Shown here one piece after another: positions 1-64,000 of a DNA stretch of 64,000 bases. Below the pieces are notes generated by a model, which was not told the origin of the DNA, made no database searches, and saw only the letters and a list, made by a program, of their open reading frames with translations. The stretch is from the NCBI GenBank assembly GCA_016845065.1, contig JAERTG010000082.1, positions 62,001-126,000 of the forward strand, written 5' to 3'. Both the position numbers and the translations under genes were made by a program. Within the stretch, counting starts at the first letter, position 1, and every line of letters starts with the position of its first letter. Source of the stretch: Fidelibacterota bacterium. Lineage in GTDB: Bacteria > Fidelibacterota > UBA8477 > JABMPR01.

Positions 1-1918
1 TCGAAGGATGTGATAATACATTATTGTTGGTTTCATTGAAAAATTCACTGGCTTCTACAACCTGCTCACTGATCTCTAAAACATCCAGACGATCCAGATT
101 ATAGTATAATGCCTCCCCTGCTGTAACCCCACTGGCCAGACCTAATATCATGACGTTTTTGGGTTGAGGGTGAAACAGGAGGGGTAGATGAGCCAACATG
201 GTTTGAGTTGACATATCGGACTCTGATGATGCGTCTGCCTTACCACTATTGTATAGTACATATTGTGGCTTCCCAAGCGGATCAACATCCTTCTCAACCG
301 TCGTAAATCCACCAATGCCATCCCCATAAAACACCACTTCTGTTCCGCTGATATTGGGCATGAACTCCCTTGGCATCTTCATCAAAGCATCCCACCAGTT
401 GGTGTTTTCCAATACGTCCGCATAGCTGCTGAACCTATAGTACTTACCCGTGGCTAATTGTTGTCTGTCCCAGTGTGGGAATGCAAAAGTGAGTAACAGA
501 CCAATAATGCTAGTGAACAGAAGGGTGAACCTGACTCTGGATTGTTTACCCCTGGGATACAGAATACCTACGATGGCTAAAACGGTAAGCAACTGAAGGC
601 CAATGACCAGGCTCAGACTATTTTCTTTTCCGAATAGGGGGATCAGTACAAAGCCGGCAGAAAAGGATCCCAATAGTGCCCCGATGGTATTGATGGCATA
701 GGCGAACCCGATTGATTTCCCCAGTTTTCGAATCGAGCTTGTATATATCTTACTTACAAGTGGAAAAGTAGCTCCCAATGCCAGAGTTGGCCCCAATAAC
801 AATAGGAATAGAAGCACTGCCTTAGCTATGGAGAGCATGACAAAATCATCTCTGAAGCTGAATATTAGCTTGGCAAAGAAAAATTGACTATTCCCCAAAA
901 ACTGACTTACGATAAGAGCTATAATTGCGGCACTCAGCTGGGTAAAAAGAAGAAGTCGGAAAGCATGTTTACTTCTGTCAGCAAGCCATCCAAAAAACAT
1001 GGCTCCCAGTGCCAACCCGACAATAAAGGTGGTTAGCACGATGGTAAAGGAATAGGTGGTAGGACCAATTATTAGACCCAGTAATCGTGTCCAGATGACC
1101 TCGTAGGCCATAGCAGCATACCCGGAAACAGCAAATATAGCTAGAGCACCGATTTGATGAGACCGCGAATAAAGTACACTGTCCTGGCCAGGTGAAACTT
1201 CATCAGGAGGCCTATTGGTGTTTTGCTCTGCTAACTCCGACCGTTTGGCTACCCAGTTCGCCATGACAAAGGAGATACCGCCAATTAAAAAATTAATCAC
1301 TACTGCAAATCGCAAGGTCCCGTCGACACCCCATAATTTTATCAATAGGAAGCCACTAAGAATTGATCCAAAGGCTGCACCAATGGTATTGATGGCGTAC
1401 AGCCGACCAACCCTGGCACCGAGATGACCTAATTTATCAACATAAAAGCGAATGAGAATTGGAAGGGTGGCACCCATAAGTGTGACGGGAATGATGAAAA
1501 AAACAAAAGCACCCAGCAAAATGACAGCATTGAATAATAAAAGGTGTCCCGATGACTGATTGTATATAGAGCTGAATAATGGCTGGCTCGCAGTAATCAT
1601 TCCCCCTAAAACAAAGGCGTATATGCCAATACCAATTTCCATGAGACCATAAAGCTGAAGTAGTTGTGAGGATTTTTTGATCTGATCTATGTACCTCCCA
1701 GCGAGATAGCTCCCTAGTCCCAGACCACCCATAAAGACCGTGAGAACAATGCTAATAGCGAAGGGGGCCGCACCAATCACTTTGACAATCATTCTGGACC
1801 AGATGACTTGGTAGATGAGACCAGTCATTCCCGAGCACAGAAATAAAACCATTATGATGAGGCTAACAAAGCGGGCGTTGTAAACTGATATTGATTCAGC
1901 TTGAGGTCTGTCGGTCAT
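1..1918 (-). CDS. Membrane-fused spermidine synthase-like protein (3' end outside window)
   Basis: An open frame of about 639 codons runs from the ATG at 1918 off the left edge of the window, so the C-terminus is missing. The N-terminal part is strongly hydrophobic and contains two related membrane modules. The first carries LIYQVIWSRM and GGLGLGSYLAGR; the second carries MAYEVIWTRLL and VGLALGAMFFGW, which suggests an internal duplication. The last part in the window resembles the Rossmann domain of spermidine synthases (GDGIGGFTTVEKD, then VMILGLASGVTAGEAL, then LDVLEIS). Such fusions are known in many bacteria, but substrate and product are usually unproven, so aminopropyl transfer is only a family-level guess. 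No strong ribosome-binding site precedes the ATG; three 11-bp direct repeats lie 13 bp upstream. Confidence 0.85.
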   Translation of the reverse strand, partial: MTDRPQAESISVYNARFVSLIIMVLFLCSGMTGLIYQVIWSRMIVKVIGAAPFAISIVLTVFMGGLGLGSYLAGRYIDQIKKSSQLLQLYGLMEIGIGIYAFVLGGMITASQPLFSSIYNQSSGHLLLFNAVILLGAFVFFIIPVTLMGATLPILIRFYVDKLGHLGARVGRLYAINTIGAAFGSILSGFLLIKLWGVDGTLRFAVVINFLIGGISFVMANWVAKRSELAEQNTNRPPDEVSPGQDSVLYSRSHQIGALAIFAVSGYAAMAYEVIWTRLLGLIIGPTTYSFTIVLTTFIVGLALGAMFFGWLADRSKHAFRLLLFTQLSAAIIALIVSQFLGNSQFFFAKLIFSFRDDFVMLSIAKAVLLFLLLLGPTLALGATFPLVSKIYTSSIRKLGKSIGFAYAINTIGALLGSFSAGFVLIPLFGKENSLSLVIGLQLLTVLAIVGILYPRGKQSRVRFTLLFTSIIGLLLTFAFPHWDRQQLATGKYYRFSSYADVLENTNWWDALMKMPREFMPNISGTEVVFYGDGIGGFTTVEKDVDPLGKPQYVLYNSGKADASSESDMSTQTMLAHLPLLFHPQPKNVMILGLASGVTAGEALYYNLDRLDVLEISEQVVEASEFFNETNNNVLSHPS

Positions 1919-1930
1919 GGAAATTTCTCA

Positions 1931-1963
1931 ATAATTATTGAATAATTGTTGAATAATTGTGAC
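1931..1963. repeat. Three tandem 11-bp repeats upstream of the spermidine synthase-like gene
   Basis: The sequence reads ATAATTATTGA, ATAATTGTTGA, ATAATTGTGAC, head to tail. The 11-bp period is close to one helical turn, so the copies would face the same side of the DNA. They sit between the divergent starts at 1918 (minus) and 2163 (plus). A regulator-binding site is possible, but no factor is identified. Confidence 0.6.
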
Positions 1964-2162
1964 TGCTATCGTCAAATAAGTTAGACCCGATAGATTGGTA
2001 TGCATTGGTAAATCTTTAAATGGGATAACTAAAATTGCACTTAGAATTTGCTGCCTTATCTTGTTTCAACTCTTGAAAGTGACCAACTGGCATTATCCAT
2101 GCTTTGATTGATACAATTTTTGATAAGACTCCTTGTTGAGTTCCGTAATGAAATAATTGGTG

Positions 2163-4160
2163 ATGATGAAACAAGCTGAAGCATTAAAAATTTACATAGC
2201 AACCCGCAAAGCCATTGGTTATGTGGAACGCCAAAAGGCCAAGCCAAGCGATTATCAGCGCATTGGTTTTAAATCAGGTCTTGAAGTCCATCAACAACTC
2301 AAAACCAGAAGCAAACTATTTTGTCGCTGTCCTGCAGGCATCTATCATTCAGATGATGATTTTGATGCTGAAGTAATTCGTCACATGCGCCCTACGCTGA
2401 GTGAGCTCGGTGAGTATGATGGTACGGCTCTTATGGAGTTCAAGACTCGTAAGAACATTACCTATCGGCTCAATAATAAGAGTGCTTGCACCTACGAAGT
2501 AGATGATACCCCGCCTTTTCATATCGATCCCGAAGCCCTTTCAATTGCCATTGAGATCTCTCTCCTTTCAAAACTGAATATTGTTGGAGAAGTACACATC
2601 ACACGCAAACAGTATCTGGATGGCAGCATTCCAACCGGGTTTCAGAGGACAGCCATTCTTGGCGTCGAAGGTGAGATCCAACTAAAAAACAAAAAAGTAC
2701 GTCTGATTCAGCTCAGTATCGAAGAGGATTCCTGTAGAGAAATATCAGACATTGGCCACGAGCGGATTTATAAAACTGATCGACTCGGTATGCCTCTTAT
2801 TGAAACGGTCACGCATCCTGATATGACCACCCCTGATGAATTGGCTGAAGCTGCAGAATACATACGATTTTTAAATCGCAGTACTGGCAAAGTGCGTACT
2901 GGGATGGGTGCTGGTCGTGAAGATGTTAATGTGAGCTGTGAGGGTGGCAGCCGGGTTGAAATCAAGGGTGTCGCCCACAATAAATGGATTCCAGAACTTT
3001 CCCATAATGAAGCATTTCGTCAGTGGGCATTATTACATATTAAGAAGCTTATACTCGAGAGAGGGCTTCAGCAGGGCACATGGAAAATGAGCTACAAGGA
3101 GCTCGACTTCTCTATGCCCGAGCTATTGGCAGCTCCCCTGAGAGATAAGCTGAATCAAAGATTGAAGGTTATTGCCATTAATCTTCCAAAATTCCAGGGA
3201 ATACTTTCTCACTTTACTCAACCAGGGCACAGTTTTGCCCAGGAGATAAGTCATCGTTTGAAAGTCATCGCCTGTATTGAACGACCTAACATGACGCACT
3301 CGGAAAGTTTTGACCCCGTTCTAAGTGATGACGAATTGGGAAAATTGTCTAAATGGATGGGAGCTAAGAAGAACGACGCTCAGATAATTCTCTGGGGTCC
3401 CGCAGAGGATATCCCGACTGCCATTGAGACCGTGGAGGAACGAATTCGAATGGCGTTTGAAGGTGTTCCTGAGGAAACACGAAAATCGTTTCCTGATGGA
3501 ACCACCATTTTTGAGCGAGTCCTCCCTGGCAGCGATCGCATGTATCCAGATACAGATTCTGCGCCTATTCCCTTGACTGTTGAATTCATTGATACCCTTG
3601 GGAAACAATTACCACCAGATATTTCAGATCGTTTTTCACAGATGAAACAATGGGGTATTCCCGAGGATACATGGAAGTATCTGTTGAGCAAAAACATGAT
3701 CCCTCTTATAGAAAATATCTGCAATAATTATGGTTACACACATAAGTTTATTGGTTCTTTTCTTGGACATACATTCAAGAATATTGAAGGTAAGTACGAC
3801 CTGCACAAAAACTTTTTTTATGAAAAAATCTATGAAATGTTTCGTTACATCAAGGAAAAGAAACTGGAACCAGGTATCGCAAAATACATGATGCCAGTGA
3901 TTTATGAGTTTCCCGATATGCAGTTTAGCTCAGTTCTCACCAGTATCCATTTCAAAAAGCGAGGAATGGCCGAAATATCTGCACCCATTGACTTTCTTTA
4001 CGATAAATATCAGGAGAATACTTCCTATCCCGAAGCAGGAGACGAAATCAACTGGCTCATGGGTCAGATCCATCATCAAGCCATCGGGAATGTGGTAATG
4101 TCGGAACTACATGCCAAAATTGAACAAAAAATAGCAGAAGAGAAGACATCCCATGAGTGA
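2163..4160 (+). CDS. gatE: Archaeal-type glutamyl-tRNA(Gln) amidotransferase subunit E
   Basis: GatE, with GatD, converts Glu-tRNA(Gln) to Gln-tRNA(Gln); it phosphorylates the tRNA-bound glutamate and transfers ammonia made by GatD. Hallmarks are the GatB/GatE start GLEVHQQL near residue 39, KLFCRCP just after it, the stretch TRKQYLDGSIPTGFQRT near 148-162, and IEEDSCREI near 187-195. A GAD-type insertion from about residue 330 to 450 distinguishes GatE from bacterial GatB, and a helical tail follows. About 665 aa fits archaeal GatE apart from an N-terminal extension of roughly 30 residues. ATG 2163 is chosen among clustered TTG/GTG/ATG starts; no clear ribosome-binding site is visible. The end overlaps gatD by 8 bases, implying coupled translation. 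GatDE is regarded as an archaeal hallmark, so its presence here is unusual. Confidence 0.93.
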   Translation: MMKQAEALKIYIATRKAIGYVERQKAKPSDYQRIGFKSGLEVHQQLKTRSKLFCRCPAGIYHSDDDFDAEVIRHMRPTLSELGEYDGTALMEFKTRKNITYRLNNKSACTYEVDDTPPFHIDPEALSIAIEISLLSKLNIVGEVHITRKQYLDGSIPTGFQRTAILGVEGEIQLKNKKVRLIQLSIEEDSCREISDIGHERIYKTDRLGMPLIETVTHPDMTTPDELAEAAEYIRFLNRSTGKVRTGMGAGREDVNVSCEGGSRVEIKGVAHNKWIPELSHNEAFRQWALLHIKKLILERGLQQGTWKMSYKELDFSMPELLAAPLRDKLNQRLKVIAINLPKFQGILSHFTQPGHSFAQEISHRLKVIACIERPNMTHSESFDPVLSDDELGKLSKWMGAKKNDAQIILWGPAEDIPTAIETVEERIRMAFEGVPEETRKSFPDGTTIFERVLPGSDRMYPDTDSAPIPLTVEFIDTLGKQLPPDISDRFSQMKQWGIPEDTWKYLLSKNMIPLIENICNNYGYTHKFIGSFLGHTFKNIEGKYDLHKNFFYEKIYEMFRYIKEKKLEPGIAKYMMPVIYEFPDMQFSSVLTSIHFKKRGMAEISAPIDFLYDKYQENTSYPEAGDEINWLMGQIHHQAIGNVVMSELHAKIEQKIAEEKTSHE

Positions 4161-5538
4161 TGACATTTTCCAAGGGTATAAAGGGGATGCACTCGCCACA
4201 CTCAAAAAATTCAGTGTGAGAGTCTGGGGCCAGGCTGAGGTCCACACGACCAGGGGCACCTTTGATGGAACCGTTCTCCCCCGTTCAGAAAATGATGATG
4301 ATCAACACATCGTCTTGAAAATTCAGACTGGATACAATATTGGTATTGATATCGTCACTATTAAGAAGATGGTTGAAACAGGTTATCAAAAGGCCAACTA
4401 CAAGATCCCAGAAAAAGCCTTCCCCTATTCAGATGATAAACCAAATGTAAAACTGTTTGGGACAGGTGGTACGATTGCTTCCCGCCTGGATTATAGGACT
4501 GGTGCAGTCATCCCTGCCTTCTCTCCAGGAGAATTGTATGGTGCCGTCCCTGAATTGGCTGATATCTGCAACATTGACACAGAAAAACTTTTTGCAGTTT
4601 TCAGCGAGAATATGGGACCTGATCAATACAAAATACTGGCTGAGAGCATTGGCAAAGAAATAGCCAATGGGACAGATGGAATTGTGATCGGTCACGGGAC
4701 AGATACATTGCATCATACCGCTGCAGCCCTTTCTTTTATGGTTCAGGACTCACCTATTCCCATCATACTTGTTGGATCACAACGTTCCTCCGATAGACCC
4801 TCTTCGGACGCGGCTCTGAATCTGATCCATGCTTCTTATGCTGCAGGGCATGGGGATATGGCTGAAACATTGGTCTGTATGTTTGGTCCCACATCTGATG
4901 AATATGGTTTTCTACATCGAGGAACCCGTGTGAGAAAAATGCATAGTTCTTACAGATCAACTTTTCGTACCATAGGTGATACCCCTGCGGCCACGGTTAC
5001 CCGAGAGGGTCTCAAGGTCATCAAAACAGAATATAAACACCGCCGAAAGGATAAGGATGTAACCATTATCCCCACCTTCGATGAAAAGGTGACGATGCTT
5101 TATTACTATCCACATATGCAGGCCGATATAATTGACTCACTGGTGGATGCTGGCTATAAGGGAATTGTTATTGTAGGAACTGGTCTTGGTCATGTCAATC
5201 GAGAGCTCTATCCAGCATTGGAGAGAGCCCGCGATGAGGGTGTCTCTGTGTTTATGACGCTACAGACTATCTGGGGGTATGCTCATATGTTCGTTTATGA
5301 TACGGGGCGCGATATGATGGCTCTCGGTGTTACGCCCCTTGGTAATATGCTCCCAGAAGTTGCCTGGGTAAAACTGGGATGGGCTTTAGGGCAAACTGAC
5401 GACCCCAAAAAGATCCGTGAAATCATGCTCACACCTATAAATGATGATATTACAGAGCGGGAACCCTATAATGGATATCTTGTTTATCAAGGGGGGGTTC
5501 CTGAGGTGGAGGGATTTGTCAGAAAATTCAGGAAATAG
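4153..5538 (+). CDS. gatD: Archaeal-type glutamyl-tRNA(Gln) amidotransferase subunit D
   Basis: GatD is the asparaginase-like subunit that releases ammonia from an amide donor for GatE. Residues 1-95 form the small N-terminal domain typical of GatD and absent from free asparaginases. The asparaginase fold follows. The catalytic set is visible: Thr107 in GGTIAS, Thr183 and Asp184 in HGTDT, and Lys262 in RVRKMHSS. The segment GSQRSSDRPSSDAA also matches GatD. The length (461 aa) is close to archaeal GatD. The N-terminal domain and the 8-base overlap with gatE argue against a stand-alone L-asparaginase. A 92-bp gap with an extragenic palindrome separates it from the dehydratase genes downstream. 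Confidence 0.93.
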   Translation: MSDDIFQGYKGDALATLKKFSVRVWGQAEVHTTRGTFDGTVLPRSENDDDQHIVLKIQTGYNIGIDIVTIKKMVETGYQKANYKIPEKAFPYSDDKPNVKLFGTGGTIASRLDYRTGAVIPAFSPGELYGAVPELADICNIDTEKLFAVFSENMGPDQYKILAESIGKEIANGTDGIVIGHGTDTLHHTAAALSFMVQDSPIPIILVGSQRSSDRPSSDAALNLIHASYAAGHGDMAETLVCMFGPTSDEYGFLHRGTRVRKMHSSYRSTFRTIGDTPAATVTREGLKVIKTEYKHRRKDKDVTIIPTFDEKVTMLYYYPHMQADIIDSLVDAGYKGIVIVGTGLGHVNRELYPALERARDEGVSVFMTLQTIWGYAHMFVYDTGRDMMALGVTPLGNMLPEVAWVKLGWALGQTDDPKKIREIMLTPINDDITEREPYNGYLVYQGGVPEVEGFVRKFRK

Positions 5539-5576
5539 AGAGTTGATTCGCCTGGCCCACGAGTTTCATAGGATTT

Positions 5577-5603
5577 GTCTTGCTGAGGCTCTCGAAGCAT
5601 GAC
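5577..5603. repeat. Extragenic palindromic element
   Basis: Imperfect inverted repeat with arms GTC-T-TGCT and AGCA-T-GAC around a short centre. It looks like the small GCTGAG...TCGAAGC palindromes scattered in many bacterial genomes. It covers the first possible TTG start (5580) of the next frame, which supports the later ATG at 5631. The 12-mer CTGAGGCTCTCG recurs in reverse orientation at 40813-40824. Confidence 0.5.
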
Positions 5604-5630
5604 AGTTTCTGTGTAGAAGTAACAAAGAAT

Positions 5631-6737
5631 ATGAACTTATCCATACCAGAACGATCCGAATATCTCAAGATCCTGTCAGATTCAGACCAAAAGATCATGG
5701 GCGTCCTACCAGCCCTCTATCCCCGTGAGCTGCTCTGGGCTTTTGATCTTCATGCTGCTGAAATCTGGGATCCTCCTGGTGACATCCTCCATGCCAATGC
5801 ACATCTACAGACTACGATTTGCCCTGTTGTAAAAAAAAGTCTGGAATTCATTCTCAAAGAACCTGATGTAATAAATACAGGATATCTCTTTCCCCATACC
5901 TGTGATTCTCTACAAAACCTGGGTACACAAGTCAAGGATCTCATCGGTGTGTCCCTCCCTGTATACACTTTTTACAATCCGAAGGGCAGTTTTAATAACA
6001 CGACAACCAAGTATTACCGGGAAATTCTCCAGAACTTCCAATCCATGCTGGAAGTCAGCTATGGAACTCTAGATTCAGAAAAACTTCAGGCAGCATGCTT
6101 GTTGGGTCACCGTATCGATTCAAGACTCATGGATATTCAGGAAGCCCGTCAGACAGATCGACTGTTATTGGGGAATCAGGAGTACTTCCAACTCATGCGA
6201 GCGCAAGAGTACTTGCTTCCAAAAGATTATATGAGTTTACTTGAACAGGTCGAGATTCTGGATCAACCTTCTGAAGGTGCAAAAGCGCGAATATTGGTAT
6301 CCGGAATTCTACCACCCAGTCCACAGATATTGGATTTCCTGGATAAACTGGGTGTCAGTATCGTAGCTGATGATTTACTTGCTGGCAGCCGGCGCTTACC
6401 CAAGTTTCCTATGGATCCACCTGATTCACCACTGGATTACCTCACAGATAGATTCTTCATCCTACCCCCATGTTCCACACGAGGAGGTGATCTGGATGAA
6501 CGACTACACCAGTTAAATAAACGTAGTAAATCAAGTAAGGCTCAGGGTGTACTATTTGACCTGGTGAAGTTTTGTGAGCCCGAGTTATTTGATCATCGTC
6601 TCCTGGTGAAAACACTGCGGGAACAGAAAATCCCAGTATTAACCCTGGAAACAGAACTGGATAGCCATCTTTCAGGACAAGACAAAACACGGATTGAAGC
6701 TTTCATAGAACTCCTATTTGAGATGGTTCCACGATGA
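5631..6737 (+). CDS. 2-hydroxyacyl-CoA dehydratase, small (HgdB/FldC-like) subunit
   Basis: Belongs to the 2-hydroxyacyl-CoA dehydratase/benzoyl-CoA reductase family, whose [4Fe-4S] subunits use a single high-energy electron for a ketyl-radical dehydration or ring reduction. Family-like stretches are HANAHLQTTICP, YLFPHTCDSLQNL, VYTFYNPKG, and near the end GVLFDLVKFCEPELFDH with PVLTLETEL. At 368 aa it has the expected size for the smaller subunit. ATG 5631 is preferred because the only earlier start lies in a palindromic repeat. The stop overlaps the start of the next subunit by 4 bases. The substrate cannot be read from sequence. Confidence 0.85.
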   Translation: MNLSIPERSEYLKILSDSDQKIMGVLPALYPRELLWAFDLHAAEIWDPPGDILHANAHLQTTICPVVKKSLEFILKEPDVINTGYLFPHTCDSLQNLGTQVKDLIGVSLPVYTFYNPKGSFNNTTTKYYREILQNFQSMLEVSYGTLDSEKLQAACLLGHRIDSRLMDIQEARQTDRLLLGNQEYFQLMRAQEYLLPKDYMSLLEQVEILDQPSEGAKARILVSGILPPSPQILDFLDKLGVSIVADDLLAGSRRLPKFPMDPPDSPLDYLTDRFFILPPCSTRGGDLDERLHQLNKRSKSSKAQGVLFDLVKFCEPELFDHRLLVKTLREQKIPVLTLETELDSHLSGQDKTRIEAFIELLFEMVPR

Positions 6738-8047
6738 GTGTGAGAGCCGAATTAAAATATAAAATCATGAAAGATTATGGAGCTCCTGCAATCATGGCGC
6801 TTCAGGATATAAAAAAGCGAAAAAAACGTCCCGTTCCAGAAGCATTTGGACCTCCATTGGAATCCAATAAACGTCTGAAAGAAATTCTCAGCCGTCATTA
6901 TTTCCTCTCCAGATATGTCTCTGGTGTAAAAAAAGTTGCCTGGGTCACCAGTGGCGCTCCCGTAGAACTCCTCCGGGCTTTTGATTTCTATACTATCTAT
7001 CCTGAGAATCATTCCGCGCTGGTAGGGGCGAAAAAACAAGGTGGGGATTACTGTGGAATAGCTGAAGGAAGTGGATTCAGTCAGGATATTTGCTCCTATG
7101 CAAGAATCGATCTGGGACATATGCTGTCAGGAAAAACACCAGCAGGAAAGCTTCCCAAACCAGATCTCCTATTTTGCTCGAACAATATCTGTCAGACTGT
7201 TCTATACTGGTACAAGGCCATCGCCCACGAGCTTAATATTCCCCTGATTCACTTCGATGCACCCTTCGTTACCACTGAGCAAACTGAGGCTGATGTTAAC
7301 TACATGGCACAACAATTACAGGATATGATCCCCATCCTGGAGCGCGTATCAGGTCGTGTCTTTTATCTTGAAATCTTTGAAGAGATTCTCAAGCGTTCCA
7401 TGGAGACATCCAAGACCTGGGGTGCCATCCTGGATGCCATGAAAGCTCAACCTGCACCCATGACCATCTTTGATGCTTTTGGTCACCTCGCTCCCATTGT
7501 TTCACTGCGCGGATTACCTGTTGCACAAGACTATTACCATATTTTGATGGATGAGGTCGACAACAGGGTCACTCAAGGAATTGGCGCAATAAGTGATGAA
7601 AAATACCGGCTAATCTGGGACAATATAGCTATCTGGTACAAAGTTCGGTTTTTGGCTACTTTTTTTGCTGAAAGAAAAATGAATTTCGTGACTGCTACAT
7701 ATACAAACGCCTGGGCAGAAACCACCGGTCACCTCAATGTGAAGGATCCCTGGAAATCCATGGCCAAAACCTATGGGCAGATCATTCTCAACAATAATCT
7801 CAAGCACAGGTTGGGACTGATGACCAAGATGATAAAGACATATGCTGTGGATGGGATGGTCATGCATTCAACCCGTAGTTGCAAACCATATTCTGTGGGT
7901 CAGTTTGATCTACGAAAAGCAATTACAGCTGACCTTGATCTACCTGCAGTTATCCTGGATGCAGACATTGCCGATGAACGCGTTTGGTCAGAGCAGCAGA
8001 TTCATACACGACTTGAGGCCTTCTGTGAAACCCTGGAAGGATCCTAA
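6734..8047 (+). CDS. 2-hydroxyacyl-CoA dehydratase, large (HgdA-like) subunit
   Basis: Second iron-sulfur subunit of the same dehydratase/reductase. Matching segments are ICSYARIDLG near residue 123-132, LLFCSNNICQT near 144-154, IPLIHFDAPF, and the C-terminal block HSTRSCKPYSVGQ followed by LPAVILDADIADERVW. Conserved cysteines lie in the first, second and last of these. The length of 437 aa fits. The ATG overlaps the previous stop by 4 bases and the activator gene starts 2 bases after this stop, so the three form one transcription unit. No CoA-transferase or 2-hydroxyacid dehydrogenase is adjacent, so the pathway is left open. Confidence 0.88.
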   Translation: MSVRAELKYKIMKDYGAPAIMALQDIKKRKKRPVPEAFGPPLESNKRLKEILSRHYFLSRYVSGVKKVAWVTSGAPVELLRAFDFYTIYPENHSALVGAKKQGGDYCGIAEGSGFSQDICSYARIDLGHMLSGKTPAGKLPKPDLLFCSNNICQTVLYWYKAIAHELNIPLIHFDAPFVTTEQTEADVNYMAQQLQDMIPILERVSGRVFYLEIFEEILKRSMETSKTWGAILDAMKAQPAPMTIFDAFGHLAPIVSLRGLPVAQDYYHILMDEVDNRVTQGIGAISDEKYRLIWDNIAIWYKVRFLATFFAERKMNFVTATYTNAWAETTGHLNVKDPWKSMAKTYGQIILNNNLKHRLGLMTKMIKTYAVDGMVMHSTRSCKPYSVGQFDLRKAITADLDLPAVILDADIADERVWSEQQIHTRLEAFCETLEGS

Positions 8048-8048
8048 T

Positions 8049-8858
8049 ATGCATAATTTGTACTTCGCTGGTGTGGATGTAGGATCACTTAGCACCGATG
8101 TCTGCATTATTGATCAATCGGGTAAAGTCTTTTCTGAAATGGTTATGCCCACAGGGGTGAATGGATCTGAAGCTGCAGAAAGAGCCTTTGATGCCTCCTT
8201 AAAACAGGCGGATCTGACTCGGACTGATATCTCAGCAATCACAGCCACAGGTTATGGACGTGCTTCTGTTGCATTTGCCACAGGAAAAACAACGGAGATC
8301 AGCTGTCATGGCGTAGGAGCTCACCAACTCTTTCCCAAAACGGGAACCGTCATTGATATTGGTGGACAGGATAGCAAAGTGATTCAAGTCGATACACACG
8401 GTCGCATGTTGGATTTTGCCATGAACGATAAATGTGCCGCTGGTACCGGTCGTTTTCTGGAGGTCATGGCCAACCGTCTGGAACTTGATCTTGATGAATT
8501 GAGTAATCCCCTCAACATCAAGGGAGAATCTGCTCCCATCAGTAGTACCTGTACCGTATTTGCGGAGAGTGAGGTCATTTCCTTGCTCGCAAAAAATACA
8601 CCTCGCGAGGAAATCGTACACGGTTTACAGCGGTCAATTGTAAACCGAATATGGGGCATGGTTACCTCAATTGGCATACAGGGCGAAGTGACTCTGACTG
8701 GTGGTGTTGCTCACAACCGCGGACTGGTTGCCTTGTTGGAAGCGAAGTTGGGGTTATCTTTGAATATTCCTGATAACCCACAAACTGTAGGAGCTCTTGG
8801 CGGGGCCCACATTGCTTGTAGAGCTTATCATAGTACTCTAGAATCAAGCACAACTTAA
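8049..8858 (+). CDS. ATP-dependent activator of 2-hydroxyacyl-CoA dehydratase (HgdC-like)
   Basis: Homodimeric ASKHA-fold ATPase that injects one electron into the dehydratase. The N-terminal phosphate loop GVDVGSLSTDV, the second motif VIDIGGQDSK and the late motif LTGGVAHNRG are present. The two cysteines that bridge one [4Fe-4S] cluster across the dimer are Cys129 (in NDKCAAGTGRFLE) and Cys168 (in SSTCTVFAESEV). The length of 269 aa is normal. ATG 8049 is preceded by GGAAGGA at good spacing. A longer reading from 7842 would overlap the previous gene by about 200 bases and add sequence with no family similarity, so it is not used. Confidence 0.92.
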   Translation: MHNLYFAGVDVGSLSTDVCIIDQSGKVFSEMVMPTGVNGSEAAERAFDASLKQADLTRTDISAITATGYGRASVAFATGKTTEISCHGVGAHQLFPKTGTVIDIGGQDSKVIQVDTHGRMLDFAMNDKCAAGTGRFLEVMANRLELDLDELSNPLNIKGESAPISSTCTVFAESEVISLLAKNTPREEIVHGLQRSIVNRIWGMVTSIGIQGEVTLTGGVAHNRGLVALLEAKLGLSLNIPDNPQTVGALGGAHIACRAYHSTLESSTT

Positions 8859-8908
8859 CCAATCAGGAACTTCTATGGTCAAAGGGAATACATAGGATGA
8901 GGTGCATT

Positions 8909-9397
8909 ATGAAACTTAGCAAACTTATTATTCTTCTACTTATCTTTTCCATCGCGGTTCAGGCAAGCCCACGTTCCAGAAGATATCATCATCACCCAGT
9001 GAGAAACTATTATAGAACTTATCACCCGCACCATTACAACAACTACTATTCAGCCTATGGATACTATCGGTATTCTTATAGGCCAGCCATTGTAACGACT
9101 AGATCAACGACCACTTATCCCACAAATCTGGTTACGCTTACAGCTGAAATCGTGGCTGAGGATATTGTTGTTCTGAATCGTATGATGTCGCGTGGGATTA
9201 TTAGTGAAAAGGATTATGAAAGAGCCAAGAAGACATTGCTCAATCGTATTGGGATGTCCATTAATCCAGATGCACAGGAAGCCTCTACTGAGGAACTGAT
9301 CGGTCAAATCGAAGTTTTGCACCAGATGTACTCCAAACAACTCATCACAGAAAAAGAGTTCAAGAAGCAAAAGAAAAAGCTGTTAGCGATGATTTAG
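8909..9397 (+). CDS. Exported His/Tyr-rich protein with two SHOCT-like motifs
   Basis: The protein starts with a signal peptide (LIILLLIFSIAVQA). About 50 residues very rich in His, Tyr and Arg follow (such as YHHHPVRNYYRTYHPHHYNN). Residues from about 100 carry two short copies of a SHOCT-like pattern: LNRMMSRGIISEKDYERAKK and LHQMYSKQLITEKEFKKQKK. SHOCT motifs are thought to mediate oligomerisation; the His/Tyr tract could bind metal, but this is a guess. ATG 8909 has GAGG six bases upstream and is preferred over ATG 8897. It follows the dehydratase activator by 50 bp, without obvious functional link. Confidence 0.75.
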   Translation: MKLSKLIILLLIFSIAVQASPRSRRYHHHPVRNYYRTYHPHHYNNYYSAYGYYRYSYRPAIVTTRSTTTYPTNLVTLTAEIVAEDIVVLNRMMSRGIISEKDYERAKKTLLNRIGMSINPDAQEASTEELIGQIEVLHQMYSKQLITEKEFKKQKKKLLAMI

Positions 9398-9412
9398 GTT
9401 ACGTCATAAATC

Positions 9413-10216
9413 TCATTTGTAGCTTACTTCCATAATCTCAACATCCACATAGCAGTAGTCGCTATCCCCCATATCCCAAATAGCTCGCCCTCTTGTACTC
9501 AGGAGTAGTCCTGATCTTTCTCCATACTCATCAATCGGAGTCCGCCAGTGACGCAACACCATGTCTTTTCCTTCAGTTGCATATCGCTCACATTCGAATA
9601 GTGTGACTTTCCCCTCTTGATCAAAGTGGAATATCCCTTCTACTGATTTCTCTGCTATTGTGAAGATGGCTTTAGCTGAGAGTGAATCGATTGATTCCCA
9701 TGTGATTTGCTCATCAACAAAAGCCTGGGGGAACCAGATAGCTTCTGAAAGATATCTTGTCATGGCACCCTGATCTATCTCTGGCCCCCTTGCATTCACG
9801 AGCGGAATAATTCCAAAGAGTTTAATTTTCATACTTCCTCGACCGTCTTCTAATCGATCCTCCCCCTTGACGATCATGAGAGGTGCCATTTTCATTCTAA
9901 CCTTCCACTCAAAGGATGCTTGGTCAATATTGTATATTTGTTCCGCTGTGAATGGCACCCACGATTTGTCAGGAGCTATTTTGAAGCGACCTGTTTGTGT
10001 CACGATTGCTTGCGAAATCATTGGTGTCCCAATGACACCACTATAATTCAAAAATCGCTGTACCGGGGCAGGAAGATTTTGGATATCCTGTATCGAAATA
10101 ATATTTGAATGCACTGTTTGAGCTCCAAGGTGTTGATGAGGCAAGGCTAGCAAGAACAGCGATATGCAGTATAGAGAAGCATGGATTCCTGCCTGCATCA
10201 ATTTATAGATTTTCAT
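9413..10216 (-). CDS. Exported protein resembling the DUF6544/DUF6920 family
   Basis: Function unknown. The N-terminus has a hydrophobic signal-like segment (ASLYCISLFLLALP) ending before GAQ. The body contains LPAPVQRFLNYSGVIG, FTAEQIYN, LFGIIPLVNARGPEIDQGAM, LSEAIWFPQAF and a C-terminal YGERSGLLLSTRGRAIWDMG. This order resembles a family annotated only as DUF6544/DUF6920; the assignment is from memory of the pattern and tentative. A strong ribosome-binding site (GGGGGAG, 5-base spacing) supports the start at 10216. It is co-oriented with, and about 20 bp downstream of, a MarR regulator, so the two are probably co-transcribed. Confidence 0.7.
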   Translation of the reverse strand: MKIYKLMQAGIHASLYCISLFLLALPHQHLGAQTVHSNIISIQDIQNLPAPVQRFLNYSGVIGTPMISQAIVTQTGRFKIAPDKSWVPFTAEQIYNIDQASFEWKVRMKMAPLMIVKGEDRLEDGRGSMKIKLFGIIPLVNARGPEIDQGAMTRYLSEAIWFPQAFVDEQITWESIDSLSAKAIFTIAEKSVEGIFHFDQEGKVTLFECERYATEGKDMVLRHWRTPIDEYGERSGLLLSTRGRAIWDMGDSDYCYVDVEIMEVSYK

Positions 10217-10237
10217 TTAAACTCCCCCTCGCCTTAA

Positions 10238-10693
10238 TTACTTAAGCATTTTATCTGTGAAGTCCAAAAGTGAACTCACCGTTGACCGTGTAGTCGCTAT
10301 TTCAGGTGAGGGTAAATCACCAAAAAGTGAACTGAGAAAGCGTTCGTCTTTTTCAGCCCGTTCATCCCAGAATTTCTGATTTTTTGCAGAGAGTTTGAAT
10401 CTCTGGACTCGTTTGTCGTCTCCATCCTGGTAAATCTCAAGAAATCCTCGTTTCTCCAGATTCAATGCCAATTGTTTTACATTTTGTCTAGAGCTTCCCA
10501 TAGCCAATGACAGTTCATTCAGGTTGGGCGGGTTTGAGAATAAGGCATGTAGAGTAACCAATAAAAACCACTGCTTGGTTGTAACGCCAGAACCTTTCAA
10601 TTCTTGATCCCCGATGTACTGCCAGCGATGAGCCAGCAAAAATATCATCCCAAACAACTCTTTCTGATCTTGTTCCTTCGTCCCAGTTGACAT
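10238..10693 (-). CDS. MarR-family transcriptional regulator
   Basis: Winged-helix regulator of about 151 aa. The central part reads as MarR: TTKQWFLLVTLHA, then PPNLNELSLAMGSSRQNVKQL (recognition helix) and LEKRGFLEIYQDGDDKRVQRF (wing). ATG 10693 is preferred over 10699 and 10705 because GGAG precedes it by six bases. The start lies 16 bp from a perfect palindrome and a second, weaker copy, which are likely its operators. It probably controls itself, the downstream exported protein and the divergent thioesterase. Confidence 0.88.
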   Translation of the reverse strand: MSTGTKEQDQKELFGMIFLLAHRWQYIGDQELKGSGVTTKQWFLLVTLHALFSNPPNLNELSLAMGSSRQNVKQLALNLEKRGFLEIYQDGDDKRVQRFKLSAKNQKFWDERAEKDERFLSSLFGDLPSPEIATTRSTVSSLLDFTDKMLK

Positions 10694-10708
10694 GAGCATC
10701 TCCATTTT

Positions 10709-10742
10709 ATGTAATATATTACATATTTATGCAATGTGTTAC
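10709..10742. promoter_or_regulatory. Tandem MarR operator candidates
   Basis: A perfect 16-bp palindrome ATGTAATATATTACAT covers 10709-10724. An imperfect copy, GCAATGTGTTAC at 10731-10742, matches the core GTAATATATTAC at 9 of 12 positions and starts exactly 20 bp later, about two helical turns. They lie just upstream of the MarR gene, between it and the divergent thioesterase gene, which is the usual MarR autoregulation layout. Binding is inferred. Confidence 0.65.
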
Positions 10743-10829
10743 CTTTTTCTTTTGTTTCGTAAATTTTTCTTGAGTTCTGGTCAATGATAGTTAGCATGTT
10801 GGTATAACGACAGGCACAAAGGAAGGTCC

Positions 10830-11366
10830 ATGTATCCCTATCTCAGAACCATTAAAACTATTCTCTCAGCCAAATACCGCAGCTCGCTGCATTTTGGTGA
10901 TTCAGGAATAATGAATCTCCGAGCAGGTATATTTGACATTGATCATTATGGTGAGATCAATAATGGCAGACAATTGACCCTCATGGATCTAGGACGCTAT
11001 GACCTTGGTGTTCGAGGCGGTCTAATGAAGGTCGTGAAGGCAAAAAAATGGGGGCTTGCTGTAGGGGGTTCCAGTATTCGCTATCGCCGTCGGATCACAC
11101 TCTGGAAAAAATTTCAGCTACATAGTGAATTACTCGGCCACGATGGCCGCTGGTTCTATTTTCTCCAGAAAATGTGCATTAAGGACAGCATCTGCTCATC
11201 AGCATTGATTAAGGCAGGCGTCGTTTCTAAGGCGGGACTGATTCCTGCTTCAGAAGTTATGCAAGAATTTCCAGACGAAAACTGGAGTGGTGAGCTTCCA
11301 GACTGGGTGCACTCCTGGATTAATGCTGAAAGTCAGCGTCCCTGGCCGTCAAACCCAACCAATTGA
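10830..11366 (+). CDS. Hotdog-fold thioesterase-like protein
   Basis: A 178-aa single-domain protein similar to the thioesterase/4HBT_2 (THEM6-like) group that hydrolyses acyl-CoA or acyl-carrier thioesters. Recognisable parts are FDIDHYGEINNGRQLTLMDL, where the acidic residue and Asn of the hotdog helix are expected, and VGGSSIRYRRRITLWKKFQL. The C-terminus has the PDWVHSWI pattern seen in related proteins. The site GGAAGG precedes the ATG. It is divergent from marR across the two operators, so probably under the same regulator. Substrate unknown. Confidence 0.75.
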   Translation: MYPYLRTIKTILSAKYRSSLHFGDSGIMNLRAGIFDIDHYGEINNGRQLTLMDLGRYDLGVRGGLMKVVKAKKWGLAVGGSSIRYRRRITLWKKFQLHSELLGHDGRWFYFLQKMCIKDSICSSALIKAGVVSKAGLIPASEVMQEFPDENWSGELPDWVHSWINAESQRPWPSNPTN

Positions 11367-11407
11367 AAAGAAGTCACATCAGACGAAACTGACGTGACTT
11401 CTTTCAA
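11363..11407. terminator. Bidirectional rho-independent terminator
   Basis: Long inverted repeat with arms TTGAAAAGAAGTCAC and GTGACTTCTTTCAA around ATCAGACGAAACTGAC, with A/T-rich flanks on both sides. It lies between the convergent thioesterase and alpha/beta hydrolase genes and can stop transcription from both. Confidence 0.8.
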
Positions 11408-11421
11408 TGATATAGCATAAG

Positions 11422-12369
11422 TTATTTTAAAAATTCGATCATAGCCTTGTTTGCGGCTTCTGGCGCGTCCAACTGAACAAAGTGGCCGCATTTTGGAATA
11501 ATGGTTACCGTACTATTCGGTAGCTCTCTGGCGATTTCAGCAACGTCCTTCGTCCATCCCGGATGTAAAAAACGGTTGGGGATGAGAGCATCATTTGCTC
11601 CAAACAGAACCAGAGTGGGTTGACTGATTTGATCCAGTTTGTCCCAGACAATCCCTCTTAACATACCTTCAACATTTTTTGACACCGCAAAGCAATAGTC
11701 ATAAAAGTCTGTGGCACCTCGCAATTGTATACGATCAGTGATCATCCAGGCTGCATCATCAGGGAAGTCATAAAAATTAATGCTAACGTTTTTAGCGATA
11801 GCTCTGACAGGCGTATCTCTGACCAATTCCGGGGTCATGATATTCTTCATCCAGGCTGATTCACCCTCATTGAAGCGTTCAAAACCTGCTGGTGAAATCA
11901 ATATTAATTTCTCTACCAAATCAGGGCTCTCTAATGCCAGAGTCATAGCAATCTGTCCGCCCATTGAATGTCCTGCTACGATGACGCTCCCCAAGCCCAT
12001 TTCCTGAATAAAATGCCTTAACACATCTGCATTAAAGGACATGGAATATTCATAATACCCCTTACTGGAATGACCATATCCTGGTAAATCGACGGCCATG
12101 ACACGGTGGGTTTTTGCCAGAACCTCAATGTTTTTAGTCCATGCCCGTGCATAACTACCTAGGCCGTGAATTAGTAATATCGTTTGAGGACCAGCTCCCT
12201 GTTCGATATAAGCCAGTTTGATATTTCCCAATTGAACACTCTTTATAGGGAAGCCATACTCCAACTCATCGAATTCCAGGTTAGGAAGTTTATAGTAGGA
12301 TCCGGTTCCAGCCGCCATGAGTGTTCCAATCACTGACAAAAAGACTAATACTTGTATTAATTTCTTCAT
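11422..12369 (-). CDS. Exported alpha/beta hydrolase
   Basis: Serine hydrolase of the alpha/beta fold, about 315 aa. An N-terminal signal-like segment (LIQVLVFLSVIGTLMAAG) suggests export or membrane anchoring. The oxyanion motif LLIHGLG, the nucleophile elbow VAGHSMGGQ, an Asp in LVLFGANDALI and a His in IPKCGHFVQLDAPE make the full catalytic set. The start at 12369 has AGGAGG four bases upstream; an earlier in-frame ATG at 12393 would overlap the upstream gene. It is the last gene of the operon headed by the regulator at 19753, so it may release the acid that the operon imports and activates. The substrate is unknown. Confidence 0.85.
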   Translation of the reverse strand: MKKLIQVLVFLSVIGTLMAAGTGSYYKLPNLEFDELEYGFPIKSVQLGNIKLAYIEQGAGPQTILLIHGLGSYARAWTKNIEVLAKTHRVMAVDLPGYGHSSKGYYEYSMSFNADVLRHFIQEMGLGSVIVAGHSMGGQIAMTLALESPDLVEKLILISPAGFERFNEGESAWMKNIMTPELVRDTPVRAIAKNVSINFYDFPDDAAWMITDRIQLRGATDFYDYCFAVSKNVEGMLRGIVWDKLDQISQPTLVLFGANDALIPNRFLHPGWTKDVAEIARELPNSTVTIIPKCGHFVQLDAPEAANKAMIEFLK

Positions 12370-12377
12370 GATGCCTC

Positions 12378-13940
12378 CTAAAACATGATCCATTTAAGGA
12401 GTAGAATGAAAGTCCAGGGATCTGCAGGACGCTCTGTAATACCTCCATTGGTCAACGGGGAGTCGTAAAAATCTCCCAGACTCAAGTGGGCAGCATGCAT
12501 CTCAATGTCAAAGAATACTTTGGGTGTATAAGTGAGGCCAATATTTGCTTCAAATCCCATCGTGTTTCCACCACCAAAAGGTGCAACTGGGGCGATGGCA
12601 TAACCCAGGTTTCCTTCAACCTTCAGTTTATAGGGAACCACATCATATGAAAGTCGTCCTATTCCTGCTGCAAGCCCATATCCCATATTCTGAATATCAA
12701 TAGTGGAAGCGTAGTAACGATTTACCACATCACCATGAGGGAGGAGTAAGTATAAACCAGTTCCAAAAAAAACAGCACCAGGTGCAGTCCAATTATTGCC
12801 CGTCAGAACACCAGTATATTTTCCATCTGCAACATTTTCCTTATCACCTGTCGAAAAAATTCCATCAAGGACAATATTGTCACGATTGGTCTTCCCATAT
12901 TGATAGGCGAGACGGAGGTTGGCAGCATAACCAGCTACTTCAATATCCTGAGACTCCGCCCTAACAAGACCACGAGTAGTGTATGCAAATCCACTTGCTC
13001 CAAACCGTCCTTGTTCCAGCATCGGATCACTATCAAAATGAGTACCGATCCACCAAAGATTGGCTTGATAGGTTTCGTTGCCCAGATTGAATTGGAATAC
13101 CCCATTATATGGTGCCAGCAATGAATTCAATCCCTGACCCAAAATAGATACACCGCCTTCACCTGCTCCGTTTTGGGTGCTACCATAATCGCGAAGATGA
13201 TAAAGTGTAAACCCCAGCGTAGTCTTGATGGAGATATCCTGCTCTGCATCAAACTCGAAAAGAAAAACATCATCGTTTTGTTCAACGTTGTTTTCATAAA
13301 GCTGATAAGCTCCAGCCTTGAAATGCTGGTATGTATTAGGAGAATAGTGACCTGACAAGCCTGTTGCATCTGAGGCAAACAGGGAAAGCCTGTACCCAGT
13401 GGTTAGCAGTTCGCTGGTTCCAGTATAATAGGGCACAGAGGTGTTATCATAGAACCGGAGTAATCCCATATTGATAAACCACTTATTGTTAGGATGGAAC
13501 TCCATAAAAAGATTTTGGGTCTGCATATTCACAAAATCAGCTCCAAATGCACCACCAAAATTACCACCAGCCCCATAGTTGGCATCACCCCAGGTCCAGT
13601 CAAGCTCAAAAGCCATACGCATGCGAGCCCAACCATCAAAAAGACGGGGTGAGTAGGACATCATACCCAAAAAGCGTTGTTCCACATAATTGGCATATTT
13701 GTCGGCGTAACTTTTGGTCGTATTGCCACCATAAAAACGCCCAACAACCTGACCTTTTAGAAACTCGTTGGTAGGTGCCACATTAATTGCCTCATAGCGT
13801 GTCAAGTAATACCCAATGAAGCTCAACTCGTTCTTATCCCTGATAGTTTCTTTGCCCTCTGGCCAAATGGGAAGCGCCTGACTAAAGCTCGTAAGAGCGA
13901 ATACCATCATAAGCAATGCACGCGTAAGATTCCTCCGCAT
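12378..13940 (-). CDS. Outer-membrane beta-barrel protein, alginate-export-like
   Basis: A 520-aa protein with a signal peptide (MMVFALTSFSQA), alternating amphipathic strands throughout, many aromatic residues and a C-terminal Phe, all typical of an outer-membrane barrel. The late segment FSTGDKENVADGKYTG and GLYLLLPHGDVVNRYYAS resembles alginate-export-family barrels, but the ligand cannot be inferred. GGGAG precedes the ATG. A perfect 10-bp hairpin separates it from the upstream lipoprotein gene. In this operon it probably carries the substrate across the outer membrane for the Na+ symporter. Confidence 0.75.
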   Translation of the reverse strand: MRRNLTRALLMMVFALTSFSQALPIWPEGKETIRDKNELSFIGYYLTRYEAINVAPTNEFLKGQVVGRFYGGNTTKSYADKYANYVEQRFLGMMSYSPRLFDGWARMRMAFELDWTWGDANYGAGGNFGGAFGADFVNMQTQNLFMEFHPNNKWFINMGLLRFYDNTSVPYYTGTSELLTTGYRLSLFASDATGLSGHYSPNTYQHFKAGAYQLYENNVEQNDDVFLFEFDAEQDISIKTTLGFTLYHLRDYGSTQNGAGEGGVSILGQGLNSLLAPYNGVFQFNLGNETYQANLWWIGTHFDSDPMLEQGRFGASGFAYTTRGLVRAESQDIEVAGYAANLRLAYQYGKTNRDNIVLDGIFSTGDKENVADGKYTGVLTGNNWTAPGAVFFGTGLYLLLPHGDVVNRYYASTIDIQNMGYGLAAGIGRLSYDVVPYKLKVEGNLGYAIAPVAPFGGGNTMGFEANIGLTYTPKVFFDIEMHAAHLSLGDFYDSPLTNGGITERPADPWTFILLLKWIMF

Positions 13941-13962
13941 ATCATTCTCCCGATCATGTTAT

Positions 13963-13986
13963 CGGGGTGTGAAAAGTCACACCCCG
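13963..13986 (-). other. Intercistronic hairpin
   Basis: Perfect 10-bp inverted repeat CGGGGTGTGA / TCACACCCCG with a 4-base loop. On the transcribed (minus) strand it is not followed by a T-run, so it is unlikely to be an intrinsic terminator. It lies between the lipoprotein and barrel genes and may stabilise the downstream mRNA. Confidence 0.6.
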
Positions 13987-13999
13987 ACAAGTGAAAACC

Positions 14000-14488
14000 C
14001 TAGTCCTGACGGATATAGGTCTGAATATTTATCGTTCCAAGAGTTGGGTCTGCGCCGAAGCCCCCTGCTGGTGTAGGAACAGTTGCAGCAATATCTGGAA
14101 CTGTCTGAACCGCTTCCAGTCTCAACGTATCACCATCGATCTCAATGATACCTTCTTGCTCAAATGCAGTGTAAATAAGCTGAATCACATCAATATCTGA
14201 GTCGCTTGACTCTGTGAGTACGTAGGTACCTTCGAGTGTGGTCCAGGCTCCATCCATCACATGCGTCTCGAGAGTGACCGTATTATCCTCGGTAAATTCA
14301 ACTTTGACACTGTCATATTGAAAATATGCCGATAATAAATAAGCCACATTGGGCCCAGCGCTCAACCAGTTGCCAACCCAAACATCAACATCATTATCGT
14401 TGGCATCAGTACCTGAGTCGTCTTCACAACCCATTACTAAAAGTAGTCCCAGAATGAGAACCATCAGGATTGAGTATCTTTTCATCAT
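14000..14488 (-). CDS. Small lipoprotein of unknown function
   Basis: A lipoprotein signal peptide ends in LLLVMGC, with Glu and Asp after the Cys. The mature part is about 140 aa, acidic, and probably beta-rich (AYLLSAYFQYDSVKVEFTED, EGTYVLTE, IIEIDGDTLRLEAV); this lipocalin-like character is only an impression. AGGAG precedes the ATG, and the start overlaps the acyl-CoA ligase stop by 4 bases. It may be a periplasmic or outer-membrane partner of the barrel encoded next. Confidence 0.75.
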   Translation of the reverse strand: MMKRYSILMVLILGLLLVMGCEDDSGTDANDNDVDVWVGNWLSAGPNVAYLLSAYFQYDSVKVEFTEDNTVTLETHVMDGAWTTLEGTYVLTESSDSDIDVIQLIYTAFEQEGIIEIDGDTLRLEAVQTVPDIAATVPTPAGGFGADPTLGTINIQTYIRQD

Positions 14489-16008
14489 CTTGTCTCCTTT
14501 TGTTGTTTGTACATTTTTATTAATTGTTTGCGATCAAGCTTACCAGAGTCATTCAATGGCAATGCATCAATCAAACAAACCTCTTTTGGTGTTTTATATT
14601 TTGCCAGAGACTTCAAACAAAACTCTCTGACTTCAACAATATCAAGCGCTTTATCTGTAACGATGTAAGCCAGTCCTACCTCGCCCCATTTATCATTAGG
14701 AATTCCAATGACAGCTGCATCGCTAATATGATTATGTTGGATCAAAGTAGCTTCTACTTCAGCGGGATACACATTCTCCCCCCCACTGATAAACATGTTT
14801 TTTTTGCGATCCACGATGTAATAGTACCCATCTTTATCCTTGCGAGCCATATCTCCAGTATGAAACCAACCATCAACAATGGCCTGCCTGGTTTCATTGG
14901 GCTTCTTCCAGTAACCTGGCGTGACAACCGGTGAACGCAGGCATAGCTCTCCGGCAATGTCAATGTCCACTTCTTCTCCAGCCTCAGACAAAATTCTTGC
15001 ATCCATATAGAAGTTTGGGAAACCAATACTTCCCTGCTTGCTGATGGCAGCATCCTGGTTCAAGGAGAAACAGTTAGGACCGACTTCGGTGAGACCATAA
15101 CCTTGGCGTATAGGTATATTTTTCGCATGCCAAATCTCGATGAGCGGGATGGGCATCGGGGCACCACCTACAACAGCATAGCGAATGCTCGATAGATCCG
15201 TACTCTCAAACCGAGGGGAATCCGCCAGCATTTGCATCATTGTAGGCACACAAAATAGAATCGTTGAACCTTCCTTTTCGATGAGTTCTAGAATCAGATC
15301 GGGATCGAAGCCTGCAAGGATGGTATGTGAAGCTCCATGCTGAAGAAAGGGAGTAAATAACACATTCCAGCCACCTGTATGGAAAAGAGGTGCATATGCC
15401 TGGGTGTGATCGCTGGAGTTGATATCCAGGCGCAATGCGGTATTGATTGAATTCCAGAACAGCATTTTGTGTGTAATCATTGCACCTTTGGGAACACCTG
15501 TGGTCCCCGAAGTATATAGAATCATCACAATATCATCAGATTCAGTTTTAACATCCACGAACTGAATTGGTTGAGCATTTTCATTAAGAACCAGAAAGGA
15601 GCTAAGCGATTCAATACCTACTTGCTGACAACGCTTTGGCAAGGAATTCAGATGGGCTATCTGGTCTGTATAAGCTTCTTCATAAACGATTATTTGAGGT
15701 TCTGCATCCTTTAGAAGCACATCCAGTTCAACAGGCGTCAAACGAAAATTTAAGGGAACAACAATAGCTCCCAGTTTTATCGCTGCAAAATACAGCATGA
15801 AATATTCTATGCGATTGCTGGAGTAGATGGCCAGTCGATCACCCCGAGTTAAGCTCAACTCATCCTGAAGATATTGGGCACAGCGTCTGGCTATCTGATT
15901 GAACTCACCATAGGTCCAGGAACGATCACTGACGTGCTCGCGGAGAAACTTTTTGTCAGGCGTGTAATACGCCCAACGAGCCAACCAATCATGTGCATGT
16001 TTCGTCAA
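14485..16008 (-). CDS. AMP-forming acyl-CoA ligase
   Basis: Member of the acyl/aryl-CoA synthetase superfamily, 507 aa. It activates a carboxylic acid through an acyl-adenylate to its CoA thioester. The AMP-binding P-loop ILYTSGTTGVPKGA, the motif GYGLTEVGP, the hinge region GWFHTGDMARKDKDGYYYIVDR and the catalytic Lys near the end (LNDSGKLDRKQL) are all present. The start overlaps the symporter stop by 4 bases and the end overlaps the lipoprotein start. Context suggests that it activates an acid taken up by the symporter. Chain length and substrate are not readable. Confidence 0.92.
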   Translation of the reverse strand: MTKHAHDWLARWAYYTPDKKFLREHVSDRSWTYGEFNQIARRCAQYLQDELSLTRGDRLAIYSSNRIEYFMLYFAAIKLGAIVVPLNFRLTPVELDVLLKDAEPQIIVYEEAYTDQIAHLNSLPKRCQQVGIESLSSFLVLNENAQPIQFVDVKTESDDIVMILYTSGTTGVPKGAMITHKMLFWNSINTALRLDINSSDHTQAYAPLFHTGGWNVLFTPFLQHGASHTILAGFDPDLILELIEKEGSTILFCVPTMMQMLADSPRFESTDLSSIRYAVVGGAPMPIPLIEIWHAKNIPIRQGYGLTEVGPNCFSLNQDAAISKQGSIGFPNFYMDARILSEAGEEVDIDIAGELCLRSPVVTPGYWKKPNETRQAIVDGWFHTGDMARKDKDGYYYIVDRKKNMFISGGENVYPAEVEATLIQHNHISDAAVIGIPNDKWGEVGLAYIVTDKALDIVEVREFCLKSLAKYKTPKEVCLIDALPLNDSGKLDRKQLIKMYKQQKETR

Positions 16009-17510
16009 GAGATCAGTTCCTTCTTTTGGTGGAAAATGATAGATCCCACAATCAAGGACAAAACAATTGCCACTGCAGCTGCTACACCTGGATTTTCACC
16101 AGTTGCCAGTGTAAATGGTACGGATATTTTACCATAATACATGGAGAAATGAACCACCACTGCCGTTAAACTGGCAGCAATAGCAGCCAGCGTGGGTGTT
16201 CGCTTCGAAAACATACCAAAAAGAATAGGGAAAAATGCGGCTGCAAAGAAAGCATAGACCCCATTTTGGGCAAAGATTGCTACGGAGAGTTTTGGAAACA
16301 AGAGCTGTTGTCTTGACAGAATAATTGCGACTAATGCCAGAATGACAATTACCAGACGATTGATTCGAATCATCAGAATATCGTCGGGATCTGCTCCTCT
16401 AAACTTTATTAGACCAGGTTTTATGAGATCAGTTGTAATCGTTGTGGATAAGCTCTGGATCAATCCTTCAAGTGTACTCAAACCTGCTGCAATCAATCCC
16501 AAAACCACGAATAATCCAATAAATACAGGAAACTCATGGAGAACGTAGGCTGGGATTATACCATCCATTTTTAGTGCGTATCCACCTACCATCAAATCGG
16601 GGAAGGCAATTCTGGCGTATAAGCCCGCTATTACCACACTAAAAAATATTAATTCAGTTATGACTGCGACAACCAGGAATCGATTTACACTTTTATCATC
16701 CTTGAGCAACAAGCTTTTCGTAATGATATGCGGTTGACAGACTATGGCTACTCCCACAACGATTTGAACGATTCCAATCTCAAACCAGTCCCGGAATAAA
16801 AAACTATTTGTGTTTGTAGTGCCCACCAGGTCTGGATCAATACTGGACAATTTGTCTAAAAACCCATGGATACCAGCGCTGAAATGTTCATAACCTGATC
16901 CCAATAACAGAAATGCTACCACCAACATAATAGAGCCTTGAATGGTGTTGGTGTAGACCATAGAGTTGGCTCCGCCAAACATCATATAGCCAAATATGAA
17001 AATGACAATCCCCAGTAATGCAGCCATTTCAGAGATAGCCAAACTACTGGATAGCACCTTTGTCAGACCTACAACGATAAGTACGATGAAGGTGATCAGC
17101 AGGAGAGATAAAAAGGCAAAAAAGGTTTGATAGCTCTTACTGTTATAACGTACTCCCATCCACTGTGACAGGGTAATCACCTTCACGGTAGCTCCAAATT
17201 TACGAAAGCCCTTGCTAAGGATTACCAGAGAAACCATAGCTGCAAGGGGCAGGACAACAGCATAGGAGATCACAGCTGAAACTCCATAAATGGCGATAAA
17301 TCCAGGATTAATAATAAAAGTGGCTGCGCTGGTCATAGAAGCTGCCAGTGAAATCCCTACAGCAGCTGGAGAAAACAAGAATGATCCCAAAGCATAATCC
17401 TGCATGTTCTTTGTTTTTCGGGCACCCCGAACAACCAAAACCAGAATACCACTGGCCAGCAGAATCATCAGAATCCAACTGTATAAAACCATGTCTGTGT
17501 TCGAATTCAT
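16005..17510 (-). CDS. Sodium:solute symporter (SSS family)
   Basis: Integral membrane protein of 501 aa with about 13 hydrophobic segments. The region SAATFIINPGFIAIYGVSAV and FGGANSMVYTNTIQGSIM match the conserved sodium-site and transport helices of the SSS family, which imports pantothenate, proline, carboxylates and sugars with Na+. It lies in an operon with an acyl-CoA ligase, a KAS III-like enzyme and a reductase, so a carboxylate substrate is the likeliest guess. The stop overlaps the ligase start by 4 bases. Confidence 0.88.
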   Translation of the reverse strand: MNSNTDMVLYSWILMILLASGILVLVVRGARKTKNMQDYALGSFLFSPAAVGISLAASMTSAATFIINPGFIAIYGVSAVISYAVVLPLAAMVSLVILSKGFRKFGATVKVITLSQWMGVRYNSKSYQTFFAFLSLLLITFIVLIVVGLTKVLSSSLAISEMAALLGIVIFIFGYMMFGGANSMVYTNTIQGSIMLVVAFLLLGSGYEHFSAGIHGFLDKLSSIDPDLVGTTNTNSFLFRDWFEIGIVQIVVGVAIVCQPHIITKSLLLKDDKSVNRFLVVAVITELIFFSVVIAGLYARIAFPDLMVGGYALKMDGIIPAYVLHEFPVFIGLFVVLGLIAAGLSTLEGLIQSLSTTITTDLIKPGLIKFRGADPDDILMIRINRLVIVILALVAIILSRQQLLFPKLSVAIFAQNGVYAFFAAAFFPILFGMFSKRTPTLAAIAASLTAVVVHFSMYYGKISVPFTLATGENPGVAAAVAIVLSLIVGSIIFHQKKELIS

Positions 17511-17520
17511 CCCCTACTCC

Positions 17521-18516
17521 TTACCAGATCCATGAGGAGCAGGCAAACGCCAACCCACCACCTGAGCCCATAAAAACAACCAGATCACCTCGGTTGAGTT
17601 TGCCTTGATTATTCGCTTCATTCAACGCCATTGGTATACAGGCTGATCCAGTATACCCATAATAGGACATTACAGTCTGAGCCTTCTCCATTGGTAGGTT
17701 CAGTGCTTCCATAGTGGCTCGAATGCTGTTGATGTTTATCTGCGTAAAAAAGATCTGCTTCACATCAGCGATTTCATAACCCGCATCTGCAACAACTTTT
17801 CGCACCATGCGCTCCCATGTTATAGGATTGAGTTCTTTGGGAAATTTTCTGACAAATTTCAGTAAATGATCTTTGTTCTCTACAACTTCGCTCGATACTG
17901 GCGTTTTCACGCCTCCTGCATAGATGCCCATCCAGTCCGCATACTGTCCTTCAGTGTGGAGCAATCCTTGAAGATGACCCACACCTTCGGGATCGACTCC
18001 TAGCAGAACTCCTGAAGCCCCATCGGCAAATAAAGTAACTGTCTTCTTGTCATGTAAATCCAGATAACGGGACATTCCGTAGGCACCGATGACCAGTATG
18101 TATTTATACTTAGAATCAGTTTGGATGTATTTGGCTCCCATATCAATGGCCGTCACAAATCCAGCGCAAGCAGCATTCAAATCAAAAGTGCCTGCTCCAG
18201 TAGCACCCAAGCGATCTTGAATAACTGACGCAGTCGAGGGTGAAATGTATTCAGGGGTATCTGTTGAAATAATGATGAGATCGAGTTCATTTGGTCTCAC
18301 GTTGGCATTGGCCAATATAGTCTTCGCTGATGCTTCAACCAGATCCGCGACACTCTCGTCATCTGAGAGCCAGCGACGTTCTCTTATTGTGAGGTTATCT
18401 TCCAGCCACTCCGAAACGTTTTCACCCAGGATTTCATCGAAATATGAGTTTGGAACTATACGATCAGGAACAGCTGTACCCGTGGACAGAATTCGAGCAT
18501 TGCGAACTTCAGACAT
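17521..18516 (-). CDS. KAS III-like (FabH-family) enzyme lacking catalytic His and Asn
   Basis: Thiolase-fold protein of 331 aa aligned with 3-oxoacyl-ACP synthase III from start (ILSTGTAVPDRIVPN) to end (GSGGGLAFACSSW). The nucleophile is kept as Cys117 in NAACAGF. FabH normally has His in a HQAN motif and Asn in a GNTS motif; here the corresponding sites read FFTQIN (Thr258) and YGYTGSA (Tyr288). It is therefore unlikely to do the ordinary decarboxylating condensation and may transfer or condense acyl groups in another way. The start overlaps the stop of the preceding FabG-type gene by 1 base. I believe related variants occur elsewhere, but their function is unclear to me. Confidence 0.85.
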   Translation of the reverse strand: MSEVRNARILSTGTAVPDRIVPNSYFDEILGENVSEWLEDNLTIRERRWLSDDESVADLVEASAKTILANANVRPNELDLIIISTDTPEYISPSTASVIQDRLGATGAGTFDLNAACAGFVTAIDMGAKYIQTDSKYKYILVIGAYGMSRYLDLHDKKTVTLFADGASGVLLGVDPEGVGHLQGLLHTEGQYADWMGIYAGGVKTPVSSEVVENKDHLLKFVRKFPKELNPITWERMVRKVVADAGYEIADVKQIFFTQININSIRATMEALNLPMEKAQTVMSYYGYTGSACIPMALNEANNQGKLNRGDLVVFMGSGGGLAFACSSWIW

Positions 18517-19259
18517 CAGGAAATCAATCCTCCATCCACTGAGAGAGTGGTTCCATGTATAAAAGAGGCTTCATCAGAAGCAAGAAATGCGTAAGCTGAT
18601 GCAACTTCTGAAGGTTCTCCTATTCTTTGCATGGGGGCCTTACCTGCCATCATATCGATCACTTTTTCAGGCATCTTTTTAACCATTTCTGTAGCGATAA
18701 ACCCTGGTGCGATAGCATTTACACGAACGCCCTTGCGACCAAGTTCTCTGGCCCATACCTGAGTCATTCCAATGACACCAGCCTTCGAGGCCACATAATT
18801 AGTCTGGCCAAAATTACCATATAGTCCTACAACTGAGCTTGCGTTTAAAATCACCCCTGATCCCTGGGCAACCATTTGCTTCGCAGCAGCTTGTCCGCAG
18901 ATAAAGACCGCTTTTAAATTCACATCCAGGACTTGGTCAAAATCTGCGGCTTCCATCTTAAGGAGGGTGGCATCTCTGGTTATTCCTGCATTATTAACGA
19001 TCACATCAAGCTGACCATGCTTTGTCACAATTGCTGCAATAGCGTTGGTAACGGAATCCTCATCCGTGACGTTCACAGTGCGAAATTCAAGTCTCTTGTC
19101 CGGAGTTTGAAGATTAGTAATAAGTGCGTCACCCATTTCCTGGTTGATATCCCAGGCAGAAACAATGGCTCCTTCTGCCAGGAATTTTTCCACGGTAGCC
19201 AAGCCGATTCCAGCAGCACCGCCGGTAATGATTGCAACTTTTGCTTCAAGTATATTCAT
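18516..19259 (-). CDS. FabG-type short-chain dehydrogenase/reductase
   Basis: A 247-aa classical SDR. It has the cofactor motif GGAAGIG (13-19), NNAG near 90, the catalytic Ser in NASSVVG, YVASK as the YxxxK pair, and the FabG-like C-terminus ASFIHGTTLSVDGGLIS. The family reduces 3-oxoacyl-ACP or 3-oxoacyl-CoA with NAD(P)H; some members act on 3-hydroxyacyl-CoA. In this operon it could work on the product of the adjacent KAS III-like enzyme. It is probably not the housekeeping fabG, because no acpP or fabD neighbours it. Confidence 0.88.
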   Translation of the reverse strand: MNILEAKVAIITGGAAGIGLATVEKFLAEGAIVSAWDINQEMGDALITNLQTPDKRLEFRTVNVTDEDSVTNAIAAIVTKHGQLDVIVNNAGITRDATLLKMEAADFDQVLDVNLKAVFICGQAAAKQMVAQGSGVILNASSVVGLYGNFGQTNYVASKAGVIGMTQVWARELGRKGVRVNAIAPGFIATEMVKKMPEKVIDMMAGKAPMQRIGEPSEVASAYAFLASDEASFIHGTTLSVDGGLIS

Positions 19260-19276
19260 TTTTCCCTCTAAATTTT

Positions 19277-19753
19277 TTACAGATCAGTATTTTCATCTCG
19301 CCATTTTTCGATGAACGAATTCAGGTACTCTTGCATCTGCGTGTTGAACTGTACCATTTCATCGATACGAGATTTAAATTTTGTGTTGTCTGAATAGTTG
19401 TTATTCTTGAGTTTTCGCTCGAACTCTTTCGCCAGGGTCAGGTTTCGTTTCAAAAGTTCCGCCTGATTGATAAATGCTTGCAGGAAAACGTGATCTACTA
19501 CCTGGTAATAATCTTTACGATCACCGCCGACCCAGATTCTTTTTACCAGATTGTGATCACGGAGACGACGCAGTAATTGACTCACGGGCCCCTTGCTTAC
19601 ATGCAATTCAGCTGTCATGGTGTCTAGAGACATGGGCTCTTCGCTATGCAATAGCAATCCGACAATTCTTCCCATGAGTATTGGTAGTCCAAAATCCTTA
19701 TAGGCATCGCCAAAGCGATTCACAAATTCATGCTTTAATTCATCAGGTTGCAT
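19277..19753 (-). CDS. GbsR/MarR-type transcriptional regulator
   Basis: A 158-aa winged-helix regulator at the head of the operon. GRIVGLLLHSEEPMSLDTMT, LHVSKGPVSQLLRRLRDHNL and VKRIWVGGDRKDYYQV follow the GbsR-like pattern, with a C-terminal coiled helix (LAKEFERKLKNNN). AGGA precedes the ATG at 19753 by five bases. The upstream region holds a TTG-N19-TATATTTG promoter. It probably senses a metabolite of the operon and controls it. Confidence 0.85.
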   Translation of the reverse strand: MQPDELKHEFVNRFGDAYKDFGLPILMGRIVGLLLHSEEPMSLDTMTAELHVSKGPVSQLLRRLRDHNLVKRIWVGGDRKDYYQVVDHVFLQAFINQAELLKRNLTLAKEFERKLKNNNYSDNTKFKSRIDEMVQFNTQMQEYLNSFIEKWRDENTDL

Positions 19754-19776
19754 ATAATCCTACGTTTGGTTTTTTT

Positions 19777-19806
19777 CAAATATAGAAAATGATTGTGCAA
19801 TAGCAA
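19777..19806 (-). promoter_or_regulatory. Bacteroidetes-type promoter for the 19753-11422 operon
   Basis: On the minus strand, TTG (19804-19806) is followed by 19 bases and then TATATTTG (19777-19784). This fits the TTTG/TTG plus TAnnTTTG elements known from Bacteroidetes sigma-A promoters. It lies 24 bp upstream of the regulator start. The identical arrangement occurs before htpG at 35330-35359. Confidence 0.55.
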
Positions 19807-19986
19807 GAATTCAAACACGCCAACAGACGATTTTCTCATTCCCTAAAGACTTATATTTGTTGAATTAAATAATTATGACAAATTCGACCTACATTAGATC
19901 AGGTAAACAAATTTTCAAACTGTGAACCTGAAAATAAAGTAACGTCACCAGTGGTAATATCTAAATGCACCTTTTGAGGGTTGGGT

Positions 19987-20886
19987 TTAGTCGAAAAAAC
20001 TGTAGGAAAGACGCGCCGTTTGAACGGGAGGGTGGAGCTTGATTATCTCTGGTTGGTGAGCTTGCACCAGTCCTTTTGTGACGTCCACGCTGATAGTGTA
20101 TTCACCCTTTTCATCGTCCAGAGAATTACCAGGATCCAGATAATCCCAATACTTTTTAATGATAAAATAATAGTCACCAGTATTTGGGCAGAACCATTCT
20201 AGTTTGGGATCACGATCTGAAGTGCTCTGATCATCATTATAAGCTTCCAGACTGTCACTCGAATACAATGATAGGGTTAAATCGATATCTGTACCTATGG
20301 CAGCTTCCGCTTCAATAATGTAAATAGTGCCACCTAGAGCTTCAAAAATGAAATAATCCTCATCATCACAAACGGCCGAATAATGCGTCTGAACAGCCCC
20401 CGCAGCGGAAATCCTGGTTGCCAGATTCAAGCTGCTGTCTGGTTCATAAATATCGTTGGTTAGGAAGAACGGGGCTGTCCACGCTGGGGGAGGAAAATCG
20501 GATCCGTAACTAGTGAGAACAATTAAATCGTCATTACTAATCAGGGATAGTTTATCATCATTTATTGAATAATAAATTACTGTATTATCTGTAAAAACTA
20601 TTGAAGTATCGGTAACCCCGTCAATTACCCTGGTATCCAGGATATAGCTTGTATCACACAGGTTTACTTCATTGACATAGGACAATAGATTGTCACTGGT
20701 AATGTCAATAATCCAGGCCTCTTCTATAGGCAGGCTGGTGTAATCGGTATTGATCCCATCGACTATGGCCGTTTCCACAACATAGATACCTACTATATCT
20801 GAGCTATAGTCAACAGTGGCATCTTCACAAGCCACAATGGCGAGTCCCAAAAACAATAAGCATCCACGATAAAGCCATCGATTCAA
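19987..20886 (-). CDS. Lipoprotein with PPC-like C-terminal domain
   Basis: A lipobox (LGLAIVAC) follows a signal peptide at residues 1-20. Residues about 25-140 are of unknown type. Residues 155-275 resemble the pre-peptidase C-terminal (PPC) jelly-roll: DEDYFIFEALGGTIYIIEAE, then GTDIDLTLSLYSSDS, then CPNTGDYYFIIKKYWD and EYTISVD. PPC domains usually sit beside peptidases or adhesins; no enzymatic domain is visible here. It ends about 230 bp before the regulator that heads the next operon and is probably transcribed separately. Confidence 0.75.
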   Translation of the reverse strand: MNRWLYRGCLLFLGLAIVACEDATVDYSSDIVGIYVVETAIVDGINTDYTSLPIEEAWIIDITSDNLLSYVNEVNLCDTSYILDTRVIDGVTDTSIVFTDNTVIYYSINDDKLSLISNDDLIVLTSYGSDFPPPAWTAPFFLTNDIYEPDSSLNLATRISAAGAVQTHYSAVCDDEDYFIFEALGGTIYIIEAEAAIGTDIDLTLSLYSSDSLEAYNDDQSTSDRDPKLEWFCPNTGDYYFIIKKYWDYLDPGNSLDDEKGEYTISVDVTKGLVQAHQPEIIKLHPPVQTARLSYSFFD

Positions 20887-21105
20887 AATTGATCCCTTTC
20901 AATTCTGCGAGCAGGTAAAAACTATTTCTCCGATGAACACATGCAATAACTATTGTGATCATATTAAGTCATCACTTTGGTATTCTCCCTATGGAGACAG
21001 AGACCTGAGTCCATTATACCAACTTTGTCACATTCAAGACAGAAGCTCGTCGGGATTAACGTTACCCTCCTGGCAGAATTTAATACTCGTTGAAAGGAGT
21101 TTATC

Positions 21106-21642
21106 TTGAAATTGAAAAATTTGATCGTCATAACTATGACCATTCTCCCCCTCTTAAGCTGGGCAAATATCACTATCACAGAAGCAAATGGCAGTTTTGA
21201 GGGATTGGGGCATGCCAGAACACATGACTTCCCCGTGGTAGCACGGATTTTCACCGTTACTGTCAGTAATGCCGATACCACTGGAAACCGTGTAATCGAG
21301 GTAGAGGTTTCCGTCAATGATCTCCACACCGGAAATGCCATGCGAGATGCCCACATGCGCATGTCGGTTTTAGACCGCAAAAAACATCCCCTCATTACCT
21401 TTAAATCCAATGTGAACCTACCTGAGATAATGGCTGGAGAAATATTCTTGTCGGGGAACCTGCAAGTCAACGGTATAACTAAACCTTATACACTGGTGTT
21501 GGATTTAAAGCAGCAGAAAGGAAAATGGAATGCTACAGGTAGCTTCCTAATTGTGCCCACTGATTTTGACCTTCCACTCGTTGGTATGGGCCCCATGAAA
21601 GTGTTAGATAAGGTTCATCTGAACCTGAATGTCAGTTTCTAG
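21106..21642 (+). CDS. YceI-family periplasmic protein
   Basis: A lipocalin-like periplasmic protein of 178 aa. The signal peptide is MTILPLLSWA. The body has the YceI features GSFEGLGHARTHDFPV, NDLHTGNAMRDAHMR, FKSNVNLP and the domain end GKWNATGSFLIVPTDF. YceI proteins bind polyisoprenoids or similar amphiphiles. The start is TTG at 21106, supported by GAAAGGAG at 21092-21099 with good spacing. A terminator at 21679-21715 separates it from egtB. Confidence 0.85.
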   Translation: MKLKNLIVITMTILPLLSWANITITEANGSFEGLGHARTHDFPVVARIFTVTVSNADTTGNRVIEVEVSVNDLHTGNAMRDAHMRMSVLDRKKHPLITFKSNVNLPEIMAGEIFLSGNLQVNGITKPYTLVLDLKQQKGKWNATGSFLIVPTDFDLPLVGMGPMKVLDKVHLNLNVSF

Positions 21643-21678
21643 CAGAAATAACCCTGCATTTTTCCTCTGTAAGATCGA

Positions 21679-21715
21679 AAGCACCCTGTTTTTAATACTA
21701 ATTCGGGGTGCTTTT
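21679..21715 (+). terminator. Rho-independent terminator after YceI gene
   Basis: Stem AAGCACCC / GGGTGCTT with a 19-base loop, followed by a short T-run. It follows the YceI-family gene and precedes the ergothioneine locus. Confidence 0.65.
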
Positions 21716-21775
21716 GTTAAGTTCAGACACCAATCATTCGCATTAAAAAAAGAATACTTAAGGCTTGAAGCAGTT

Positions 21776-23056
21776 ATGATCAATTCAGGGGAAACACAGG
21801 ATTTGAGAACTCAGCTTATTGATAAATACACAAAGGTTAGAAGCGTTACAGAGCAGCTTTGTGAGCCACTTGAGAAAGAAGATTTTGTGGTCCAATCTAT
21901 GACAGATGTTAGCCCGACTCGCTGGCATCTTGCTCACACAGCATGGTTTTTTGAGACCTTTATCCTTAAACCAGAACTCACTGATTATAAAACCCTCAAT
22001 GAGCAATATAATTATCTGTTCAACTCATATTACAATGCTGTTGGCCAGCAGTTCCCTCGTTCACAAAGAGGACACCTGAGTCGTCCTACAGTTGAAGAAG
22101 TCTTTGTATATCGTCATCATGTTGACCTTGAAATGATACGACTTTTCGAGAGTTTAGATCAGCACAAATTGGCCGAACTTGAACCGACTCTTGTTTTAGG
22201 TCTTCACCATGAACAGCAACACCAGGAATTGATGCTCACTGATATCAAGCATGTTTTTTTTCAAAATCCTCTCTTCCCGGCATACAGGGAAGCTGAACAA
22301 CCCAATCAATTCGACGATATTGATGATCTTCAATGGGTGACCTTCGAAGGTGGACTGGTTCAGCATGGATTTTCTGGTGATGAGTTCAGTTTTGATAATG
22401 AAACACCCCGACATGATGTACTCATCCAACCCTTTGAATTGGGAAATCGACTGGTAACCAATCGGGAGTATCTATCTTTTATCGAAGATGGTGGATACAA
22501 ACAGGCAGCACTCTGGCTTTCCGACGGATGGGCATTGAATAACAAAGAGAAGTGGATTGCACCTCTCTATTGGCTACACAAGGACAATAAATGGTTAGAA
22601 TTCACACTTTCGGGACTTTCCCCATTGAGTCTTGATAGCCCTGTAACCCATCTCAGTTATTATGAAGCCGATGCATACGCGAATTGGTGTGATGCACGAC
22701 TCCCTAGTGAACATGAATGGGAACATGCTGCACAGAGTCTCCGAATTGATGGAAATTTCGTTCAGACACAACTCTTTCATCCCGCTCCAACAGAGCCTGA
22801 GTCAGCATCTCGATTAAATCAAATGTTCGGAGATGTGTGGGAATGGACGCGTAGTCCCTACTCTCCCTATCCTGGGTTTAAATCTGCAAGCGGTGCTATA
22901 GGTGAATACAATGGAAAATTCATGTCCAGTCAAATGGTTCTCCGGGGTGGGTCATGCGTGAGTAGTAGGGATCACTTGCGATCAACATATCGAAATTTCT
23001 TTTATCCTCATTCCCGCTGGCAATTCATGGGTATTCGTCTAGCCCGTGATGTGTAG
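21776..23056 (+). CDS. egtB: Ergothioneine biosynthesis sulfoxide synthase EgtB
   Basis: Non-haem iron enzyme that joins trimethylhistidine (hercynine) to a thiol with O2. The N-terminal DinB-like domain supplies the iron ligands, expected among His51/His54 (WHLAHTAWF) and His145/His149 in the HEQQHQE motif. The C-terminal FGE-sulfatase domain has DARLPSEHEWEHAA, FGDVWEWTRSPYSPYPG, VLRGGSC and YRNFFYPHSRWQFMGIR. The start at ATG 21776 gives 427 aa, the normal EgtB length; an earlier in-frame TTG at 21629 would overlap the YceI gene and cross the terminator. No EgtA or EgtC is nearby, so the enzyme may use cysteine directly, as some bacterial EgtBs do. No methyltransferase domain is fused, which argues against OvoA. 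Confidence 0.93.
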   Translation: MINSGETQDLRTQLIDKYTKVRSVTEQLCEPLEKEDFVVQSMTDVSPTRWHLAHTAWFFETFILKPELTDYKTLNEQYNYLFNSYYNAVGQQFPRSQRGHLSRPTVEEVFVYRHHVDLEMIRLFESLDQHKLAELEPTLVLGLHHEQQHQELMLTDIKHVFFQNPLFPAYREAEQPNQFDDIDDLQWVTFEGGLVQHGFSGDEFSFDNETPRHDVLIQPFELGNRLVTNREYLSFIEDGGYKQAALWLSDGWALNNKEKWIAPLYWLHKDNKWLEFTLSGLSPLSLDSPVTHLSYYEADAYANWCDARLPSEHEWEHAAQSLRIDGNFVQTQLFHPAPTEPESASRLNQMFGDVWEWTRSPYSPYPGFKSASGAIGEYNGKFMSSQMVLRGGSCVSSRDHLRSTYRNFFYPHSRWQFMGIRLARDV

Positions 23057-23092
23057 ATACATGTTTTGGAATAGTCAACTGAAGGGGTCGTC

Positions 23093-23941
23093 GTGAAGGA
23101 ATCCAGCTGGAACCGCTTCCTGCAGGTGAGTGATAATCGACTCTATCAAGCGCGTGGTCAACTTCATCAGGCGGTGCAACTCCTGACTGCAATAGGAATC
23201 TCTTATGTAGAACAGAAACCTGACGACAGTCATACTTCATTGTTATGGGATACCAAAACTCACATGTTTCTGAGTCAAACTTTCGGTCCAAACCAAAAAT
23301 TTCAGATTGGATTGATTCCTCAGAATCTTAGCTGTCATGTCATTCACAATCACGATTCATTGCTGGTGATGAATCTAAATGGTGCAACCCTGAATCAGGT
23401 TGCTTCAGATTTACAATTCTTTTTGGAAGATCATGGTCTCCCAAAAGATGGATTCACCATGGAAAAACATTTTGAGTTACCTGATTATCCCCCTCGCTGG
23501 TCAGCCCCCTTTGACACGTCAGATCACTTAGCTTTTGACCAGTTATCAGCTGCCTATTCAAATGCCTATCAAGTAATTCGTGCAATTGTCATTAATGAGG
23601 ATAGAGCAGGATCTATCATGACCTGGCCCCACCATTTTGATATGGCAGTCTTACTCACACAGGGGGAGGGGAAATCTATCGGTATTGGCATGTCACCAGG
23701 TGATACCAGCTATGCAGGTCCCTACTTTTATGTGAATGTCTGGCCCTATCCCCCTGAAGATCAAATCCAGGATCTACCACTTACTGTGGGCAAGTGGCAT
23801 ACTGAGGGTTGGACAGGCATGATTTTACCACTGAATCAGATAGTAGATAAAGAGACTGCCAAGGATCAAAAGTCAATGGTGGAAATTTTTCTCAACCAGG
23901 CCAAGCAACACGGTGATATTATTACTGAGGCAAGCCAATAA
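23093..23941 (+). CDS. Unknown protein in the ergothioneine locus (DUF5996-like)
   Basis: A soluble protein of 282 aa without signal peptide or membrane segments. Residues 170-230 contain TWPHHFDMAVLLTQ, then GIGMSPGDTSYAGPYFYVNV and VGKWHTEGWTGMILP. This His-rich pattern resembles proteins called DUF5996; I am not certain. The GTG start at 23093 follows egtB by 36 bp. The next gene, an ABC ATPase, begins 6 bp after its end. Constant spacing and direction place it within the egt transcription unit, so a role in ergothioneine metabolism or use is plausible. No catalytic motif is assigned. Confidence 0.75.
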   Translation: MKESSWNRFLQVSDNRLYQARGQLHQAVQLLTAIGISYVEQKPDDSHTSLLWDTKTHMFLSQTFGPNQKFQIGLIPQNLSCHVIHNHDSLLVMNLNGATLNQVASDLQFFLEDHGLPKDGFTMEKHFELPDYPPRWSAPFDTSDHLAFDQLSAAYSNAYQVIRAIVINEDRAGSIMTWPHHFDMAVLLTQGEGKSIGIGMSPGDTSYAGPYFYVNVWPYPPEDQIQDLPLTVGKWHTEGWTGMILPLNQIVDKETAKDQKSMVEIFLNQAKQHGDIITEASQ

Positions 23942-23946
23942 GCCAT

Positions 23947-24699
23947 ATGATTCGACTAAAGGATATTAGTAAAAGCTTTGATGGGAATGAGGTCATTCAC
24001 GACCTCTCCCTTGAAGTGCCTCAAGGGAAAACTGTTGTTCTCATCGGTCCTAGCGGGTGTGGAAAATCAACTTTACTGCGCCTCATGGTGGGTTTGTTGT
24101 GGCCTGATAGGGGCAATATCTCGCTATTTCGGGAAAATCTCACTAAAAACAATGTTGAAATATTACGACAGCAAGTGGGTTTTGTGCTCCAGGATGGTGG
24201 TCTTTTCCCCCACATGACGGCTCTCCAAAACATACGTCTCATGGCTGATTTTCTGAATCATGATCATGATGCGACCAACAATCGTATTACTGAATTACAT
24301 GAATTAACCCATATCCCTAAGGAATTGTTAAAGCGTTATCCTTCTGAACTATCTGGTGGTCAGGTTCAACGAATTGCTCTTATGCGAGCACTCATGTTGG
24401 ATCCACAGATTCTCTTTCTCGATGAGCCTCTAGGAGCCCTGGATCCTCTCAATAGGGTCAGTTTGCAGGATGAAATGAAGACAATTTTCAATCAGCTGGG
24501 GAAAACCGTCGTGCTGGTGACTCACGATATGGGTGAAGCTGCCTCGCTGGCTGATTTGATTGTCATCATGAAAGATGGATATTTGCTCCAATATGATACC
24601 CTCTCAACTCTTTCAACAGATCCTGCCGACCCCTTTGTTACCGAGTTTATTAATGCTCAGCGGAAGCCCTGGCAACAGCTGGAGGATCAGATCAAATGA
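23947..24699 (+). CDS. ABC transporter ATPase, osmoprotectant/ergothioneine type
   Basis: A 250-aa ATP-binding subunit related to ProV/OpuCA/EgtV. Walker A is GPSGCGKST (about 34-42), the Q-loop VLQDGGLFP, signature LSGGQVQR, Walker B ILFLDEPLGALDP and switch LVTHDMGEA. It ends soon after the nucleotide-binding domain, so there is no room for the CBS domains found in many OpuCA/ProV proteins. It overlaps the permease gene by 4 bases. The position between egtB and egtD suggests ergothioneine, hercynine or a precursor as substrate. Confidence 0.9.
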   Translation: MIRLKDISKSFDGNEVIHDLSLEVPQGKTVVLIGPSGCGKSTLLRLMVGLLWPDRGNISLFRENLTKNNVEILRQQVGFVLQDGGLFPHMTALQNIRLMADFLNHDHDATNNRITELHELTHIPKELLKRYPSELSGGQVQRIALMRALMLDPQILFLDEPLGALDPLNRVSLQDEMKTIFNQLGKTVVLVTHDMGEAASLADLIVIMKDGYLLQYDTLSTLSTDPADPFVTEFINAQRKPWQQLEDQIK

Positions 24700-26207
24700 A
24701 GAATCTGAATCTCTATCTCATCCTGATTCTTTCATTCCCTTTCACTCCTCCGGCTCAGGCTGATCCGACTTCTGAGATAAGGATTGGATCTAAGAAATTT
24801 ACTGAATCGGTGATACTAGGCGAGGCCATTACCCAGCACCTTCAGGTCAATGGTTTTAAAGCATCTCACATGGATCAACTTGGTGGTACACGTCTGTTAT
24901 GGAAAGCCCTGGTTCAAGATGAGTTGGACATTTATCCTGACTATACTGGTACGATTCTATACGAGATTCTTCAGGATGAGGAGATTTCATCAAATGCGGA
25001 TATCCAGGTTGCTCTTGCTCAACATGGTGTGAGTATTACAGATCCGCTTGGGTTTAATAATACCTATGCTCTTGGAGTCACTCCTCAGACGGCTGAGCAG
25101 TTTTCACTAAAAGCAATCAGTGATTTACGTCAACATCCTGAGCTCCGATTTGGTTTTACCAATGAGTTCATGGATCGCGAGGATGGTTGGCCCAGCCTCA
25201 GGGATCATTATCAATTACCCCAAACCGCAGTGCGTGGTTTAGATCATGATCTGGCATACAAAGGGTTGCAAGCAGGTTCTATTGACCTGATTGACCTTTA
25301 TTCAACCGATGCAGAAATAGCTTACTATCAATTGAGTATACTCCAAGACGATGAGAGTTACTTCCCAGATTATCGAGCAGTAATCCTGTACCGAACTGAT
25401 CTCCTTGACCGTGTCCCCAGTATACAGACTTATCTGAATCAGCTTGCTGGTGTTATCTCTGAAACAGAGATGATCGACATGAATTCTCAGGTCAAGCTGG
25501 AAGGACGCAGTGAAGCTGAAGTGGCTCAGAGTTTCTTAAGTCTTAAGTTTAACACTCTATCAGAAATTGTGGTCTCAAGTAGGTGGGATAGAATAATATC
25601 GACCACTTCAGAGCACTTGTTTTTGGTCTGTCTTTCTTTAGGAGCTGCCATACTGGTAGCCATACCACTGGGTATTTGGGGTGCACGCAATGCAACTCTG
25701 GGTCAGGTTATTCTAAGTATTGTAGGAATCATACAGACCATTCCTTCCTTAGCGCTTCTGGTTTTTATGATACCCTTGTTGGGCATAGGTGGCCCCCCTG
25801 CGCTGGTGGCATTATTTCTATACAGTTTGCTACCCATTGTGCGAAATACTCTCAGTGGTTTAACTGGAATTTCCATTGATGTCCAGGAGTCAGCCCGTGC
25901 GCTGGGACTACCAGCCCCTGCTCGCTTAAAAATGATTGAACTCCCTTTGGCAGCTCGCTCAATCCTGGCAGGTATAAAGACATCAGCTGTTATTAATGTG
26001 GGTACTGCAACCCTGGGTGCTCTGATTGGTGCAGGAGGTTACGGCCAACCCATCCTCACAGGTATCAGGTTGGATGACACCAGTCTTATTCTGGAAGGTG
26101 CCATCCCCGCTGCTATCCTTGCTTTACTCGTTCAATGGAGTTTTGATCTTGCTGAACGTACTTTTCTCTCACCTGGATTACAAATGAAACAGGAATCAAC
26201 CTCATGA
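24696..26207 (+). CDS. Fused substrate-binding protein and permease of the egt-linked ABC transporter
   Basis: A single 503-aa chain. A signal peptide (LILILSFPFTPPAQA) is followed by an OpuAC-type binding domain at about 27-270: IRIGSKKFTESVILGEA, QLGGTRLLW, DIYPDYTGTILY, FGFTNEFMDR and LIDLYSTDAEI. About 60 residues later, six or so membrane segments form the permease (about 295-490) with the EAA loop ALGLPAPARLKMIELPLAARS. Known ergothioneine transporters (EgtU) fuse the same two domains but with the permease first; here the binding domain comes first. The start and stop overlap the neighbouring ATPase and egtD by 4 bases each, so they are translationally coupled. Transport of ergothioneine is inferred from context; a betaine-type osmolyte is the alternative. 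Confidence 0.88.
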   Translation: MKNLNLYLILILSFPFTPPAQADPTSEIRIGSKKFTESVILGEAITQHLQVNGFKASHMDQLGGTRLLWKALVQDELDIYPDYTGTILYEILQDEEISSNADIQVALAQHGVSITDPLGFNNTYALGVTPQTAEQFSLKAISDLRQHPELRFGFTNEFMDREDGWPSLRDHYQLPQTAVRGLDHDLAYKGLQAGSIDLIDLYSTDAEIAYYQLSILQDDESYFPDYRAVILYRTDLLDRVPSIQTYLNQLAGVISETEMIDMNSQVKLEGRSEAEVAQSFLSLKFNTLSEIVVSSRWDRIISTTSEHLFLVCLSLGAAILVAIPLGIWGARNATLGQVILSIVGIIQTIPSLALLVFMIPLLGIGGPPALVALFLYSLLPIVRNTLSGLTGISIDVQESARALGLPAPARLKMIELPLAARSILAGIKTSAVINVGTATLGALIGAGGYGQPILTGIRLDDTSLILEGAIPAAILALLVQWSFDLAERTFLSPGLQMKQESTS

Positions 26208-27226
26208 CCGAAACACTTCGCGAACCCCAGATAATTCGAGCTCAGGATAAAATGGAAAACCCCACCATGGCTTTCGCCAAGGACGTGCTCAAAGGATTAA
26301 GCAACACACCAAAGCGATTATCTTCTGTCTATTTCTACGACGAACGCGGATCCCAGATATTTGAAGAAATATGTGAGCTGGAAGAATACTACCTTACTCG
26401 TAAGGAAACTGAAATCCTTCAGCGATCTGCAGCGGAGATAATCTTGAGACTGCCTCAAAATACCCACCTCGTGGAACTTGGGAGTGGTAGCTCAACCAAG
26501 ACTAGAATATTGTTAGAAGCTGCCATGAACCGATTTGGGACAACACACTACTCACCCATTGATGTTTCAGCTGAAATTCTAACTGATACGGTCAACGACC
26601 TCAATCAACGCTACCCAAAGCTTCAGTTGGAAGCCGTCGCTGGTCGCTACGAATTTGGCATGGAGTATATTCTAAAACATAGCACCTCCTCTCATTGCAT
26701 TATGTGGTTAGGCTCCAGTATTGGGAATCTGACACGTGTTGAAGCAGCACAATTTTTAAGAGAAGTGCGAAAATATATTGGGGAAAGTGACAGCTTGCTA
26801 CTGGGTATCGATCTCCGCAAAGGACCAGAAATCCTCGAGCCAGCCTATGATGATGCCCGCGGTGTCACCGCTGATTTTAATTTGAATCTGCTGGATCGTC
26901 TGAACAAAGAGCTGGGCGGCACTTTTGAACGCAAAAATTTCCAACATCAAGCCATATACAATGTTGAAGAGGGACGAATTGAAATGTACCTGGTGAGCAA
27001 TAATGACCAGAAAGTTGAAATAAAAAATATTGGTGTTAGCATTTCATTCAAAAGGGAAGAGAAAATTCTAACTGAGTACTCCTATAAGTACTCACAGGAT
27101 GAAATTACAACCTTGGCCGAAGCCTCTGGATTTTTTCTGGAACAGCAATGGCTGGATGATCAGGGCTGGTTCAGCCTGAATTGTTTTAAACCCCAAAATA
27201 ACGCGCCTGAGTTGCGCGCCCTATAA
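26204..27226 (+). CDS. egtD: L-histidine N-alpha-methyltransferase EgtD
   Basis: S-adenosylmethionine-dependent enzyme that trimethylates histidine to hercynine, the first step of ergothioneine synthesis. The family start SSVYFYDERGSQIFEEIC and LEEYYLTRKETEIL is clear. The SAM site is LVELGSGSSTKTRILLEA, followed by IDVSAEIL, IMWLGSSIGNL and LGIDLRKGPEIL. The C-terminus has KREEKILTEYSYKYS. The length of 340 aa is normal. It overlaps the transporter gene by 4 bases and precedes a DUF427 gene by 12 bases. Confidence 0.95.
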   Translation: MTETLREPQIIRAQDKMENPTMAFAKDVLKGLSNTPKRLSSVYFYDERGSQIFEEICELEEYYLTRKETEILQRSAAEIILRLPQNTHLVELGSGSSTKTRILLEAAMNRFGTTHYSPIDVSAEILTDTVNDLNQRYPKLQLEAVAGRYEFGMEYILKHSTSSHCIMWLGSSIGNLTRVEAAQFLREVRKYIGESDSLLLGIDLRKGPEILEPAYDDARGVTADFNLNLLDRLNKELGGTFERKNFQHQAIYNVEEGRIEMYLVSNNDQKVEIKNIGVSISFKREEKILTEYSYKYSQDEITTLAEASGFFLEQQWLDDQGWFSLNCFKPQNNAPELRAL

Positions 27227-27237
27227 AGGAACAATAA

Positions 27238-27519
27238 ATGAAAGCTATTTGGAATGATAAAGTTATCGCTGAGAGTAATAAAACTGTGGTCATAGAGGGA
27301 AATCACTATTTCCCCGTCAATTCTGTAGATCCATCCTATTTGAGAGATAGTCAAACCCAGACAAATTGTCACTGGAAGGGAACAGCCAGCTATTATCATA
27401 TTGATGTGGATGGCATAGAAAATCCAGATGCTGCCTGGTATTACGCAGACCCTTCAGATGCTGCTCTACCCATCAAAGACCACATTGCTTTCTGGAAGGG
27501 TGTTGAAGTAATCTCCTAA
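27238..27519 (+). CDS. DUF427 family protein
   Basis: A 93-aa single-domain protein with the DUF427 (NTP_transf_9-like) pattern: IWNDKVIAES, YFPVNSVDPSYLR, TNCHWKGTASYYHI, AAWYYADP and the end IKDHIAFWKGVEV. Function is unknown; no catalytic residues are established. It starts 12 bp after egtD and ends the egt cluster. Because of the tight spacing it is probably co-transcribed. Confidence 0.9.
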   Translation: MKAIWNDKVIAESNKTVVIEGNHYFPVNSVDPSYLRDSQTQTNCHWKGTASYYHIDVDGIENPDAAWYYADPSDAALPIKDHIAFWKGVEVIS

Positions 27520-27720
27520 GTCCTCTGTGGATTGGATAATGCTTGCACAGTATTCAATCATCCCTAAAATATGAGCACGCTTTAAAAATCGCATCAAGGA
27601 TTAATTGGATTACATCATCAATATTTTTGTGTTGATAGAATAAAATTACTAGATGTTTTATAAGAGCAGGAATTTGGGAGGTCCATTTCTCAAATCAATC
27701 ATAATGAAAAGGAAAGCAGT

Positions 27721-28332
27721 ATGAAAAAAGTCTCATTTAGTGTTTTGTTTATTTTGTTAAGCGTTGGTCTGTTTGCTGGACTTCCCGTCGGGCAGAACGC
27801 CCCTCTCCTGGAGCTATCCGGTGATGATGGTGGTAGAGTTGACGATACCGCCTGGAGCAGTAATGAACTGGTGGGCAAAGTGTGGGTCGTTGTCCATGCT
27901 GATCCTGATGAGAGTGAAACCAACAATGCAGCAACAGAAGCTCTCAAAGCTGAAGACTATCCAAAAGATGTCTACGGTTCAGTTGCCCTGATAAACATGG
28001 CTGCAACTTGGAAGCCAAATTTTGCTATTAACCTGATTCTTGCAGGGAAACAGGAGGACTATCCCAGCACTGTTTATGTTCGTGATAATGACAACATGGT
28101 AGGAAAAATATGGGGTCTTGCAGATGATTCAAACAACATTGCTGTATTTGATCCTACAGGAAAAGTCATCTTTAGTGTGGATGGTCAGCTGTCTGACAAT
28201 GATATCAAAAAGATGATCGCTCTTATCAACGCCGAAATTGAGTTGTTGAGAAATCCACCTCCTCCAGTGGATGAAGTTGATGAAACTATGGAATCTGAGG
28301 AGAGCATGGAAGAGACCGAGGCAACTGAATAA
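27721..28332 (+). CDS. YtfJ-like exported protein
   Basis: A 203-aa protein with signal peptide (FSVLFILLSVGLFAG). The body follows the YtfJ pattern, a thioredoxin-like fold: VGKVWVVVHADPDESETNNA, YGSVALINMAATWKPNF, YPSTVYVRDNDNMVGKIWGL and VFDPTGKVIFSVDGQLS. The redox Cys pair of thioredoxins is absent. The last 30 residues are a Pro/Glu-rich tail, longer than in typical YtfJ. GGAAAGCAGT precedes the ATG. Role unknown; probably periplasmic. Confidence 0.8.
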   Translation: MKKVSFSVLFILLSVGLFAGLPVGQNAPLLELSGDDGGRVDDTAWSSNELVGKVWVVVHADPDESETNNAATEALKAEDYPKDVYGSVALINMAATWKPNFAINLILAGKQEDYPSTVYVRDNDNMVGKIWGLADDSNNIAVFDPTGKVIFSVDGQLSDNDIKKMIALINAEIELLRNPPPPVDEVDETMESEESMEETEATE

Positions 28333-28352
28333 CGTTTTTTAAAGATCTGATA

Positions 28353-28389
28353 GAAAAAAAAGACCACCCTCTGAGGGTGGTCTTTTTTT
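28353..28389. terminator. Bidirectional rho-independent terminator
   Basis: Near-perfect stem AGACCACCCT / AGGGTGGTCT with a 3-base loop, A-run on one side and T-run on the other. It separates the convergent YtfJ-like and PLP-enzyme genes and can serve both. Confidence 0.92.
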
Positions 28390-29176
28390 ACCATTCAATA
28401 CCTGCCGGACAAGTAATCCAAATACACAACTTTGAGGGTAGCGTTTTTCTTTTTTTTAAATAGCTGAAGACAGCTCCCATGAAAATGGGATCCCATTTCT
28501 GTCCAGTCACCTCGTCGACTTCTTTCATCGTCCTGATACGCTCAGATAGCCCTGGTTTCCAAAGACCTGATGTGTGTTTCAAACCGATAAACTTTACAAG
28601 TCTTATACCCAGAGGTTGTGTTAACACCCCTGTTACTCGGTTGGTACGCTCTGCAACACTCATGAGTAAATCTCCTGAGGCCACTGCCAACACATGATGG
28701 TAATCTGGGCCAATTACTTTTATCGTATCATCCACCGCATTTTGTGTTGAATGATCAGATCCAAGACTCCCACCTATTCGCATAAAGTAGTGTCCATGAA
28801 GGGCTTTCCGTTTTTGTTTATTGAACATCACGCTCATGGACCACGAGGAGCCAACTTCTTGAATAATATTATCCCGGGAAATCAGCAGACTTGTCATCGT
28901 CTTTTCATATGGTCCACCTCCATAGCGAGTACCATAAAGATGAATTAATACTTTAGGCAAAAGGTGTGATAGCGTGTAGGCAGTGTGTGAACCAGAATAG
29001 GAAAGCAAATGGATGTGCTTTATTCCTTGGAGCTTTTTGACAAACAACTCCAGCGCACGTCTTTTCTTTCCGCCTCCATCAGGGAGTAAATCTTCGCGAA
29101 CCAGTGCAACTTTATCAACTTGAAGCCACGCTGCCAGATTTTCATCAAACTTGATCTGAGTTTCGAGGAATGTCAT
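28388..29176 (-). CDS. PLP-dependent enzyme, ACC deaminase/D-cysteine desulfhydrase-like
   Basis: A 262-aa member of the fold-type II PLP group. VREDLLPDGGGKKRRALELF matches the Lys-bearing motif of 1-aminocyclopropane-1-carboxylate deaminases and D-cysteine desulfhydrases, and HLLSYSGSHTAYTLSH sits where the substrate carboxylate loop is expected. It is about 60-70 residues shorter than typical members and divergent in the middle, so the activity is uncertain. The start overlaps the stop of the FAD oxidoreductase by 4 bases. The stop lies next to the bidirectional terminator. Confidence 0.65.
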   Translation of the reverse strand: MTFLETQIKFDENLAAWLQVDKVALVREDLLPDGGGKKRRALELFVKKLQGIKHIHLLSYSGSHTAYTLSHLLPKVLIHLYGTRYGGGPYEKTMTSLLISRDNIIQEVGSSWSMSVMFNKQKRKALHGHYFMRIGGSLGSDHSTQNAVDDTIKVIGPDYHHVLAVASGDLLMSVAERTNRVTGVLTQPLGIRLVKFIGLKHTSGLWKPGLSERIRTMKEVDEVTGQKWDPIFMGAVFSYLKKRKTLPSKLCIWITCPAGIEW

Positions 29177-30228
29177 CTTGCTAATTGCTTGGACAGCCTT
29201 GGTGCAACATACTGAGACCCAATCATGAATTTCATGGGAGGACCGAAGAACATTTCAGTAGGTGGCCCAATGAAGTATAAATCTCGCATTGAACTCATGA
29301 AGTTTTTATCTATTCGCGGCATAGATGCTCTCATTTCAAGCCTGCCACGTAATTCATCAGCTAAAAAATTCATGTGATTCAGTGTATAATCGTAGCCAGT
29401 TGCAGAAATAACATGATCGTAGGTGCTCAAGTCGGGAAGACTCGAAAACCGGTTCACATTTACCAACTTCGCCCTGTGATCTGGTGTCATGGTCGTTGCT
29501 GAAAATATGGAGAACCAATATTGAATGAGACGATGCGGCATTCGTCTGAAAAGTCCGGCACTTTTTACAACCAGATTGAAGATCCATTTGGGCAGATCTA
29601 GAGGTTCAGAATAAAACCGAGGTTCTTTTCGGGCATACCAATGGACCTGATTCTCATTTTTTCTGCAGATTTCCATGGCTTCAGCAGCCGATTGACCTGC
29701 TCCAACAACCAAAACCTTCTTCCCCTGTAGAGCCTCAATTTCCTTGGTGTAATAACTATGAATGAGGTATTTAGCATTTGAAAACTCAGCAGGAACCTTC
29801 AGGTGGTGGGCCACACCAGTGGCGATAACAACCTGTTTGGCTTTCAATATCTCACCAGACTCCATCTTTGCCTCGAAACAATCACTTCCTTGCGAAAGAT
29901 TTGTCAGATACTCAGGTTGAATCTCATATGGTAAGGCATTCAGAACCCAATCAATATATTGACGGTATTCCTTCACTTCAATTCTATCACTGGGTTGACC
30001 CTTGTCGAGACCATTTTGTGTGCGGAAGGTTTGGATGGAGTAAGCATTTTGAGGGTGGGCAATTTCCGAGGTTGCCATTTCTGATCGCAAGGAAGCTTCG
30101 CTGAAGGTGTGCTCCTTCCAGAGCTCCATTGGTTTTCCAATGATCTTGAACTCCTGCCCCATAACGGACATATAATTGGCCAGAGACAGCCCATATGGTC
30201 CGGCACCTACGATTAAGACTGGAATCAT
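29173..30228 (-). CDS. FAD-dependent oxidoreductase, flavin monooxygenase-like
   Basis: A flavoprotein of about 351 aa. The first dinucleotide motif is VLIVGAGPYG at the N-terminus. The second, KKVLVVGAGQSAAEAMEI near 170-185, is the NADPH-binding site. ATGYDYTL near 290 is the terminal ATG motif of flavin-containing and N-hydroxylating monooxygenases. ATG 30228 is preferred: it places FAD binding at the start and follows the upstream stop by 4 bases. An earlier ATG at 30267 would overlap the upstream gene by 35 bases. It could oxidise an amine, thioether or ketone; the substrate is unknown. Confidence 0.85.
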   Translation of the reverse strand: MIPVLIVGAGPYGLSLANYMSVMGQEFKIIGKPMELWKEHTFSEASLRSEMATSEIAHPQNAYSIQTFRTQNGLDKGQPSDRIEVKEYRQYIDWVLNALPYEIQPEYLTNLSQGSDCFEAKMESGEILKAKQVVIATGVAHHLKVPAEFSNAKYLIHSYYTKEIEALQGKKVLVVGAGQSAAEAMEICRKNENQVHWYARKEPRFYSEPLDLPKWIFNLVVKSAGLFRRMPHRLIQYWFSIFSATTMTPDHRAKLVNVNRFSSLPDLSTYDHVISATGYDYTLNHMNFLADELRGRLEMRASMPRIDKNFMSSMRDLYFIGPPTEMFFGPPMKFMIGSQYVAPRLSKQLAR

Positions 30229-30232
30229 TTGC

Positions 30233-31243
30233 TTACCAACTCCCAATTTTTCTTCCATGGGTTCCATAAGCCAATCCCATTATCACAGGGGCTAGGATCA
30301 GCACACCCAACATAGCTCGAAGACTCTCAACGCCAACAGAACTATTGGACGCTCCAATGGTCACATCACTGGTAAGCACATAGCTCAAGATCCCTAAGCC
30401 CAGGACTATAAATGATATACTAAACCATTGCCAAATAGTCAGCCCTGACAAATACACTCTTGGAAATTCTCCACGCAAAAACTCAATGCTAAAGCGCTTT
30501 ATCCCATACATGCCCATGTAAATAGCTACCAGGATACCAGGAGGACGATCATTCCAGAATATACTGAGTGACAGTATGACTGAGTAGATTGCCAAGTTTG
30601 CCAGAACTGAATACAGTTGGGTGGGATGCAAACGCTTGCCCTTCAGTTCAGGATTGAACCGTAATACCTTGGTCCTCGAATCGAAATAACGAATTCCGGG
30701 TTGTCGATCAGCGGTACATTCCTTCCCATGGCAACATCCATAGTTCAGGCACCCCAAGCGTCCAAATGCCTGAGCCAGGGGGACACCGAGTGCGAAGGCG
30801 TCGAGGAGCGATAACAGAGAAATTTGGTACATCGAGGAAAAAACTGTAATCATTATCAATCCGCCAGTGAGGCTACCCCACAAGCCAAAGCTTACGGTTC
30901 GGACATATTCTACGAAAGACTTTTCACCGGATAACCAGGTCTTAATATCCAGAAATCTTGTCATGATATATCCTGAGATAGGTGCCACAACTGCTACACC
31001 TAGTGCGAGTTGCCCGATCTGATAATTCTGAGGTAAAATCTGGTATGTGCCCAGATAAAAGATGGCGTGGAGAACTGCCAGCAGGGTTCCCATACCTACA
31101 AAGAAGCCAAAACCAACCAGAGTAATGGATTGTCCCTGATACAATACCAATGGACCGAAATCACCACCCCGGCTGCTCTGTTTTACAACAACATCTCCAG
31201 TATCCGATAATCCTTCAATCAATTCTGCACGCTCATTCATCAT
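30233..31243 (-). CDS. Lgt-like membrane protein (divergent prolipoprotein diacylglyceryl transferase family)
   Basis: A membrane protein of 336 aa with seven or more hydrophobic segments. AFGRLGCLNYGCCHGKEC aligns with the Lgt signature in which Arg and Asn are essential. HPTQLYSVLANL and RFSIEFLRGEFPR are further Lgt landmarks. The signature is altered and holds four cysteines in 12 residues, and an N-terminal soluble tail of about 30 residues is added. So this is probably not the housekeeping Lgt but a relative with another lipid or thiol acceptor. It heads a three-gene unit with the FAD and PLP enzymes. A perfect 7-bp inverted repeat lies 24 bp upstream of the start. Confidence 0.8.
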   Translation of the reverse strand: MMNERAELIEGLSDTGDVVVKQSSRGGDFGPLVLYQGQSITLVGFGFFVGMGTLLAVLHAIFYLGTYQILPQNYQIGQLALGVAVVAPISGYIMTRFLDIKTWLSGEKSFVEYVRTVSFGLWGSLTGGLIMITVFSSMYQISLLSLLDAFALGVPLAQAFGRLGCLNYGCCHGKECTADRQPGIRYFDSRTKVLRFNPELKGKRLHPTQLYSVLANLAIYSVILSLSIFWNDRPPGILVAIYMGMYGIKRFSIEFLRGEFPRVYLSGLTIWQWFSISFIVLGLGILSYVLTSDVTIGASNSSVGVESLRAMLGVLILAPVIMGLAYGTHGRKIGSW

Positions 31244-31266
31244 AGCACCCTTTGAGTTGATCCGTA

Positions 31267-31289
31267 ATTGTGACTTAATCGATCACAAT
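31267..31289. promoter_or_regulatory. Inverted repeat upstream of the Lgt-like operon
   Basis: ATTGTGA (31267-31273), nine bases, then TCACAAT (31283-31289), a perfect 7-bp inverted repeat. The halves look like CRP/FNR half-sites, but the 9-base spacing differs from the usual six. It lies between the divergent Lgt-like and hemerythrin genes and is a plausible operator for either. Confidence 0.45.
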
Positions 31290-31435
31290 ATACACAACAG
31301 AAGGTTGATGTGTGTCGTCATTATTACACTTCACCATCTTTACCCTGTAAACAACTGCAGACTGTGAAATCTCACTGATTATTGATATCTTGACGCCTCA
31401 TCAAGAGATTTGGTAATAAGGGGAGCAAGACTATC

Positions 31436-31855
31436 ATGAGTAGCAAAAGATGCAGTGAAGAAAATGTGTCACCTTTAATCTGGGATCATTCATTTTCAGT
31501 AAAAGCTCCCATCCTGGACTCTCAACACAGGTCACTTTTCCAGATCATTAATCAATTACAAGCGGCTTGTAGCTCTGGTGCCGAAAAAGAACTGCTGTTA
31601 AAGATCATTAAAGACCTCTACAACTACAGCACGACCCATTTCAGAGATGAAGAAACCCTGCTAAAACAAAAGCACTCTCCCTTATTGGCGGACCAGGAAA
31701 TGCAGCATGCATTATTTTTAGACTATGTCATCGACCTCGAAGCCAAGGTTAAATCAGGTTCATCTACTGTAAATGATGAGATACTTACCTTTCTCAAAGT
31801 TTGGTGGGAGGAGCATATCCTGAAGATTGACAAGCAATACGCTGAACTTTTTTAA
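31436..31855 (+). CDS. Bacteriohemerythrin-like protein
   Basis: A 139-aa four-helix-bundle protein of the hemerythrin family, which binds O2 or NO at a di-iron site. Ligand motifs seen are His31 (LDSQHRSLF), His68 and Glu72 (THFRDEE), His91 (QHALF), and His127 with Asp132 (EEHILKID). In canonical proteins His91 is the second His of an HxxxH pair; here the first position is Gln87. The di-iron site may therefore be altered. ATG 31436 is used. It stands alone, upstream of a TetR regulator. Confidence 0.85.
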   Translation: MSSKRCSEENVSPLIWDHSFSVKAPILDSQHRSLFQIINQLQAACSSGAEKELLLKIIKDLYNYSTTHFRDEETLLKQKHSPLLADQEMQHALFLDYVIDLEAKVKSGSSTVNDEILTFLKVWWEEHILKIDKQYAELF

Positions 31856-31885
31856 AAAATCACATTAAACCGCTTGCTATAAATG

Positions 31886-31899
31886 AATGATCGTTTATT
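31886..31899. promoter_or_regulatory. Possible TetR operator
   Basis: AATGATCGTTTATT is an imperfect palindrome (10 of 14 positions symmetric) placed 7 bp before the TetR start. This is where an autoregulator would bind. Evidence is weak. Confidence 0.3.
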
Positions 31900-31906
31900 A
31901 TAGGAC

Positions 31907-32479
31907 GTGAGAGTTAAAGACGACATAAAGCGCGACGCCATTATTGGAGCTACCATTTCTCTGGTAAATGAGATTGGGTTTGCTGCCAGTTCTGTCTCAA
32001 AGATCGCAAAGCGAGCAGATGTCTCTCCCGCCACCATCTATATCTACTTCAAGAACAAAGAAGATCTACTGGTTTCCACTTATGTGAATATCAAAGTCAG
32101 CATGGCTAATATTATCCTGAGGGAATTTGACCACACTATGCCAGTTCGTGATGCGATATTCCTCGCCGGGAAAAGACTATATACGTACATCAATGGTCAT
32201 TCCGAGCTCTTTGCCTTCGCTGAACAATTTGGCAATTCACCCTACACAGACCTGGTGGATAAGGCTGAAATCGAAGCACCCTTCAAACCAATGTATGAGC
32301 TTATACAGCATGGGATAGAGCAAAAAATTATCAAGGATGTTCCGTTTGAACTCCTCTTCGCTCACCTGTATCTCCCTATCTTCAACCTGGTCAATCCCAG
32401 ACTTCATCCCAACTTTGAAGTAACTCCTGAAATCGTTGAGACCTCCATGCACATGGCCTGGGATGCCATTAAGCTATAA
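31907..32479 (+). CDS. TetR-family transcriptional regulator
   Basis: A 190-aa repressor. The DNA-binding domain is clear: AIIGATISLVNEIGFAASSV, then IAKRADVSPATIYIYFKNKE, then LLVSTYVN. The ligand-binding half is of the TetR_C_11/33 kind, not assignable further. The start is GTG at 31907; an upstream ATG is closed by a stop. It is followed closely by the metallo-hydrolase, epimerase-like and SDR genes, which it may control. Confidence 0.9.
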   Translation: MRVKDDIKRDAIIGATISLVNEIGFAASSVSKIAKRADVSPATIYIYFKNKEDLLVSTYVNIKVSMANIILREFDHTMPVRDAIFLAGKRLYTYINGHSELFAFAEQFGNSPYTDLVDKAEIEAPFKPMYELIQHGIEQKIIKDVPFELLFAHLYLPIFNLVNPRLHPNFEVTPEIVETSMHMAWDAIKL

Positions 32480-32501
32480 AAAAATTTACAAGGAATACTG
32501 A

Positions 32502-33680
32502 ATGAACATTCGTTTAAACATATTACGTAAAACACCTGGAAGGATTATTGTTTTTCTGATAATTCTGCTTGCCGGGTCAACAGTAACAATTAATAGCGTC
32601 CTATCAGCCGCTGAATATGAACAAGGAGATGATCCTTTGAATAAAATACAAGCTTCCCCTCAATACAAAGATGGGAACTTTACCAACCCAAAAATCCTCA
32701 ACATGAATCCTTCTTTTGGTATGATAAAGAAATATCTCTTTGGAAAAGAACAGCGCTCTCCGAAAGCTGCCCTACCCCAGGAACAGATTGATCTTAATCT
32801 TCTGGAGTCAACGGATAGTTCCTATTTAAAAGTGACCAATGCAGGACATTCATCCCTACTTATTCACATGGACGGATATCGCATTCTCACAGATCCAGTT
32901 TATGAAACGAAACTCACGCCAGTGGGACCGACACGCTTTCATGACGATATTCCCCTTGATCCAAACCTGCTAAGAAACATCGATGTAGTTGTTATTTCTC
33001 ATAATCACTATGACCATCTTAATAAATACTCCATTAAGACCATCCATCCTGAGGTTACACGTTTCGTGGTCCCATTGGGAGTTGGTGCTCAATTGGAAAA
33101 ATGGGGTGTCGCACGAGAGAAAATTACTGAACTGGACTGGTGGGAATCCTACGATTTTGATGAAAAACTTACCATCACCTCCACACCCAGCCAGCATTTC
33201 TCCGGTCGTGGATTCATGGATCGGGATAAAACCTTATGGACTTCTTATGCTATTGCAACACTGGATCATAATATCTATTTCAGCGGAGACTCAGGTTACT
33301 TCGATGGATTTAAAACTATTGGTGAAAAATATGGCCCCTTTGATATCGCCTTCATGGAGTGCGGTGCTTATAACACAGAATGGGCAGATGTTCACATGTT
33401 CCCAGAAGAAACCGTTCAAGCTTCATTGGACCTGAAGGCTCACTACGTTTGGCCAATTCACTGGGGCACCTTCAACCTGGCCCTGCATGACTGGTTCGAT
33501 CCTATGGAAAGAGTAACAAAGGCTGCCAATGCTCAGGGAGTTAGACTTTTAACTCCTGTTTTTGGCCAGGTCGTTGAATATCCAGGCAGGATGCAGACAG
33601 AAAAGTGGTGGGCACCCTACCTGCCAGAGACTTCTGCTGACTTATCAACCGAACCCAAACCACAATTTGATTCACCCTAA
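32502..33680 (+). CDS. MBL-fold metallo-hydrolase (NAPE-PLD/UlaG-like), exported
   Basis: A 392-aa metallo-beta-lactamase-fold protein. An N-terminal hydrophobic stretch (IVFLIILLAGSTVTI) indicates membrane anchoring or export. Zinc ligands are in SHNHYDH, PSQHFSGR, FSGDSGY and PIHWGTF. The spacing and the late PIHW motif resemble N-acylphosphatidylethanolamine phospholipase D and the UlaG-like lactonase group. A phospholipid-type substrate is possible but not shown. It starts 22 bp after tetR, and the next gene follows by 17 bp. Confidence 0.88.
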   Translation: MNIRLNILRKTPGRIIVFLIILLAGSTVTINSVLSAAEYEQGDDPLNKIQASPQYKDGNFTNPKILNMNPSFGMIKKYLFGKEQRSPKAALPQEQIDLNLLESTDSSYLKVTNAGHSSLLIHMDGYRILTDPVYETKLTPVGPTRFHDDIPLDPNLLRNIDVVVISHNHYDHLNKYSIKTIHPEVTRFVVPLGVGAQLEKWGVAREKITELDWWESYDFDEKLTITSTPSQHFSGRGFMDRDKTLWTSYAIATLDHNIYFSGDSGYFDGFKTIGEKYGPFDIAFMECGAYNTEWADVHMFPEETVQASLDLKAHYVWPIHWGTFNLALHDWFDPMERVTKAANAQGVRLLTPVFGQVVEYPGRMQTEKWWAPYLPETSADLSTEPKPQFDSP

Positions 33681-33697
33681 GGCAATAGAGGTAAATA

Positions 33698-34387
33698 ATG
33701 TCAATTAATGCAGTTATCACCGGCTCAACAGGTATGGTTGGGGAAGGTGTTCTCCATGAATGCCTAAATCACCCTAATGTTGATTCAGTATTAGTCATAA
33801 ATCGCCAGAGCTGCGGTATAGAACATCCCAAACTAAGTGAAATCATCCACGCTGATTTTTCCGATTTCACTGCCCTTGAATCTTCACTCAAAGGATACAA
33901 TGCAGCTTATCTCTGCATGGGGATCACCTCTTTTAGAGCTTCTGAAGAAGTTTATACACGGATTACCCATGATATGACCCTTGCCCTTGCTGGTCCTCTG
34001 GTAAAACTCAATCCCGATATTACCCTCACATATGTATCTGGTGCTGGGACCGATGGAACAGAGAGTGGACGACTCATGTGGACCAGGGTAAAAGGGAAAA
34101 CTGAGAACGCACTCCTGGGGCTACCAGCAAAAAGGGCTTTCATGTTCCGGGCCGGTGGGATCACACCAACCGAAGGATTGAAAAACACCTACACATTTTA
34201 CAAAATACTGAATCCATTCTTTCCTTTTCTACGAAGGCTCATGCCAAACTCAATATGCAGTCTTGAAGAGATCGGTCTGGCGATGATTCAGGCCACACTT
34301 TCGGGTTATCACAAATCTATTCTGGAAGTAGCTGATATTGTAGATCTAGCCGCCAACCAATTGGACAAGGGGAAATCAAGTGGATAA
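33698..34387 (+). CDS. NAD(P)-binding epimerase-like protein
   Basis: A 229-aa Rossmann protein of the extended or atypical SDR group. AVITGSTGMVGEGVLHECL is the cofactor motif. TYVSGAGTDGTESG sits where the active-site Ser is expected; the usual YxxxK is replaced by a Trp/Lys pattern (LMWTRVKGKTE). This matches the oxidoreductases annotated as nucleoside-diphosphate-sugar epimerase-like. It overlaps the next SDR gene by 8 bases. Confidence 0.75.
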   Translation: MSINAVITGSTGMVGEGVLHECLNHPNVDSVLVINRQSCGIEHPKLSEIIHADFSDFTALESSLKGYNAAYLCMGITSFRASEEVYTRITHDMTLALAGPLVKLNPDITLTYVSGAGTDGTESGRLMWTRVKGKTENALLGLPAKRAFMFRAGGITPTEGLKNTYTFYKILNPFFPFLRRLMPNSICSLEEIGLAMIQATLSGYHKSILEVADIVDLAANQLDKGKSSG

Positions 34388-35276
34388 TTGGACGGCTGAT
34401 AACATTCCCGATCAGACAGGTCGTACTGCTCTTATCACTGGAAGTAATAATGGAATTGGTTTTGAAGCCGCCAAGGCCCTTGCACTTAAAAATGCCCATG
34501 TGACCCTTGCAGTACGAAACATGGAAAAAGGTGAAGCTGCAAAGTCAGCCATCTTAAATCAATCCTCTTCGGCGCATGTTGAGGTTTCATATCTTGATTT
34601 AGCCAGCTTAGAATCTGTGGCTAATTTCGCCAATGGATTCTTAGTGGACCACTCCACCCTTGACCTTCTAATCAACAATGCTGGGATCATGATCCCCCCT
34701 TATTCAAAAACAAAAGACGGATTTGAATCTCAGATGGGCACCAATCATCTTGGTCATTTCGCTTTAACTGCAAAACTCTATGATTTGATCGACCAGACGA
34801 CCGATAGTCGCATTGTGAATATAAGTAGTGGTGCACACAAAGCGGGCAATCTGAATTTTGATGATCTTCATTGGGAAAATCGCAGATATACAGCCTGGAG
34901 AGCTTATGGTGATAGTAAAATAGCCAACCTCTATTTCACTTTTGAGTTGAAAAGACGAATTGAAAAGAGTGGTTCCAGTATCAAGGTGGCTGCTGCCCAC
35001 CCTGGATACGCAGCAACTGGACTCCAAAAATCTGCTTTTCTGAAATTTATGAATATACTGGTTGCTCAATCAGCTCAAATGGGCGCGTTGCCAACACTGA
35101 TGGCTGCGACTGATCCAAACATCAAATCAGGTGATTATGTCGGAGCATCAAGATTTATGGAAATGCGTGGCTACCCTAAAAAGGTATATGCCAGCAAACT
35201 CGCTCATGATGAAAAAACTGCTCTGCAATTGTGGGAAGTTTCGGAAGCCCTTACCGGAACAACTCTGAGTATCTAA
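34380..35276 (+). CDS. Short-chain dehydrogenase, retinol-dehydrogenase-like
   Basis: A 298-aa SDR. TALITGSNNGIGFEAAKAL is the cofactor site and LLINNAGIM the NNAG motif. Ser in NISSGAHK and YGDSK supply the catalytic residues. AAHPGYAATGLQ follows, as in retinol- and WW-domain-type SDRs. The GTG start at 34380 overlaps the previous gene by 8 bases, so the two are coupled. The substrate is unknown; with the metallo-hydrolase and TetR regulator it may deal with lipid-derived carbonyls. Confidence 0.85.
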   Translation: MDNWTADNIPDQTGRTALITGSNNGIGFEAAKALALKNAHVTLAVRNMEKGEAAKSAILNQSSSAHVEVSYLDLASLESVANFANGFLVDHSTLDLLINNAGIMIPPYSKTKDGFESQMGTNHLGHFALTAKLYDLIDQTTDSRIVNISSGAHKAGNLNFDDLHWENRRYTAWRAYGDSKIANLYFTFELKRRIEKSGSSIKVAAAHPGYAATGLQKSAFLKFMNILVAQSAQMGALPTLMAATDPNIKSGDYVGASRFMEMRGYPKKVYASKLAHDEKTALQLWEVSEALTGTTLSI

Positions 35277-35329
35277 AAAACTGATCACAAGACCAAACAC
35301 CTAGAATAGTAATGGTTTTCAAATGAATG

Positions 35330-35359
35330 TTGAAGCCCCTGCTTCCACGCTTATATTTG
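35330..35359 (+). promoter_or_regulatory. Bacteroidetes-type promoter upstream of htpG
   Basis: TTG at 35330-35332, 19 bases, then TATATTTG at 35352-35359, the same architecture as at 19777-19806. The distance to the htpG ATG leaves an untranslated leader of about 150 bases. No CIRCE repeat is visible in between. Confidence 0.5.
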
Positions 35360-35516
35360 CGCCGCTTTTTAAATGGAAAAGTTTTTAACTTGTAACCCGT
35401 TCCCCATCCTGATCATCTGAAACAAGTCACGTAGAAGATGATTAAGCAGGGAACCTGAGTTGATTTGATATATTAAAAACCCTTAGCAATCTTGATATTT
35501 GGGAGAGAGATAAAAA

Positions 35517-37400
35517 ATGACAAAACATGTATTTCAAACCGAGGTGAATGAACTATTACACCTCATTATCCATTCATTGTATTCGCATAAGGAGATATTC
35601 CTCCGGGAATTGGTGTCCAATGCATCAGATGCTTTGGATAAATTAAAATATTTGACCCTTACTGAAGACAAGTTCAAAAAAATATCCTTTGATCCAAAAA
35701 TTGATATTGTCTTCAATGATTCCTCAGATGGTCGCTCCATCACTATTTTAGATTCTGGTATTGGAATGAATGAAGAGGATCTCATCGAGCATCTTGGAAC
35801 CATCGCCCGCTCAGGCACCAAGAATTTCCTTGGAAAACTTACTGGAGATGCCAAAAAGGACTCCAATCTGATTGGACAGTTCGGTGTTGGTTTTTATTCC
35901 TGCTTTATGGTAGCGGATCAGGTTGAAGTAATTACCCGTAAAGCTGGAGAGAAAGAAGCCTATCGTTGGGTAAGTGATGGCAAAACTGGTTTTGAGTTGG
36001 ATAAGACCGAGAAAAAAGAGCCTGGAACTGAAATCACCTTGCATCTCAACGAGGAGGGCAAAGAGTTTGCAAACCGGTGGTCAATTACTGAAATTCTTAA
36101 AAAATACTCCAATCACATAGCCTTTCCTGTTTATCTCCACTATGAAGAGACCACATTTGATGGTGAAGGTGATGATAAAAAGGAAATCAAAGAGCAGAAA
36201 ACGGAACAGGTTAATGATGCAACCGCATTCTGGAAAAAACCAAAGTCAGAGCTGAAGAAAAAAGACTATAATGAATTCTATAAAACCTTTAGTAACGACT
36301 TCCAGGATCCAGCCCTCCACGTGCATACACAGGCTGAAGGCGCACTGGATTATACTACTTTGTTTTTTGTCCCTGAAAAAGCGCCCCAGGACCTTTTCTA
36401 TGCTGATTACAAACCAGGTGTAAAACTTTATGTAAAACGCGTTTTCATCACTGATGATGAAAAAGAACTTTTGCCCACATATTTACGTTTCGTCAAGGGG
36501 ATTATTGATTCTGAAGATTTACCCCTCAATGTAAGTCGCGAGATTCTTCAGCAGAATCGCATATTGGACAACATCCGCAAGGCATCAGTAAAAAAACTTC
36601 TGAAATCCTTTCAGACATTGGCCAAGAAAGACAAGGAGTACATCAAGTTCTACGAGGAATTTGGTCGTCCCTTGAAGGAAGGTTATTATCAGGATCGTGA
36701 CAACCGGGAACTTCTGGAAAAATTGGTCCGCTTCAAATCCACCAAGGCTGAAGGCTACACCACACTGGAAGATTACGTCAGTCGCATGCAGGAAGATCAA
36801 AAGGGAATCTATTACATCACTGGAGACAATGAGGCCACGCTTCGTCGTTCACCCCTTATTGAAATGTATACCAAGAAAGACATAGAAGTCTTGATCGCTG
36901 ATGATGAAATTGATGAAATCATTATTCCTGGCGCAGCAAAATATGGGGATCATGATTTCAAATCCGTCAATCGCAGTAATGCAGGAGACGAGCTAAAGAA
37001 AGATGATGAACCAGATGAAGAGACCCTTGAAAAGGAGGTTAAACCCTTCATCAAGAAGGTTAAAAAGGTTCTTGGAGAAAAAGTGAAAGATGTCAAGGTC
37101 TCTTCCCGTCTTACAGACTCTCCTTCAGTCCTCGTCGCCGATGCTGATGATCCTACGTTTCAGATGCAGGAAATGATGCGCGCTATGGGGCAGGCAGGTA
37201 TGCCTGATGCCAAGCCCATCTTGGAGATCAACCTTGATCATCCTATCCTTAAAAAAATGAAGGGTATGCGCAAGTCAAAGGACTTTGACAATGCTACTGA
37301 GCTTCTATATGAACAGGCTCTCTTGCTGGAAGGCATGAAGTTGGAAAATCCTGCTGACTTTGTAAAACGCTTGAATGATGTATTGACCAAGTCCTTATAG
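35517..37400 (+). CDS. htpG: Molecular chaperone HtpG (Hsp90)
   Basis: A 627-aa Hsp90. The N-terminal ATPase domain has FLRELVSNASDALDKL, ILDSGIGMN, GTIARSGTKNF and IGQFGVGFYSCFMVA. The middle domain has the LPLNVSREILQQN motif with the catalytic Arg. The C-terminal dimerisation region ends without a eukaryotic MEEVD tail. GGGAGAGA precedes the ATG. It is monocistronic, followed by a terminator at 37491-37517. Confidence 0.97.
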   Translation: MTKHVFQTEVNELLHLIIHSLYSHKEIFLRELVSNASDALDKLKYLTLTEDKFKKISFDPKIDIVFNDSSDGRSITILDSGIGMNEEDLIEHLGTIARSGTKNFLGKLTGDAKKDSNLIGQFGVGFYSCFMVADQVEVITRKAGEKEAYRWVSDGKTGFELDKTEKKEPGTEITLHLNEEGKEFANRWSITEILKKYSNHIAFPVYLHYEETTFDGEGDDKKEIKEQKTEQVNDATAFWKKPKSELKKKDYNEFYKTFSNDFQDPALHVHTQAEGALDYTTLFFVPEKAPQDLFYADYKPGVKLYVKRVFITDDEKELLPTYLRFVKGIIDSEDLPLNVSREILQQNRILDNIRKASVKKLLKSFQTLAKKDKEYIKFYEEFGRPLKEGYYQDRDNRELLEKLVRFKSTKAEGYTTLEDYVSRMQEDQKGIYYITGDNEATLRRSPLIEMYTKKDIEVLIADDEIDEIIIPGAAKYGDHDFKSVNRSNAGDELKKDDEPDEETLEKEVKPFIKKVKKVLGEKVKDVKVSSRLTDSPSVLVADADDPTFQMQEMMRAMGQAGMPDAKPILEINLDHPILKKMKGMRKSKDFDNATELLYEQALLLEGMKLENPADFVKRLNDVLTKSL

Positions 37401-37490
37401 CAAACAGCTTGAGGTTATGCTTGCAGAAAACCTCTAGGATTAAAAGGAAATACTGGACATTTCAACGAGTTCAATTTCCACTCCAAATAA

Positions 37491-37517
37491 AAAGCCCTCA
37501 ATCCTGAGGGCTTTTTT
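37491..37517 (+). terminator. Rho-independent terminator downstream of htpG
   Basis: Stem AAAGCCCTCA / TGAGGGCTTT with loop ATCC and a run of seven T. It lies about 90 bp after the htpG stop. Confidence 0.92.
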
Positions 37518-37653
37518 TGTTGATTGCCTGATTTAAACTTCATAATGAGGTCATTTCATTCCCTTCATGCACCTGGGCTATTCAAAAAGAGGCTTCCATT
37601 TTAAACCACACGGACCAAATTGTCAGAAATCCAGGGGATAAGGAGATATTTTT

Positions 37654-38127
37654 ATGGAATGGGAAGCCGTTGGTGCAATAGCTGAATCTGTTGGTGCGCT
37701 TGGGGTCATAATCTCGCTACTTTATCTCGCGAGAGAAATGCATCGGAATGCCAAATCAACCGGGATGCATGCTTATCAGTTATTACTTGATCATATCTCA
37801 GAAATAAGCAAAATACTCATAACGAACCCAAAGGTTAGTGAGACGCTCATTCGATTTAAAGATCCAGGTTACGAGCCAACTGATGAAGAAAATATTACCA
37901 TAGAATCCATAATGCTGATGGCGATGAGGAATTATGCACATGCATATGAGATGTATCGCGAGGGTACAATCAACAAGAATCAGTGGAATTCGCTTTCTGT
38001 GGGGATGGATAACTCAATCAGCCGTGGTTGGACAAATCGATACCTTGATTCCGTACTAAAGGGATTCTCTGAAGATTTTAAAGCCTACGTCTATGAAAGG
38101 CAGAAAATCATAGCGCCAAACCCATAG
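37654..38127 (+). CDS. Hypothetical protein with one membrane segment
   Basis: A 157-aa protein of unknown function. An N-terminal hydrophobic helix (AVGAIAESVGALGVIISLLY) is followed by LAREMHRNAKSTG and a helical cytosolic region. Similar short proteins with the same N-terminal pattern occur widely in marine bacteria, uncharacterised. AAGGAGA lies before the ATG. It stands alone between htpG and the carbamoyltransferase trio. Confidence 0.75.
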   Translation: MEWEAVGAIAESVGALGVIISLLYLAREMHRNAKSTGMHAYQLLLDHISEISKILITNPKVSETLIRFKDPGYEPTDEENITIESIMLMAMRNYAHAYEMYREGTINKNQWNSLSVGMDNSISRGWTNRYLDSVLKGFSEDFKAYVYERQKIIAPNP

Positions 38128-38239
38128 TCTGTTTCCACCTAAGGGTCGCCATGAATGATAATTTGTAATCGTAAATGCGCAGCAGAGTAGCATATGACAT
38201 TCAATTCACTCATTAAGAGAATATTAAAGATGAGAACCT

Positions 38240-40054
38240 ATGCATAAGCATCAATATGTGTTGGGTGTTTCAGCCTTTTATCATGATTCTGCTGCCTGTC
38301 TGGTTAGGAATGGAAGTATTGTCTCAGCAGCCCAGGAAGAACGTTTCACCCGCAAGAAACACGATGCCAGTTTTCCATCCAATGCCATCGAATACTGTCT
38401 GAATTCAGCTGGAATAAGCGCTGGTGATCTGGTGGCCGTCGCATTTTACGACAAGCCCCTCCTTAAGTTTGAACGACTGCTTGAGACTTACCTTGTCTCC
38501 TCACCACTTGGCTTAAAATCGTTTTTAAAGGCAATGCCGGTTTGGCTGAAGACCAAGCTTTGGATACCCAAAATAATTGAGAATGAAATTGGCTATAGCG
38601 GTGACCTGTACTTTCCCGAACACCATGAATCTCATGCTGCTTCTGCTTTTTACCCTTCACCCTTTCAGCATGCGGCTATCCTGACTATGGATGGCGTTGG
38701 TGAATGGACAACCACAAGTTGGGGGACGGGAGAAGACAATCAGATCAAACTCAAAAAGGAGATTAATTTCCCACATTCCCTGGGTTTGTTGTACTCTGCC
38801 TTTACCTACTATACTGGTTTCAAGGTAAATTCAGGTGAATATAAGCTTATGGGTCTGGCTCCTTATGGTGAGCCAAAGTATGTGGACCAAATAAGAGACA
38901 ATCTCATCGATATCAAGTCGGATGGCTCGTATCGTCTTGATATGAAATACTTCAATTATGCAGCTGGTCTCACCATGACCAATCGACATTTTGACAAACT
39001 ATTTAATGGCAGACCCCGACTACCAGAATCACGAATCTCACAAAGGGAAATGGATCTTGCAGCCTCGATTCAACAAGTTACAGAGGAAGTGATCTTAAAA
39101 ACTGTAGACCATATTGTGGACCAAACCGGCATGAAAAATATTTGCCTGGCAGGTGGTGTTGCATTGAACTGTGTGGCTAATGGGATAATTCTCAAATCTG
39201 GTCTTATCGACAAATTGTGGATTCAGCCAGCTGCTGGAGACGCAGGAGGTGCCGTAGGCGCAGCTATGGCGGTGTGGCATCATCATCTCGGTAATGGACG
39301 CATGACTACTGGAGCGGAGGATGCCATGCAAGGTGCATATTTGGGACCCGAATTCTCTGACCATTCAGTGCAATCAACTTTAGATAAATTGGGGGCGGTT
39401 TATTCTAGAGTTGACGACCCATCAGTAACAGGTGCAGGTATTATAAGTAAAGAGAAAGTATTAGGGTGGTTTCAGGGTCGCATGGAATTCGGTCCCAGGG
39501 CACTTGGGAATCGGAGCATTCTTGGCGATGCCCGATCTGTGAACATGCAAACCACGATGAACTTGAAGATTAAATACCGGGAATCATTTCGACCATTTGC
39601 ACCTTCAGTCAAGGAGGAAGAGATTTCTAAATGGTTTGAAATTGATGAGCCCAGCCCTTACATGCTTCTTGTGGCAAATGTCCATAATGACCATCTCCTG
39701 AATACGGATACCCGAGAGCTTGAAGGTCTTAACAAGTTGAAATGTCATCGTTCAAGTATACCTGCTATCACGCATGTTGATAACTCAGCTCGAATTCAGA
39801 GTGTCAGCAAACACACCAATCCAAAATACCACGCCTTGATCTCTCATTTCCAAGAGTTGACTGGGTGCCCGGTTATTGTAAACACTTCTTTCAACGTGCG
39901 GGGAGAACCTATTGTTGCAACTCCCGCAGATGCTTATCGCTGCTTTATGGCCACTGAAATGGATAGTCTTATCGTGGGTTCATTTGTCATGCACAAGAAT
40001 GATCAACCTTCCATAAATAAAGAAAATTATCTGAATGAATTTGACCCTGACTAA
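38240..40054 (+). CDS. NodU/CmcH-family carbamoyltransferase
   Basis: A 604-aa enzyme. The N-terminal Kae1-like domain has GVSAFYHDSAACLV and AAQEERFTRKKHDASFP, then HHESHAASAFY, ILTMDGVGEW and LAGGVALNC. The C-terminal domain has MEFGPRALGNRSILGDAR and CPVIVNTSFNVRGEPIV. The family makes carbamoyl adenylate and then transfers the carbamoyl group to a hydroxyl of a sugar, antibiotic or toxin. It overlaps the SxtJ-like gene by 20 bases; the trio with SxtJ and DUF5989 recurs in bacteria, usually near surface polysaccharide or natural-product genes. The acceptor is not readable here. Confidence 0.92.
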   Translation: MHKHQYVLGVSAFYHDSAACLVRNGSIVSAAQEERFTRKKHDASFPSNAIEYCLNSAGISAGDLVAVAFYDKPLLKFERLLETYLVSSPLGLKSFLKAMPVWLKTKLWIPKIIENEIGYSGDLYFPEHHESHAASAFYPSPFQHAAILTMDGVGEWTTTSWGTGEDNQIKLKKEINFPHSLGLLYSAFTYYTGFKVNSGEYKLMGLAPYGEPKYVDQIRDNLIDIKSDGSYRLDMKYFNYAAGLTMTNRHFDKLFNGRPRLPESRISQREMDLAASIQQVTEEVILKTVDHIVDQTGMKNICLAGGVALNCVANGIILKSGLIDKLWIQPAAGDAGGAVGAAMAVWHHHLGNGRMTTGAEDAMQGAYLGPEFSDHSVQSTLDKLGAVYSRVDDPSVTGAGIISKEKVLGWFQGRMEFGPRALGNRSILGDARSVNMQTTMNLKIKYRESFRPFAPSVKEEEISKWFEIDEPSPYMLLVANVHNDHLLNTDTRELEGLNKLKCHRSSIPAITHVDNSARIQSVSKHTNPKYHALISHFQELTGCPVIVNTSFNVRGEPIVATPADAYRCFMATEMDSLIVGSFVMHKNDQPSINKENYLNEFDPD

Positions 40055-40454
40055 GATAATCTCATCCCTGGATATCAAGACTGACCCATTCTCCTTACGG
40101 ACTTTTGGGTTTGGTCTCGCAGTCATTTTGTCTGGATTTGCTGGAATTGGATATTGGCTCAATAGTACTCCTAATTTCTGGCTTCTCTGCGCGGGTATGC
40201 TTTCAGCTTTGTTAACCATAATATCCTTTCGCTTACTGCTCCCCATTTATTATCCGTGGATGATCATTGCCAGGCTCCTGGGTATGATCATCACATACAT
40301 TCTGCTTACCATAACCTATTACCTTGTCTTGATGCCTATTGGGTTTATCATGCGGTTCACCAGTAATGATCCACTAAGTAGAAAATGGGGTGGTGCAAGC
40401 TATTGGGAAGAACGGGAAAATGGCGGCGACAAGCGCATGAACAGGATGTTTTAA
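40035..40454 (+). CDS. SxtJ-like membrane protein
   Basis: A 139-aa protein with three or four hydrophobic segments (FGFGLAVILSGFAGIGYWL, FWLLCAGMLSALLTIISF and LGMIITYILLTITYYLVLMP). It ends in a short soluble tail (SYWEERENGGDKRMNRMF). This arrangement matches SxtJ-like proteins that accompany carbamoyltransferases. It overlaps the preceding gene by 20 bases. Function unknown; it probably anchors or assists the carbamoyltransferase at the membrane. Confidence 0.8.
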   Translation: MNLTLTKIISSLDIKTDPFSLRTFGFGLAVILSGFAGIGYWLNSTPNFWLLCAGMLSALLTIISFRLLLPIYYPWMIIARLLGMIITYILLTITYYLVLMPIGFIMRFTSNDPLSRKWGGASYWEERENGGDKRMNRMF

Positions 40455-40455
40455 A

Positions 40456-40614
40456 ATGGCAAAAGTGAGTATCTGGACAGAATTGTGGGACTACTTGAAG
40501 GTGCGTAAAAAGTGGTGGCTAGCACCTGTGTTTTTCTTCCTGTTTATACTTGCCGCAATTGCAGTTTTTGCTGAGGGCTCGTCCTTGGCACCCTTCATAT
40601 ATACTATTTTTTAG
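40456..40614 (+). CDS. DUF5989-like small membrane protein
   Basis: A 52-aa protein starting at ATG 40456, one base after the SxtJ-like stop. The sequence reads WTELWDYLKVRKKWWLAPVF, then one membrane helix and a tail with GSSLAPFIYTIF. This is the third member of the carbamoyltransferase-SxtJ-DUF5989 set. No ribosome-binding site stands out; translation is probably coupled. It is too short for ordinary ORF calling. Confidence 0.85.
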   Translation: MAKVSIWTELWDYLKVRKKWWLAPVFFFLFILAAIAVFAEGSSLAPFIYTIF

Positions 40615-40674
40615 CGCTATTATTTTCTGGTGCTACAAATCCCCTGAAAATAACCCCACCAAATGGCAGGGTTG

Positions 40675-40748
40675 TGGTCGATACTGGATTCGAACCAGTG
40701 ACCTCCCGGATGTGAACCGAGCGCTCTAACCAGCTGAGCCAATCGACC
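40675..40748 (-). tRNA. tRNA-Val (CAC)
   Basis: A full cloverleaf reads on the minus strand. The acceptor stem GGTCGAT / ATCGACC pairs completely, with discriminator A. The D arm has GCTC-AGCTGGTTA-GAGC. The anticodon stem CTCGG / CCGGG holds loop TTCACAT, giving anticodon CAC (Val, GTG codons). The T arm is ACTGG-TTCGAAT-CCAGT. The 3' CCA is not encoded (CAA follows the discriminator). Confidence 0.95.
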
Positions 40749-40764
40749 GTTCTTCTACACGTCT

Positions 40765-40798
40765 CCCTGAGGTCGAGTGAAATGAGATACTCGAAGGG
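40765..40798. repeat. Extragenic palindromic element
   Basis: CCCT-gagg-TCGAGT, a 10-base loop, ACTCGA-AGGG. It lies 16 bp from the tRNA and could act as a processing or terminator hairpin, but it resembles the interspersed palindromes of related genomes. Shortly after it, CGAGAGCCTCAG (40813-40824) is the reverse complement of a 12-mer in the element at 5577-5603. Confidence 0.5.
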
Positions 40799-40888
40799 TG
40801 ATTATCAGAATGCGAGAGCCTCAGACAGACGGTCAAATTTCTCTTTAAAATCAAAGGGAATACAGTTTCCCTCTATGCATCCCCAATA

Positions 40889-41476
40889 CTAACAGAGGAG
40901 GTTTACCCAGGCTGATCGGATCATTTCAATAGCCAAAGCTACCAGCAGTAGTCCCATGACACGACTCATAATTTCCAATCCCTGCTCTCCCAGGAATTTT
41001 TTAATAAAGCGGGCATAATACATAGCCAGCCAAAAAATAAACAGATTCAACAACATGGCCATCAAGGGAACCCAAAATCCATACTGGGATACCAGAATGA
41101 TTATTGCCGTGATGGCTCCTGGCCCTGCTATGAGGGGGGTGGCCATGGGAATAACAATGTCTTTTGAATAGTCCTTGTCATCACCCAGCGTAACACCCAG
41201 TACATAAAGTAGTCCCAATGAAAGTAAAATGACTCCACCACCCACCTGGAATGAAAACATAGATATGCTAAAAAACTCAAGAATCCCTTCTCCCACAAAG
41301 ACAAAAAGGGTAAGCAAGATGAGAGAAACCCGAATTGCTCTGTGTGCGCTACGTTTTGCGCGCTCTTCAGGATAATCCTTAGTCAATGTCATAAACACGG
41401 GTAGTCCACCAAATGGATCCATAATGACCAACAGGGTCACAAAAGCATGCATAAAAGAATTAAAATCTAGTGTCAT
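40889..41476 (-). CDS. MarC-family membrane protein
   Basis: A 195-aa integral membrane protein (UPF0056/MarC) with about six helices. Landmarks are VIMDPFGGLPVFMTLTKDYP, RISLILLTLFVFVGE-like segments, VGGGVILLSLGLL, PMATPLIAGPGAITAII and the C-terminal EIMSRVMGLLLVALAIEMI. Function is unproven; a permease role is sometimes suggested. It overlaps aroB by 4 bases and is the last gene of the aromatic operon, which is an unusual neighbour. Confidence 0.9.
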   Translation of the reverse strand: MTLDFNSFMHAFVTLLVIMDPFGGLPVFMTLTKDYPEERAKRSAHRAIRVSLILLTLFVFVGEGILEFFSISMFSFQVGGGVILLSLGLLYVLGVTLGDDKDYSKDIVIPMATPLIAGPGAITAIIILVSQYGFWVPLMAMLLNLFIFWLAMYYARFIKKFLGEQGLEIMSRVMGLLLVALAIEMIRSAWVNLLC

Positions 41477-42588
41477 TCCCTACCCTCCCAGGCAGTTTTA
41501 ATGGCATCAACAGCCAGTTTTATCATTAACATCGGAATGCCCGGCTGTACATATGCATCACCAAGCCCATGCAGCAAAACAAAGTTCAGTTGTGATTTCG
41601 CTACCTTCTTATCGAGACGAGTTGCTTTCTCAATAGCCTCCGGGTTTAAAGACTTTAGTGGAAGTTGAAGAGGAATTCTTTTCAACATGGTTGACAGGCT
41701 ATCCCAATCCTCCGAAGATAGATCCCCAACCTGGTTGGATAGCCACCCTGCACCATACATCCCAAGAATTACAGCTTCACCATGCCGGACTATACCATAT
41801 CCAAGGGTAGACTCAATGGCATGACCAAGAGTATGTCCAAAATTCAGGATACGGCGTAAATCTGACTCCTTCTCGTCAGATTCAACAACCGCGGCTTTTA
41901 GTTCACAGCTTCGAGATATTGCCTGAATGAGAATATCGCTAGAATCTGGCGATATGCACGCATCCATATTGTCAACAAGGAACTTAAGGTATTTGGTATC
42001 TCGAATAACACCCATCTTAAACATTTCAGCATATCCTGAAATACGATCTTGGATTTCCAAGGTTTTCAGGGTTTCCACATCCATGATGACTAAATCAGGC
42101 TGATAAAAGCTACCAATCAAGTTCTTTCCGCTGGAGTGATTGACACCTGTCTTACCACCTACAGCGGCATCAACCATTGACAGGAGTGTGGTTGGAATAT
42201 GAACCAATTTGACCCCACGAAACAGAATGCTGGCTACAAATCCACCCAAATCTGTTACCACCCCACCCCCAAGAGTAAGTATGGTCCCTGAGCGTTCCAT
42301 TCCCTGAGCAATCAAGGCAGACATGACCTGCTCCGCTGAGGCAAGGGTTTTGTATTCCTCACCCATAGGTATCAAGATGGTTCTGGTTACAAAGTCAGCT
42401 TGTTTGAAGGCTTCACGAATGGGTCCACCATATAGATCATTGATTTTAGCATTGCTAATAATGCCTACAGGTCCAGTTGCGTTAATTCCTGAGAGTAACT
42501 CTGCCACCGATCTTATCAAATTCCTACCAACACAAATCTCGTAAGAGCCAGTGCTGTGAGTAATTTTTATGGTTGATGAATCAGACAT
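41473..42588 (-). CDS. aroB: 3-dehydroquinate synthase
   Basis: Second step of the shikimate pathway: converts DAHP to 3-dehydroquinate, NAD+ and metal dependent. Seen are GGGVVTDLGGFVASILFRGV, TTLLSMVDAAVGGKTGVN, KNLIGSFYQP and the metal ligands in ILNFGHTLGHAIE and YGIVRHGEAVILGM. The length of 371 aa is normal. It overlaps aroK by 8 bases and marC by 4 bases. Confidence 0.96.
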   Translation of the reverse strand: MSDSSTIKITHSTGSYEICVGRNLIRSVAELLSGINATGPVGIISNAKINDLYGGPIREAFKQADFVTRTILIPMGEEYKTLASAEQVMSALIAQGMERSGTILTLGGGVVTDLGGFVASILFRGVKLVHIPTTLLSMVDAAVGGKTGVNHSSGKNLIGSFYQPDLVIMDVETLKTLEIQDRISGYAEMFKMGVIRDTKYLKFLVDNMDACISPDSSDILIQAISRSCELKAAVVESDEKESDLRRILNFGHTLGHAIESTLGYGIVRHGEAVILGMYGAGWLSNQVGDLSSEDWDSLSTMLKRIPLQLPLKSLNPEAIEKATRLDKKVAKSQLNFVLLHGLGDAYVQPGIPMLMIKLAVDAIKTAWEGRE

Positions 42589-43102
42589 GGTAGTTTTCCA
42601 ATCGCAGCATTATGTCATTCGCAATTATGTCTGGAGGTCTTTGACCTGTATTAATGTGGAGTGAAGCGGCCTCGGCGTAACCTACCTGACGACTATCCAA
42701 TATCTCCTGCAGTTTGTTAATAGTATCCTTACATTCATTTAACAGTGGGCGATGATCAGAATGCTCCAATCGAGCTGCAGCTTCTTCAGGAGTAACATCT
42801 AACCATATTGTCAGCTGATCCTTCAGATAATTTACATTCTCAGCTCGGGTGATAATACCTCCACCACAAGCAATAACGGTTTCATCCAATGATGCTGTTT
42901 CCATTAGAACCTGGGTCTCATAGCCACGAAACCCGTCTTCACCCTGGGCTTCAAAAATGGTAGGAATATTATTCCCAGCGATTTTTACAATTTCGTTGTC
43001 AATATCCAGCAATCGCCAGCTTAGAGCATCGGCCAGAAGTCCGCCAATGGTGCTTTTTCCAGCACCCATCAAGCCAATCAAGTATATTTTTGTGATACCC
43101 AT
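42581..43102 (-). CDS. aroK: Shikimate kinase
   Basis: Phosphorylates shikimate at the 3-hydroxyl. A 173-aa P-loop kinase with Walker A GLMGAGKSTIG, the shikimate-binding GFRGYE (Arg within FRxxE), ACGGG and the lid ARLEHSDHRPLL. It overlaps aroB by 8 bases and follows aroC by 21 bases. The aroK/aroL distinction cannot be made here. Confidence 0.94.
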   Translation of the reverse strand: MGITKIYLIGLMGAGKSTIGGLLADALSWRLLDIDNEIVKIAGNNIPTIFEAQGEDGFRGYETQVLMETASLDETVIACGGGIITRAENVNYLKDQLTIWLDVTPEEAAARLEHSDHRPLLNECKDTINKLQEILDSRQVGYAEAASLHINTGQRPPDIIANDIMLRLENYHV

Positions 43103-43123
43103 GGCTAAAACCTTTCAGCCAAG

Positions 43124-44278
43124 CTATACACCAGTGGCAGCCATATGCGCTTTTACTTGATCCAGTGAGTCTCCACCGAATTTTTCAAGAATAGCATCAG
43201 TGAGAACCAAAGCCATCATGGCTTCGCCGATTACGGAAGCCGCTGGAACGGCACAGGCATCTGTTCGTTCCTTGTGAGCTATACCCGGCTCGCGGGTTTG
43301 GATATCTACAGAGTGCAAAGGTTTCGCAAGAGTGGGAATGGGTTTCATAGTGACTTGGACCTGAATTATTTCACCGTTGGACATACCACCTTCGATGCCT
43401 CCAGCATGATTAGTAGCTCTTCGAATTGTGTCATCCTTTTTAATAATTTCATCATGGACTTGAGAGCCAGTCACTATACCAACGTCCAGACCATCCCCAA
43501 TACTAACAGATTTCATGGCATTAATAGACATCATAGCTGCAGCGAGGCGGGCATCCAGCTTACGATCCCAATGTGCATAGGATCCCAGACCAGGCGGGAG
43601 TCCAGACGCCAGAACTTCAAAAACACCCCCTACTGAATCACCGACTTTCCGCGTTTCATCAATATGTTTGATCATAGCCTCACCAGCCGTTTGATCCAAA
43701 CATCTCACATCCGAAGCATCTGCATCAGGGTTAATGTTTATAGTTAGCCCTTTTGAATCAACAGTGGCTTTAACCGGACCAATCTGAGTCACGTGACTAT
43801 ATACTTGAATACCCAACTCAGACAAAAAGGCACGGCAAACTGCACCAAGGCCAACTCGCATGGCAGTTTCACGTGCAGAAGACCTTTCCAGAACATTACG
43901 GATATCATTAAAACCAAATTTTTGAATCCCAGCTAGATCGGCGTGCCCTGGGCGAGGCAGAGTAACCTCAGGAACTGGATGAGATGGAACTTCGTGTGAC
44001 ATCTTATCCAGTTTCCAGTTTTCCCAATCCTTATTCTGGATCCAGAGAGCTATGGGAGATCCAAGCGTGTATCCATGACGTAAACCGCTGGTGATTTCAG
44101 CATGATCTTTTTCAATGGTCATACGCCCACCTCGACCATGACCCTTTTGCCTACGCGCTAGATCTCTGGCAATAAACTTTTCCGAAAGCGGTACTCCAGC
44201 AGGAAAGCCTTCAAGAATCCCTGACAGACCTTTGCCGTGCGATTCCCCTGCAGTTAAAAATTTTAGATGTTGCAGCAT
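43124..44278 (-). CDS. aroC: Chorismate synthase
   Basis: Last step of the shikimate pathway: anti-1,4 elimination of phosphate from EPSP using reduced FMN. The start has LTAGESHGKGLSGILEGFPAG, then RQKGHGRGGRMTIE. ERSSARETAMRVGLGAVCR and the late TNHAGGIEGGMSNGE are also signatures. The length of 384 aa fits the longer bacterial type. Confidence 0.96.
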   Translation of the reverse strand: MLQHLKFLTAGESHGKGLSGILEGFPAGVPLSEKFIARDLARRQKGHGRGGRMTIEKDHAEITSGLRHGYTLGSPIALWIQNKDWENWKLDKMSHEVPSHPVPEVTLPRPGHADLAGIQKFGFNDIRNVLERSSARETAMRVGLGAVCRAFLSELGIQVYSHVTQIGPVKATVDSKGLTININPDADASDVRCLDQTAGEAMIKHIDETRKVGDSVGGVFEVLASGLPPGLGSYAHWDRKLDARLAAAMMSINAMKSVSIGDGLDVGIVTGSQVHDEIIKKDDTIRRATNHAGGIEGGMSNGEIIQVQVTMKPIPTLAKPLHSVDIQTREPGIAHKERTDACAVPAASVIGEAMMALVLTDAILEKFGGDSLDQVKAHMAATGV

Positions 44279-44342
44279 ATTATTTCAATTCAATTCGTTA
44301 ATTTAGGAAGTATTTCAACTTGACTTCGCGCTCGAGGTCTAC

Positions 44343-45209
44343 CTACTCGAACTTGCGTTTAAAACCGGTAATTTTATTATGAACTGCCTCACGCATTTCA
44401 TTCATCTTGATCCGCTTCCAATCCTGGGGTCCGAACCATACATCAACTGAAGCCATAGCCTGATAGAGATACATGTCCAAACCGGAAACTGTTTGACAAT
44501 CGGAGAAAATTGCCTCAGATAACAGTCGCGTATTCAAAGGGTTAAATATGGTGTCAACTACGACATCAATTGATTCCAGGATATCTCCATCCAGGGGACT
44601 TTGATTCTGTTTAGGTTTCATGCCAATGGGAGTACAATTGACCAGACAATATGCATCCTCAATAGGTGCAACAGCACTCTCATCCCAGGAACAACCTTCC
44701 AGTTTCATACCTTCAGCAGAACTGCCCATGTCCTTAATGAGAACTTTTGCCCTATCCGGATCTCTGGCAACTACTGTGGTTTTGGCAGTTCCAATCCGGG
44801 CTAGCCCAAAGGTGATAGCACGTGCTGCACCACCGCTACCCAGAACGACTACCTTTTTTCCAGCGAGATCAACTCCTGCAGCTTCCAGTGATTTCACAAA
44901 GCCATACCAGTCCGTATTATATCCTGTGAGTTTCCCATCCTGGCGTCTGACACAATTTACTGCACCTATGGGTGCAGTGCGATCGTTCACACTGTCCAAA
45001 AAAGGAATAATATCTTCCTTATGGGGAATGGTTACGTTAAATCCGGCCAGTTTTTTTGCAGAGGGAAGATTTACCCAGCGCTCTAGATCTCCCTGGACAA
45101 CCTTGATCTTTTTGTATTCAGCTTCCAAGCCCAGTTGCTCATATATCCAACCATGCATAAAATCGCTAACACTCTGTCTGAGCGGATCACCAATAACGGC
45201 TAGTTTCAC
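44343..45209 (-). CDS. aroE: Shikimate dehydrogenase
   Basis: NADPH-dependent reduction of 3-dehydroshikimate. A 288-aa protein with substrate motif GDPLRQSVSDFMHG, catalytic Lys in FNVTIPHKE, Asp in YNTDWYGFV and the nucleotide motif VVLGSGGAARAITF. NCTPIGMKP closes the site. In-operon spacing to aroC is 64 bp and to aroA 44 bp. Confidence 0.95.
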   Translation of the reverse strand: MKLAVIGDPLRQSVSDFMHGWIYEQLGLEAEYKKIKVVQGDLERWVNLPSAKKLAGFNVTIPHKEDIIPFLDSVNDRTAPIGAVNCVRRQDGKLTGYNTDWYGFVKSLEAAGVDLAGKKVVVLGSGGAARAITFGLARIGTAKTTVVARDPDRAKVLIKDMGSSAEGMKLEGCSWDESAVAPIEDAYCLVNCTPIGMKPKQNQSPLDGDILESIDVVVDTIFNPLNTRLLSEAIFSDCQTVSGLDMYLYQAMASVDVWFGPQDWKRIKMNEMREAVHNKITGFKRKFE

Positions 45210-45253
45210 ATTACTCTCCTCATTCGTGTGTTAAAAACGCCGATTCAAAAACC

Positions 45254-46513
45254 TTAATTTATCAATATTCGTAGTTCATCAAAGAATCCAGGATATGATA
45301 TATCTACACAATCCGGGTCATCCAGGGTTGCCGGTAATTTGCTAATCAACCCAGCGATACCCAATGTCATTGCAATACGATGATCATGAAAGGTTTTGAC
45401 TTTTCCCCCTTTAAGTGGCGTGGGGCCTTCTACATGAAATCCATCAGGTCGCTCAAATATTTTTGCACCCCAGACACTCAGATTGGTAACAATAGCCGCA
45501 ATCCGATCTGATTCCTTGACGCGCAACTCCTCAGCACCTGTTACAACAGTTTCACCCTCAGCCTGTGTAGCCAAAAGTGCAATGAGCGGTAATTCATCAA
45601 TTAGGTTTGGAATTTGTTCAGGATAAATCTGGATTCCTCTTAGCTGAGATGTCCTGATTCGTATATCCGCAATTGCTTCACCACTGGCCTTCGTTTTGTT
45701 TGCTATCGTTACTTTTGCACCCATCTCCTTTACAGCTTTCAAGAAGGCTGTCCTTGTTGGATTTATCCCAACACCTCGCAGAATCAGATCGGAATCAGGA
45801 ACCAGCAGAGCAGCAGCGATGAAAAAGGCTGCCGCAGAAAAGTCACCTGGTACCATAAAATCTATGGGTTTCAGGGGTTTCGTCAGCTGATGTACAGTCA
45901 CCTCTCGTCCTTTTACCTGGATCCGTGCGCCCATGGCTTTAAGCATCTGCTCAGTGTGATCGCGACTAAAGGCTGGTGATTTTACCGTGGTATGCCCTTT
46001 GGCATGCAGACCGGCTAACAGGATTGCTGATTTTACCTGGGCGCTGGCATATGGCAGCTGGTAATCAAGAGCCCACAAGTCGCGACCGCTCAACATGAGT
46101 GGAAAATATTTTCTCTTATTGGCAGAAATGTTAGCACCCATTTGTTGGAGGGGTCTGAAAACTCTATCCATAGGTCGTTTGCTGAGAGATTGGTCGCCTG
46201 TGAATTGAACATGGATAGGATGTGCTGCTAAAAGACCCATCATCAAACGCGCAGTCGTCCCCGAATTACCGCAGTCAATTCCCAATTCAGGTTGTTTGAA
46301 AGGACGCAGTCCCCCGCCCTGGACATGGACAAAACCATGCTTTTCTTCAATGTGTATTCCACAGTTGATGAGGGCGCGCTGGGTTGTGGAAACATCAGCA
46401 CCGGGATTCAGATTTTCAAGGCGACTAAGGCCATCACTCAGTGCGGTGAACATAAGCGCGCGATGGCTTATTGATTTGTCACCAGGTAGCCTAATTTCTC
46501 CAAGCAAAGCCAT
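45254..46513 (-). CDS. aroA: 5-enolpyruvylshikimate-3-phosphate synthase
   Basis: Transfers enolpyruvyl from PEP to shikimate-3-phosphate. A 419-aa protein with the N-terminal LPGDKSISHRALMFTAL, then GNSGTTARLMMGLLAAHP (PEP-binding), SLSKRPMDRVFRPLQQMGA and the C-terminal TFHDHRIAMTLG with LRVKESDRIAA. It follows aroF by 20 bases. The residue after GNSGT is Thr rather than the common Ala. Confidence 0.96.
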   Translation of the reverse strand: MALLGEIRLPGDKSISHRALMFTALSDGLSRLENLNPGADVSTTQRALINCGIHIEEKHGFVHVQGGGLRPFKQPELGIDCGNSGTTARLMMGLLAAHPIHVQFTGDQSLSKRPMDRVFRPLQQMGANISANKRKYFPLMLSGRDLWALDYQLPYASAQVKSAILLAGLHAKGHTTVKSPAFSRDHTEQMLKAMGARIQVKGREVTVHQLTKPLKPIDFMVPGDFSAAAFFIAAALLVPDSDLILRGVGINPTRTAFLKAVKEMGAKVTIANKTKASGEAIADIRIRTSQLRGIQIYPEQIPNLIDELPLIALLATQAEGETVVTGAEELRVKESDRIAAIVTNLSVWGAKIFERPDGFHVEGPTPLKGGKVKTFHDHRIAMTLGIAGLISKLPATLDDPDCVDISYPGFFDELRILIN

Positions 46514-46533
46514 GGGTGACTCCTTCTAAGGGA

Positions 46534-47550
46534 TCAGTCCAGTTTTCTACCAACAGCTTCAGCAACCAGACGTATTCGATCTACAAGCTCCTTAAAATCT
46601 GCTGGTACTAATTGTTGAGGTCCATCACTGAGAGCAACTTCAGGATTAGGATGAACTTCAACCATGACACCCTGGGCTCCAGCTGCTACTCCAGCCAGAG
46701 ACAATGGTAACACTTTAGATCGTTTTCCAGCGGCATGACTGGGATCAACAACTACGGGAAGATGAGTCAGACGCTGGAAGGCTGGAATCGCACTTACATC
46801 AAGTGTATTTCTGGTGTGATCCACATAGGTACGTATACCCCTCTCACATAGAACCAGCTTTTCATTCCCTTCGTTCAATATGTATTCAGCAGCTAAAATT
46901 GTTTCTTTCACTGTCGCTGACATTCCACGCTTTAAAAAGATGGGCATTCCTGTTCGAGCTGCTTCCTTGATAAGTGTGAAGTTCTGCATATTCCGGGTAC
47001 CTATCTGGAGCATGTCTGTGTGCTGGGCCGTGACCTCCAATACTTCTGTATCGGTTACTTCAGTCACCGTAGGCAATCCAACTTCCTGCCCAACCTGCTT
47101 CAAAATTTTTAGCCCCTCAACACCCATACCCTGGAAAGAATAGGGAGATGTTCGTGGCTTGAAGGCCCCACCTCGGAGGAAATGGCCTCCAGCCGCCTTA
47201 ACAGAATCTCCTACTATTTTAGTTTGCTCATATGATTCGATTGAGCAGGGACCGGCGATAATAGATACGTTAGAACCACCAATTTTCGTTCCACCCACAC
47301 TCACGATGGTATCCTGGGGTTGCCATTCTCGTGATGCCAACTTGTAAGGCGTACTAATCTCAATAACGTTTGAAACTTCTGGTAAAGACTGTAGGTGCTG
47401 TTTCCCGCGGAGGGGTTTGGTTCCCATCACCCCAACAATTGTACGGGTTTCACCTGGAGCAGGTTTGGGTGTGTAGCCCAATTTGGTGATTTCCTGTTGA
47501 ACTCTATCGATAGCTTCAGAAGAAGCGTTTACATTCATTATAACAATCAT
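46534..47550 (-). CDS. aroF: 3-deoxy-7-phosphoheptulonate synthase with N-terminal regulatory-like domain
   Basis: First committed step: condenses PEP and erythrose-4-phosphate. A 338-aa type I-beta enzyme. Residues 1-70 form a ferredoxin/ACT-like domain (MIVIMNVNASSEAIDRVQQE), known from Thermotoga-type DAHP synthases for feedback by Tyr and Phe. The barrel has IIAGPCSIESYEQT, LRGGAFKPRTSPYSFQG, LKRGMSATV and VVDPSHAAGKRS. No chorismate mutase is fused. It lies between tyrA-pheA and aroA. Confidence 0.94.
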   Translation of the reverse strand: MIVIMNVNASSEAIDRVQQEITKLGYTPKPAPGETRTIVGVMGTKPLRGKQHLQSLPEVSNVIEISTPYKLASREWQPQDTIVSVGGTKIGGSNVSIIAGPCSIESYEQTKIVGDSVKAAGGHFLRGGAFKPRTSPYSFQGMGVEGLKILKQVGQEVGLPTVTEVTDTEVLEVTAQHTDMLQIGTRNMQNFTLIKEAARTGMPIFLKRGMSATVKETILAAEYILNEGNEKLVLCERGIRTYVDHTRNTLDVSAIPAFQRLTHLPVVVDPSHAAGKRSKVLPLSLAGVAAGAQGVMVEVHPNPEVALSDGPQQLVPADFKELVDRIRLVAEAVGRKLD

Positions 47551-47608
47551 CGTGTACTATCCTTAAGTGATGGCCTATAAGGTTTTATATCTGTGAAGTA
47601 ATTGCAAC

Positions 47609-48928
47609 TTAAATCGATGTTCCTGTTCGCTCCACAACCAGGAACAATGTCTTATTATCCTTCAGGTCTTGAATACCGAATTGGTTTACAATCAACTCAT
47701 ACAGCTCTGCTGCTTGTGCTGGTGCAATGACAGCAGTCGTATCTGAAAATTCTCCCTGATGCAACTTCCTGGCAGCCTCGGCAGTGTCTTCTGATTCCAA
47801 ATGAGGAATGTCAGGAAAATTCTCCCTTAAATACCGTGAGCATTGTTTCAGAGCCTGGGGGTGAGATCGAACTTCAGTTATTTCCCCGTGATCAACTCCA
47901 GCCTTGGTAATGAGGCATTGATTTACCTGGATATGAAACATGGATCTTACTTTACAGCGGGCCTTTGCCAGTGCGTGAATACTCTCATGTACTACACCTC
48001 CCCTGGCATTTTCCATGGCAATTATTCCACGATCAATATCATAGGTGTAGAGACTTTCCATGACATTTCGACTGGTTAGACAAGGCTTGGTATCGATGTC
48101 TCCTAAATTTTCCTTCTGCACGTAATTGAGCGCTGCTTCCTCAGAAAAGCTCCCTGGGATCCCCTGGTATCCAATGACATCAGGAGGAGAATCCGGACGA
48201 TATACACGGGCTTTCACGGCATGAACTGATCGTGAGAAATCAGTGAGCATTTCTGGTGTATATGGATTGTAATACTGCAAATCGTGGAAAAGCTCTTCTG
48301 TATCCTGACAGGTTTGTTCAACGACATGATGAACTTGTCTAAATCCATGTGTGTCCACTGCAGTGGGTTGAATATCCATACCCTTCATAACCCGTCCTAC
48401 AAAGTGAGTTATTCCTTGAGAGCGGGCGGCTAGCTTATCATGTTCCTCCACTTCAAGGTCTATGAGTCTACAACCCCAGGATTCAAAAGTAGTGCGCCAA
48501 TTGGTTTCAATCGTCGCGTCGATGCGTGTTGGACAGAACACCATTCTCAGATCACGATCTCGCTTATATGAATCTGGTCCAAACATGGGGTGGGTATTTA
48601 ATATTTGCACTTCTTGAGGTAGAGCGGCTATCATCCAGTCCCGAATACGGGTTTTTACAGATGCCACATCAATCAAAAGCTGTTTCGGTCGACTCAGTTG
48701 AGATATTTCCTGTAATAAACGCTTCATCTGGCTGATTGGAACAGCGAGAAAAACGGTTTCCTGCCTCATGACCGTCTCAAGATCTGCCCACTCATAGCCT
48801 GAGGCTTCAGCCAGCATAGATAGATCACGCTTATCCGTGACCATTGGCTGAAATTCGTTGCTCAAAAGATCAGCAAGCAAAGCACCAAAGCGTCCGTAGC
48901 CAACTATTCCTATCTTATTCTGACCCAT
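47609..48928 (-). CDS. Prephenate dehydrogenase-prephenate dehydratase fusion
   Basis: Two catalytic domains in one chain of about 439 aa. The N-terminal TyrA part (1-265) has KIGIVGYGRFGALLADLL and the catalytic His in LNTHPMFGPD. The C-terminal PheA part (about 270-439) has GYQGIPGSFSEEAAL, MENARGGVVHE, SHPQALKQC, DTAEAARKL and KTLFLVV. In known dehydratases the last motif reads TRF; here Arg is Leu. There is no room for a C-terminal ACT domain, so feedback control may be missing or act through the attenuator. ATG 48928 is preferred because AAGGA lies 9 bases upstream; a TTG start at 48949 has none. First enzyme gene of the aromatic operon, after the leader. Confidence 0.88.
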   Translation of the reverse strand: MGQNKIGIVGYGRFGALLADLLSNEFQPMVTDKRDLSMLAEASGYEWADLETVMRQETVFLAVPISQMKRLLQEISQLSRPKQLLIDVASVKTRIRDWMIAALPQEVQILNTHPMFGPDSYKRDRDLRMVFCPTRIDATIETNWRTTFESWGCRLIDLEVEEHDKLAARSQGITHFVGRVMKGMDIQPTAVDTHGFRQVHHVVEQTCQDTEELFHDLQYYNPYTPEMLTDFSRSVHAVKARVYRPDSPPDVIGYQGIPGSFSEEAALNYVQKENLGDIDTKPCLTSRNVMESLYTYDIDRGIIAMENARGGVVHESIHALAKARCKVRSMFHIQVNQCLITKAGVDHGEITEVRSHPQALKQCSRYLRENFPDIPHLESEDTAEAARKLHQGEFSDTTAVIAPAQAAELYELIVNQFGIQDLKDNKTLFLVVERTGTSI

Positions 48929-48995
48929 TGTGTTAAATCCTTCACTCAATTTTCACTCTTCGCCGTTCTCTCATCTTTTTTCTTCACTTGGAAGC

Positions 48996-49025
48996 AAAAA
49001 AAAACCCCCGTCAATTGACGAGGGT
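48996..49025 (-). terminator. Attenuator terminator of the aromatic operon
   Basis: On the minus strand ACCCUCGUC pairs with GACGGGGGU around the loop AAUU (nine pairs, one of them G-U), followed by nine consecutive U. It is a textbook intrinsic terminator located between the leader peptide (49056-49100) and the first gene (start 48928). It would stop transcription before tyrA-pheA unless the competing antiterminator forms. Confidence 0.9.
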
Positions 49026-49062
49026 GAAAGTTTATAAACGTACAAATTTAAACCATCACCCC
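49021..49062 (-). promoter_or_regulatory. Antiterminator hairpin competing with the terminator
   Basis: On the minus strand GGGGUGA (49062-49056) pairs with UCACCCU (49027-49021), and the inner GUUUA (49053-49049) with UAAAC (49034-49030), with a U-U mismatch and a G-U pair between. About 13 pairs result. The 3' arm shares 49021-49025 with the terminator 5' arm, so only one hairpin can form. The 5' arm overlaps the last sense codon and stop codon of the leader peptide, so a ribosome finishing the leader would mask it. Confidence 0.75.
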
Positions 49063-49100
49063 GATCGTTTAAAAAAGTAATATGATGCATTCCAATTCAT
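49056..49100 (-). CDS. Tyr/Phe leader peptide (14 aa)
   Basis: ATG at 49100 to TGA at 49058-49056 encodes MNWNASYYFFKRSG. The tandem Tyr-Tyr-Phe-Phe codons (49082-49071) are the expected sensors for an operon that makes Tyr and Phe. Transcription-attenuation leader peptides of this kind are known from proteobacterial phe and trp operons. The codon run ends 9 bases before the antiterminator 5' arm. No ribosome-binding site is present, and the -10 box lies only 9 bases upstream, so the message may be leaderless. A longer in-frame reading back to 49271 has no family similarity and crosses the promoter. Confidence 0.82.
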   Translation of the reverse strand: MNWNASYYFFKRSG

Positions 49101-49109
49101 TTCGAAGTG

Positions 49110-49137
49110 AATATAGACCTGAGTCGTGCACATGCAA
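49110..49137 (-). promoter_or_regulatory. Promoter of the attenuated aromatic operon
   Basis: On the minus strand TTGCAT (49137-49132), a 16-base spacer, then TATATT (49115-49110). The -10 box is a good match, the -35 partial. Transcription would start close to the leader ATG at 49100. Confidence 0.5.
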
Positions 49138-49253
49138 AGATTTTGAGATTTTATTTCATATCGTCGAATGAAACACATCCCCCAGTGTGTCGGAGGAATC
49201 GAGTATTGGTCTCTTTCCCTGCACCCGCTATATTTCATGGATAAGAGTCCACC

Positions 49254-50060
49254 ATGAGTAATATCAAGCAAATACGTCCCTCTGCAGTGTCTGGCATGTT
49301 TTATCCGAATGAAGCAGATGTCTTAAAAAATCACATATCAGACTTCCTTCAGGAAAAGCGAAGTGAAATGACTGAGGTTCCTAAGGTCATTATAGTTCCA
49401 CATGCAGGAACTGTCTATTCAGGTTCAATTGCTGCTGCTGCATATCGCACTCTACTCCAATATCGACATATCATACGCAAAGTAGTACTTCTGGGACCAG
49501 CCCACCGTGTATACCTCAATGGATTAGCACTTCCCACAGTGGACCAATTTCAGACTCCCCTGGGTGGGATCAATCTGGACACAAAGACAATCAAAAAACT
49601 CGTAGAGGAGTTACCTCAGATTTCATTTTCAGATCAAGCCCATGCAGAGGAGCATTCTCTTGAAGTCCAGTTACCTTTTTTGCAGGAGGTTTTAGCCAGC
49701 TTCAGATTGATTCCATTTGTTGTTGGTGATGCAACTCAAAATGAGGTAGCTGATGTTATCCAACGTCTCTGGGGTGGCGATGAATGTCTTATCGTCATCT
49801 CCACTGATTTAAGTCATTTTCACAGCTATGACAAAGCTATCCAGCTGGATGCTCTAGCTGCAGGTCACATCGAATCATTTCAGGGGGAGAAGTTGGGAGG
49901 TGACTCGGCTTGTGGTCGCATTCCATTGCGGGGACTACTCCAGGCAGCTAAGCAAAGAAGATTGTCCATCAAACGTTTTGACCTTCGAAACTCGGGTGAT
50001 ACATCTGGTCGTAAAGACCAGGTTGTTGGATATGGTGCTTGGGGCTTGTTTGAAACATAA
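49254..50060 (+). CDS. amrB: AmmeMemoRadiSam system protein B (Memo family)
   Basis: A 268-aa Memo-like protein related to class III extradiol dioxygenases. RPSAVSGMFYPNEADVL at the start, VIIVPHAGTVYSGSIAA, VVLLGPAHRVYLNGLALP, AHAEEHSLEVQLPFLQ, ISTDLSHFHSYDKA and the late DSACGRIPLRGLL match the family. His and Asp residues in these blocks are putative metal ligands. The three linked genes are a recurring but functionally unresolved set. Divergent from the aromatic operon. Confidence 0.9.
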   Translation: MSNIKQIRPSAVSGMFYPNEADVLKNHISDFLQEKRSEMTEVPKVIIVPHAGTVYSGSIAAAAYRTLLQYRHIIRKVVLLGPAHRVYLNGLALPTVDQFQTPLGGINLDTKTIKKLVEELPQISFSDQAHAEEHSLEVQLPFLQEVLASFRLIPFVVGDATQNEVADVIQRLWGGDECLIVISTDLSHFHSYDKAIQLDALAAGHIESFQGEKLGGDSACGRIPLRGLLQAAKQRRLSIKRFDLRNSGDTSGRKDQVVGYGAWGLFET

Positions 50061-50652
50061 TCACACATCCCTTACCCCTGAGTTCAGTCTCAATCGACAT
50101 GACCAATTATCGTTGCTATCTCTCGCGAGAGAATCCATCCAGCATGGTCTGGATCACGGTTCGCCACTCCGACCAAATCTCGAAACTTTTGATACCGGGC
50201 TCTCAGAGCAAGGAGCCGCGTTTGTAACCCTTGAAAAACAGGGGGAGTTACGAGGCTGCATTGGTTCAGTGGAAGCGTATCGATCCCTGGTAGAAGATGT
50301 AGCTGAGAATGCTTGGAATGCCGCTTTCACCGACCCCCGTTTTAATCCACTCACACGAGTTGAGTTTCCACATCTTCATGTTGAAATCTCTGTGCTGACT
50401 CAACCTGAAGAGATGCCTGTGAGTTCGGAGGAAGATTTGAAAAATCAGCTCATACCTGGTCGAGATGGTCTCATCCTCAGAGAAGGTCATCTTCGCGGAC
50501 TATTTCTGCCAGCTGTATGGGACAAGCTTCCAGATGTAGATTCATTTCTGTCTCATCTTAAGCAGAAAGCAGGGTTCCCTTCGGGCTATTGGTCAGATTC
50601 GATATCCTGTCAGAAATTCTACAGTTTTGAATTTGCTGATGAGGATGCTTAA
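50032..50652 (+). CDS. amrA: AmmeMemoRadiSam system protein A (AMMECR1 domain)
   Basis: An AMMECR1-domain protein of about 206 aa: AFVTLEKQGELRGCIGSVEA, ENAWNAAFTDPRFNPL, VEISVLTQPEEMP, GRDGLILREGHLRGLFLPAVW and GFPSGYW. LRGCIG is the invariant motif. The exact start is uncertain: ATG 50032 overlaps the Memo gene by 29 bases, and an in-frame GTG at 50035 and TTG at 50047 exist. The N-terminal 20 residues before the domain are not conserved. Confidence 0.88.
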   Translation: MVLGACLKHNHTSLTPEFSLNRHDQLSLLSLARESIQHGLDHGSPLRPNLETFDTGLSEQGAAFVTLEKQGELRGCIGSVEAYRSLVEDVAENAWNAAFTDPRFNPLTRVEFPHLHVEISVLTQPEEMPVSSEEDLKNQLIPGRDGLILREGHLRGLFLPAVWDKLPDVDSFLSHLKQKAGFPSGYWSDSISCQKFYSFEFADEDA

Positions 50653-50683
50653 CTACTTAGGCAACCAAGCCTATTGATCACAT

Positions 50684-51739
50684 ATGATTACTCCACATCC
50701 TCAATTTAGTGTCAAAAAACCCGATGGACGACTTCAGTGCACCCTGTGCCCCAGATTCTGCAATCTTGCTGATCAACAGAGAGGCTTATGCTTTGTTCGT
50801 AAACGTGAGGGTGATGCGATCGAGTTAACAACCTATGGTCGCTCTAGTGGGTTTGTAATTGACCCCATCGAGAAAAAACCTCTTAACCATTTTTACCCAG
50901 GGAGTTCAGTACTTTCATTTGGAACTGCGGGTTGTAATCTGAGCTGCAAATTTTGTCAAAACTGGGATATGAGTAAATCTCGAGAAATGGATATTCTCCA
51001 GTCTCCAGAGTCCATCGCCCAAGCAGCGGATACCCATGGGTGTCATAGCGTAGCCTTCACTTATAATGATCCTGTCATTTTCTACGAATATGCAGTAGAT
51101 ACCGCTATTGCCTGTCATGAACTAGATATCAAAACCATTGGCGTCACAGCAGGTTATATAAATGAAATTGCTCGTGAAGGATTTTTTCGACATCTGGATG
51201 CTGTCAATGTGGATCTGAAGGGTTTTAGCGAATCATTTTATCACAGGCTTTGTGCTGGTTCCCTACAGCCTGTCCTGGAAACGCTTGAATATCTTGTACA
51301 GGAAAGTTCTGTCTGGACAGAAATTACTACCTTGCTCATCCCTGGTGAAAATGATTCGGATCAAGAACTGGATGAAATGACTGGCTGGATTGCCCAACAC
51401 CTGAGTCCTGAAACTCCCCTGCATTTTTCAGCTTTTCACCCTGATTACAAATTAATGACGCATCCTGCTACAACTCATACCTCTCTGCTTAAGGCCAAAC
51501 GAATTGCTGTTACTAATGGTCTCAAATATATTTACCTGGGAAATGTACATGATCCTGAAAACGCATCTACCCGTTGCCCCGTTTGTACCAAGCAATTAAT
51601 TGGTCGTGTGGGCTACACCATTACGGAGTGGCACCTTGACGAAAGGGGCTTTTGTGATTCTTGCGGACACACCCTTCCAGGATCATTTGAAGCAAGCCCT
51701 GGTACCTGGGGCAATCAATATCGGAGAATCCTGGTATAG
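50684..51739 (+). CDS. amrS: AmmeMemoRadiSam system radical SAM enzyme
   Basis: A 351-aa radical SAM protein related to pyruvate-formate-lyase activases. The iron-sulfur motif is Cys84/Cys88/Cys91 in GCNLSCKFCQNW. An N-terminal cluster Cys19, Cys22, Cys26, Cys36 (CTLCPRFCN ... GLCF) is typical of this family. NVDLKGFSESFYHRLCAG and LHFSAFHPDYKL are further landmarks. The C-terminal tail has CPVC and FCDSCGH, a zinc-ribbon-like set. It follows the AMMECR1 gene by 31 bases. The target is unknown. Confidence 0.92.
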   Translation: MITPHPQFSVKKPDGRLQCTLCPRFCNLADQQRGLCFVRKREGDAIELTTYGRSSGFVIDPIEKKPLNHFYPGSSVLSFGTAGCNLSCKFCQNWDMSKSREMDILQSPESIAQAADTHGCHSVAFTYNDPVIFYEYAVDTAIACHELDIKTIGVTAGYINEIAREGFFRHLDAVNVDLKGFSESFYHRLCAGSLQPVLETLEYLVQESSVWTEITTLLIPGENDSDQELDEMTGWIAQHLSPETPLHFSAFHPDYKLMTHPATTHTSLLKAKRIAVTNGLKYIYLGNVHDPENASTRCPVCTKQLIGRVGYTITEWHLDERGFCDSCGHTLPGSFEASPGTWGNQYRRILV

Positions 51740-51768
51740 TCACTTCTAGTAAATGATTATTGAAACAA

Positions 51769-51798
51769 AAAAAGGGTTCCAACCGGAACCCTTTTTTT
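51769..51798. terminator. Bidirectional rho-independent terminator
   Basis: Stem AAAGGGTTCC / GGAACCCTTT with loop AACC, flanked by A-run and T-run. It closes the AmmeMemoRadiSam unit and the convergent gene at 51816-52361. Confidence 0.93.
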
Positions 51799-51815
51799 AT
51801 CTATGTAAATCTGCG

Positions 51816-52361
51816 CTAGTTAATCGCAGCAAAAGCCTCATCTTCATTTTGAACGGCACTGGCGTACTCAATATCATCATTCTGATGATAGAGAATTCCG
51901 GATTTCCGACCAAACTGAACTGCTTTGTCGTAGTCTAGCATGAAGACATCCCCACGTCCACGCCAACGTTTATTCATCGTATCTTCGACCTGCATGGGTA
52001 CAACCACCCAAACCTTGTCACCATATTGAATGTCACCACCATAACCATAGCGAGTAATTAACTCTCGGCTTAAGGCCAGAACACCAGGAAAGATCTCTTT
52101 GTTACTGGCTGTTATGTTTGGTGTATCATCTGTTTGACCCACCAGAGCATTGTAGGCAGTAAACACCAAAGGATGTCCTTCTGTGAAGAGATCCAGGGCA
52201 GCTGCCATTTCAACCATGTAGGTATTTAATGAATCCTTAATCATAGCTTCATGAGCAAGAATATTCTCAATTTCTGTATGATGTTTCGCTTCACGATTCA
52301 CGTGAATTGCCCAGAATGCGAGCAAGATCATTGTGTAAGCGATTATGTGTCTATATTTCAT
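51816..52361 (-). CDS. Membrane-anchored 3D-domain-like protein
   Basis: A 181-aa protein with an N-terminal anchor (HIIAYTMILLAFWAIHV). The C-terminal half resembles the 3D (Asp-Asp-Asp) double-psi barrel: YGGDIQYGDKVWVVVPMQVE, DTMNKRWRGRGDVFML and DKAVQFGRKSG. This domain is found in lytic transglycosylase MltA and Gram-positive resuscitation factors, so a cell-wall role is possible. ATG 52361 has GAGG before it; longer readings to 52457 start upstream of the promoter and are rejected. Confidence 0.7.
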   Translation of the reverse strand: MKYRHIIAYTMILLAFWAIHVNREAKHHTEIENILAHEAMIKDSLNTYMVEMAAALDLFTEGHPLVFTAYNALVGQTDDTPNITASNKEIFPGVLALSRELITRYGYGGDIQYGDKVWVVVPMQVEDTMNKRWRGRGDVFMLDYDKAVQFGRKSGILYHQNDDIEYASAVQNEDEAFAAIN

Positions 52362-52805
52362 ATTTCCTCTATCGTGGCTATCTTTTTTTATAATTTTATG
52401 TAAGTTGGATTTTTTCATAGGGTTATTGTCTTTGGGCAGGCAGTATATACGGCGCAAATTGGGTCAACAAGGGCTAAATGATAATCTTTCTCACCTATAT
52501 TTTTGTAGTTGATAAATGTCACAGCCAAGCGTTTTCGGATAAATATTATCAAGATAAACTATTGATTAATATAGATTTCGACTTTACACTGCAAATCAGT
52601 CACTCCTCTCATAGTTACTGTTTTTGACCTGTTGAAAAAAATATTCCCACTGCCAACAATGCATCTATAGGTTTTTTTAGTGAGGAGACCCAGGAGGCGA
52701 CACTGTCTAATTTCCAACCTTGATAGATGTGAAAGTTTTTCCTAGGATGATATCCTAATCATGATAATTCTTTGGAAATCGGAAATCCTCGAAAAAGGAA
52801 TATTT
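52362..52805. other. Non-coding interval between divergent genes
   Basis: 444 bases without a supported gene. It holds the promoter of the 3D-domain gene at 52442-52470. Toward the right end, AGGATGATATCCT (52744-52756) is a 5-bp hairpin, and AAAAGGAATATTT provides the ribosome-binding site for the gene at 52806. No other RNA or repeat was recognised. Confidence 0.6.
52442..52470 (-). promoter_or_regulatory. Promoter of the 3D-domain gene
   Basis: On the minus strand TTGTTG (52470-52465), 17 bases, TATACT (52447-52442). The -10 box differs from consensus at one position. The start point near 52435 fixes the gene start downstream at 52361. Confidence 0.55.
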
Positions 52806-53822
52806 ATGAAAGCATATGTCCTCAATAAAGTTGGTGACGCAGATGTATTAAAAATCTCAGAGAAAGCTCCGGTTCCTGTGGGTGTGAATGAAGTACGCGT
52901 GCGTATCGAAACGATTGGATTGAATTATGCAGAGATTCAGAGTCGTAAGGGATTATATGGGTGGGCACCCAAGCGCCCCTACATCCCAGGTATGGAAGCT
53001 TATGGAAGCGTTGAGGAACTTGGTGATGGGATCTCGAATCTTAACATAGGAACTAATGTGATCGTGGTTGGTCAATATGGTAACTATGCCGAGGAAGTAG
53101 TGGTTCCTGTCAGCCAGATTTTACCAGCGATTGAAAGATTTAGTCCCGCAGAAAATGCTGGATTTGCAGTCCAATTTATGACTGCCTGGGTTGCCCTTTT
53201 CGAATTGTGTCGAATCAAGGAGACTGATCGCGTTCTGATCCAGGCGGCTGCCGGGGGAGTTGGGACTGCAGCTATCCAACTGGCTAAGGCACTGGACTGC
53301 GAAGTTTTTGGTACTACCAGCCAGGATACAAAGCTGGATTTGGTGCGCCGATTGGGAGCAGATCATCCAATTAATTATCATTCCACTGATTTTGTTGAGT
53401 TCATCCGTGAGAAAACAGATGGGCAGGGTGTGGATGTCATTGTCGAGGTTGTGGGTGGTGAGATCTTTAATAAGAGTCTCGAAGTATTAAACCCCTTTGG
53501 AAGAATGGCTGTTATGGGATTTGCCAGTTTAAATCTGAAGAAATTGAACCCTTTTTCCTGGTGGAAAACCTGGCGGGATATACCACGAGTAAAAATCAAT
53601 GATATGGCGATGGCATCCCAGATGGTGGGAGCCAGTCATCTTGGATATCTCCTCAAGGACACTGATCGCATGATGAAAATTTGGGGAGACCTTTGCTCTT
53701 TTACCCTTCAACACGGGCTTAAACCGGTTGTGGGTCACGAATTCCGGTTTGAAGAGATGGCTGATGCTCATCGGCTTATGGAATCCCGTAATAGCCAGGG
53801 GAAAATTGTTGTTCATGTATAA
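52806..53822 (+). CDS. Zinc-independent quinone oxidoreductase-like MDR protein
   Basis: A 338-aa medium-chain dehydrogenase/reductase. The N-terminal GroES-like domain begins with KAYVLNKVGDADVLKIS and the NADPH site is VLIQAAAGGVGTAAIQLAKA. IGLNYAEIQSRKGLYG is the quinone-oxidoreductase motif. The structural-zinc cysteines of alcohol dehydrogenases are absent. It resembles VAT-1/quinone reductases. ATG 52806 follows AAAAGGAA; the frame extends to 52761 but without a ribosome-binding site. It is upstream of, but 57 bp apart from, the yqeC cluster. Confidence 0.88.
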   Translation: MKAYVLNKVGDADVLKISEKAPVPVGVNEVRVRIETIGLNYAEIQSRKGLYGWAPKRPYIPGMEAYGSVEELGDGISNLNIGTNVIVVGQYGNYAEEVVVPVSQILPAIERFSPAENAGFAVQFMTAWVALFELCRIKETDRVLIQAAAGGVGTAAIQLAKALDCEVFGTTSQDTKLDLVRRLGADHPINYHSTDFVEFIREKTDGQGVDVIVEVVGGEIFNKSLEVLNPFGRMAVMGFASLNLKKLNPFSWWKTWRDIPRVKINDMAMASQMVGASHLGYLLKDTDRMMKIWGDLCSFTLQHGLKPVVGHEFRFEEMADAHRLMESRNSQGKIVVHV

Positions 53823-53879
53823 TTACTTATTCAGCAAGGAATCAAATCCTTGCATTGAAAATTCTGATTATATTCCCTC

Positions 53880-54617
53880 ATGAAATTTTCTCAAATCGTA
53901 TTTAAAGACGAAGCTGAAGCTGACAAGAGCTGTGTGGGCATTCTGGGTGGCGGCGGTAAAACTGCTCTTCTGCATGAGCTGGGCAATGAGCTTGCTAAGA
54001 CTCATGAGCATGTCATGCTTTCATCCCTCACAAAGGCAGGAATTTCATCACGGCATGACGTCCACTTCTTTCCTGAATTTGAAGCCGAAACAAGTAGAGA
54101 AACTTTATTGGAAATTAATCCTCTTTATATCATGGGTGATCAGGAAAGTGACCATAAACTCATCGGACTTAATCCTGATCAGCTTCAGGTCATACATGAG
54201 GCTTCTGATCTGACGCTATTTGAATGTGATGGAGCCAGAAAAAAACCCATTAAAGCCCACCAACCCTTTGATCCAGTAATTCCTCACTTTGCCACCCATG
54301 CTGTAATTGTAGTAGGTGCAGATGCCGTAGGTGCCAAAGTAGATGGAAAAATGGTTCATCGACCAGAATTATTCAGGGAGCTATGGGATGTGAATGCGAA
54401 TCAGGTACTCGACCCCATTTTTATCACGAGAGTGCTCACCAGTGAATACGGATATCTCCAGAAAGTACCGAAGGACATCAAATTGACGTATTTTGTCAAT
54501 AAGGCTGATAGCTATCCGGACCAGGCTTATGATTTGGCCAAAACCCTTTCACGTCTGAGTCATGATTCAGTTTATTTCGGCAGTATCGAACAGGGCAACA
54601 TCCAAAAGGTTAATTAA
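53880..54617 (+). CDS. yqeC: Selenium-dependent molybdenum hydroxylase maturation protein YqeC
   Basis: A 245-aa P-loop-containing protein (GILGGGGKTALLHELG at about 20-35) with FECDGARKKPIKAHQPFDPV and VIVVGADAVGAKVDG, the features of YqeC. The family was tied by phylogenetic profiling to selenium use in molybdenum hydroxylases without UGA decoding; its reaction is unknown. Its stop overlaps the next start by one base (TAATG). No SelD is in the window. Confidence 0.9.
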   Translation: MKFSQIVFKDEAEADKSCVGILGGGGKTALLHELGNELAKTHEHVMLSSLTKAGISSRHDVHFFPEFEAETSRETLLEINPLYIMGDQESDHKLIGLNPDQLQVIHEASDLTLFECDGARKKPIKAHQPFDPVIPHFATHAVIVVGADAVGAKVDGKMVHRPELFRELWDVNANQVLDPIFITRVLTSEYGYLQKVPKDIKLTYFVNKADSYPDQAYDLAKTLSRLSHDSVYFGSIEQGNIQKVN

Positions 54618-55207
54618 TGCTCAATCTGGCAATGATTATCACTGCGGCTGGACGCTCAACCCGTTTCCCTCCAAATAAGCTTCTTGAAGTGCTGGAGGAT
54701 CGCACAGCCATAGAGCATACAGTAAACACTTTTGTGGATTTTGACCTGGATGTTTACGTGATCCTGGGGTACCAAAGTGAAAGGATTCAAAAGGTTCTGG
54801 ATCAACGCTTTGAAGACAAAATCATTTACGAATTTAATACTGACTTTCATTCCGGCATGGCCAGCTCAGTAGTTACCGGTGTAAAGGCAGCTGGACGAAC
54901 CTATGACTATTGGTGTTTCTGCCCAGGTGACAAACCTTTCATACAAAAAAAAACGGTTGCCAGTCTCCTGGATGAGCTAAATAAAAAAAAGCCCCTTATA
55001 CTAGCTCCTCGCCATCAATCTAAACCCGGACATCCCACCTTCTTTTCCACCGAGCTGTCACCTTTTTTTCTAGCGGCCACAGGAGATGTGGGTGGTCGGC
55101 AGGTGATTGAAACATTTAGATCTGATACCCTCTTCGTAGATGTAGCTGATGAGGGTGTAAGTATGGATATGGATCACTTCCTGGAGTTTGAAAATGCTCG
55201 CGAGTGA
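54617..55207 (+). CDS. mocA: Molybdenum cofactor cytidylyltransferase-like protein (MocA)
   Basis: A 196-aa nucleotidyltransferase of the MobA/MocA/YgfJ group. ITAAGRSTRFPPNKLLEVLE is the NTP-binding motif, SGMASSVVTGVKAA and CPGDKPFIQKKTVASLL follow, and GHPTFFSTELSPFF and GDVGGRQVI are MocA landmarks. It would attach CMP to molybdopterin for a xanthine-dehydrogenase-type enzyme. Placed between yqeC and yqeB, as in other selenium-hydroxylase clusters. Confidence 0.9.
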   Translation: MLNLAMIITAAGRSTRFPPNKLLEVLEDRTAIEHTVNTFVDFDLDVYVILGYQSERIQKVLDQRFEDKIIYEFNTDFHSGMASSVVTGVKAAGRTYDYWCFCPGDKPFIQKKTVASLLDELNKKKPLILAPRHQSKPGHPTFFSTELSPFFLAATGDVGGRQVIETFRSDTLFVDVADEGVSMDMDHFLEFENARE

Positions 55208-56000
55208 ATTGATTTGGGTTCGAGGTGCTGGAGAATTGGGCAGCGCAGTAGCTCATTTACTGCACCGGGTTGGCCTTCATGTTTTTTTGTCAGATATTCG
55301 CCCGCCCCTGGCTATTCGGCGACCTGTTACTTTCAGCAGTGCCCTGGTAGACGGATCCTCTGTAGTAGAAGGCATTGAATCCAGGAAAGCTCAATCCAAC
55401 GCACCGAAACAATCCATTGACAGAAAGCATATCCCCATATTTGAAGATGACCCTGAGACACTTTTAAAATTTATCCCCACAATCATCGTAGATGCCCGCA
55501 TGCTTAAAAAATATACCAGGGACTTCAGGAAATGGGCGAATCTGGTCATTGGGCTCGGACCTGGATTTGAGGTTGATAAAAACTGTCATCGCGCGATTGA
55601 AACCATGCGAGGGCACAATCTTGGTCGCATCATCACAAAGGGAGCTCCCCAGAAGAATACTGGTATACCTGGTAAATTAGGTGGGGAAACCACGCGACGA
55701 ATTGTTCATGCAACCAGGACTGGTCAAATTAAGTGGTCTTCTCATTTTGGCGAACTTGTCACCAAGGGCCAGCAAATTGCATTGATCAACAATGATAAAC
55801 CCGTATATGCCCCTCTGGATGGTATCGTTCGCGGCATGATTTCGGAGTATACACCCGTAGTGAAGGGAATGAAAATTGGTGATATCGATCCTCGTGGTGA
55901 ATCTGTGGAATATCAGCAAATCTCAGAAAAGGCACGCGTTATAGCGGCTGGGGTATTCGAAGCGATTGTACTTCACCATAATGAGACATCGGATGATTAA
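55194..56000 (+). CDS. yqeB: Selenium-dependent molybdenum hydroxylase maturation protein YqeB
   Basis: A 268-aa protein: WVRGAGELGSAVAHLLHRVG at the N-terminus is a Rossmann-like start. LSDIRPPLAIRR, RKWANLVIGLGPGFEVDKNC, AVIETMRGHNLGR-like segment, and GGETTRRIVHATRTG match YqeB. ATG 55194 follows GGAG by 7 bases and overlaps mocA by 14 bases. Required, by genomic correlation, for selenium-containing hydroxylases; mechanism unknown. Confidence 0.9.
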   Translation: MLASELIWVRGAGELGSAVAHLLHRVGLHVFLSDIRPPLAIRRPVTFSSALVDGSSVVEGIESRKAQSNAPKQSIDRKHIPIFEDDPETLLKFIPTIIVDARMLKKYTRDFRKWANLVIGLGPGFEVDKNCHRAIETMRGHNLGRIITKGAPQKNTGIPGKLGGETTRRIVHATRTGQIKWSSHFGELVTKGQQIALINNDKPVYAPLDGIVRGMISEYTPVVKGMKIGDIDPRGESVEYQQISEKARVIAAGVFEAIVLHHNETSDD

Positions 56001-57015
56001 ATCAATCCTGAGTCAATGGGCATCACATCGTGGGACTAGCAGCGCTATACTTTGCTCTGTTGTTCAGTGGAAGGGGTCCGTTCCCAGGAAAGACTATCCC
56101 ATGATGCTTGTCCTTGATGACGGCACGCTATTGGGAACCATTGGTGGTGGGTCAATGGAGTTAAAGGTCAGTCAGGCTGCCCTGGAGATGTTCTCCGAAT
56201 CATCCGCTAAGATGTTTGATTTTGACATGACCGGAGATGATGTGGAAGCGGATGTTGGGCTCTGCGGTGGCACTTTAAAAGTACTTGTTGAACCATTTTC
56301 TCCAGAACTGGAAAAATTTTATGAGGATATGCTCAACCAGTCCGCTCAGAACCGAAAACTTATGGTCAAAATTCGTATTAGCGGAGATTCATCCGTAAAA
56401 GTGAAAAGACAAATGGTAACCTCACGTCAAGACATTGAGGAAACCGAGGCAGAACTAGAATCACGCTTGACAACTATTTTTGAAAATCAACTTACCAGAT
56501 CGCTGATTCACGACAACTCCCTATACCTTATGTGGCAGGTATTTTCACCACCCACTATTCACATCTTTGGAGCGGGTCATGTGGGTCAAGCTGTAGCTCA
56601 ATTGGCTCATTTCAATGAGCTTCAAGTCAAGGTATATGATGACCGAACTGAATTGATGACCCCTGAGCGGTTCCCTTATGCAGAAAGGCTTGAAACGGGG
56701 TTCCCGATAAAACGGGAAGCTATATCATACATTCCCAAGCGCGATTTTGTCCTCATAGCCAGTCGAGAGCATAAGCATGATAAGCAACTCCTGTCCCATG
56801 CTCTTGATATTTCCGCTCGTTACATTGGCCTGGTTAGCAGTGCACGAAAATGGAAGCTATTATCAGAGAATTTGCATTCCCTCGGTTTTACCCATGAAGC
56901 CTTATCAAAAGTCCACGCTCCAGTAGGTGTCGATATTGATGCCCAGACCGTACCTGAGATTGCTATTAGCATTTTAGCCGAAATTGTTTCAGCCTATCGA
57001 GGAAAATCAATATGA
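55981..57015 (+). CDS. xdhC: XdhC/CoxI-family accessory protein
   Basis: A 344-aa chaperone-like protein that sulfurates and inserts molybdenum cofactor into xanthine dehydrogenase. The N-terminal region has TSSAILCSVVQWKGSVPRKD and LLGTIGGGSMELKV, then DVGLCGGTLKVLVEPF. The C-terminal Rossmann domain has IFGAGHVGQAVAQLAHF and RDFVLIASREHKHDKQLL. Two ATGs (55981 and 55993) are possible. It overlaps yqeB by 20 bases and the hydantoinase gene by 4 bases. Confidence 0.9.
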   Translation: MRHRMIKSILSQWASHRGTSSAILCSVVQWKGSVPRKDYPMMLVLDDGTLLGTIGGGSMELKVSQAALEMFSESSAKMFDFDMTGDDVEADVGLCGGTLKVLVEPFSPELEKFYEDMLNQSAQNRKLMVKIRISGDSSVKVKRQMVTSRQDIEETEAELESRLTTIFENQLTRSLIHDNSLYLMWQVFSPPTIHIFGAGHVGQAVAQLAHFNELQVKVYDDRTELMTPERFPYAERLETGFPIKREAISYIPKRDFVLIASREHKHDKQLLSHALDISARYIGLVSSARKWKLLSENLHSLGFTHEALSKVHAPVGVDIDAQTVPEIAISILAEIVSAYRGKSI

Positions 57016-58352
57016 GCACTCTCCTTATTAAAAATGGTTTGGTAATTGGGCCACACGGTCAAGAGATTCAAGATATCCTTATCAGGGACCAATTGTTTGT
57101 CGAACTATCTCCTGTTATTCATCCGCCAGATGATACTAAGATAGTGGATGCTGGGGGGAAGTGGGTACTCCCAGGTGTCATTGATCCGCACACACATATG
57201 GGGATACCCATAAAAGATGGCCATTCTGCGGACACATTCGCCACAGGAAGCCCTTCAGCCCTTCATGGAGGGGTTACTACCATTCTGGACTTCACCGTGC
57301 TAGAATCCGGGCAAACACTGGCAGAAAGTCTCGATGCCCGCATTGAATTGGCAAGTGAGTCACTTTGTGATGTGGGTATTCATATCAATATCACTCGTTT
57401 TGAGCCAGAAATTCTCGCGGAGATCCCAGAGTTGATAGCCAGGGGATTCAACAGTTTCAAAGTGTTCACCACCTATGCAGAAGCAAACATGATGTTGACT
57501 TATGATCAAATTGAGGCTGTCGCATCCATAATCTCCCAGCACAATGGGGTGCTCATGGTTCATTCCGAGGACAATGATGTGGTGACCTCTTCATCAAAAC
57601 CTTTTGTTCAGGAAAAGCAAACACATCCCCGATATCATGGTCTGAGTCGACCAGCCAGCGCGGAGCTGGAAGCGGTAAGGCAACTCGGAGAAATCTCTTC
57701 ACGTACGAACTGTACCATATACATTGTGCATCTGAATACGGCCGACGGTTTGGCGAAGGCTGCTGAATATCCACTGTTAAAAGTAGAGACCTGCCCACAC
57801 TATTTGCTGCTCTCGGAGAAAATGTACGAGAGGGGTGATGGACAAATGTTTGTATCCAGCCCACCCTTACGCACTGAGGCTGATTGTGAAGCCCTATGGC
57901 AGGGAATCCAGAACGGACAGATTCACACGATTGGCTCAGACCATTGCCCCTTTTGCCTGGCGGATAAGCCGGATGGTATGGCTTTTCAAGACATTCCAAA
58001 TGGGATGGGTGGAGTGGAAACACTTTTTCCCACCTTATTAGCTCAATTCATAGATAGACATCTTGATCTTGAATTATTGATACGTCTAACCAGCAGGAAT
58101 CCGGCTGAAATTTTTGCAATCGATCATCTTAAAGGTGGCATTAAGCCCGGTTTACATGCAGATCTGATGATTGTCGATCCCTGGTCAATTCGTGATGATT
58201 GGGAATCCAGCTTGGAAACATCCCTGGATTGGAACGCCTATACAGATTATCCGGCATTGTTTCCTGAAACTGTCATCAGACGAGGAGAAATTGTTGTTGA
58301 AAAGAGCTCTCTGAAATCCCCTTCTACCGGTCACATTCTCAAATCAAATTAG
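57012..58352 (+). CDS. Hydantoinase/dihydropyrimidinase-like amidohydrolase
   Basis: A 446-aa metal-dependent amidohydrolase. The metal ligands are in GVIDPHTHMGIP (HxH), the carbamylated Lys in FNSFKVFTTY, VHSED, IVHLNT, and Asp in IGSDHCPF. NGMGGVETLFP and LTSRNPAEIFAI are further landmarks of phenylhydantoinases. Similar genes sit in E. coli beside xdh-like and yqeB/yqeC genes (ygeZ/hyuA). Its likely task is cyclic-amide opening in purine or hydantoin breakdown. It overlaps xdhC by 4 bases. Confidence 0.9.
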   Translation: MSTLLIKNGLVIGPHGQEIQDILIRDQLFVELSPVIHPPDDTKIVDAGGKWVLPGVIDPHTHMGIPIKDGHSADTFATGSPSALHGGVTTILDFTVLESGQTLAESLDARIELASESLCDVGIHINITRFEPEILAEIPELIARGFNSFKVFTTYAEANMMLTYDQIEAVASIISQHNGVLMVHSEDNDVVTSSSKPFVQEKQTHPRYHGLSRPASAELEAVRQLGEISSRTNCTIYIVHLNTADGLAKAAEYPLLKVETCPHYLLLSEKMYERGDGQMFVSSPPLRTEADCEALWQGIQNGQIHTIGSDHCPFCLADKPDGMAFQDIPNGMGGVETLFPTLLAQFIDRHLDLELLIRLTSRNPAEIFAIDHLKGGIKPGLHADLMIVDPWSIRDDWESSLETSLDWNAYTDYPALFPETVIRRGEIVVEKSSLKSPSTGHILKSN

Positions 58353-58411
58353 GTTCATCTGACAAAAAAAGACATTCCTTCACACAAGGATTCAGGTTAG
58401 CCTAGTGGTCT

Positions 58412-59578
58412 ATGCAAAAAGTCAGACAAGATCGCATGTTCCTTTTCCTTGCTGTCATGTCCGTTGTGACGACAATGGGCTTTCAAGTCTGGCGCACACT
58501 TTTTAATAATTTTGCAGTAGATATCGTCGGTCTCGGTGGTAATCATATTGGTGTTATCCAATCCGTCCGAGAAATTCCAGGTTTTCTTGCACTTCTCGTA
58601 GTTTTTGTAACACTGGTGATCAAAGAACATCGTCTTTCAGCCCTGTCAGTAGCTATCTTGGGTCTTGGGATCAGTTTTACTGGTGTGTTTCCCTCATTTA
58701 CTGGCTTGATTTTCACAACACTCCTCATGAGTTTTGGTTTTCATTATTTTGAAACCACAAACCAGTCCTTAACACTTCAATATTTTGATACACATACTTC
58801 TCCCTGGGTCATGGGTAAGTTGCGAAGTTATTCTTCAGCGTCTGCCATTGTTATTGGATTTGTGTTGTTAGGGGCAAGTTCAATCCTCAGCTATGAATTG
58901 ATGTTTGGAATTCTGGGTGGACTAATCGTTGTCGCAGGTCTCTGGGGTATGCTTCAAAATCCTACGCGCACAGATGTGGTTCCCCAGCAAAAAAAGATGA
59001 TCTTCAGGAAGCGCTACAGCCTCTATTATTTCCTCACCTTTATGGCAGGTGCTCGCCGCCAGATCTTTGTTGCTTTTGCAGTCTTTCTTCTCGTGGAGAA
59101 ATTTCAATTCACCGTAAAAGAAATAACCATGCTTTTCATGCTCAATAATGCTATCAATTACTTTCTAAGTCCCTTGATTGGTAAGGCTATTATTCGCTAC
59201 GGTGAGCAAAAGGTCCTCTCAGTTGAATATCTCAGCCTGATTTTCGTATTTATTGCATACGCTACCGTGGAAAGCAAAGCCGTTATTGCAATTCTCTATA
59301 TCCTCGATCATATCTTTTTCAATTTTTCCATGGGGATTCGCACCTTTTTCCAAAAAGTGGGAGATGCCGACCATATGGCACCTACCATGGCCATGGGATT
59401 CACTATCAATCATATCGCTGCAGTTGTAATCCCAGTGTTTGGCGGCCTAGCCTGGATTGTTGATTATCGGATCCCATTTATTGCCGGTGCTGTCATGAGT
59501 CTTATCTCACTCGTTGCCGTCCAATTTATTCCAGGGAGTGTGCGCAAAGCAGATATCAGGCATAGGTCAGCTACTTAG
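58412..59578 (+). CDS. MFS transporter
   Basis: A 388-aa protein with about 12 hydrophobic helices. VWRTLFNNFAVDIVGLGGNH, IGVIQSVREIPGFLALLVVF and AGARRQIFVAFAVFLLVEKF are of the MFS type. The substrate is unknown. It overlaps the convergent DCC-family gene by 8 bases at the end. Whether it belongs to the selenium/molybdenum cluster (59 bp upstream) is unclear. Confidence 0.85.
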   Translation: MQKVRQDRMFLFLAVMSVVTTMGFQVWRTLFNNFAVDIVGLGGNHIGVIQSVREIPGFLALLVVFVTLVIKEHRLSALSVAILGLGISFTGVFPSFTGLIFTTLLMSFGFHYFETTNQSLTLQYFDTHTSPWVMGKLRSYSSASAIVIGFVLLGASSILSYELMFGILGGLIVVAGLWGMLQNPTRTDVVPQQKKMIFRKRYSLYYFLTFMAGARRQIFVAFAVFLLVEKFQFTVKEITMLFMLNNAINYFLSPLIGKAIIRYGEQKVLSVEYLSLIFVFIAYATVESKAVIAILYILDHIFFNFSMGIRTFFQKVGDADHMAPTMAMGFTINHIAAVVIPVFGGLAWIVDYRIPFIAGAVMSLISLVAVQFIPGSVRKADIRHRSAT

Positions 59579-59996
59579 AGGAAAAAAAACGTTTTTGCAG
59601 CTCGGGTGTTGGGATCATGCAGGTGTCCTTTCTTCCAAACCATTTATACCTATTTCTGGCAATCCAATCATAAACCCTGTTTCGGAGTGACACCGGCAAT
59701 ATTTTGAGAGTTGCCAGGGGCAGATAAAGTCCACCCAGAATCTGAAAAACATCCAGGACAGCATCACTTTTTACGGAATATGAATTGTTGTGCAAAAGAA
59801 TGACTGAGTCAGTCTCATCCGCCTGGAGCTTATGCAGGGCTAAAAGAGATTGACCCATGTCAGACTCTAGACTGGAAAAACGAAAAACGCCCCTTTGGTC
59901 CCGCTTGATAACAGCGATCACCGCGCTACTGCACAAGTTACAATAGCCATCAAAAAGGAGGATGGGGTGCCTTGACGTTTTCTTGTCCACAATCAT
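59571..59996 (-). CDS. DCC-family thiol-disulfide oxidoreductase (DUF393)
   Basis: A 141-aa protein with the DCC signature: ILLFDGYCNLCSSAVIAVI, with Cys19 and Cys22. RDQRGVFRFSSLESDMGQ, SVILLHNNSYSVKSDAVL and the C-terminal VYDWIARNRYKWFG follow. The family is predicted to be redox-active; partners are unknown. Confidence 0.9.
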   Translation of the reverse strand: MIVDKKTSRHPILLFDGYCNLCSSAVIAVIKRDQRGVFRFSSLESDMGQSLLALHKLQADETDSVILLHNNSYSVKSDAVLDVFQILGGLYLPLATLKILPVSLRNRVYDWIARNRYKWFGRKDTCMIPTPELQKRFFSSK

Positions 59997-60074
59997 GCCG
60001 AGATACTAATCCAATTTTTCAAGAGTTGTTAAGCTGAGTTGTACAATTTAGCTTAAAGGATAAAGGAGAATACA

Positions 60075-60302
60075 ATGCAGATAAAAATTGAATATTGCGT
60101 CACCTGAAACTACCTACCTCGAGCAACCAGTTTGGTTGCAGGCATTCTAGATAAATTTGGCAATGAAGTTGAAGACCTGACAATCCTACCCTCCTCCGGT
60201 GGAGCATATAATGTTTGGAAGGATGATAAGCTAATATTCTCAAAAAAAGAATTGGGTCGATTTCCACTGAGTGATGATGAGGTGATTGATCAATTGACAT
60301 AA
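60075..60302 (+). CDS. SelW/Rdx-family selenoprotein with in-frame UGA (Sec)
   Basis: Read through the TGA at 60105-60107, ATG 60075 to TAA 60300-60302 encodes 75 residues: MQIKIEYCVT, then Sec11, then NYLPRATSLVAGILDKFG, EVEDLTILPSSGGAYNVWKD and KLIFSKKELGRFPLSDDEVI. This is the Rdx (SelW/SelT/SelH) family, a small thioredoxin-fold redox protein. The active-site motif CVTU (Cys8, Sec11) matches CxxU/CxxC of that family. AAAGGAG lies 6 bases upstream. Conceptual translation stops at the TGA and misses the gene. A SECIS-like hairpin follows the UGA at bacterial spacing. A pseudogene is the alternative, but the rest of the frame is intact and conserved. Confidence 0.9.
60117..60142 (+). promoter_or_regulatory. 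Bacterial SECIS-like hairpin
   Basis: GCAACC (60123-60128) pairs with GGUUGC (60134-60139) around the loop AGUUU. The lower stem CCU / AGG adds three pairs after a CGA bulge. The apical loop begins 21 bases after the UGA, and G is its second base. Both fit the published bacterial SECIS pattern, which SelB recognises. Confidence 0.8.
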
Positions 60303-60337
60303 TCATGTTCCCCAAATCCATACCGTTGCAACACAAT

Positions 60338-60366
60338 AACCCAGGTTTGTTCGAGTCTGGGTTTTT
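60338..60366 (+). terminator. Rho-independent terminator downstream of the SelW-like gene
   Basis: Stem AACCCAG / CTGGGTT with a 12-base loop, followed by T's. It lies 35 bp after the TAA of the selenoprotein gene. Confidence 0.75.
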
Positions 60367-60515
60367 AATTGGTTCAAAGCCTCTCATTTCATTCTCTGTT
60401 TTTTATCAATGTTAAGCTTTTGATATTTGCAGGAAGACCTATCTATATTTAGTTTGGCAAGTATATTTACAAACTAATCGATGTATGGAACATCGCGATA
60501 TAATTGGAGATTACC

Positions 60516-61469
60516 ATGACACAAAAAGCAGGATTATTCATCAGCTTGCTAATCCTTTGCTCATCTGTGGTTATCGCAAAGCAAATTGAAGCCAAGGGTG
60601 ACCCTATTGCACTGAGCGAACCTGGAGAATATTTCATGGGACCCAAGTGGTCACCAAGTGGAAACCAGGTTGCAGCTGGGGGTGCCAGCTATACGGGTTT
60701 ATATCTCCTGGAGTTCCCTACGGGAAACGTTAAACAGATCAGCAATGATTATTCAGCTGGCTACGGATTTGCCTGGTCTAATGATGGTACTCGAATCGCG
60801 TCAAAAATTTCTCACTTCAATAAAATGCGTCGCTCCCACACTCTGGTCAGTTTCGATGTCTCTGACGGTAGCATGGAAACACATTCTACCCCGCGGTCAA
60901 GGATGAGCGGTACGCCTGTCTGGACAAAAGATGATTCACAACTGTATCTAACCTTTGCTGAAAAATTCGAGAGCTTCAGGACAGACAATTCAGCAGGGGA
61001 AATCAATCTACCATCACTTAACTATATTAGAGATGGTAGATTTCAAAATCGTCTGGTCCAGAAGAGTTCAGACAAACCCACCGAAACGACACGGTTTGCT
61101 GACCAGGATCACATCTACAGTTATGCACTCTCTCCTGATGGTTCCATGGTCGTATATTCTACAGCTGGTCAGAACTTATGGGTAGCTAAGGTGGACGGAC
61201 AAGATCGAATGAGTCTTGGTCGGGGATCAGCCCCGTCCTGGTCCCCTGATGGTGAATGGATCACTTTTATGCTCACCTATGATGATGGTCATTCTATTAC
61301 CGAATCAGAAATATACGCCATCAACATTGATGGTAGTTCTCGGGTAAATCTGACAACGACGCCTGATTTGTTTGAAATGAATCCCCAGTGGTCTCCTGAT
61401 GGTAAATGGATTGTCTACGACACAGATCAGCGTGGCCAGCTCTTCATTCAGCAAGTAGGCTGGAGGTAG
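60516..61469 (+). CDS. TolB-like beta-propeller protein, exported
   Basis: A 317-aa protein with signal peptide (LFISLLILCSSVVIA). Several WD40-like/PD40 repeats follow: MGPKWSPSGNQVAAGG, GFAWSNDGTRIAS, SYALSPDGSMVVYS, APSWSPDGEWITFM and NPQWSPDGKWIVYD. The N-terminal TolB domain is missing, so this is not the Tol-Pal TolB itself. ATG 60516 has GGAG before it; a TTG at 60504 is possible. It ends 2 bp before the secreted amidase gene, so the pair is co-transcribed. Confidence 0.85.
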   Translation: MTQKAGLFISLLILCSSVVIAKQIEAKGDPIALSEPGEYFMGPKWSPSGNQVAAGGASYTGLYLLEFPTGNVKQISNDYSAGYGFAWSNDGTRIASKISHFNKMRRSHTLVSFDVSDGSMETHSTPRSRMSGTPVWTKDDSQLYLTFAEKFESFRTDNSAGEINLPSLNYIRDGRFQNRLVQKSSDKPTETTRFADQDHIYSYALSPDGSMVVYSTAGQNLWVAKVDGQDRMSLGRGSAPSWSPDGEWITFMLTYDDGHSITESEIYAINIDGSSRVNLTTTPDLFEMNPQWSPDGKWIVYDTDQRGQLFIQQVGWR

Positions 61470-61471
61470 AT

Positions 61472-63964
61472 ATGAAAAAAGCTATCGTCTTTGTCATCTT
61501 CACTGCAACAATGCTACACGCCCAGGTCACCGGTCTTTCAGGGTGGAACATCTTCGTGGATCCAGGTCATAGTATTACTCAAAACATGGGAGTAAATGGC
61601 TACTCTGAGGCCGAGGAAACACTACAAACGGCTCTTCATTTGCGCCAGTTGCTACTTTCCAAAACAGATATTGATACGGTCTGGTCTTCCCGTTACAACG
61701 ATCAGGTCGAGGTTGGTCTCTCTGAGCGTAGCACGGATGCCAACAATCGAGGTGCATCCTGGTTTCATTCCATTCATAGTAATGCAGGCTCCACAACCCA
61801 TAATAATGTCCTCCTGTTATGGGGTGAGCTATGGGATGGCACCCCGGATCCACCGGTAGGTGGCGAAGCAATGAGTGACATTATGGTGGATATTCTCGCT
61901 GATGTCATGCGCATTCCTCAGCATAGTTGGGGATCTACAGGAGATTGCAGCTTTTATGGAACCTGCTCACAATCAGGTTTTCAAGGACCTTACCTTTCCG
62001 TAAATCGACGCACCAATATGCCTAGCGAGTTGAGTGAGCAGGGACATCACACAAATCCCCTGCAAAACCAGCTTGACATGAATAATGACTACACCCGCAT
62101 GCTGGCCTATAGTATGTTCTGGACTATTTTGGACAAATTCGAAATTGCCAGACCCTATCCTGGCATCCTTGCTGGTATTATCACCAATTCGGAAACTGGT
62201 ATTCGCGTGAACGGAGCAACCGTAGAAGTGAATGGTGAATCCTACACAACCGATACCTTCGAGTCCCTCTTTCATCAGTTTCCAAATGGAGAAGAGCTCC
62301 ACAATGGCTTCTATTTTTTTGAGGATCTGCCTGATACGACACTGGAGGTCATTGTCTCTGCAGATGGATACTTTACTGACACCCTTGAAGTTTCATCCAT
62401 GGCTCAAGATTTTGTGACATTTCTGGACATTTTATTAGTTCCCAGTATACCTCCCTTTGTTGTTGAATCAAATCCAGCTGATGGTGACCTTTCCTTCTCA
62501 GCCTTTAATAATCCAAGCGTTACATTTTCAAGAGCCATGGATGGCGCTTCTGTTGGTGCAGCCTTCTCAATAGACCCTCCTGTTGCTGGTGTAGTATCTC
62601 TTTCAGCAGATCAAAAGCGGATAACATTTCAGGTGCAGGACACACTTGATTTTCTTACTGATTATACCATGACCGTGGCTGGTACGGCAATAGATTTGAT
62701 GGGGCGACCTCTCGATGGGAACCAGGATAGTGTTGGTGGGGATGATTGGAGTATCCAATTCACTACAAGCCCACCTGATGTATCACCGCCTTTTGTGAAT
62801 GCTTCGACACCTTCCAATGGTTCTGCATCAGTTAATCAAAGACCTATCATTAATCTGGTCTGGAATGAAGAGCTCAATCCAGGGTCTGTCACTTCAGATC
62901 TGGTGATTTTTGAACATGTCTCAACTGGGCAGCTCCAACCCTTCACACTGGAACATCATGTGATCAACTCCAGGAGTGTCCTGGTTATCTATTCCACAAA
63001 TGATTTGCTTGATGTGGAAGCCTATCGCATACGACTCCAGCCTGGTTTCGAAGATCTGTACGGAAATGTACGTGCCATGGAAACCGAAATGAATTTTTCA
63101 ACAAGCAACTATGGCTACCAGGTTAACAATATTGATAATTTTGAAACAGATGCTGCTAACTATTGGTGGGAAATAACGGCATCTGGGAGTAATTCTGGTA
63201 TTCTGGCTCCACTTTGCACCAGAAGCTTTGTCACAGATCTAAGCGTCTTTACAGCAACAGATAACACCTCTCTCAAGCTCAACTATGGGTGGGATACGAA
63301 TGCCAACTCATGGCTTATTAGAGAATACTTGAGCGGTGGTCCTGGACGCAATGTTCACTTCAGTGCCAATAAGATCATGCAGGCCTATGTTTTTGGTGAT
63401 GGAAATGGCAATAAATTCAGGTTTTGTGTTGATGATAATATTTTCGGATCTGGTGCACACGAAGTGAGCCCCTGGTATACTGTAGATTGGTATGGTTGGA
63501 AATTGGTTAGTTGGGATATGGCTCTCGATGGCACGGGAACCTGGATAGGGGACGGCAATTTGGATGGAACTCTTGAATTTGATAGTATCCAACTGAGCCA
63601 TACACCTGGACAAAACAATATTGGGTCATATCACGTAGACAACCTACGCGTTGTCACACGAAATTATCTCGGGATCGAAGATAGAGAGCTACAGCAACCT
63701 TCTGAAGTGGCTCTCTTACCTAATTATCCCAATCCATTCAACCCCTGGACTACCATCCCCTTTACTCTGGTGGAAGACGCTCAAGTCAATGTGAAAATCT
63801 ACAACCTGAAGGGTGAAACCATGGCGACCCTTTTGAGTGGGAAGCTCACTCCCGGGTATCATGAAACTCGCTGGAATGCATCAAATGTTTCATCTGGAGT
63901 TTACATGGTCCGCTTGGAGGCCAATGGGGTTTCGAAGACACAAAAGGTGATGGTCCTCAAGTAA
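61472..63964 (+). CDS. Secreted N-acetylmuramoyl-L-alanine amidase with Ig-like domains and type IX-like tail
   Basis: An 830-aa exported protein. A signal peptide (MKKAIVFVIFTATMLHAQ) precedes an amidase_3 domain (about 22-235). The zinc and catalytic residues lie in NIFVDPGHSI, GYSEAEETL, FHSIHSNAG and SELSEQGHHTNP. Then come a carboxypeptidase-regulatory-like domain (240-330), two Big_5-type Ig domains (about 330-440 and 440-550), a jelly-roll-like region and the C-terminal NYPNPFNPWTTIPF sorting domain ending in GVSKTQKVMVLK. Such tails direct proteins to the type IX system in FCB bacteria. ATG 61472 follows GGAGG closely. It may trim peptidoglycan at the surface or attack other cells. 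Confidence 0.9.
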   Translation: MKKAIVFVIFTATMLHAQVTGLSGWNIFVDPGHSITQNMGVNGYSEAEETLQTALHLRQLLLSKTDIDTVWSSRYNDQVEVGLSERSTDANNRGASWFHSIHSNAGSTTHNNVLLLWGELWDGTPDPPVGGEAMSDIMVDILADVMRIPQHSWGSTGDCSFYGTCSQSGFQGPYLSVNRRTNMPSELSEQGHHTNPLQNQLDMNNDYTRMLAYSMFWTILDKFEIARPYPGILAGIITNSETGIRVNGATVEVNGESYTTDTFESLFHQFPNGEELHNGFYFFEDLPDTTLEVIVSADGYFTDTLEVSSMAQDFVTFLDILLVPSIPPFVVESNPADGDLSFSAFNNPSVTFSRAMDGASVGAAFSIDPPVAGVVSLSADQKRITFQVQDTLDFLTDYTMTVAGTAIDLMGRPLDGNQDSVGGDDWSIQFTTSPPDVSPPFVNASTPSNGSASVNQRPIINLVWNEELNPGSVTSDLVIFEHVSTGQLQPFTLEHHVINSRSVLVIYSTNDLLDVEAYRIRLQPGFEDLYGNVRAMETEMNFSTSNYGYQVNNIDNFETDAANYWWEITASGSNSGILAPLCTRSFVTDLSVFTATDNTSLKLNYGWDTNANSWLIREYLSGGPGRNVHFSANKIMQAYVFGDGNGNKFRFCVDDNIFGSGAHEVSPWYTVDWYGWKLVSWDMALDGTGTWIGDGNLDGTLEFDSIQLSHTPGQNNIGSYHVDNLRVVTRNYLGIEDRELQQPSEVALLPNYPNPFNPWTTIPFTLVEDAQVNVKIYNLKGETMATLLSGKLTPGYHETRWNASNVSSGVYMVRLEANGVSKTQKVMVLK

Positions 63965-64000
63965 GTATATGATAGATCACACAACTTGAGACTGTTTGCC

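Follow-up and report, generated by a model that had tools for sequence, protein, structure and literature searches.

A putative ribosome-mediated attenuator with tyrosine and phenylalanine codons preceding tyrA-pheA and shikimate genes in Candidatus Neomarinimicrobiota, and related leaders upstream of pheA and trpE

The 64,000-nucleotide stretch of DNA analysed here (the window) carries on its minus strand a series of genes for aromatic amino acid biosynthesis, recognised by their Pfam domains, that begins with a tyrA-pheA fusion encoding prephenate dehydrogenase and prephenate dehydratase (47609..48928). It is followed by aroF (46534..47550), which encodes a DAHP synthase with a ferredoxin-like N-domain, aroA (EPSP synthase, 45254..46513), aroE (shikimate dehydrogenase, 44343..45209), aroC (chorismate synthase, 43124..44278), aroK (shikimate kinase, 42581..43102) and aroB (3-dehydroquinate synthase, 41473..42588). 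A Pfam-identified MarC-family membrane protein (40889-41476, minus strand) overlaps the end of aroB and may belong to the operon. A preliminary description of this DNA had spoken of a complete aro-tyrA-pheA operon; tyrA-pheA and aroF, A, E, C, K and B are indeed present, but Pfam detected neither dehydroquinate dehydratase nor chorismate mutase among the eight proteins scanned, a chorismate mutase (CM_2) being located elsewhere in the genome and found in 16 of the 19 genomes of the genus. No ACT domain was reported by Pfam in the tyrA-pheA product, in which the prephenate dehydratase does not extend past its catalytic domain, and Phe feedback on the enzyme may therefore be missing. None of the 20 genomes of the window's family was found to contain trpE, in keeping with a leader dedicated to Tyr and Phe.

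Upstream of tyrA-pheA, with its stop codon 127 nt before the tyrA-pheA ATG (more than 200 nt in several relatives), is a short ORF encoding the peptide MNWNASYYFFKRSG (49056..49100, minus strand), which starts at an ATG at 49100, comprises 14 codons and ends in TGA (49058-49056). Its putative control codons, TAT TAC TTT TTT (49071..49082, minus strand), specify Tyr-Tyr-Phe-Phe, as the preliminary description had read them. A further in-frame ATG is located at 49178, upstream of the promoter match described below, and the ORF scan lists the same ORF from that position; an in-frame start further upstream is likewise present in several relatives and absent in others. When both strands of the 64 kb were scanned, this was the sole short ORF with at least four Tyr or Phe per eight residues and a terminator behind it. 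Ten Markov-shuffled windows yielded a mean of 0.2 such hits (0.0 when four of five residues were demanded), and the element is thus not expected by chance. A non-conserved Trp codon occupies position 3 in the window and in ten relatives of the genus, even though the genus is without trpE.

The 5′ arm of a predicted antiterminator (49049..49061, minus strand) begins 9 nt past the last Phe codon and contains the stop codon of the leader, and its 3′ arm is found at 49022..49034. One set of pairs joins GGGUGA to UCACCC (49061-49056 with 49027-49022) and a second set GGUUUA to UAAACU (49054-49049 with 49034-49029), for a total of 12 pairs and a predicted energy of −12.5 kcal/mol. The terminator hairpin (49004..49025, minus strand; arms 49025-49017 and 49012-49004) has nine pairs, −15.4 kcal/mol by prediction, and runs into a U-tract of nine T (48996..49004), placing a predicted intrinsic terminator between the leader and the first structural gene. 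The two hairpins overlap by 4 nt; an additional G49062-U49021 pair brings the antiterminator to 13 pairs and the overlap to 5 nt, matching the earlier account of about 13 pairs at 49062-49021, five shared bases and a terminator at 49025-49004 followed by nine U. The fold of 48990-49110 is better than that of shuffled sequences (z −2.78; 3 of 200 shuffles as good), and the minimum-energy fold of the whole stretch is the terminator form. Antiterminator and terminator are predicted to overlap by 5-11 nt in all 34 leaders of trp-less operons considered below; across the full set of 83 leaders, pairing between the folded stretch and the terminator arm is predicted every time, with no shuffled control. 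The antiterminator is thereby predicted to exclude the terminator, as in an attenuator, and the spacing suggests that a stalled ribosome would leave it exposed. A 1:2 pause or protector hairpin is not conserved (mean z of the 5′ part +0.63 relative to shuffles; the antiterminator G-run is sequestered upstream in 12 of the 34 leaders), and the element appears to work like a trp attenuator but without this hairpin.

The best promoter match consists of a −35-like hexamer, TTTGCA (49133..49138, minus strand), and a −10-like hexamer, TATATT (49110..49115, minus strand), separated by a 17 nt spacer. The latter ends 9 nt before the leader ATG, and a nearly leaderless transcript is therefore expected. 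Among the 34 trp-less leaders, 22 have their best match ending 6-9 nt ahead of the ATG, as against 6.8% of shuffles, and 20 of 49 leaders upstream of trpE have it ending 6-10 nt ahead, as against 9.1% of shuffles; in the trpE count, six leaders lacking an in-frame ATG (L259, L263, L266, L272, L273, L318) were measured from the stop codon and scored as misses, and the L247 peptide was exchanged by hand for an ATG-started one, as also in the core count given below. Where several in-frame ATGs exist (e.g., L084, L168, L186, L189, L203) the start was chosen by hand, which can favour short promoter distances. A Shine-Dalgarno-like motif is absent in 33 of the 34 trp-less leaders and present in just one of the 49 trpE leaders. 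In Sinorhizobium, trpL has been described as leaderless (PMC7298713).

A covariance model of the element (R1) detected it in 17 of the 19 genus genomes and in the single genome examined from the sister genus; the two genus genomes without it are 72% and 63% complete. The tyrA-pheA fusion is nearly complete in 15 of the 19 genomes and in the sister genus, all 16 of which have the leader, while the two additional R1 genomes (G004 and G017) carry the element near contig ends. Loss of YYFF and of the pairing arms in relatives had been named in advance as the outcome that would tell against the proposal; all 18 leaders retain codons for Tyr and Phe together with the two predicted hairpins, and YYFF itself is retained in 16 of the 17 from the genus, L010 having YYYF and the sister genus (L016) NYFYF. 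The leaders read SYYFF, TYYFF, KYYFF and TYYYF, with NYFYF in the sister genus. Codons flanking YYFF vary within the genus while YYFF stays, and one extra T past this block in L007 alters the end of the peptide and not YYFF.

In an alignment of 16 sequences, 91.5% of the antiterminator cells and 99.3% of the terminator cells are paired, falling to 33-55% and 42-62%, respectively, when the partners are slid by 1-3 columns. The compensatory changes that the preliminary description had proposed to look for do occur in this alignment, but they are few (two pairs of the antiterminator and one of the terminator changed on both sides), because the arms are highly conserved, and covariation is modest. 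The covariation score was reached by 46 of 500 shuffles for the antiterminator and 26 of 500 for the terminator, so that, given the few two-sided changes, covariation supports the arms weakly and is not taken as proof of them; in a second alignment the structure slid by three columns scored higher (0.178 vs 0.161). Past the U-tract of L003, L004, L006, L008, L009 and L014 is a second short hairpin (ATCAAGC...GCTTGAT type), absent in the window, which looks like a repeated element, and by eye a stretch of ∼140 nt between terminator and tyrA-pheA in L010 is present twice in tandem.

Applied to 245 genomes of the phylum, R1 gave only weak hits outside the two genera; 12 of these were read and all were judged ordinary terminators save L069 (G145), where a differently sequenced leader, MATNYYYKFFMNNGLRIRP, directly precedes pheA. 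The phylum was therefore surveyed for prephenate dehydratase, which was found in 139 of the 245 genomes. A loose scan of 104 upstream regions (G028 and G033 enter this set twice, and G078 has only tyrA), from which the fetched regions G179:C93, G114:C4 and G182:C10 were left out, returned 19 sense hits in 18 regions, compared with 11 antisense and 0.6 shuffled hits; its antisense hits with a density of 5 are at L169, L173, L179 and L184. A stricter scan of the same 104 gave hits in 18 regions, against 3 on the antisense strand and 0.1 in shuffled sequence, and it alone separates the strands clearly. Sixteen of the 18 regions were counted as Tyr/Phe leaders, belonging to families f11, f19, f20, f22 and f27, and the two others are weak; the weak candidate at L131 and L132 (f15) stands outside the 34 trp-less leaders. 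No leader hit was obtained in 86 of the 104 regions, in several of which pheA directly follows trpA or aroQ. The gene next to the 16 leaders is pheA and not trpE (in three, after a trpE scrap), and their genomes contain no trpE match save a partial one (1.1e-5) in G094, although this absence alone is not proof because the genomes are 58-96% complete. Both Tyr and Phe occur within the 8-residue cluster of all 34 trp-less leaders. At the fused tyrA-pheA of family f6 (∼34-38% identity), 14 upstream regions longer than 4 kb yielded candidates in four loci that were judged not to be leaders, and neither a Phe-rich leader at 16 pheS loci nor an Ile/Leu/Val-rich leader at 5 ilvB loci of the genus was found, some of these upstream regions being short.

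Mixed aromatic leaders were also detected upstream of trpE, a gene present in 77 of the 245 genomes. The survey covered 62 regions (L247-L276 and L293-L324) from 61 of the 77 genomes (G163 twice), the 16 genomes with weaker or partial matches being left out, and a leader with a terminator was found in 49 of the 62 regions, compared with one antisense and 0.4 shuffled hits, and no leader hit in the remaining 13. Their aromatic stretches include YYWWFF (G063), YYSWYWFF (G060, G148, G153, G185) and FFYYWWF (G081), and 46 of the 49 peptides contain all three of Tyr, Trp and Phe (L247 counted with its other peptide). The operon order in G063 is trpE-G-D-C-F-B-A-pheA-tyrA without a gap; by comparison of coordinates, 24 genomes have pheA on the strand of trpE and ∼6-7 kb downstream of it, and in the others pheA is elsewhere or on another contig. 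The cores of family f3, YWWYY or WWYYY, lack Phe, and pheA is on a different contig from trpE in G023 and G029, and the trpE contig of G023 and of G034 bears a weak tyrA match after that gene, a hint that here, too, the codons follow operon content.

Within a 5-residue core, Trp is found in all 49 leaders preceding trpE vs 3 of the 34 trp-less leaders (G183, G149, G168), although this core was chosen after the result for an 8-residue window was known. The latter gave 48 of 49 and 14 of 34, the second figure being raised by 11 genus leaders whose non-conserved position-3 Trp lies inside that window. The counts are given without Fisher p-values, which ignore shared ancestry. Scars of trp loss lie between leader and pheA at three loci. 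In G183 (L171) a TrpE remnant of 29 residues comes after the leader, with an identity of 76-90% to five of six relatives and 72% to the sixth, and is succeeded by the end of TrpA in another frame and then by pheA; in G149 (L204), 23 TrpE residues are joined to the last ∼84 of TrpA; and the fainter trace in G157 (L186) consists of MDKTQLT of TrpE and a few residues resembling the TrpA end, which are not significant by BLAST. These remnants mark a trpE-to-trpA deletion behind the leader, faintly so in G157, and the three leaders have SWYWFF (G183), SGYWFF (G149) and LNLFYFF (G157). Six genera (g28, g15, g62, g52, g53 and g65) have both trpE-bearing and trp-less members; the trpE-bearing members with a leader show W-Y-W or W-F-W (G161 of g53 gave no hit), and the trp-less members, except G183, have lost one or both Trp codons and kept Tyr and Phe. 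Judged by the genus labels, such losses would have occurred in parallel.

By eye, the antiterminator G-run begins 9 nt past the Tyr/Phe cluster in 30 of the 34 trp-less leaders and 10 nt past it in four (L084, L168, L189, L203), the gap in L007 and L151 being counted from Phe-Phe although a further Tyr follows. An automatic measure, in which weak outer pairs are included, also gives 9 nt as the commonest gap (14 of 34 trp-less and 13 of 49 trpE leaders), with a spread of 0-10 nt in trp-less and 0-24 nt in trpE leaders, and the rule is therefore looser in the latter. A ribosome whose A site holds the last control codon covers a further ∼9-10 nt, and the usual 9-nt gap makes a testable statement on the edge of the stalled ribosome.

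The leader ORF, its control codons, the predicted exclusive hairpins, their spacing and conservation, and the agreement of codons with operon content together make it very likely that the element is a ribosome-mediated transcription attenuator responding to Tyr and Phe. The preliminary description had favoured the same mechanism, with which the retention of codons and predicted hairpins in relatives and the further pheA leaders in five families agree. We infer the start site, translation, stalling, termination and amino acid response from the sequence features as follows. RNA polymerase, to judge from the promoter match, would start a few bases before the leader ATG, and a ribosome would translate the leader behind it. 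When charged Tyr- or Phe-tRNA is short, the ribosome would stall on Tyr-Tyr-Phe-Phe with its front edge just short of GGGUGA, the antiterminator would form and take the 5′ arm of the terminator, and transcription would continue into tyrA-pheA and the aro genes. When both amino acids are plentiful, the ribosome would reach the stop codon and cover the antiterminator arm, and transcription would terminate at about 49000. The antiterminator may form first when the leader is not translated, giving read-through, unlike the enterobacterial case, although the minimum-energy fold shows the terminator.

That control codons follow operon products is what codon-specific stalling predicts, and it bears on other ways in which the leader might act. 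The near invariance of YYFF within the genus would also fit a nascent-chain arrest peptide, such as TnaC or the Erm leader, in which the peptide itself rather than tRNA supply stalls the ribosome for an amino acid or other ligand; a fixed sequence would then be expected, yet the aromatic residues are freely reordered across families (YYYKFF, YYFKYFF, FYFYYF, YYSWYWFF) and Trp comes and goes with the trp genes, which makes this very unlikely. It is unlikely, too, that the leader effectively senses Tyr alone or Phe alone, the other codons being incidental: the Phe codons are nearest the antiterminator in most trp-less leaders, but the pairing of Tyr with Phe in every one of the 34 clusters and the persistence of both where Trp codons were lost argue for joint sensing.

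The strong terminator between divergent genes might simply end a short transcript or a small-RNA gene, the ORF being there by chance; with 0.2 occurrences per 64 kb expected by chance, the recurrence of the element with matching codons ahead of these genes in six families leaves that reading barely conceivable. A role of leader genes in boosting downstream translation through reinitiation has also been proposed (PMC4833913), and control of tyrA-pheA might be mainly translational, through reinitiation or coupling from the leader; the distance from leader stop to tyrA-pheA, longer still in several relatives, and the strong terminator between them render this most improbable, and transcription attenuation by a tRNA-dependent stall is the preferred interpretation.

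Among known systems, the enterobacterial pheA attenuator (pheL) has a leader with Phe codons, and the window element resembles it in combining a leader of cognate codons with a terminator and a competing antiterminator before a prephenate dehydratase gene. Unlike pheL, it combines Tyr with Phe codons, lacks a conserved protector hairpin and is expected to be transcribed into a nearly leaderless mRNA, and it also precedes shikimate genes. The E. coli ilvGMEDA and thrABC leaders have codons for several end products and are likewise single leaders serving several products of a shared pathway, though for other amino acids. In the E. coli trp operon (trpL), the position of the ribosome decides between antiterminator II:III and terminator III:IV (PMC1183508), a choice that the predicted anatomy fits, although I:II is not conserved here and the trpE leaders of the phylum mix Tyr, Trp and Phe codons. 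The trpL of Sinorhizobium meliloti trpLE(G) encodes 14 amino acids and is leaderless, the leader RNA starting at the ATG (PMC7298713); the window leader shares the 14 codons and the expected leaderless start, a likeness drawn from the description; S. meliloti is an alphaproteobacterium, and its trpL has Trp only. In Lactococcus lactis, the Leu/phe leader (RF01743) takes its name from Phe and another amino acid (PMC2864571), Leu rather than Tyr, and no Rfam match to it was obtained in the window or at 15 loci.

Rfam identified in the window only a tRNA (40675-40748), and no leader family, T-box or riboswitch. At the 15 loci no leader family reached its gathering score, with His_leader below it on L140 (32.6 bits vs 49) and Trp_leader on L264 (26 vs 41, E 0.36), the latter by its coordinates at the leader there. 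A TPP riboswitch alone reached its own gathering score, with 62 bits at L169:692-790(+). The 2010 work of Lopatovskaya et al. may cover Bacteroidetes. In the sections drawn on here, a survey of Actinobacteria reports no such leader for Phe or Tyr operons (PMC1262725), and among the open PMC matches listed, titles and abstract openings name no Tyr/Phe or Tyr/Trp/Phe leader, nor any leader from this phylum. The mechanism belongs to a known class; what appears new is the multi-aromatic variant and the way its codons track operon content.

Ca. Neomarinimicrobiota probably employ compact, nearly leaderless two-hairpin attenuators whose codons list the products of the operon, Tyr, Trp and Phe before trp-pheA-tyrA and Tyr and Phe once trp is lost, with Trp codons repeatedly lost after trp deletion. 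This would carry attenuation by leader peptides into an uncultured marine phylum and broaden it to leaders that sense two or three aromatic amino acids jointly, and it provides a comparative test of the attenuation model, codon identity against operon content, that includes trp deletions with a visible scar. If true, the phylum would be a natural experiment in change of RNA-sensor specificity.

Beyond the aromatic pathway, hisG was detected in 7 of the 19 genus genomes, the window's own not among them, and all seven loci (L140-L146) have a His-containing leader (e.g., MEMTRINNVPNLIMIHRHNHHHHLM) with a strong terminator behind it (−17 to −21 kcal/mol), so that histidine genes, too, seem to be under peptide attenuation.
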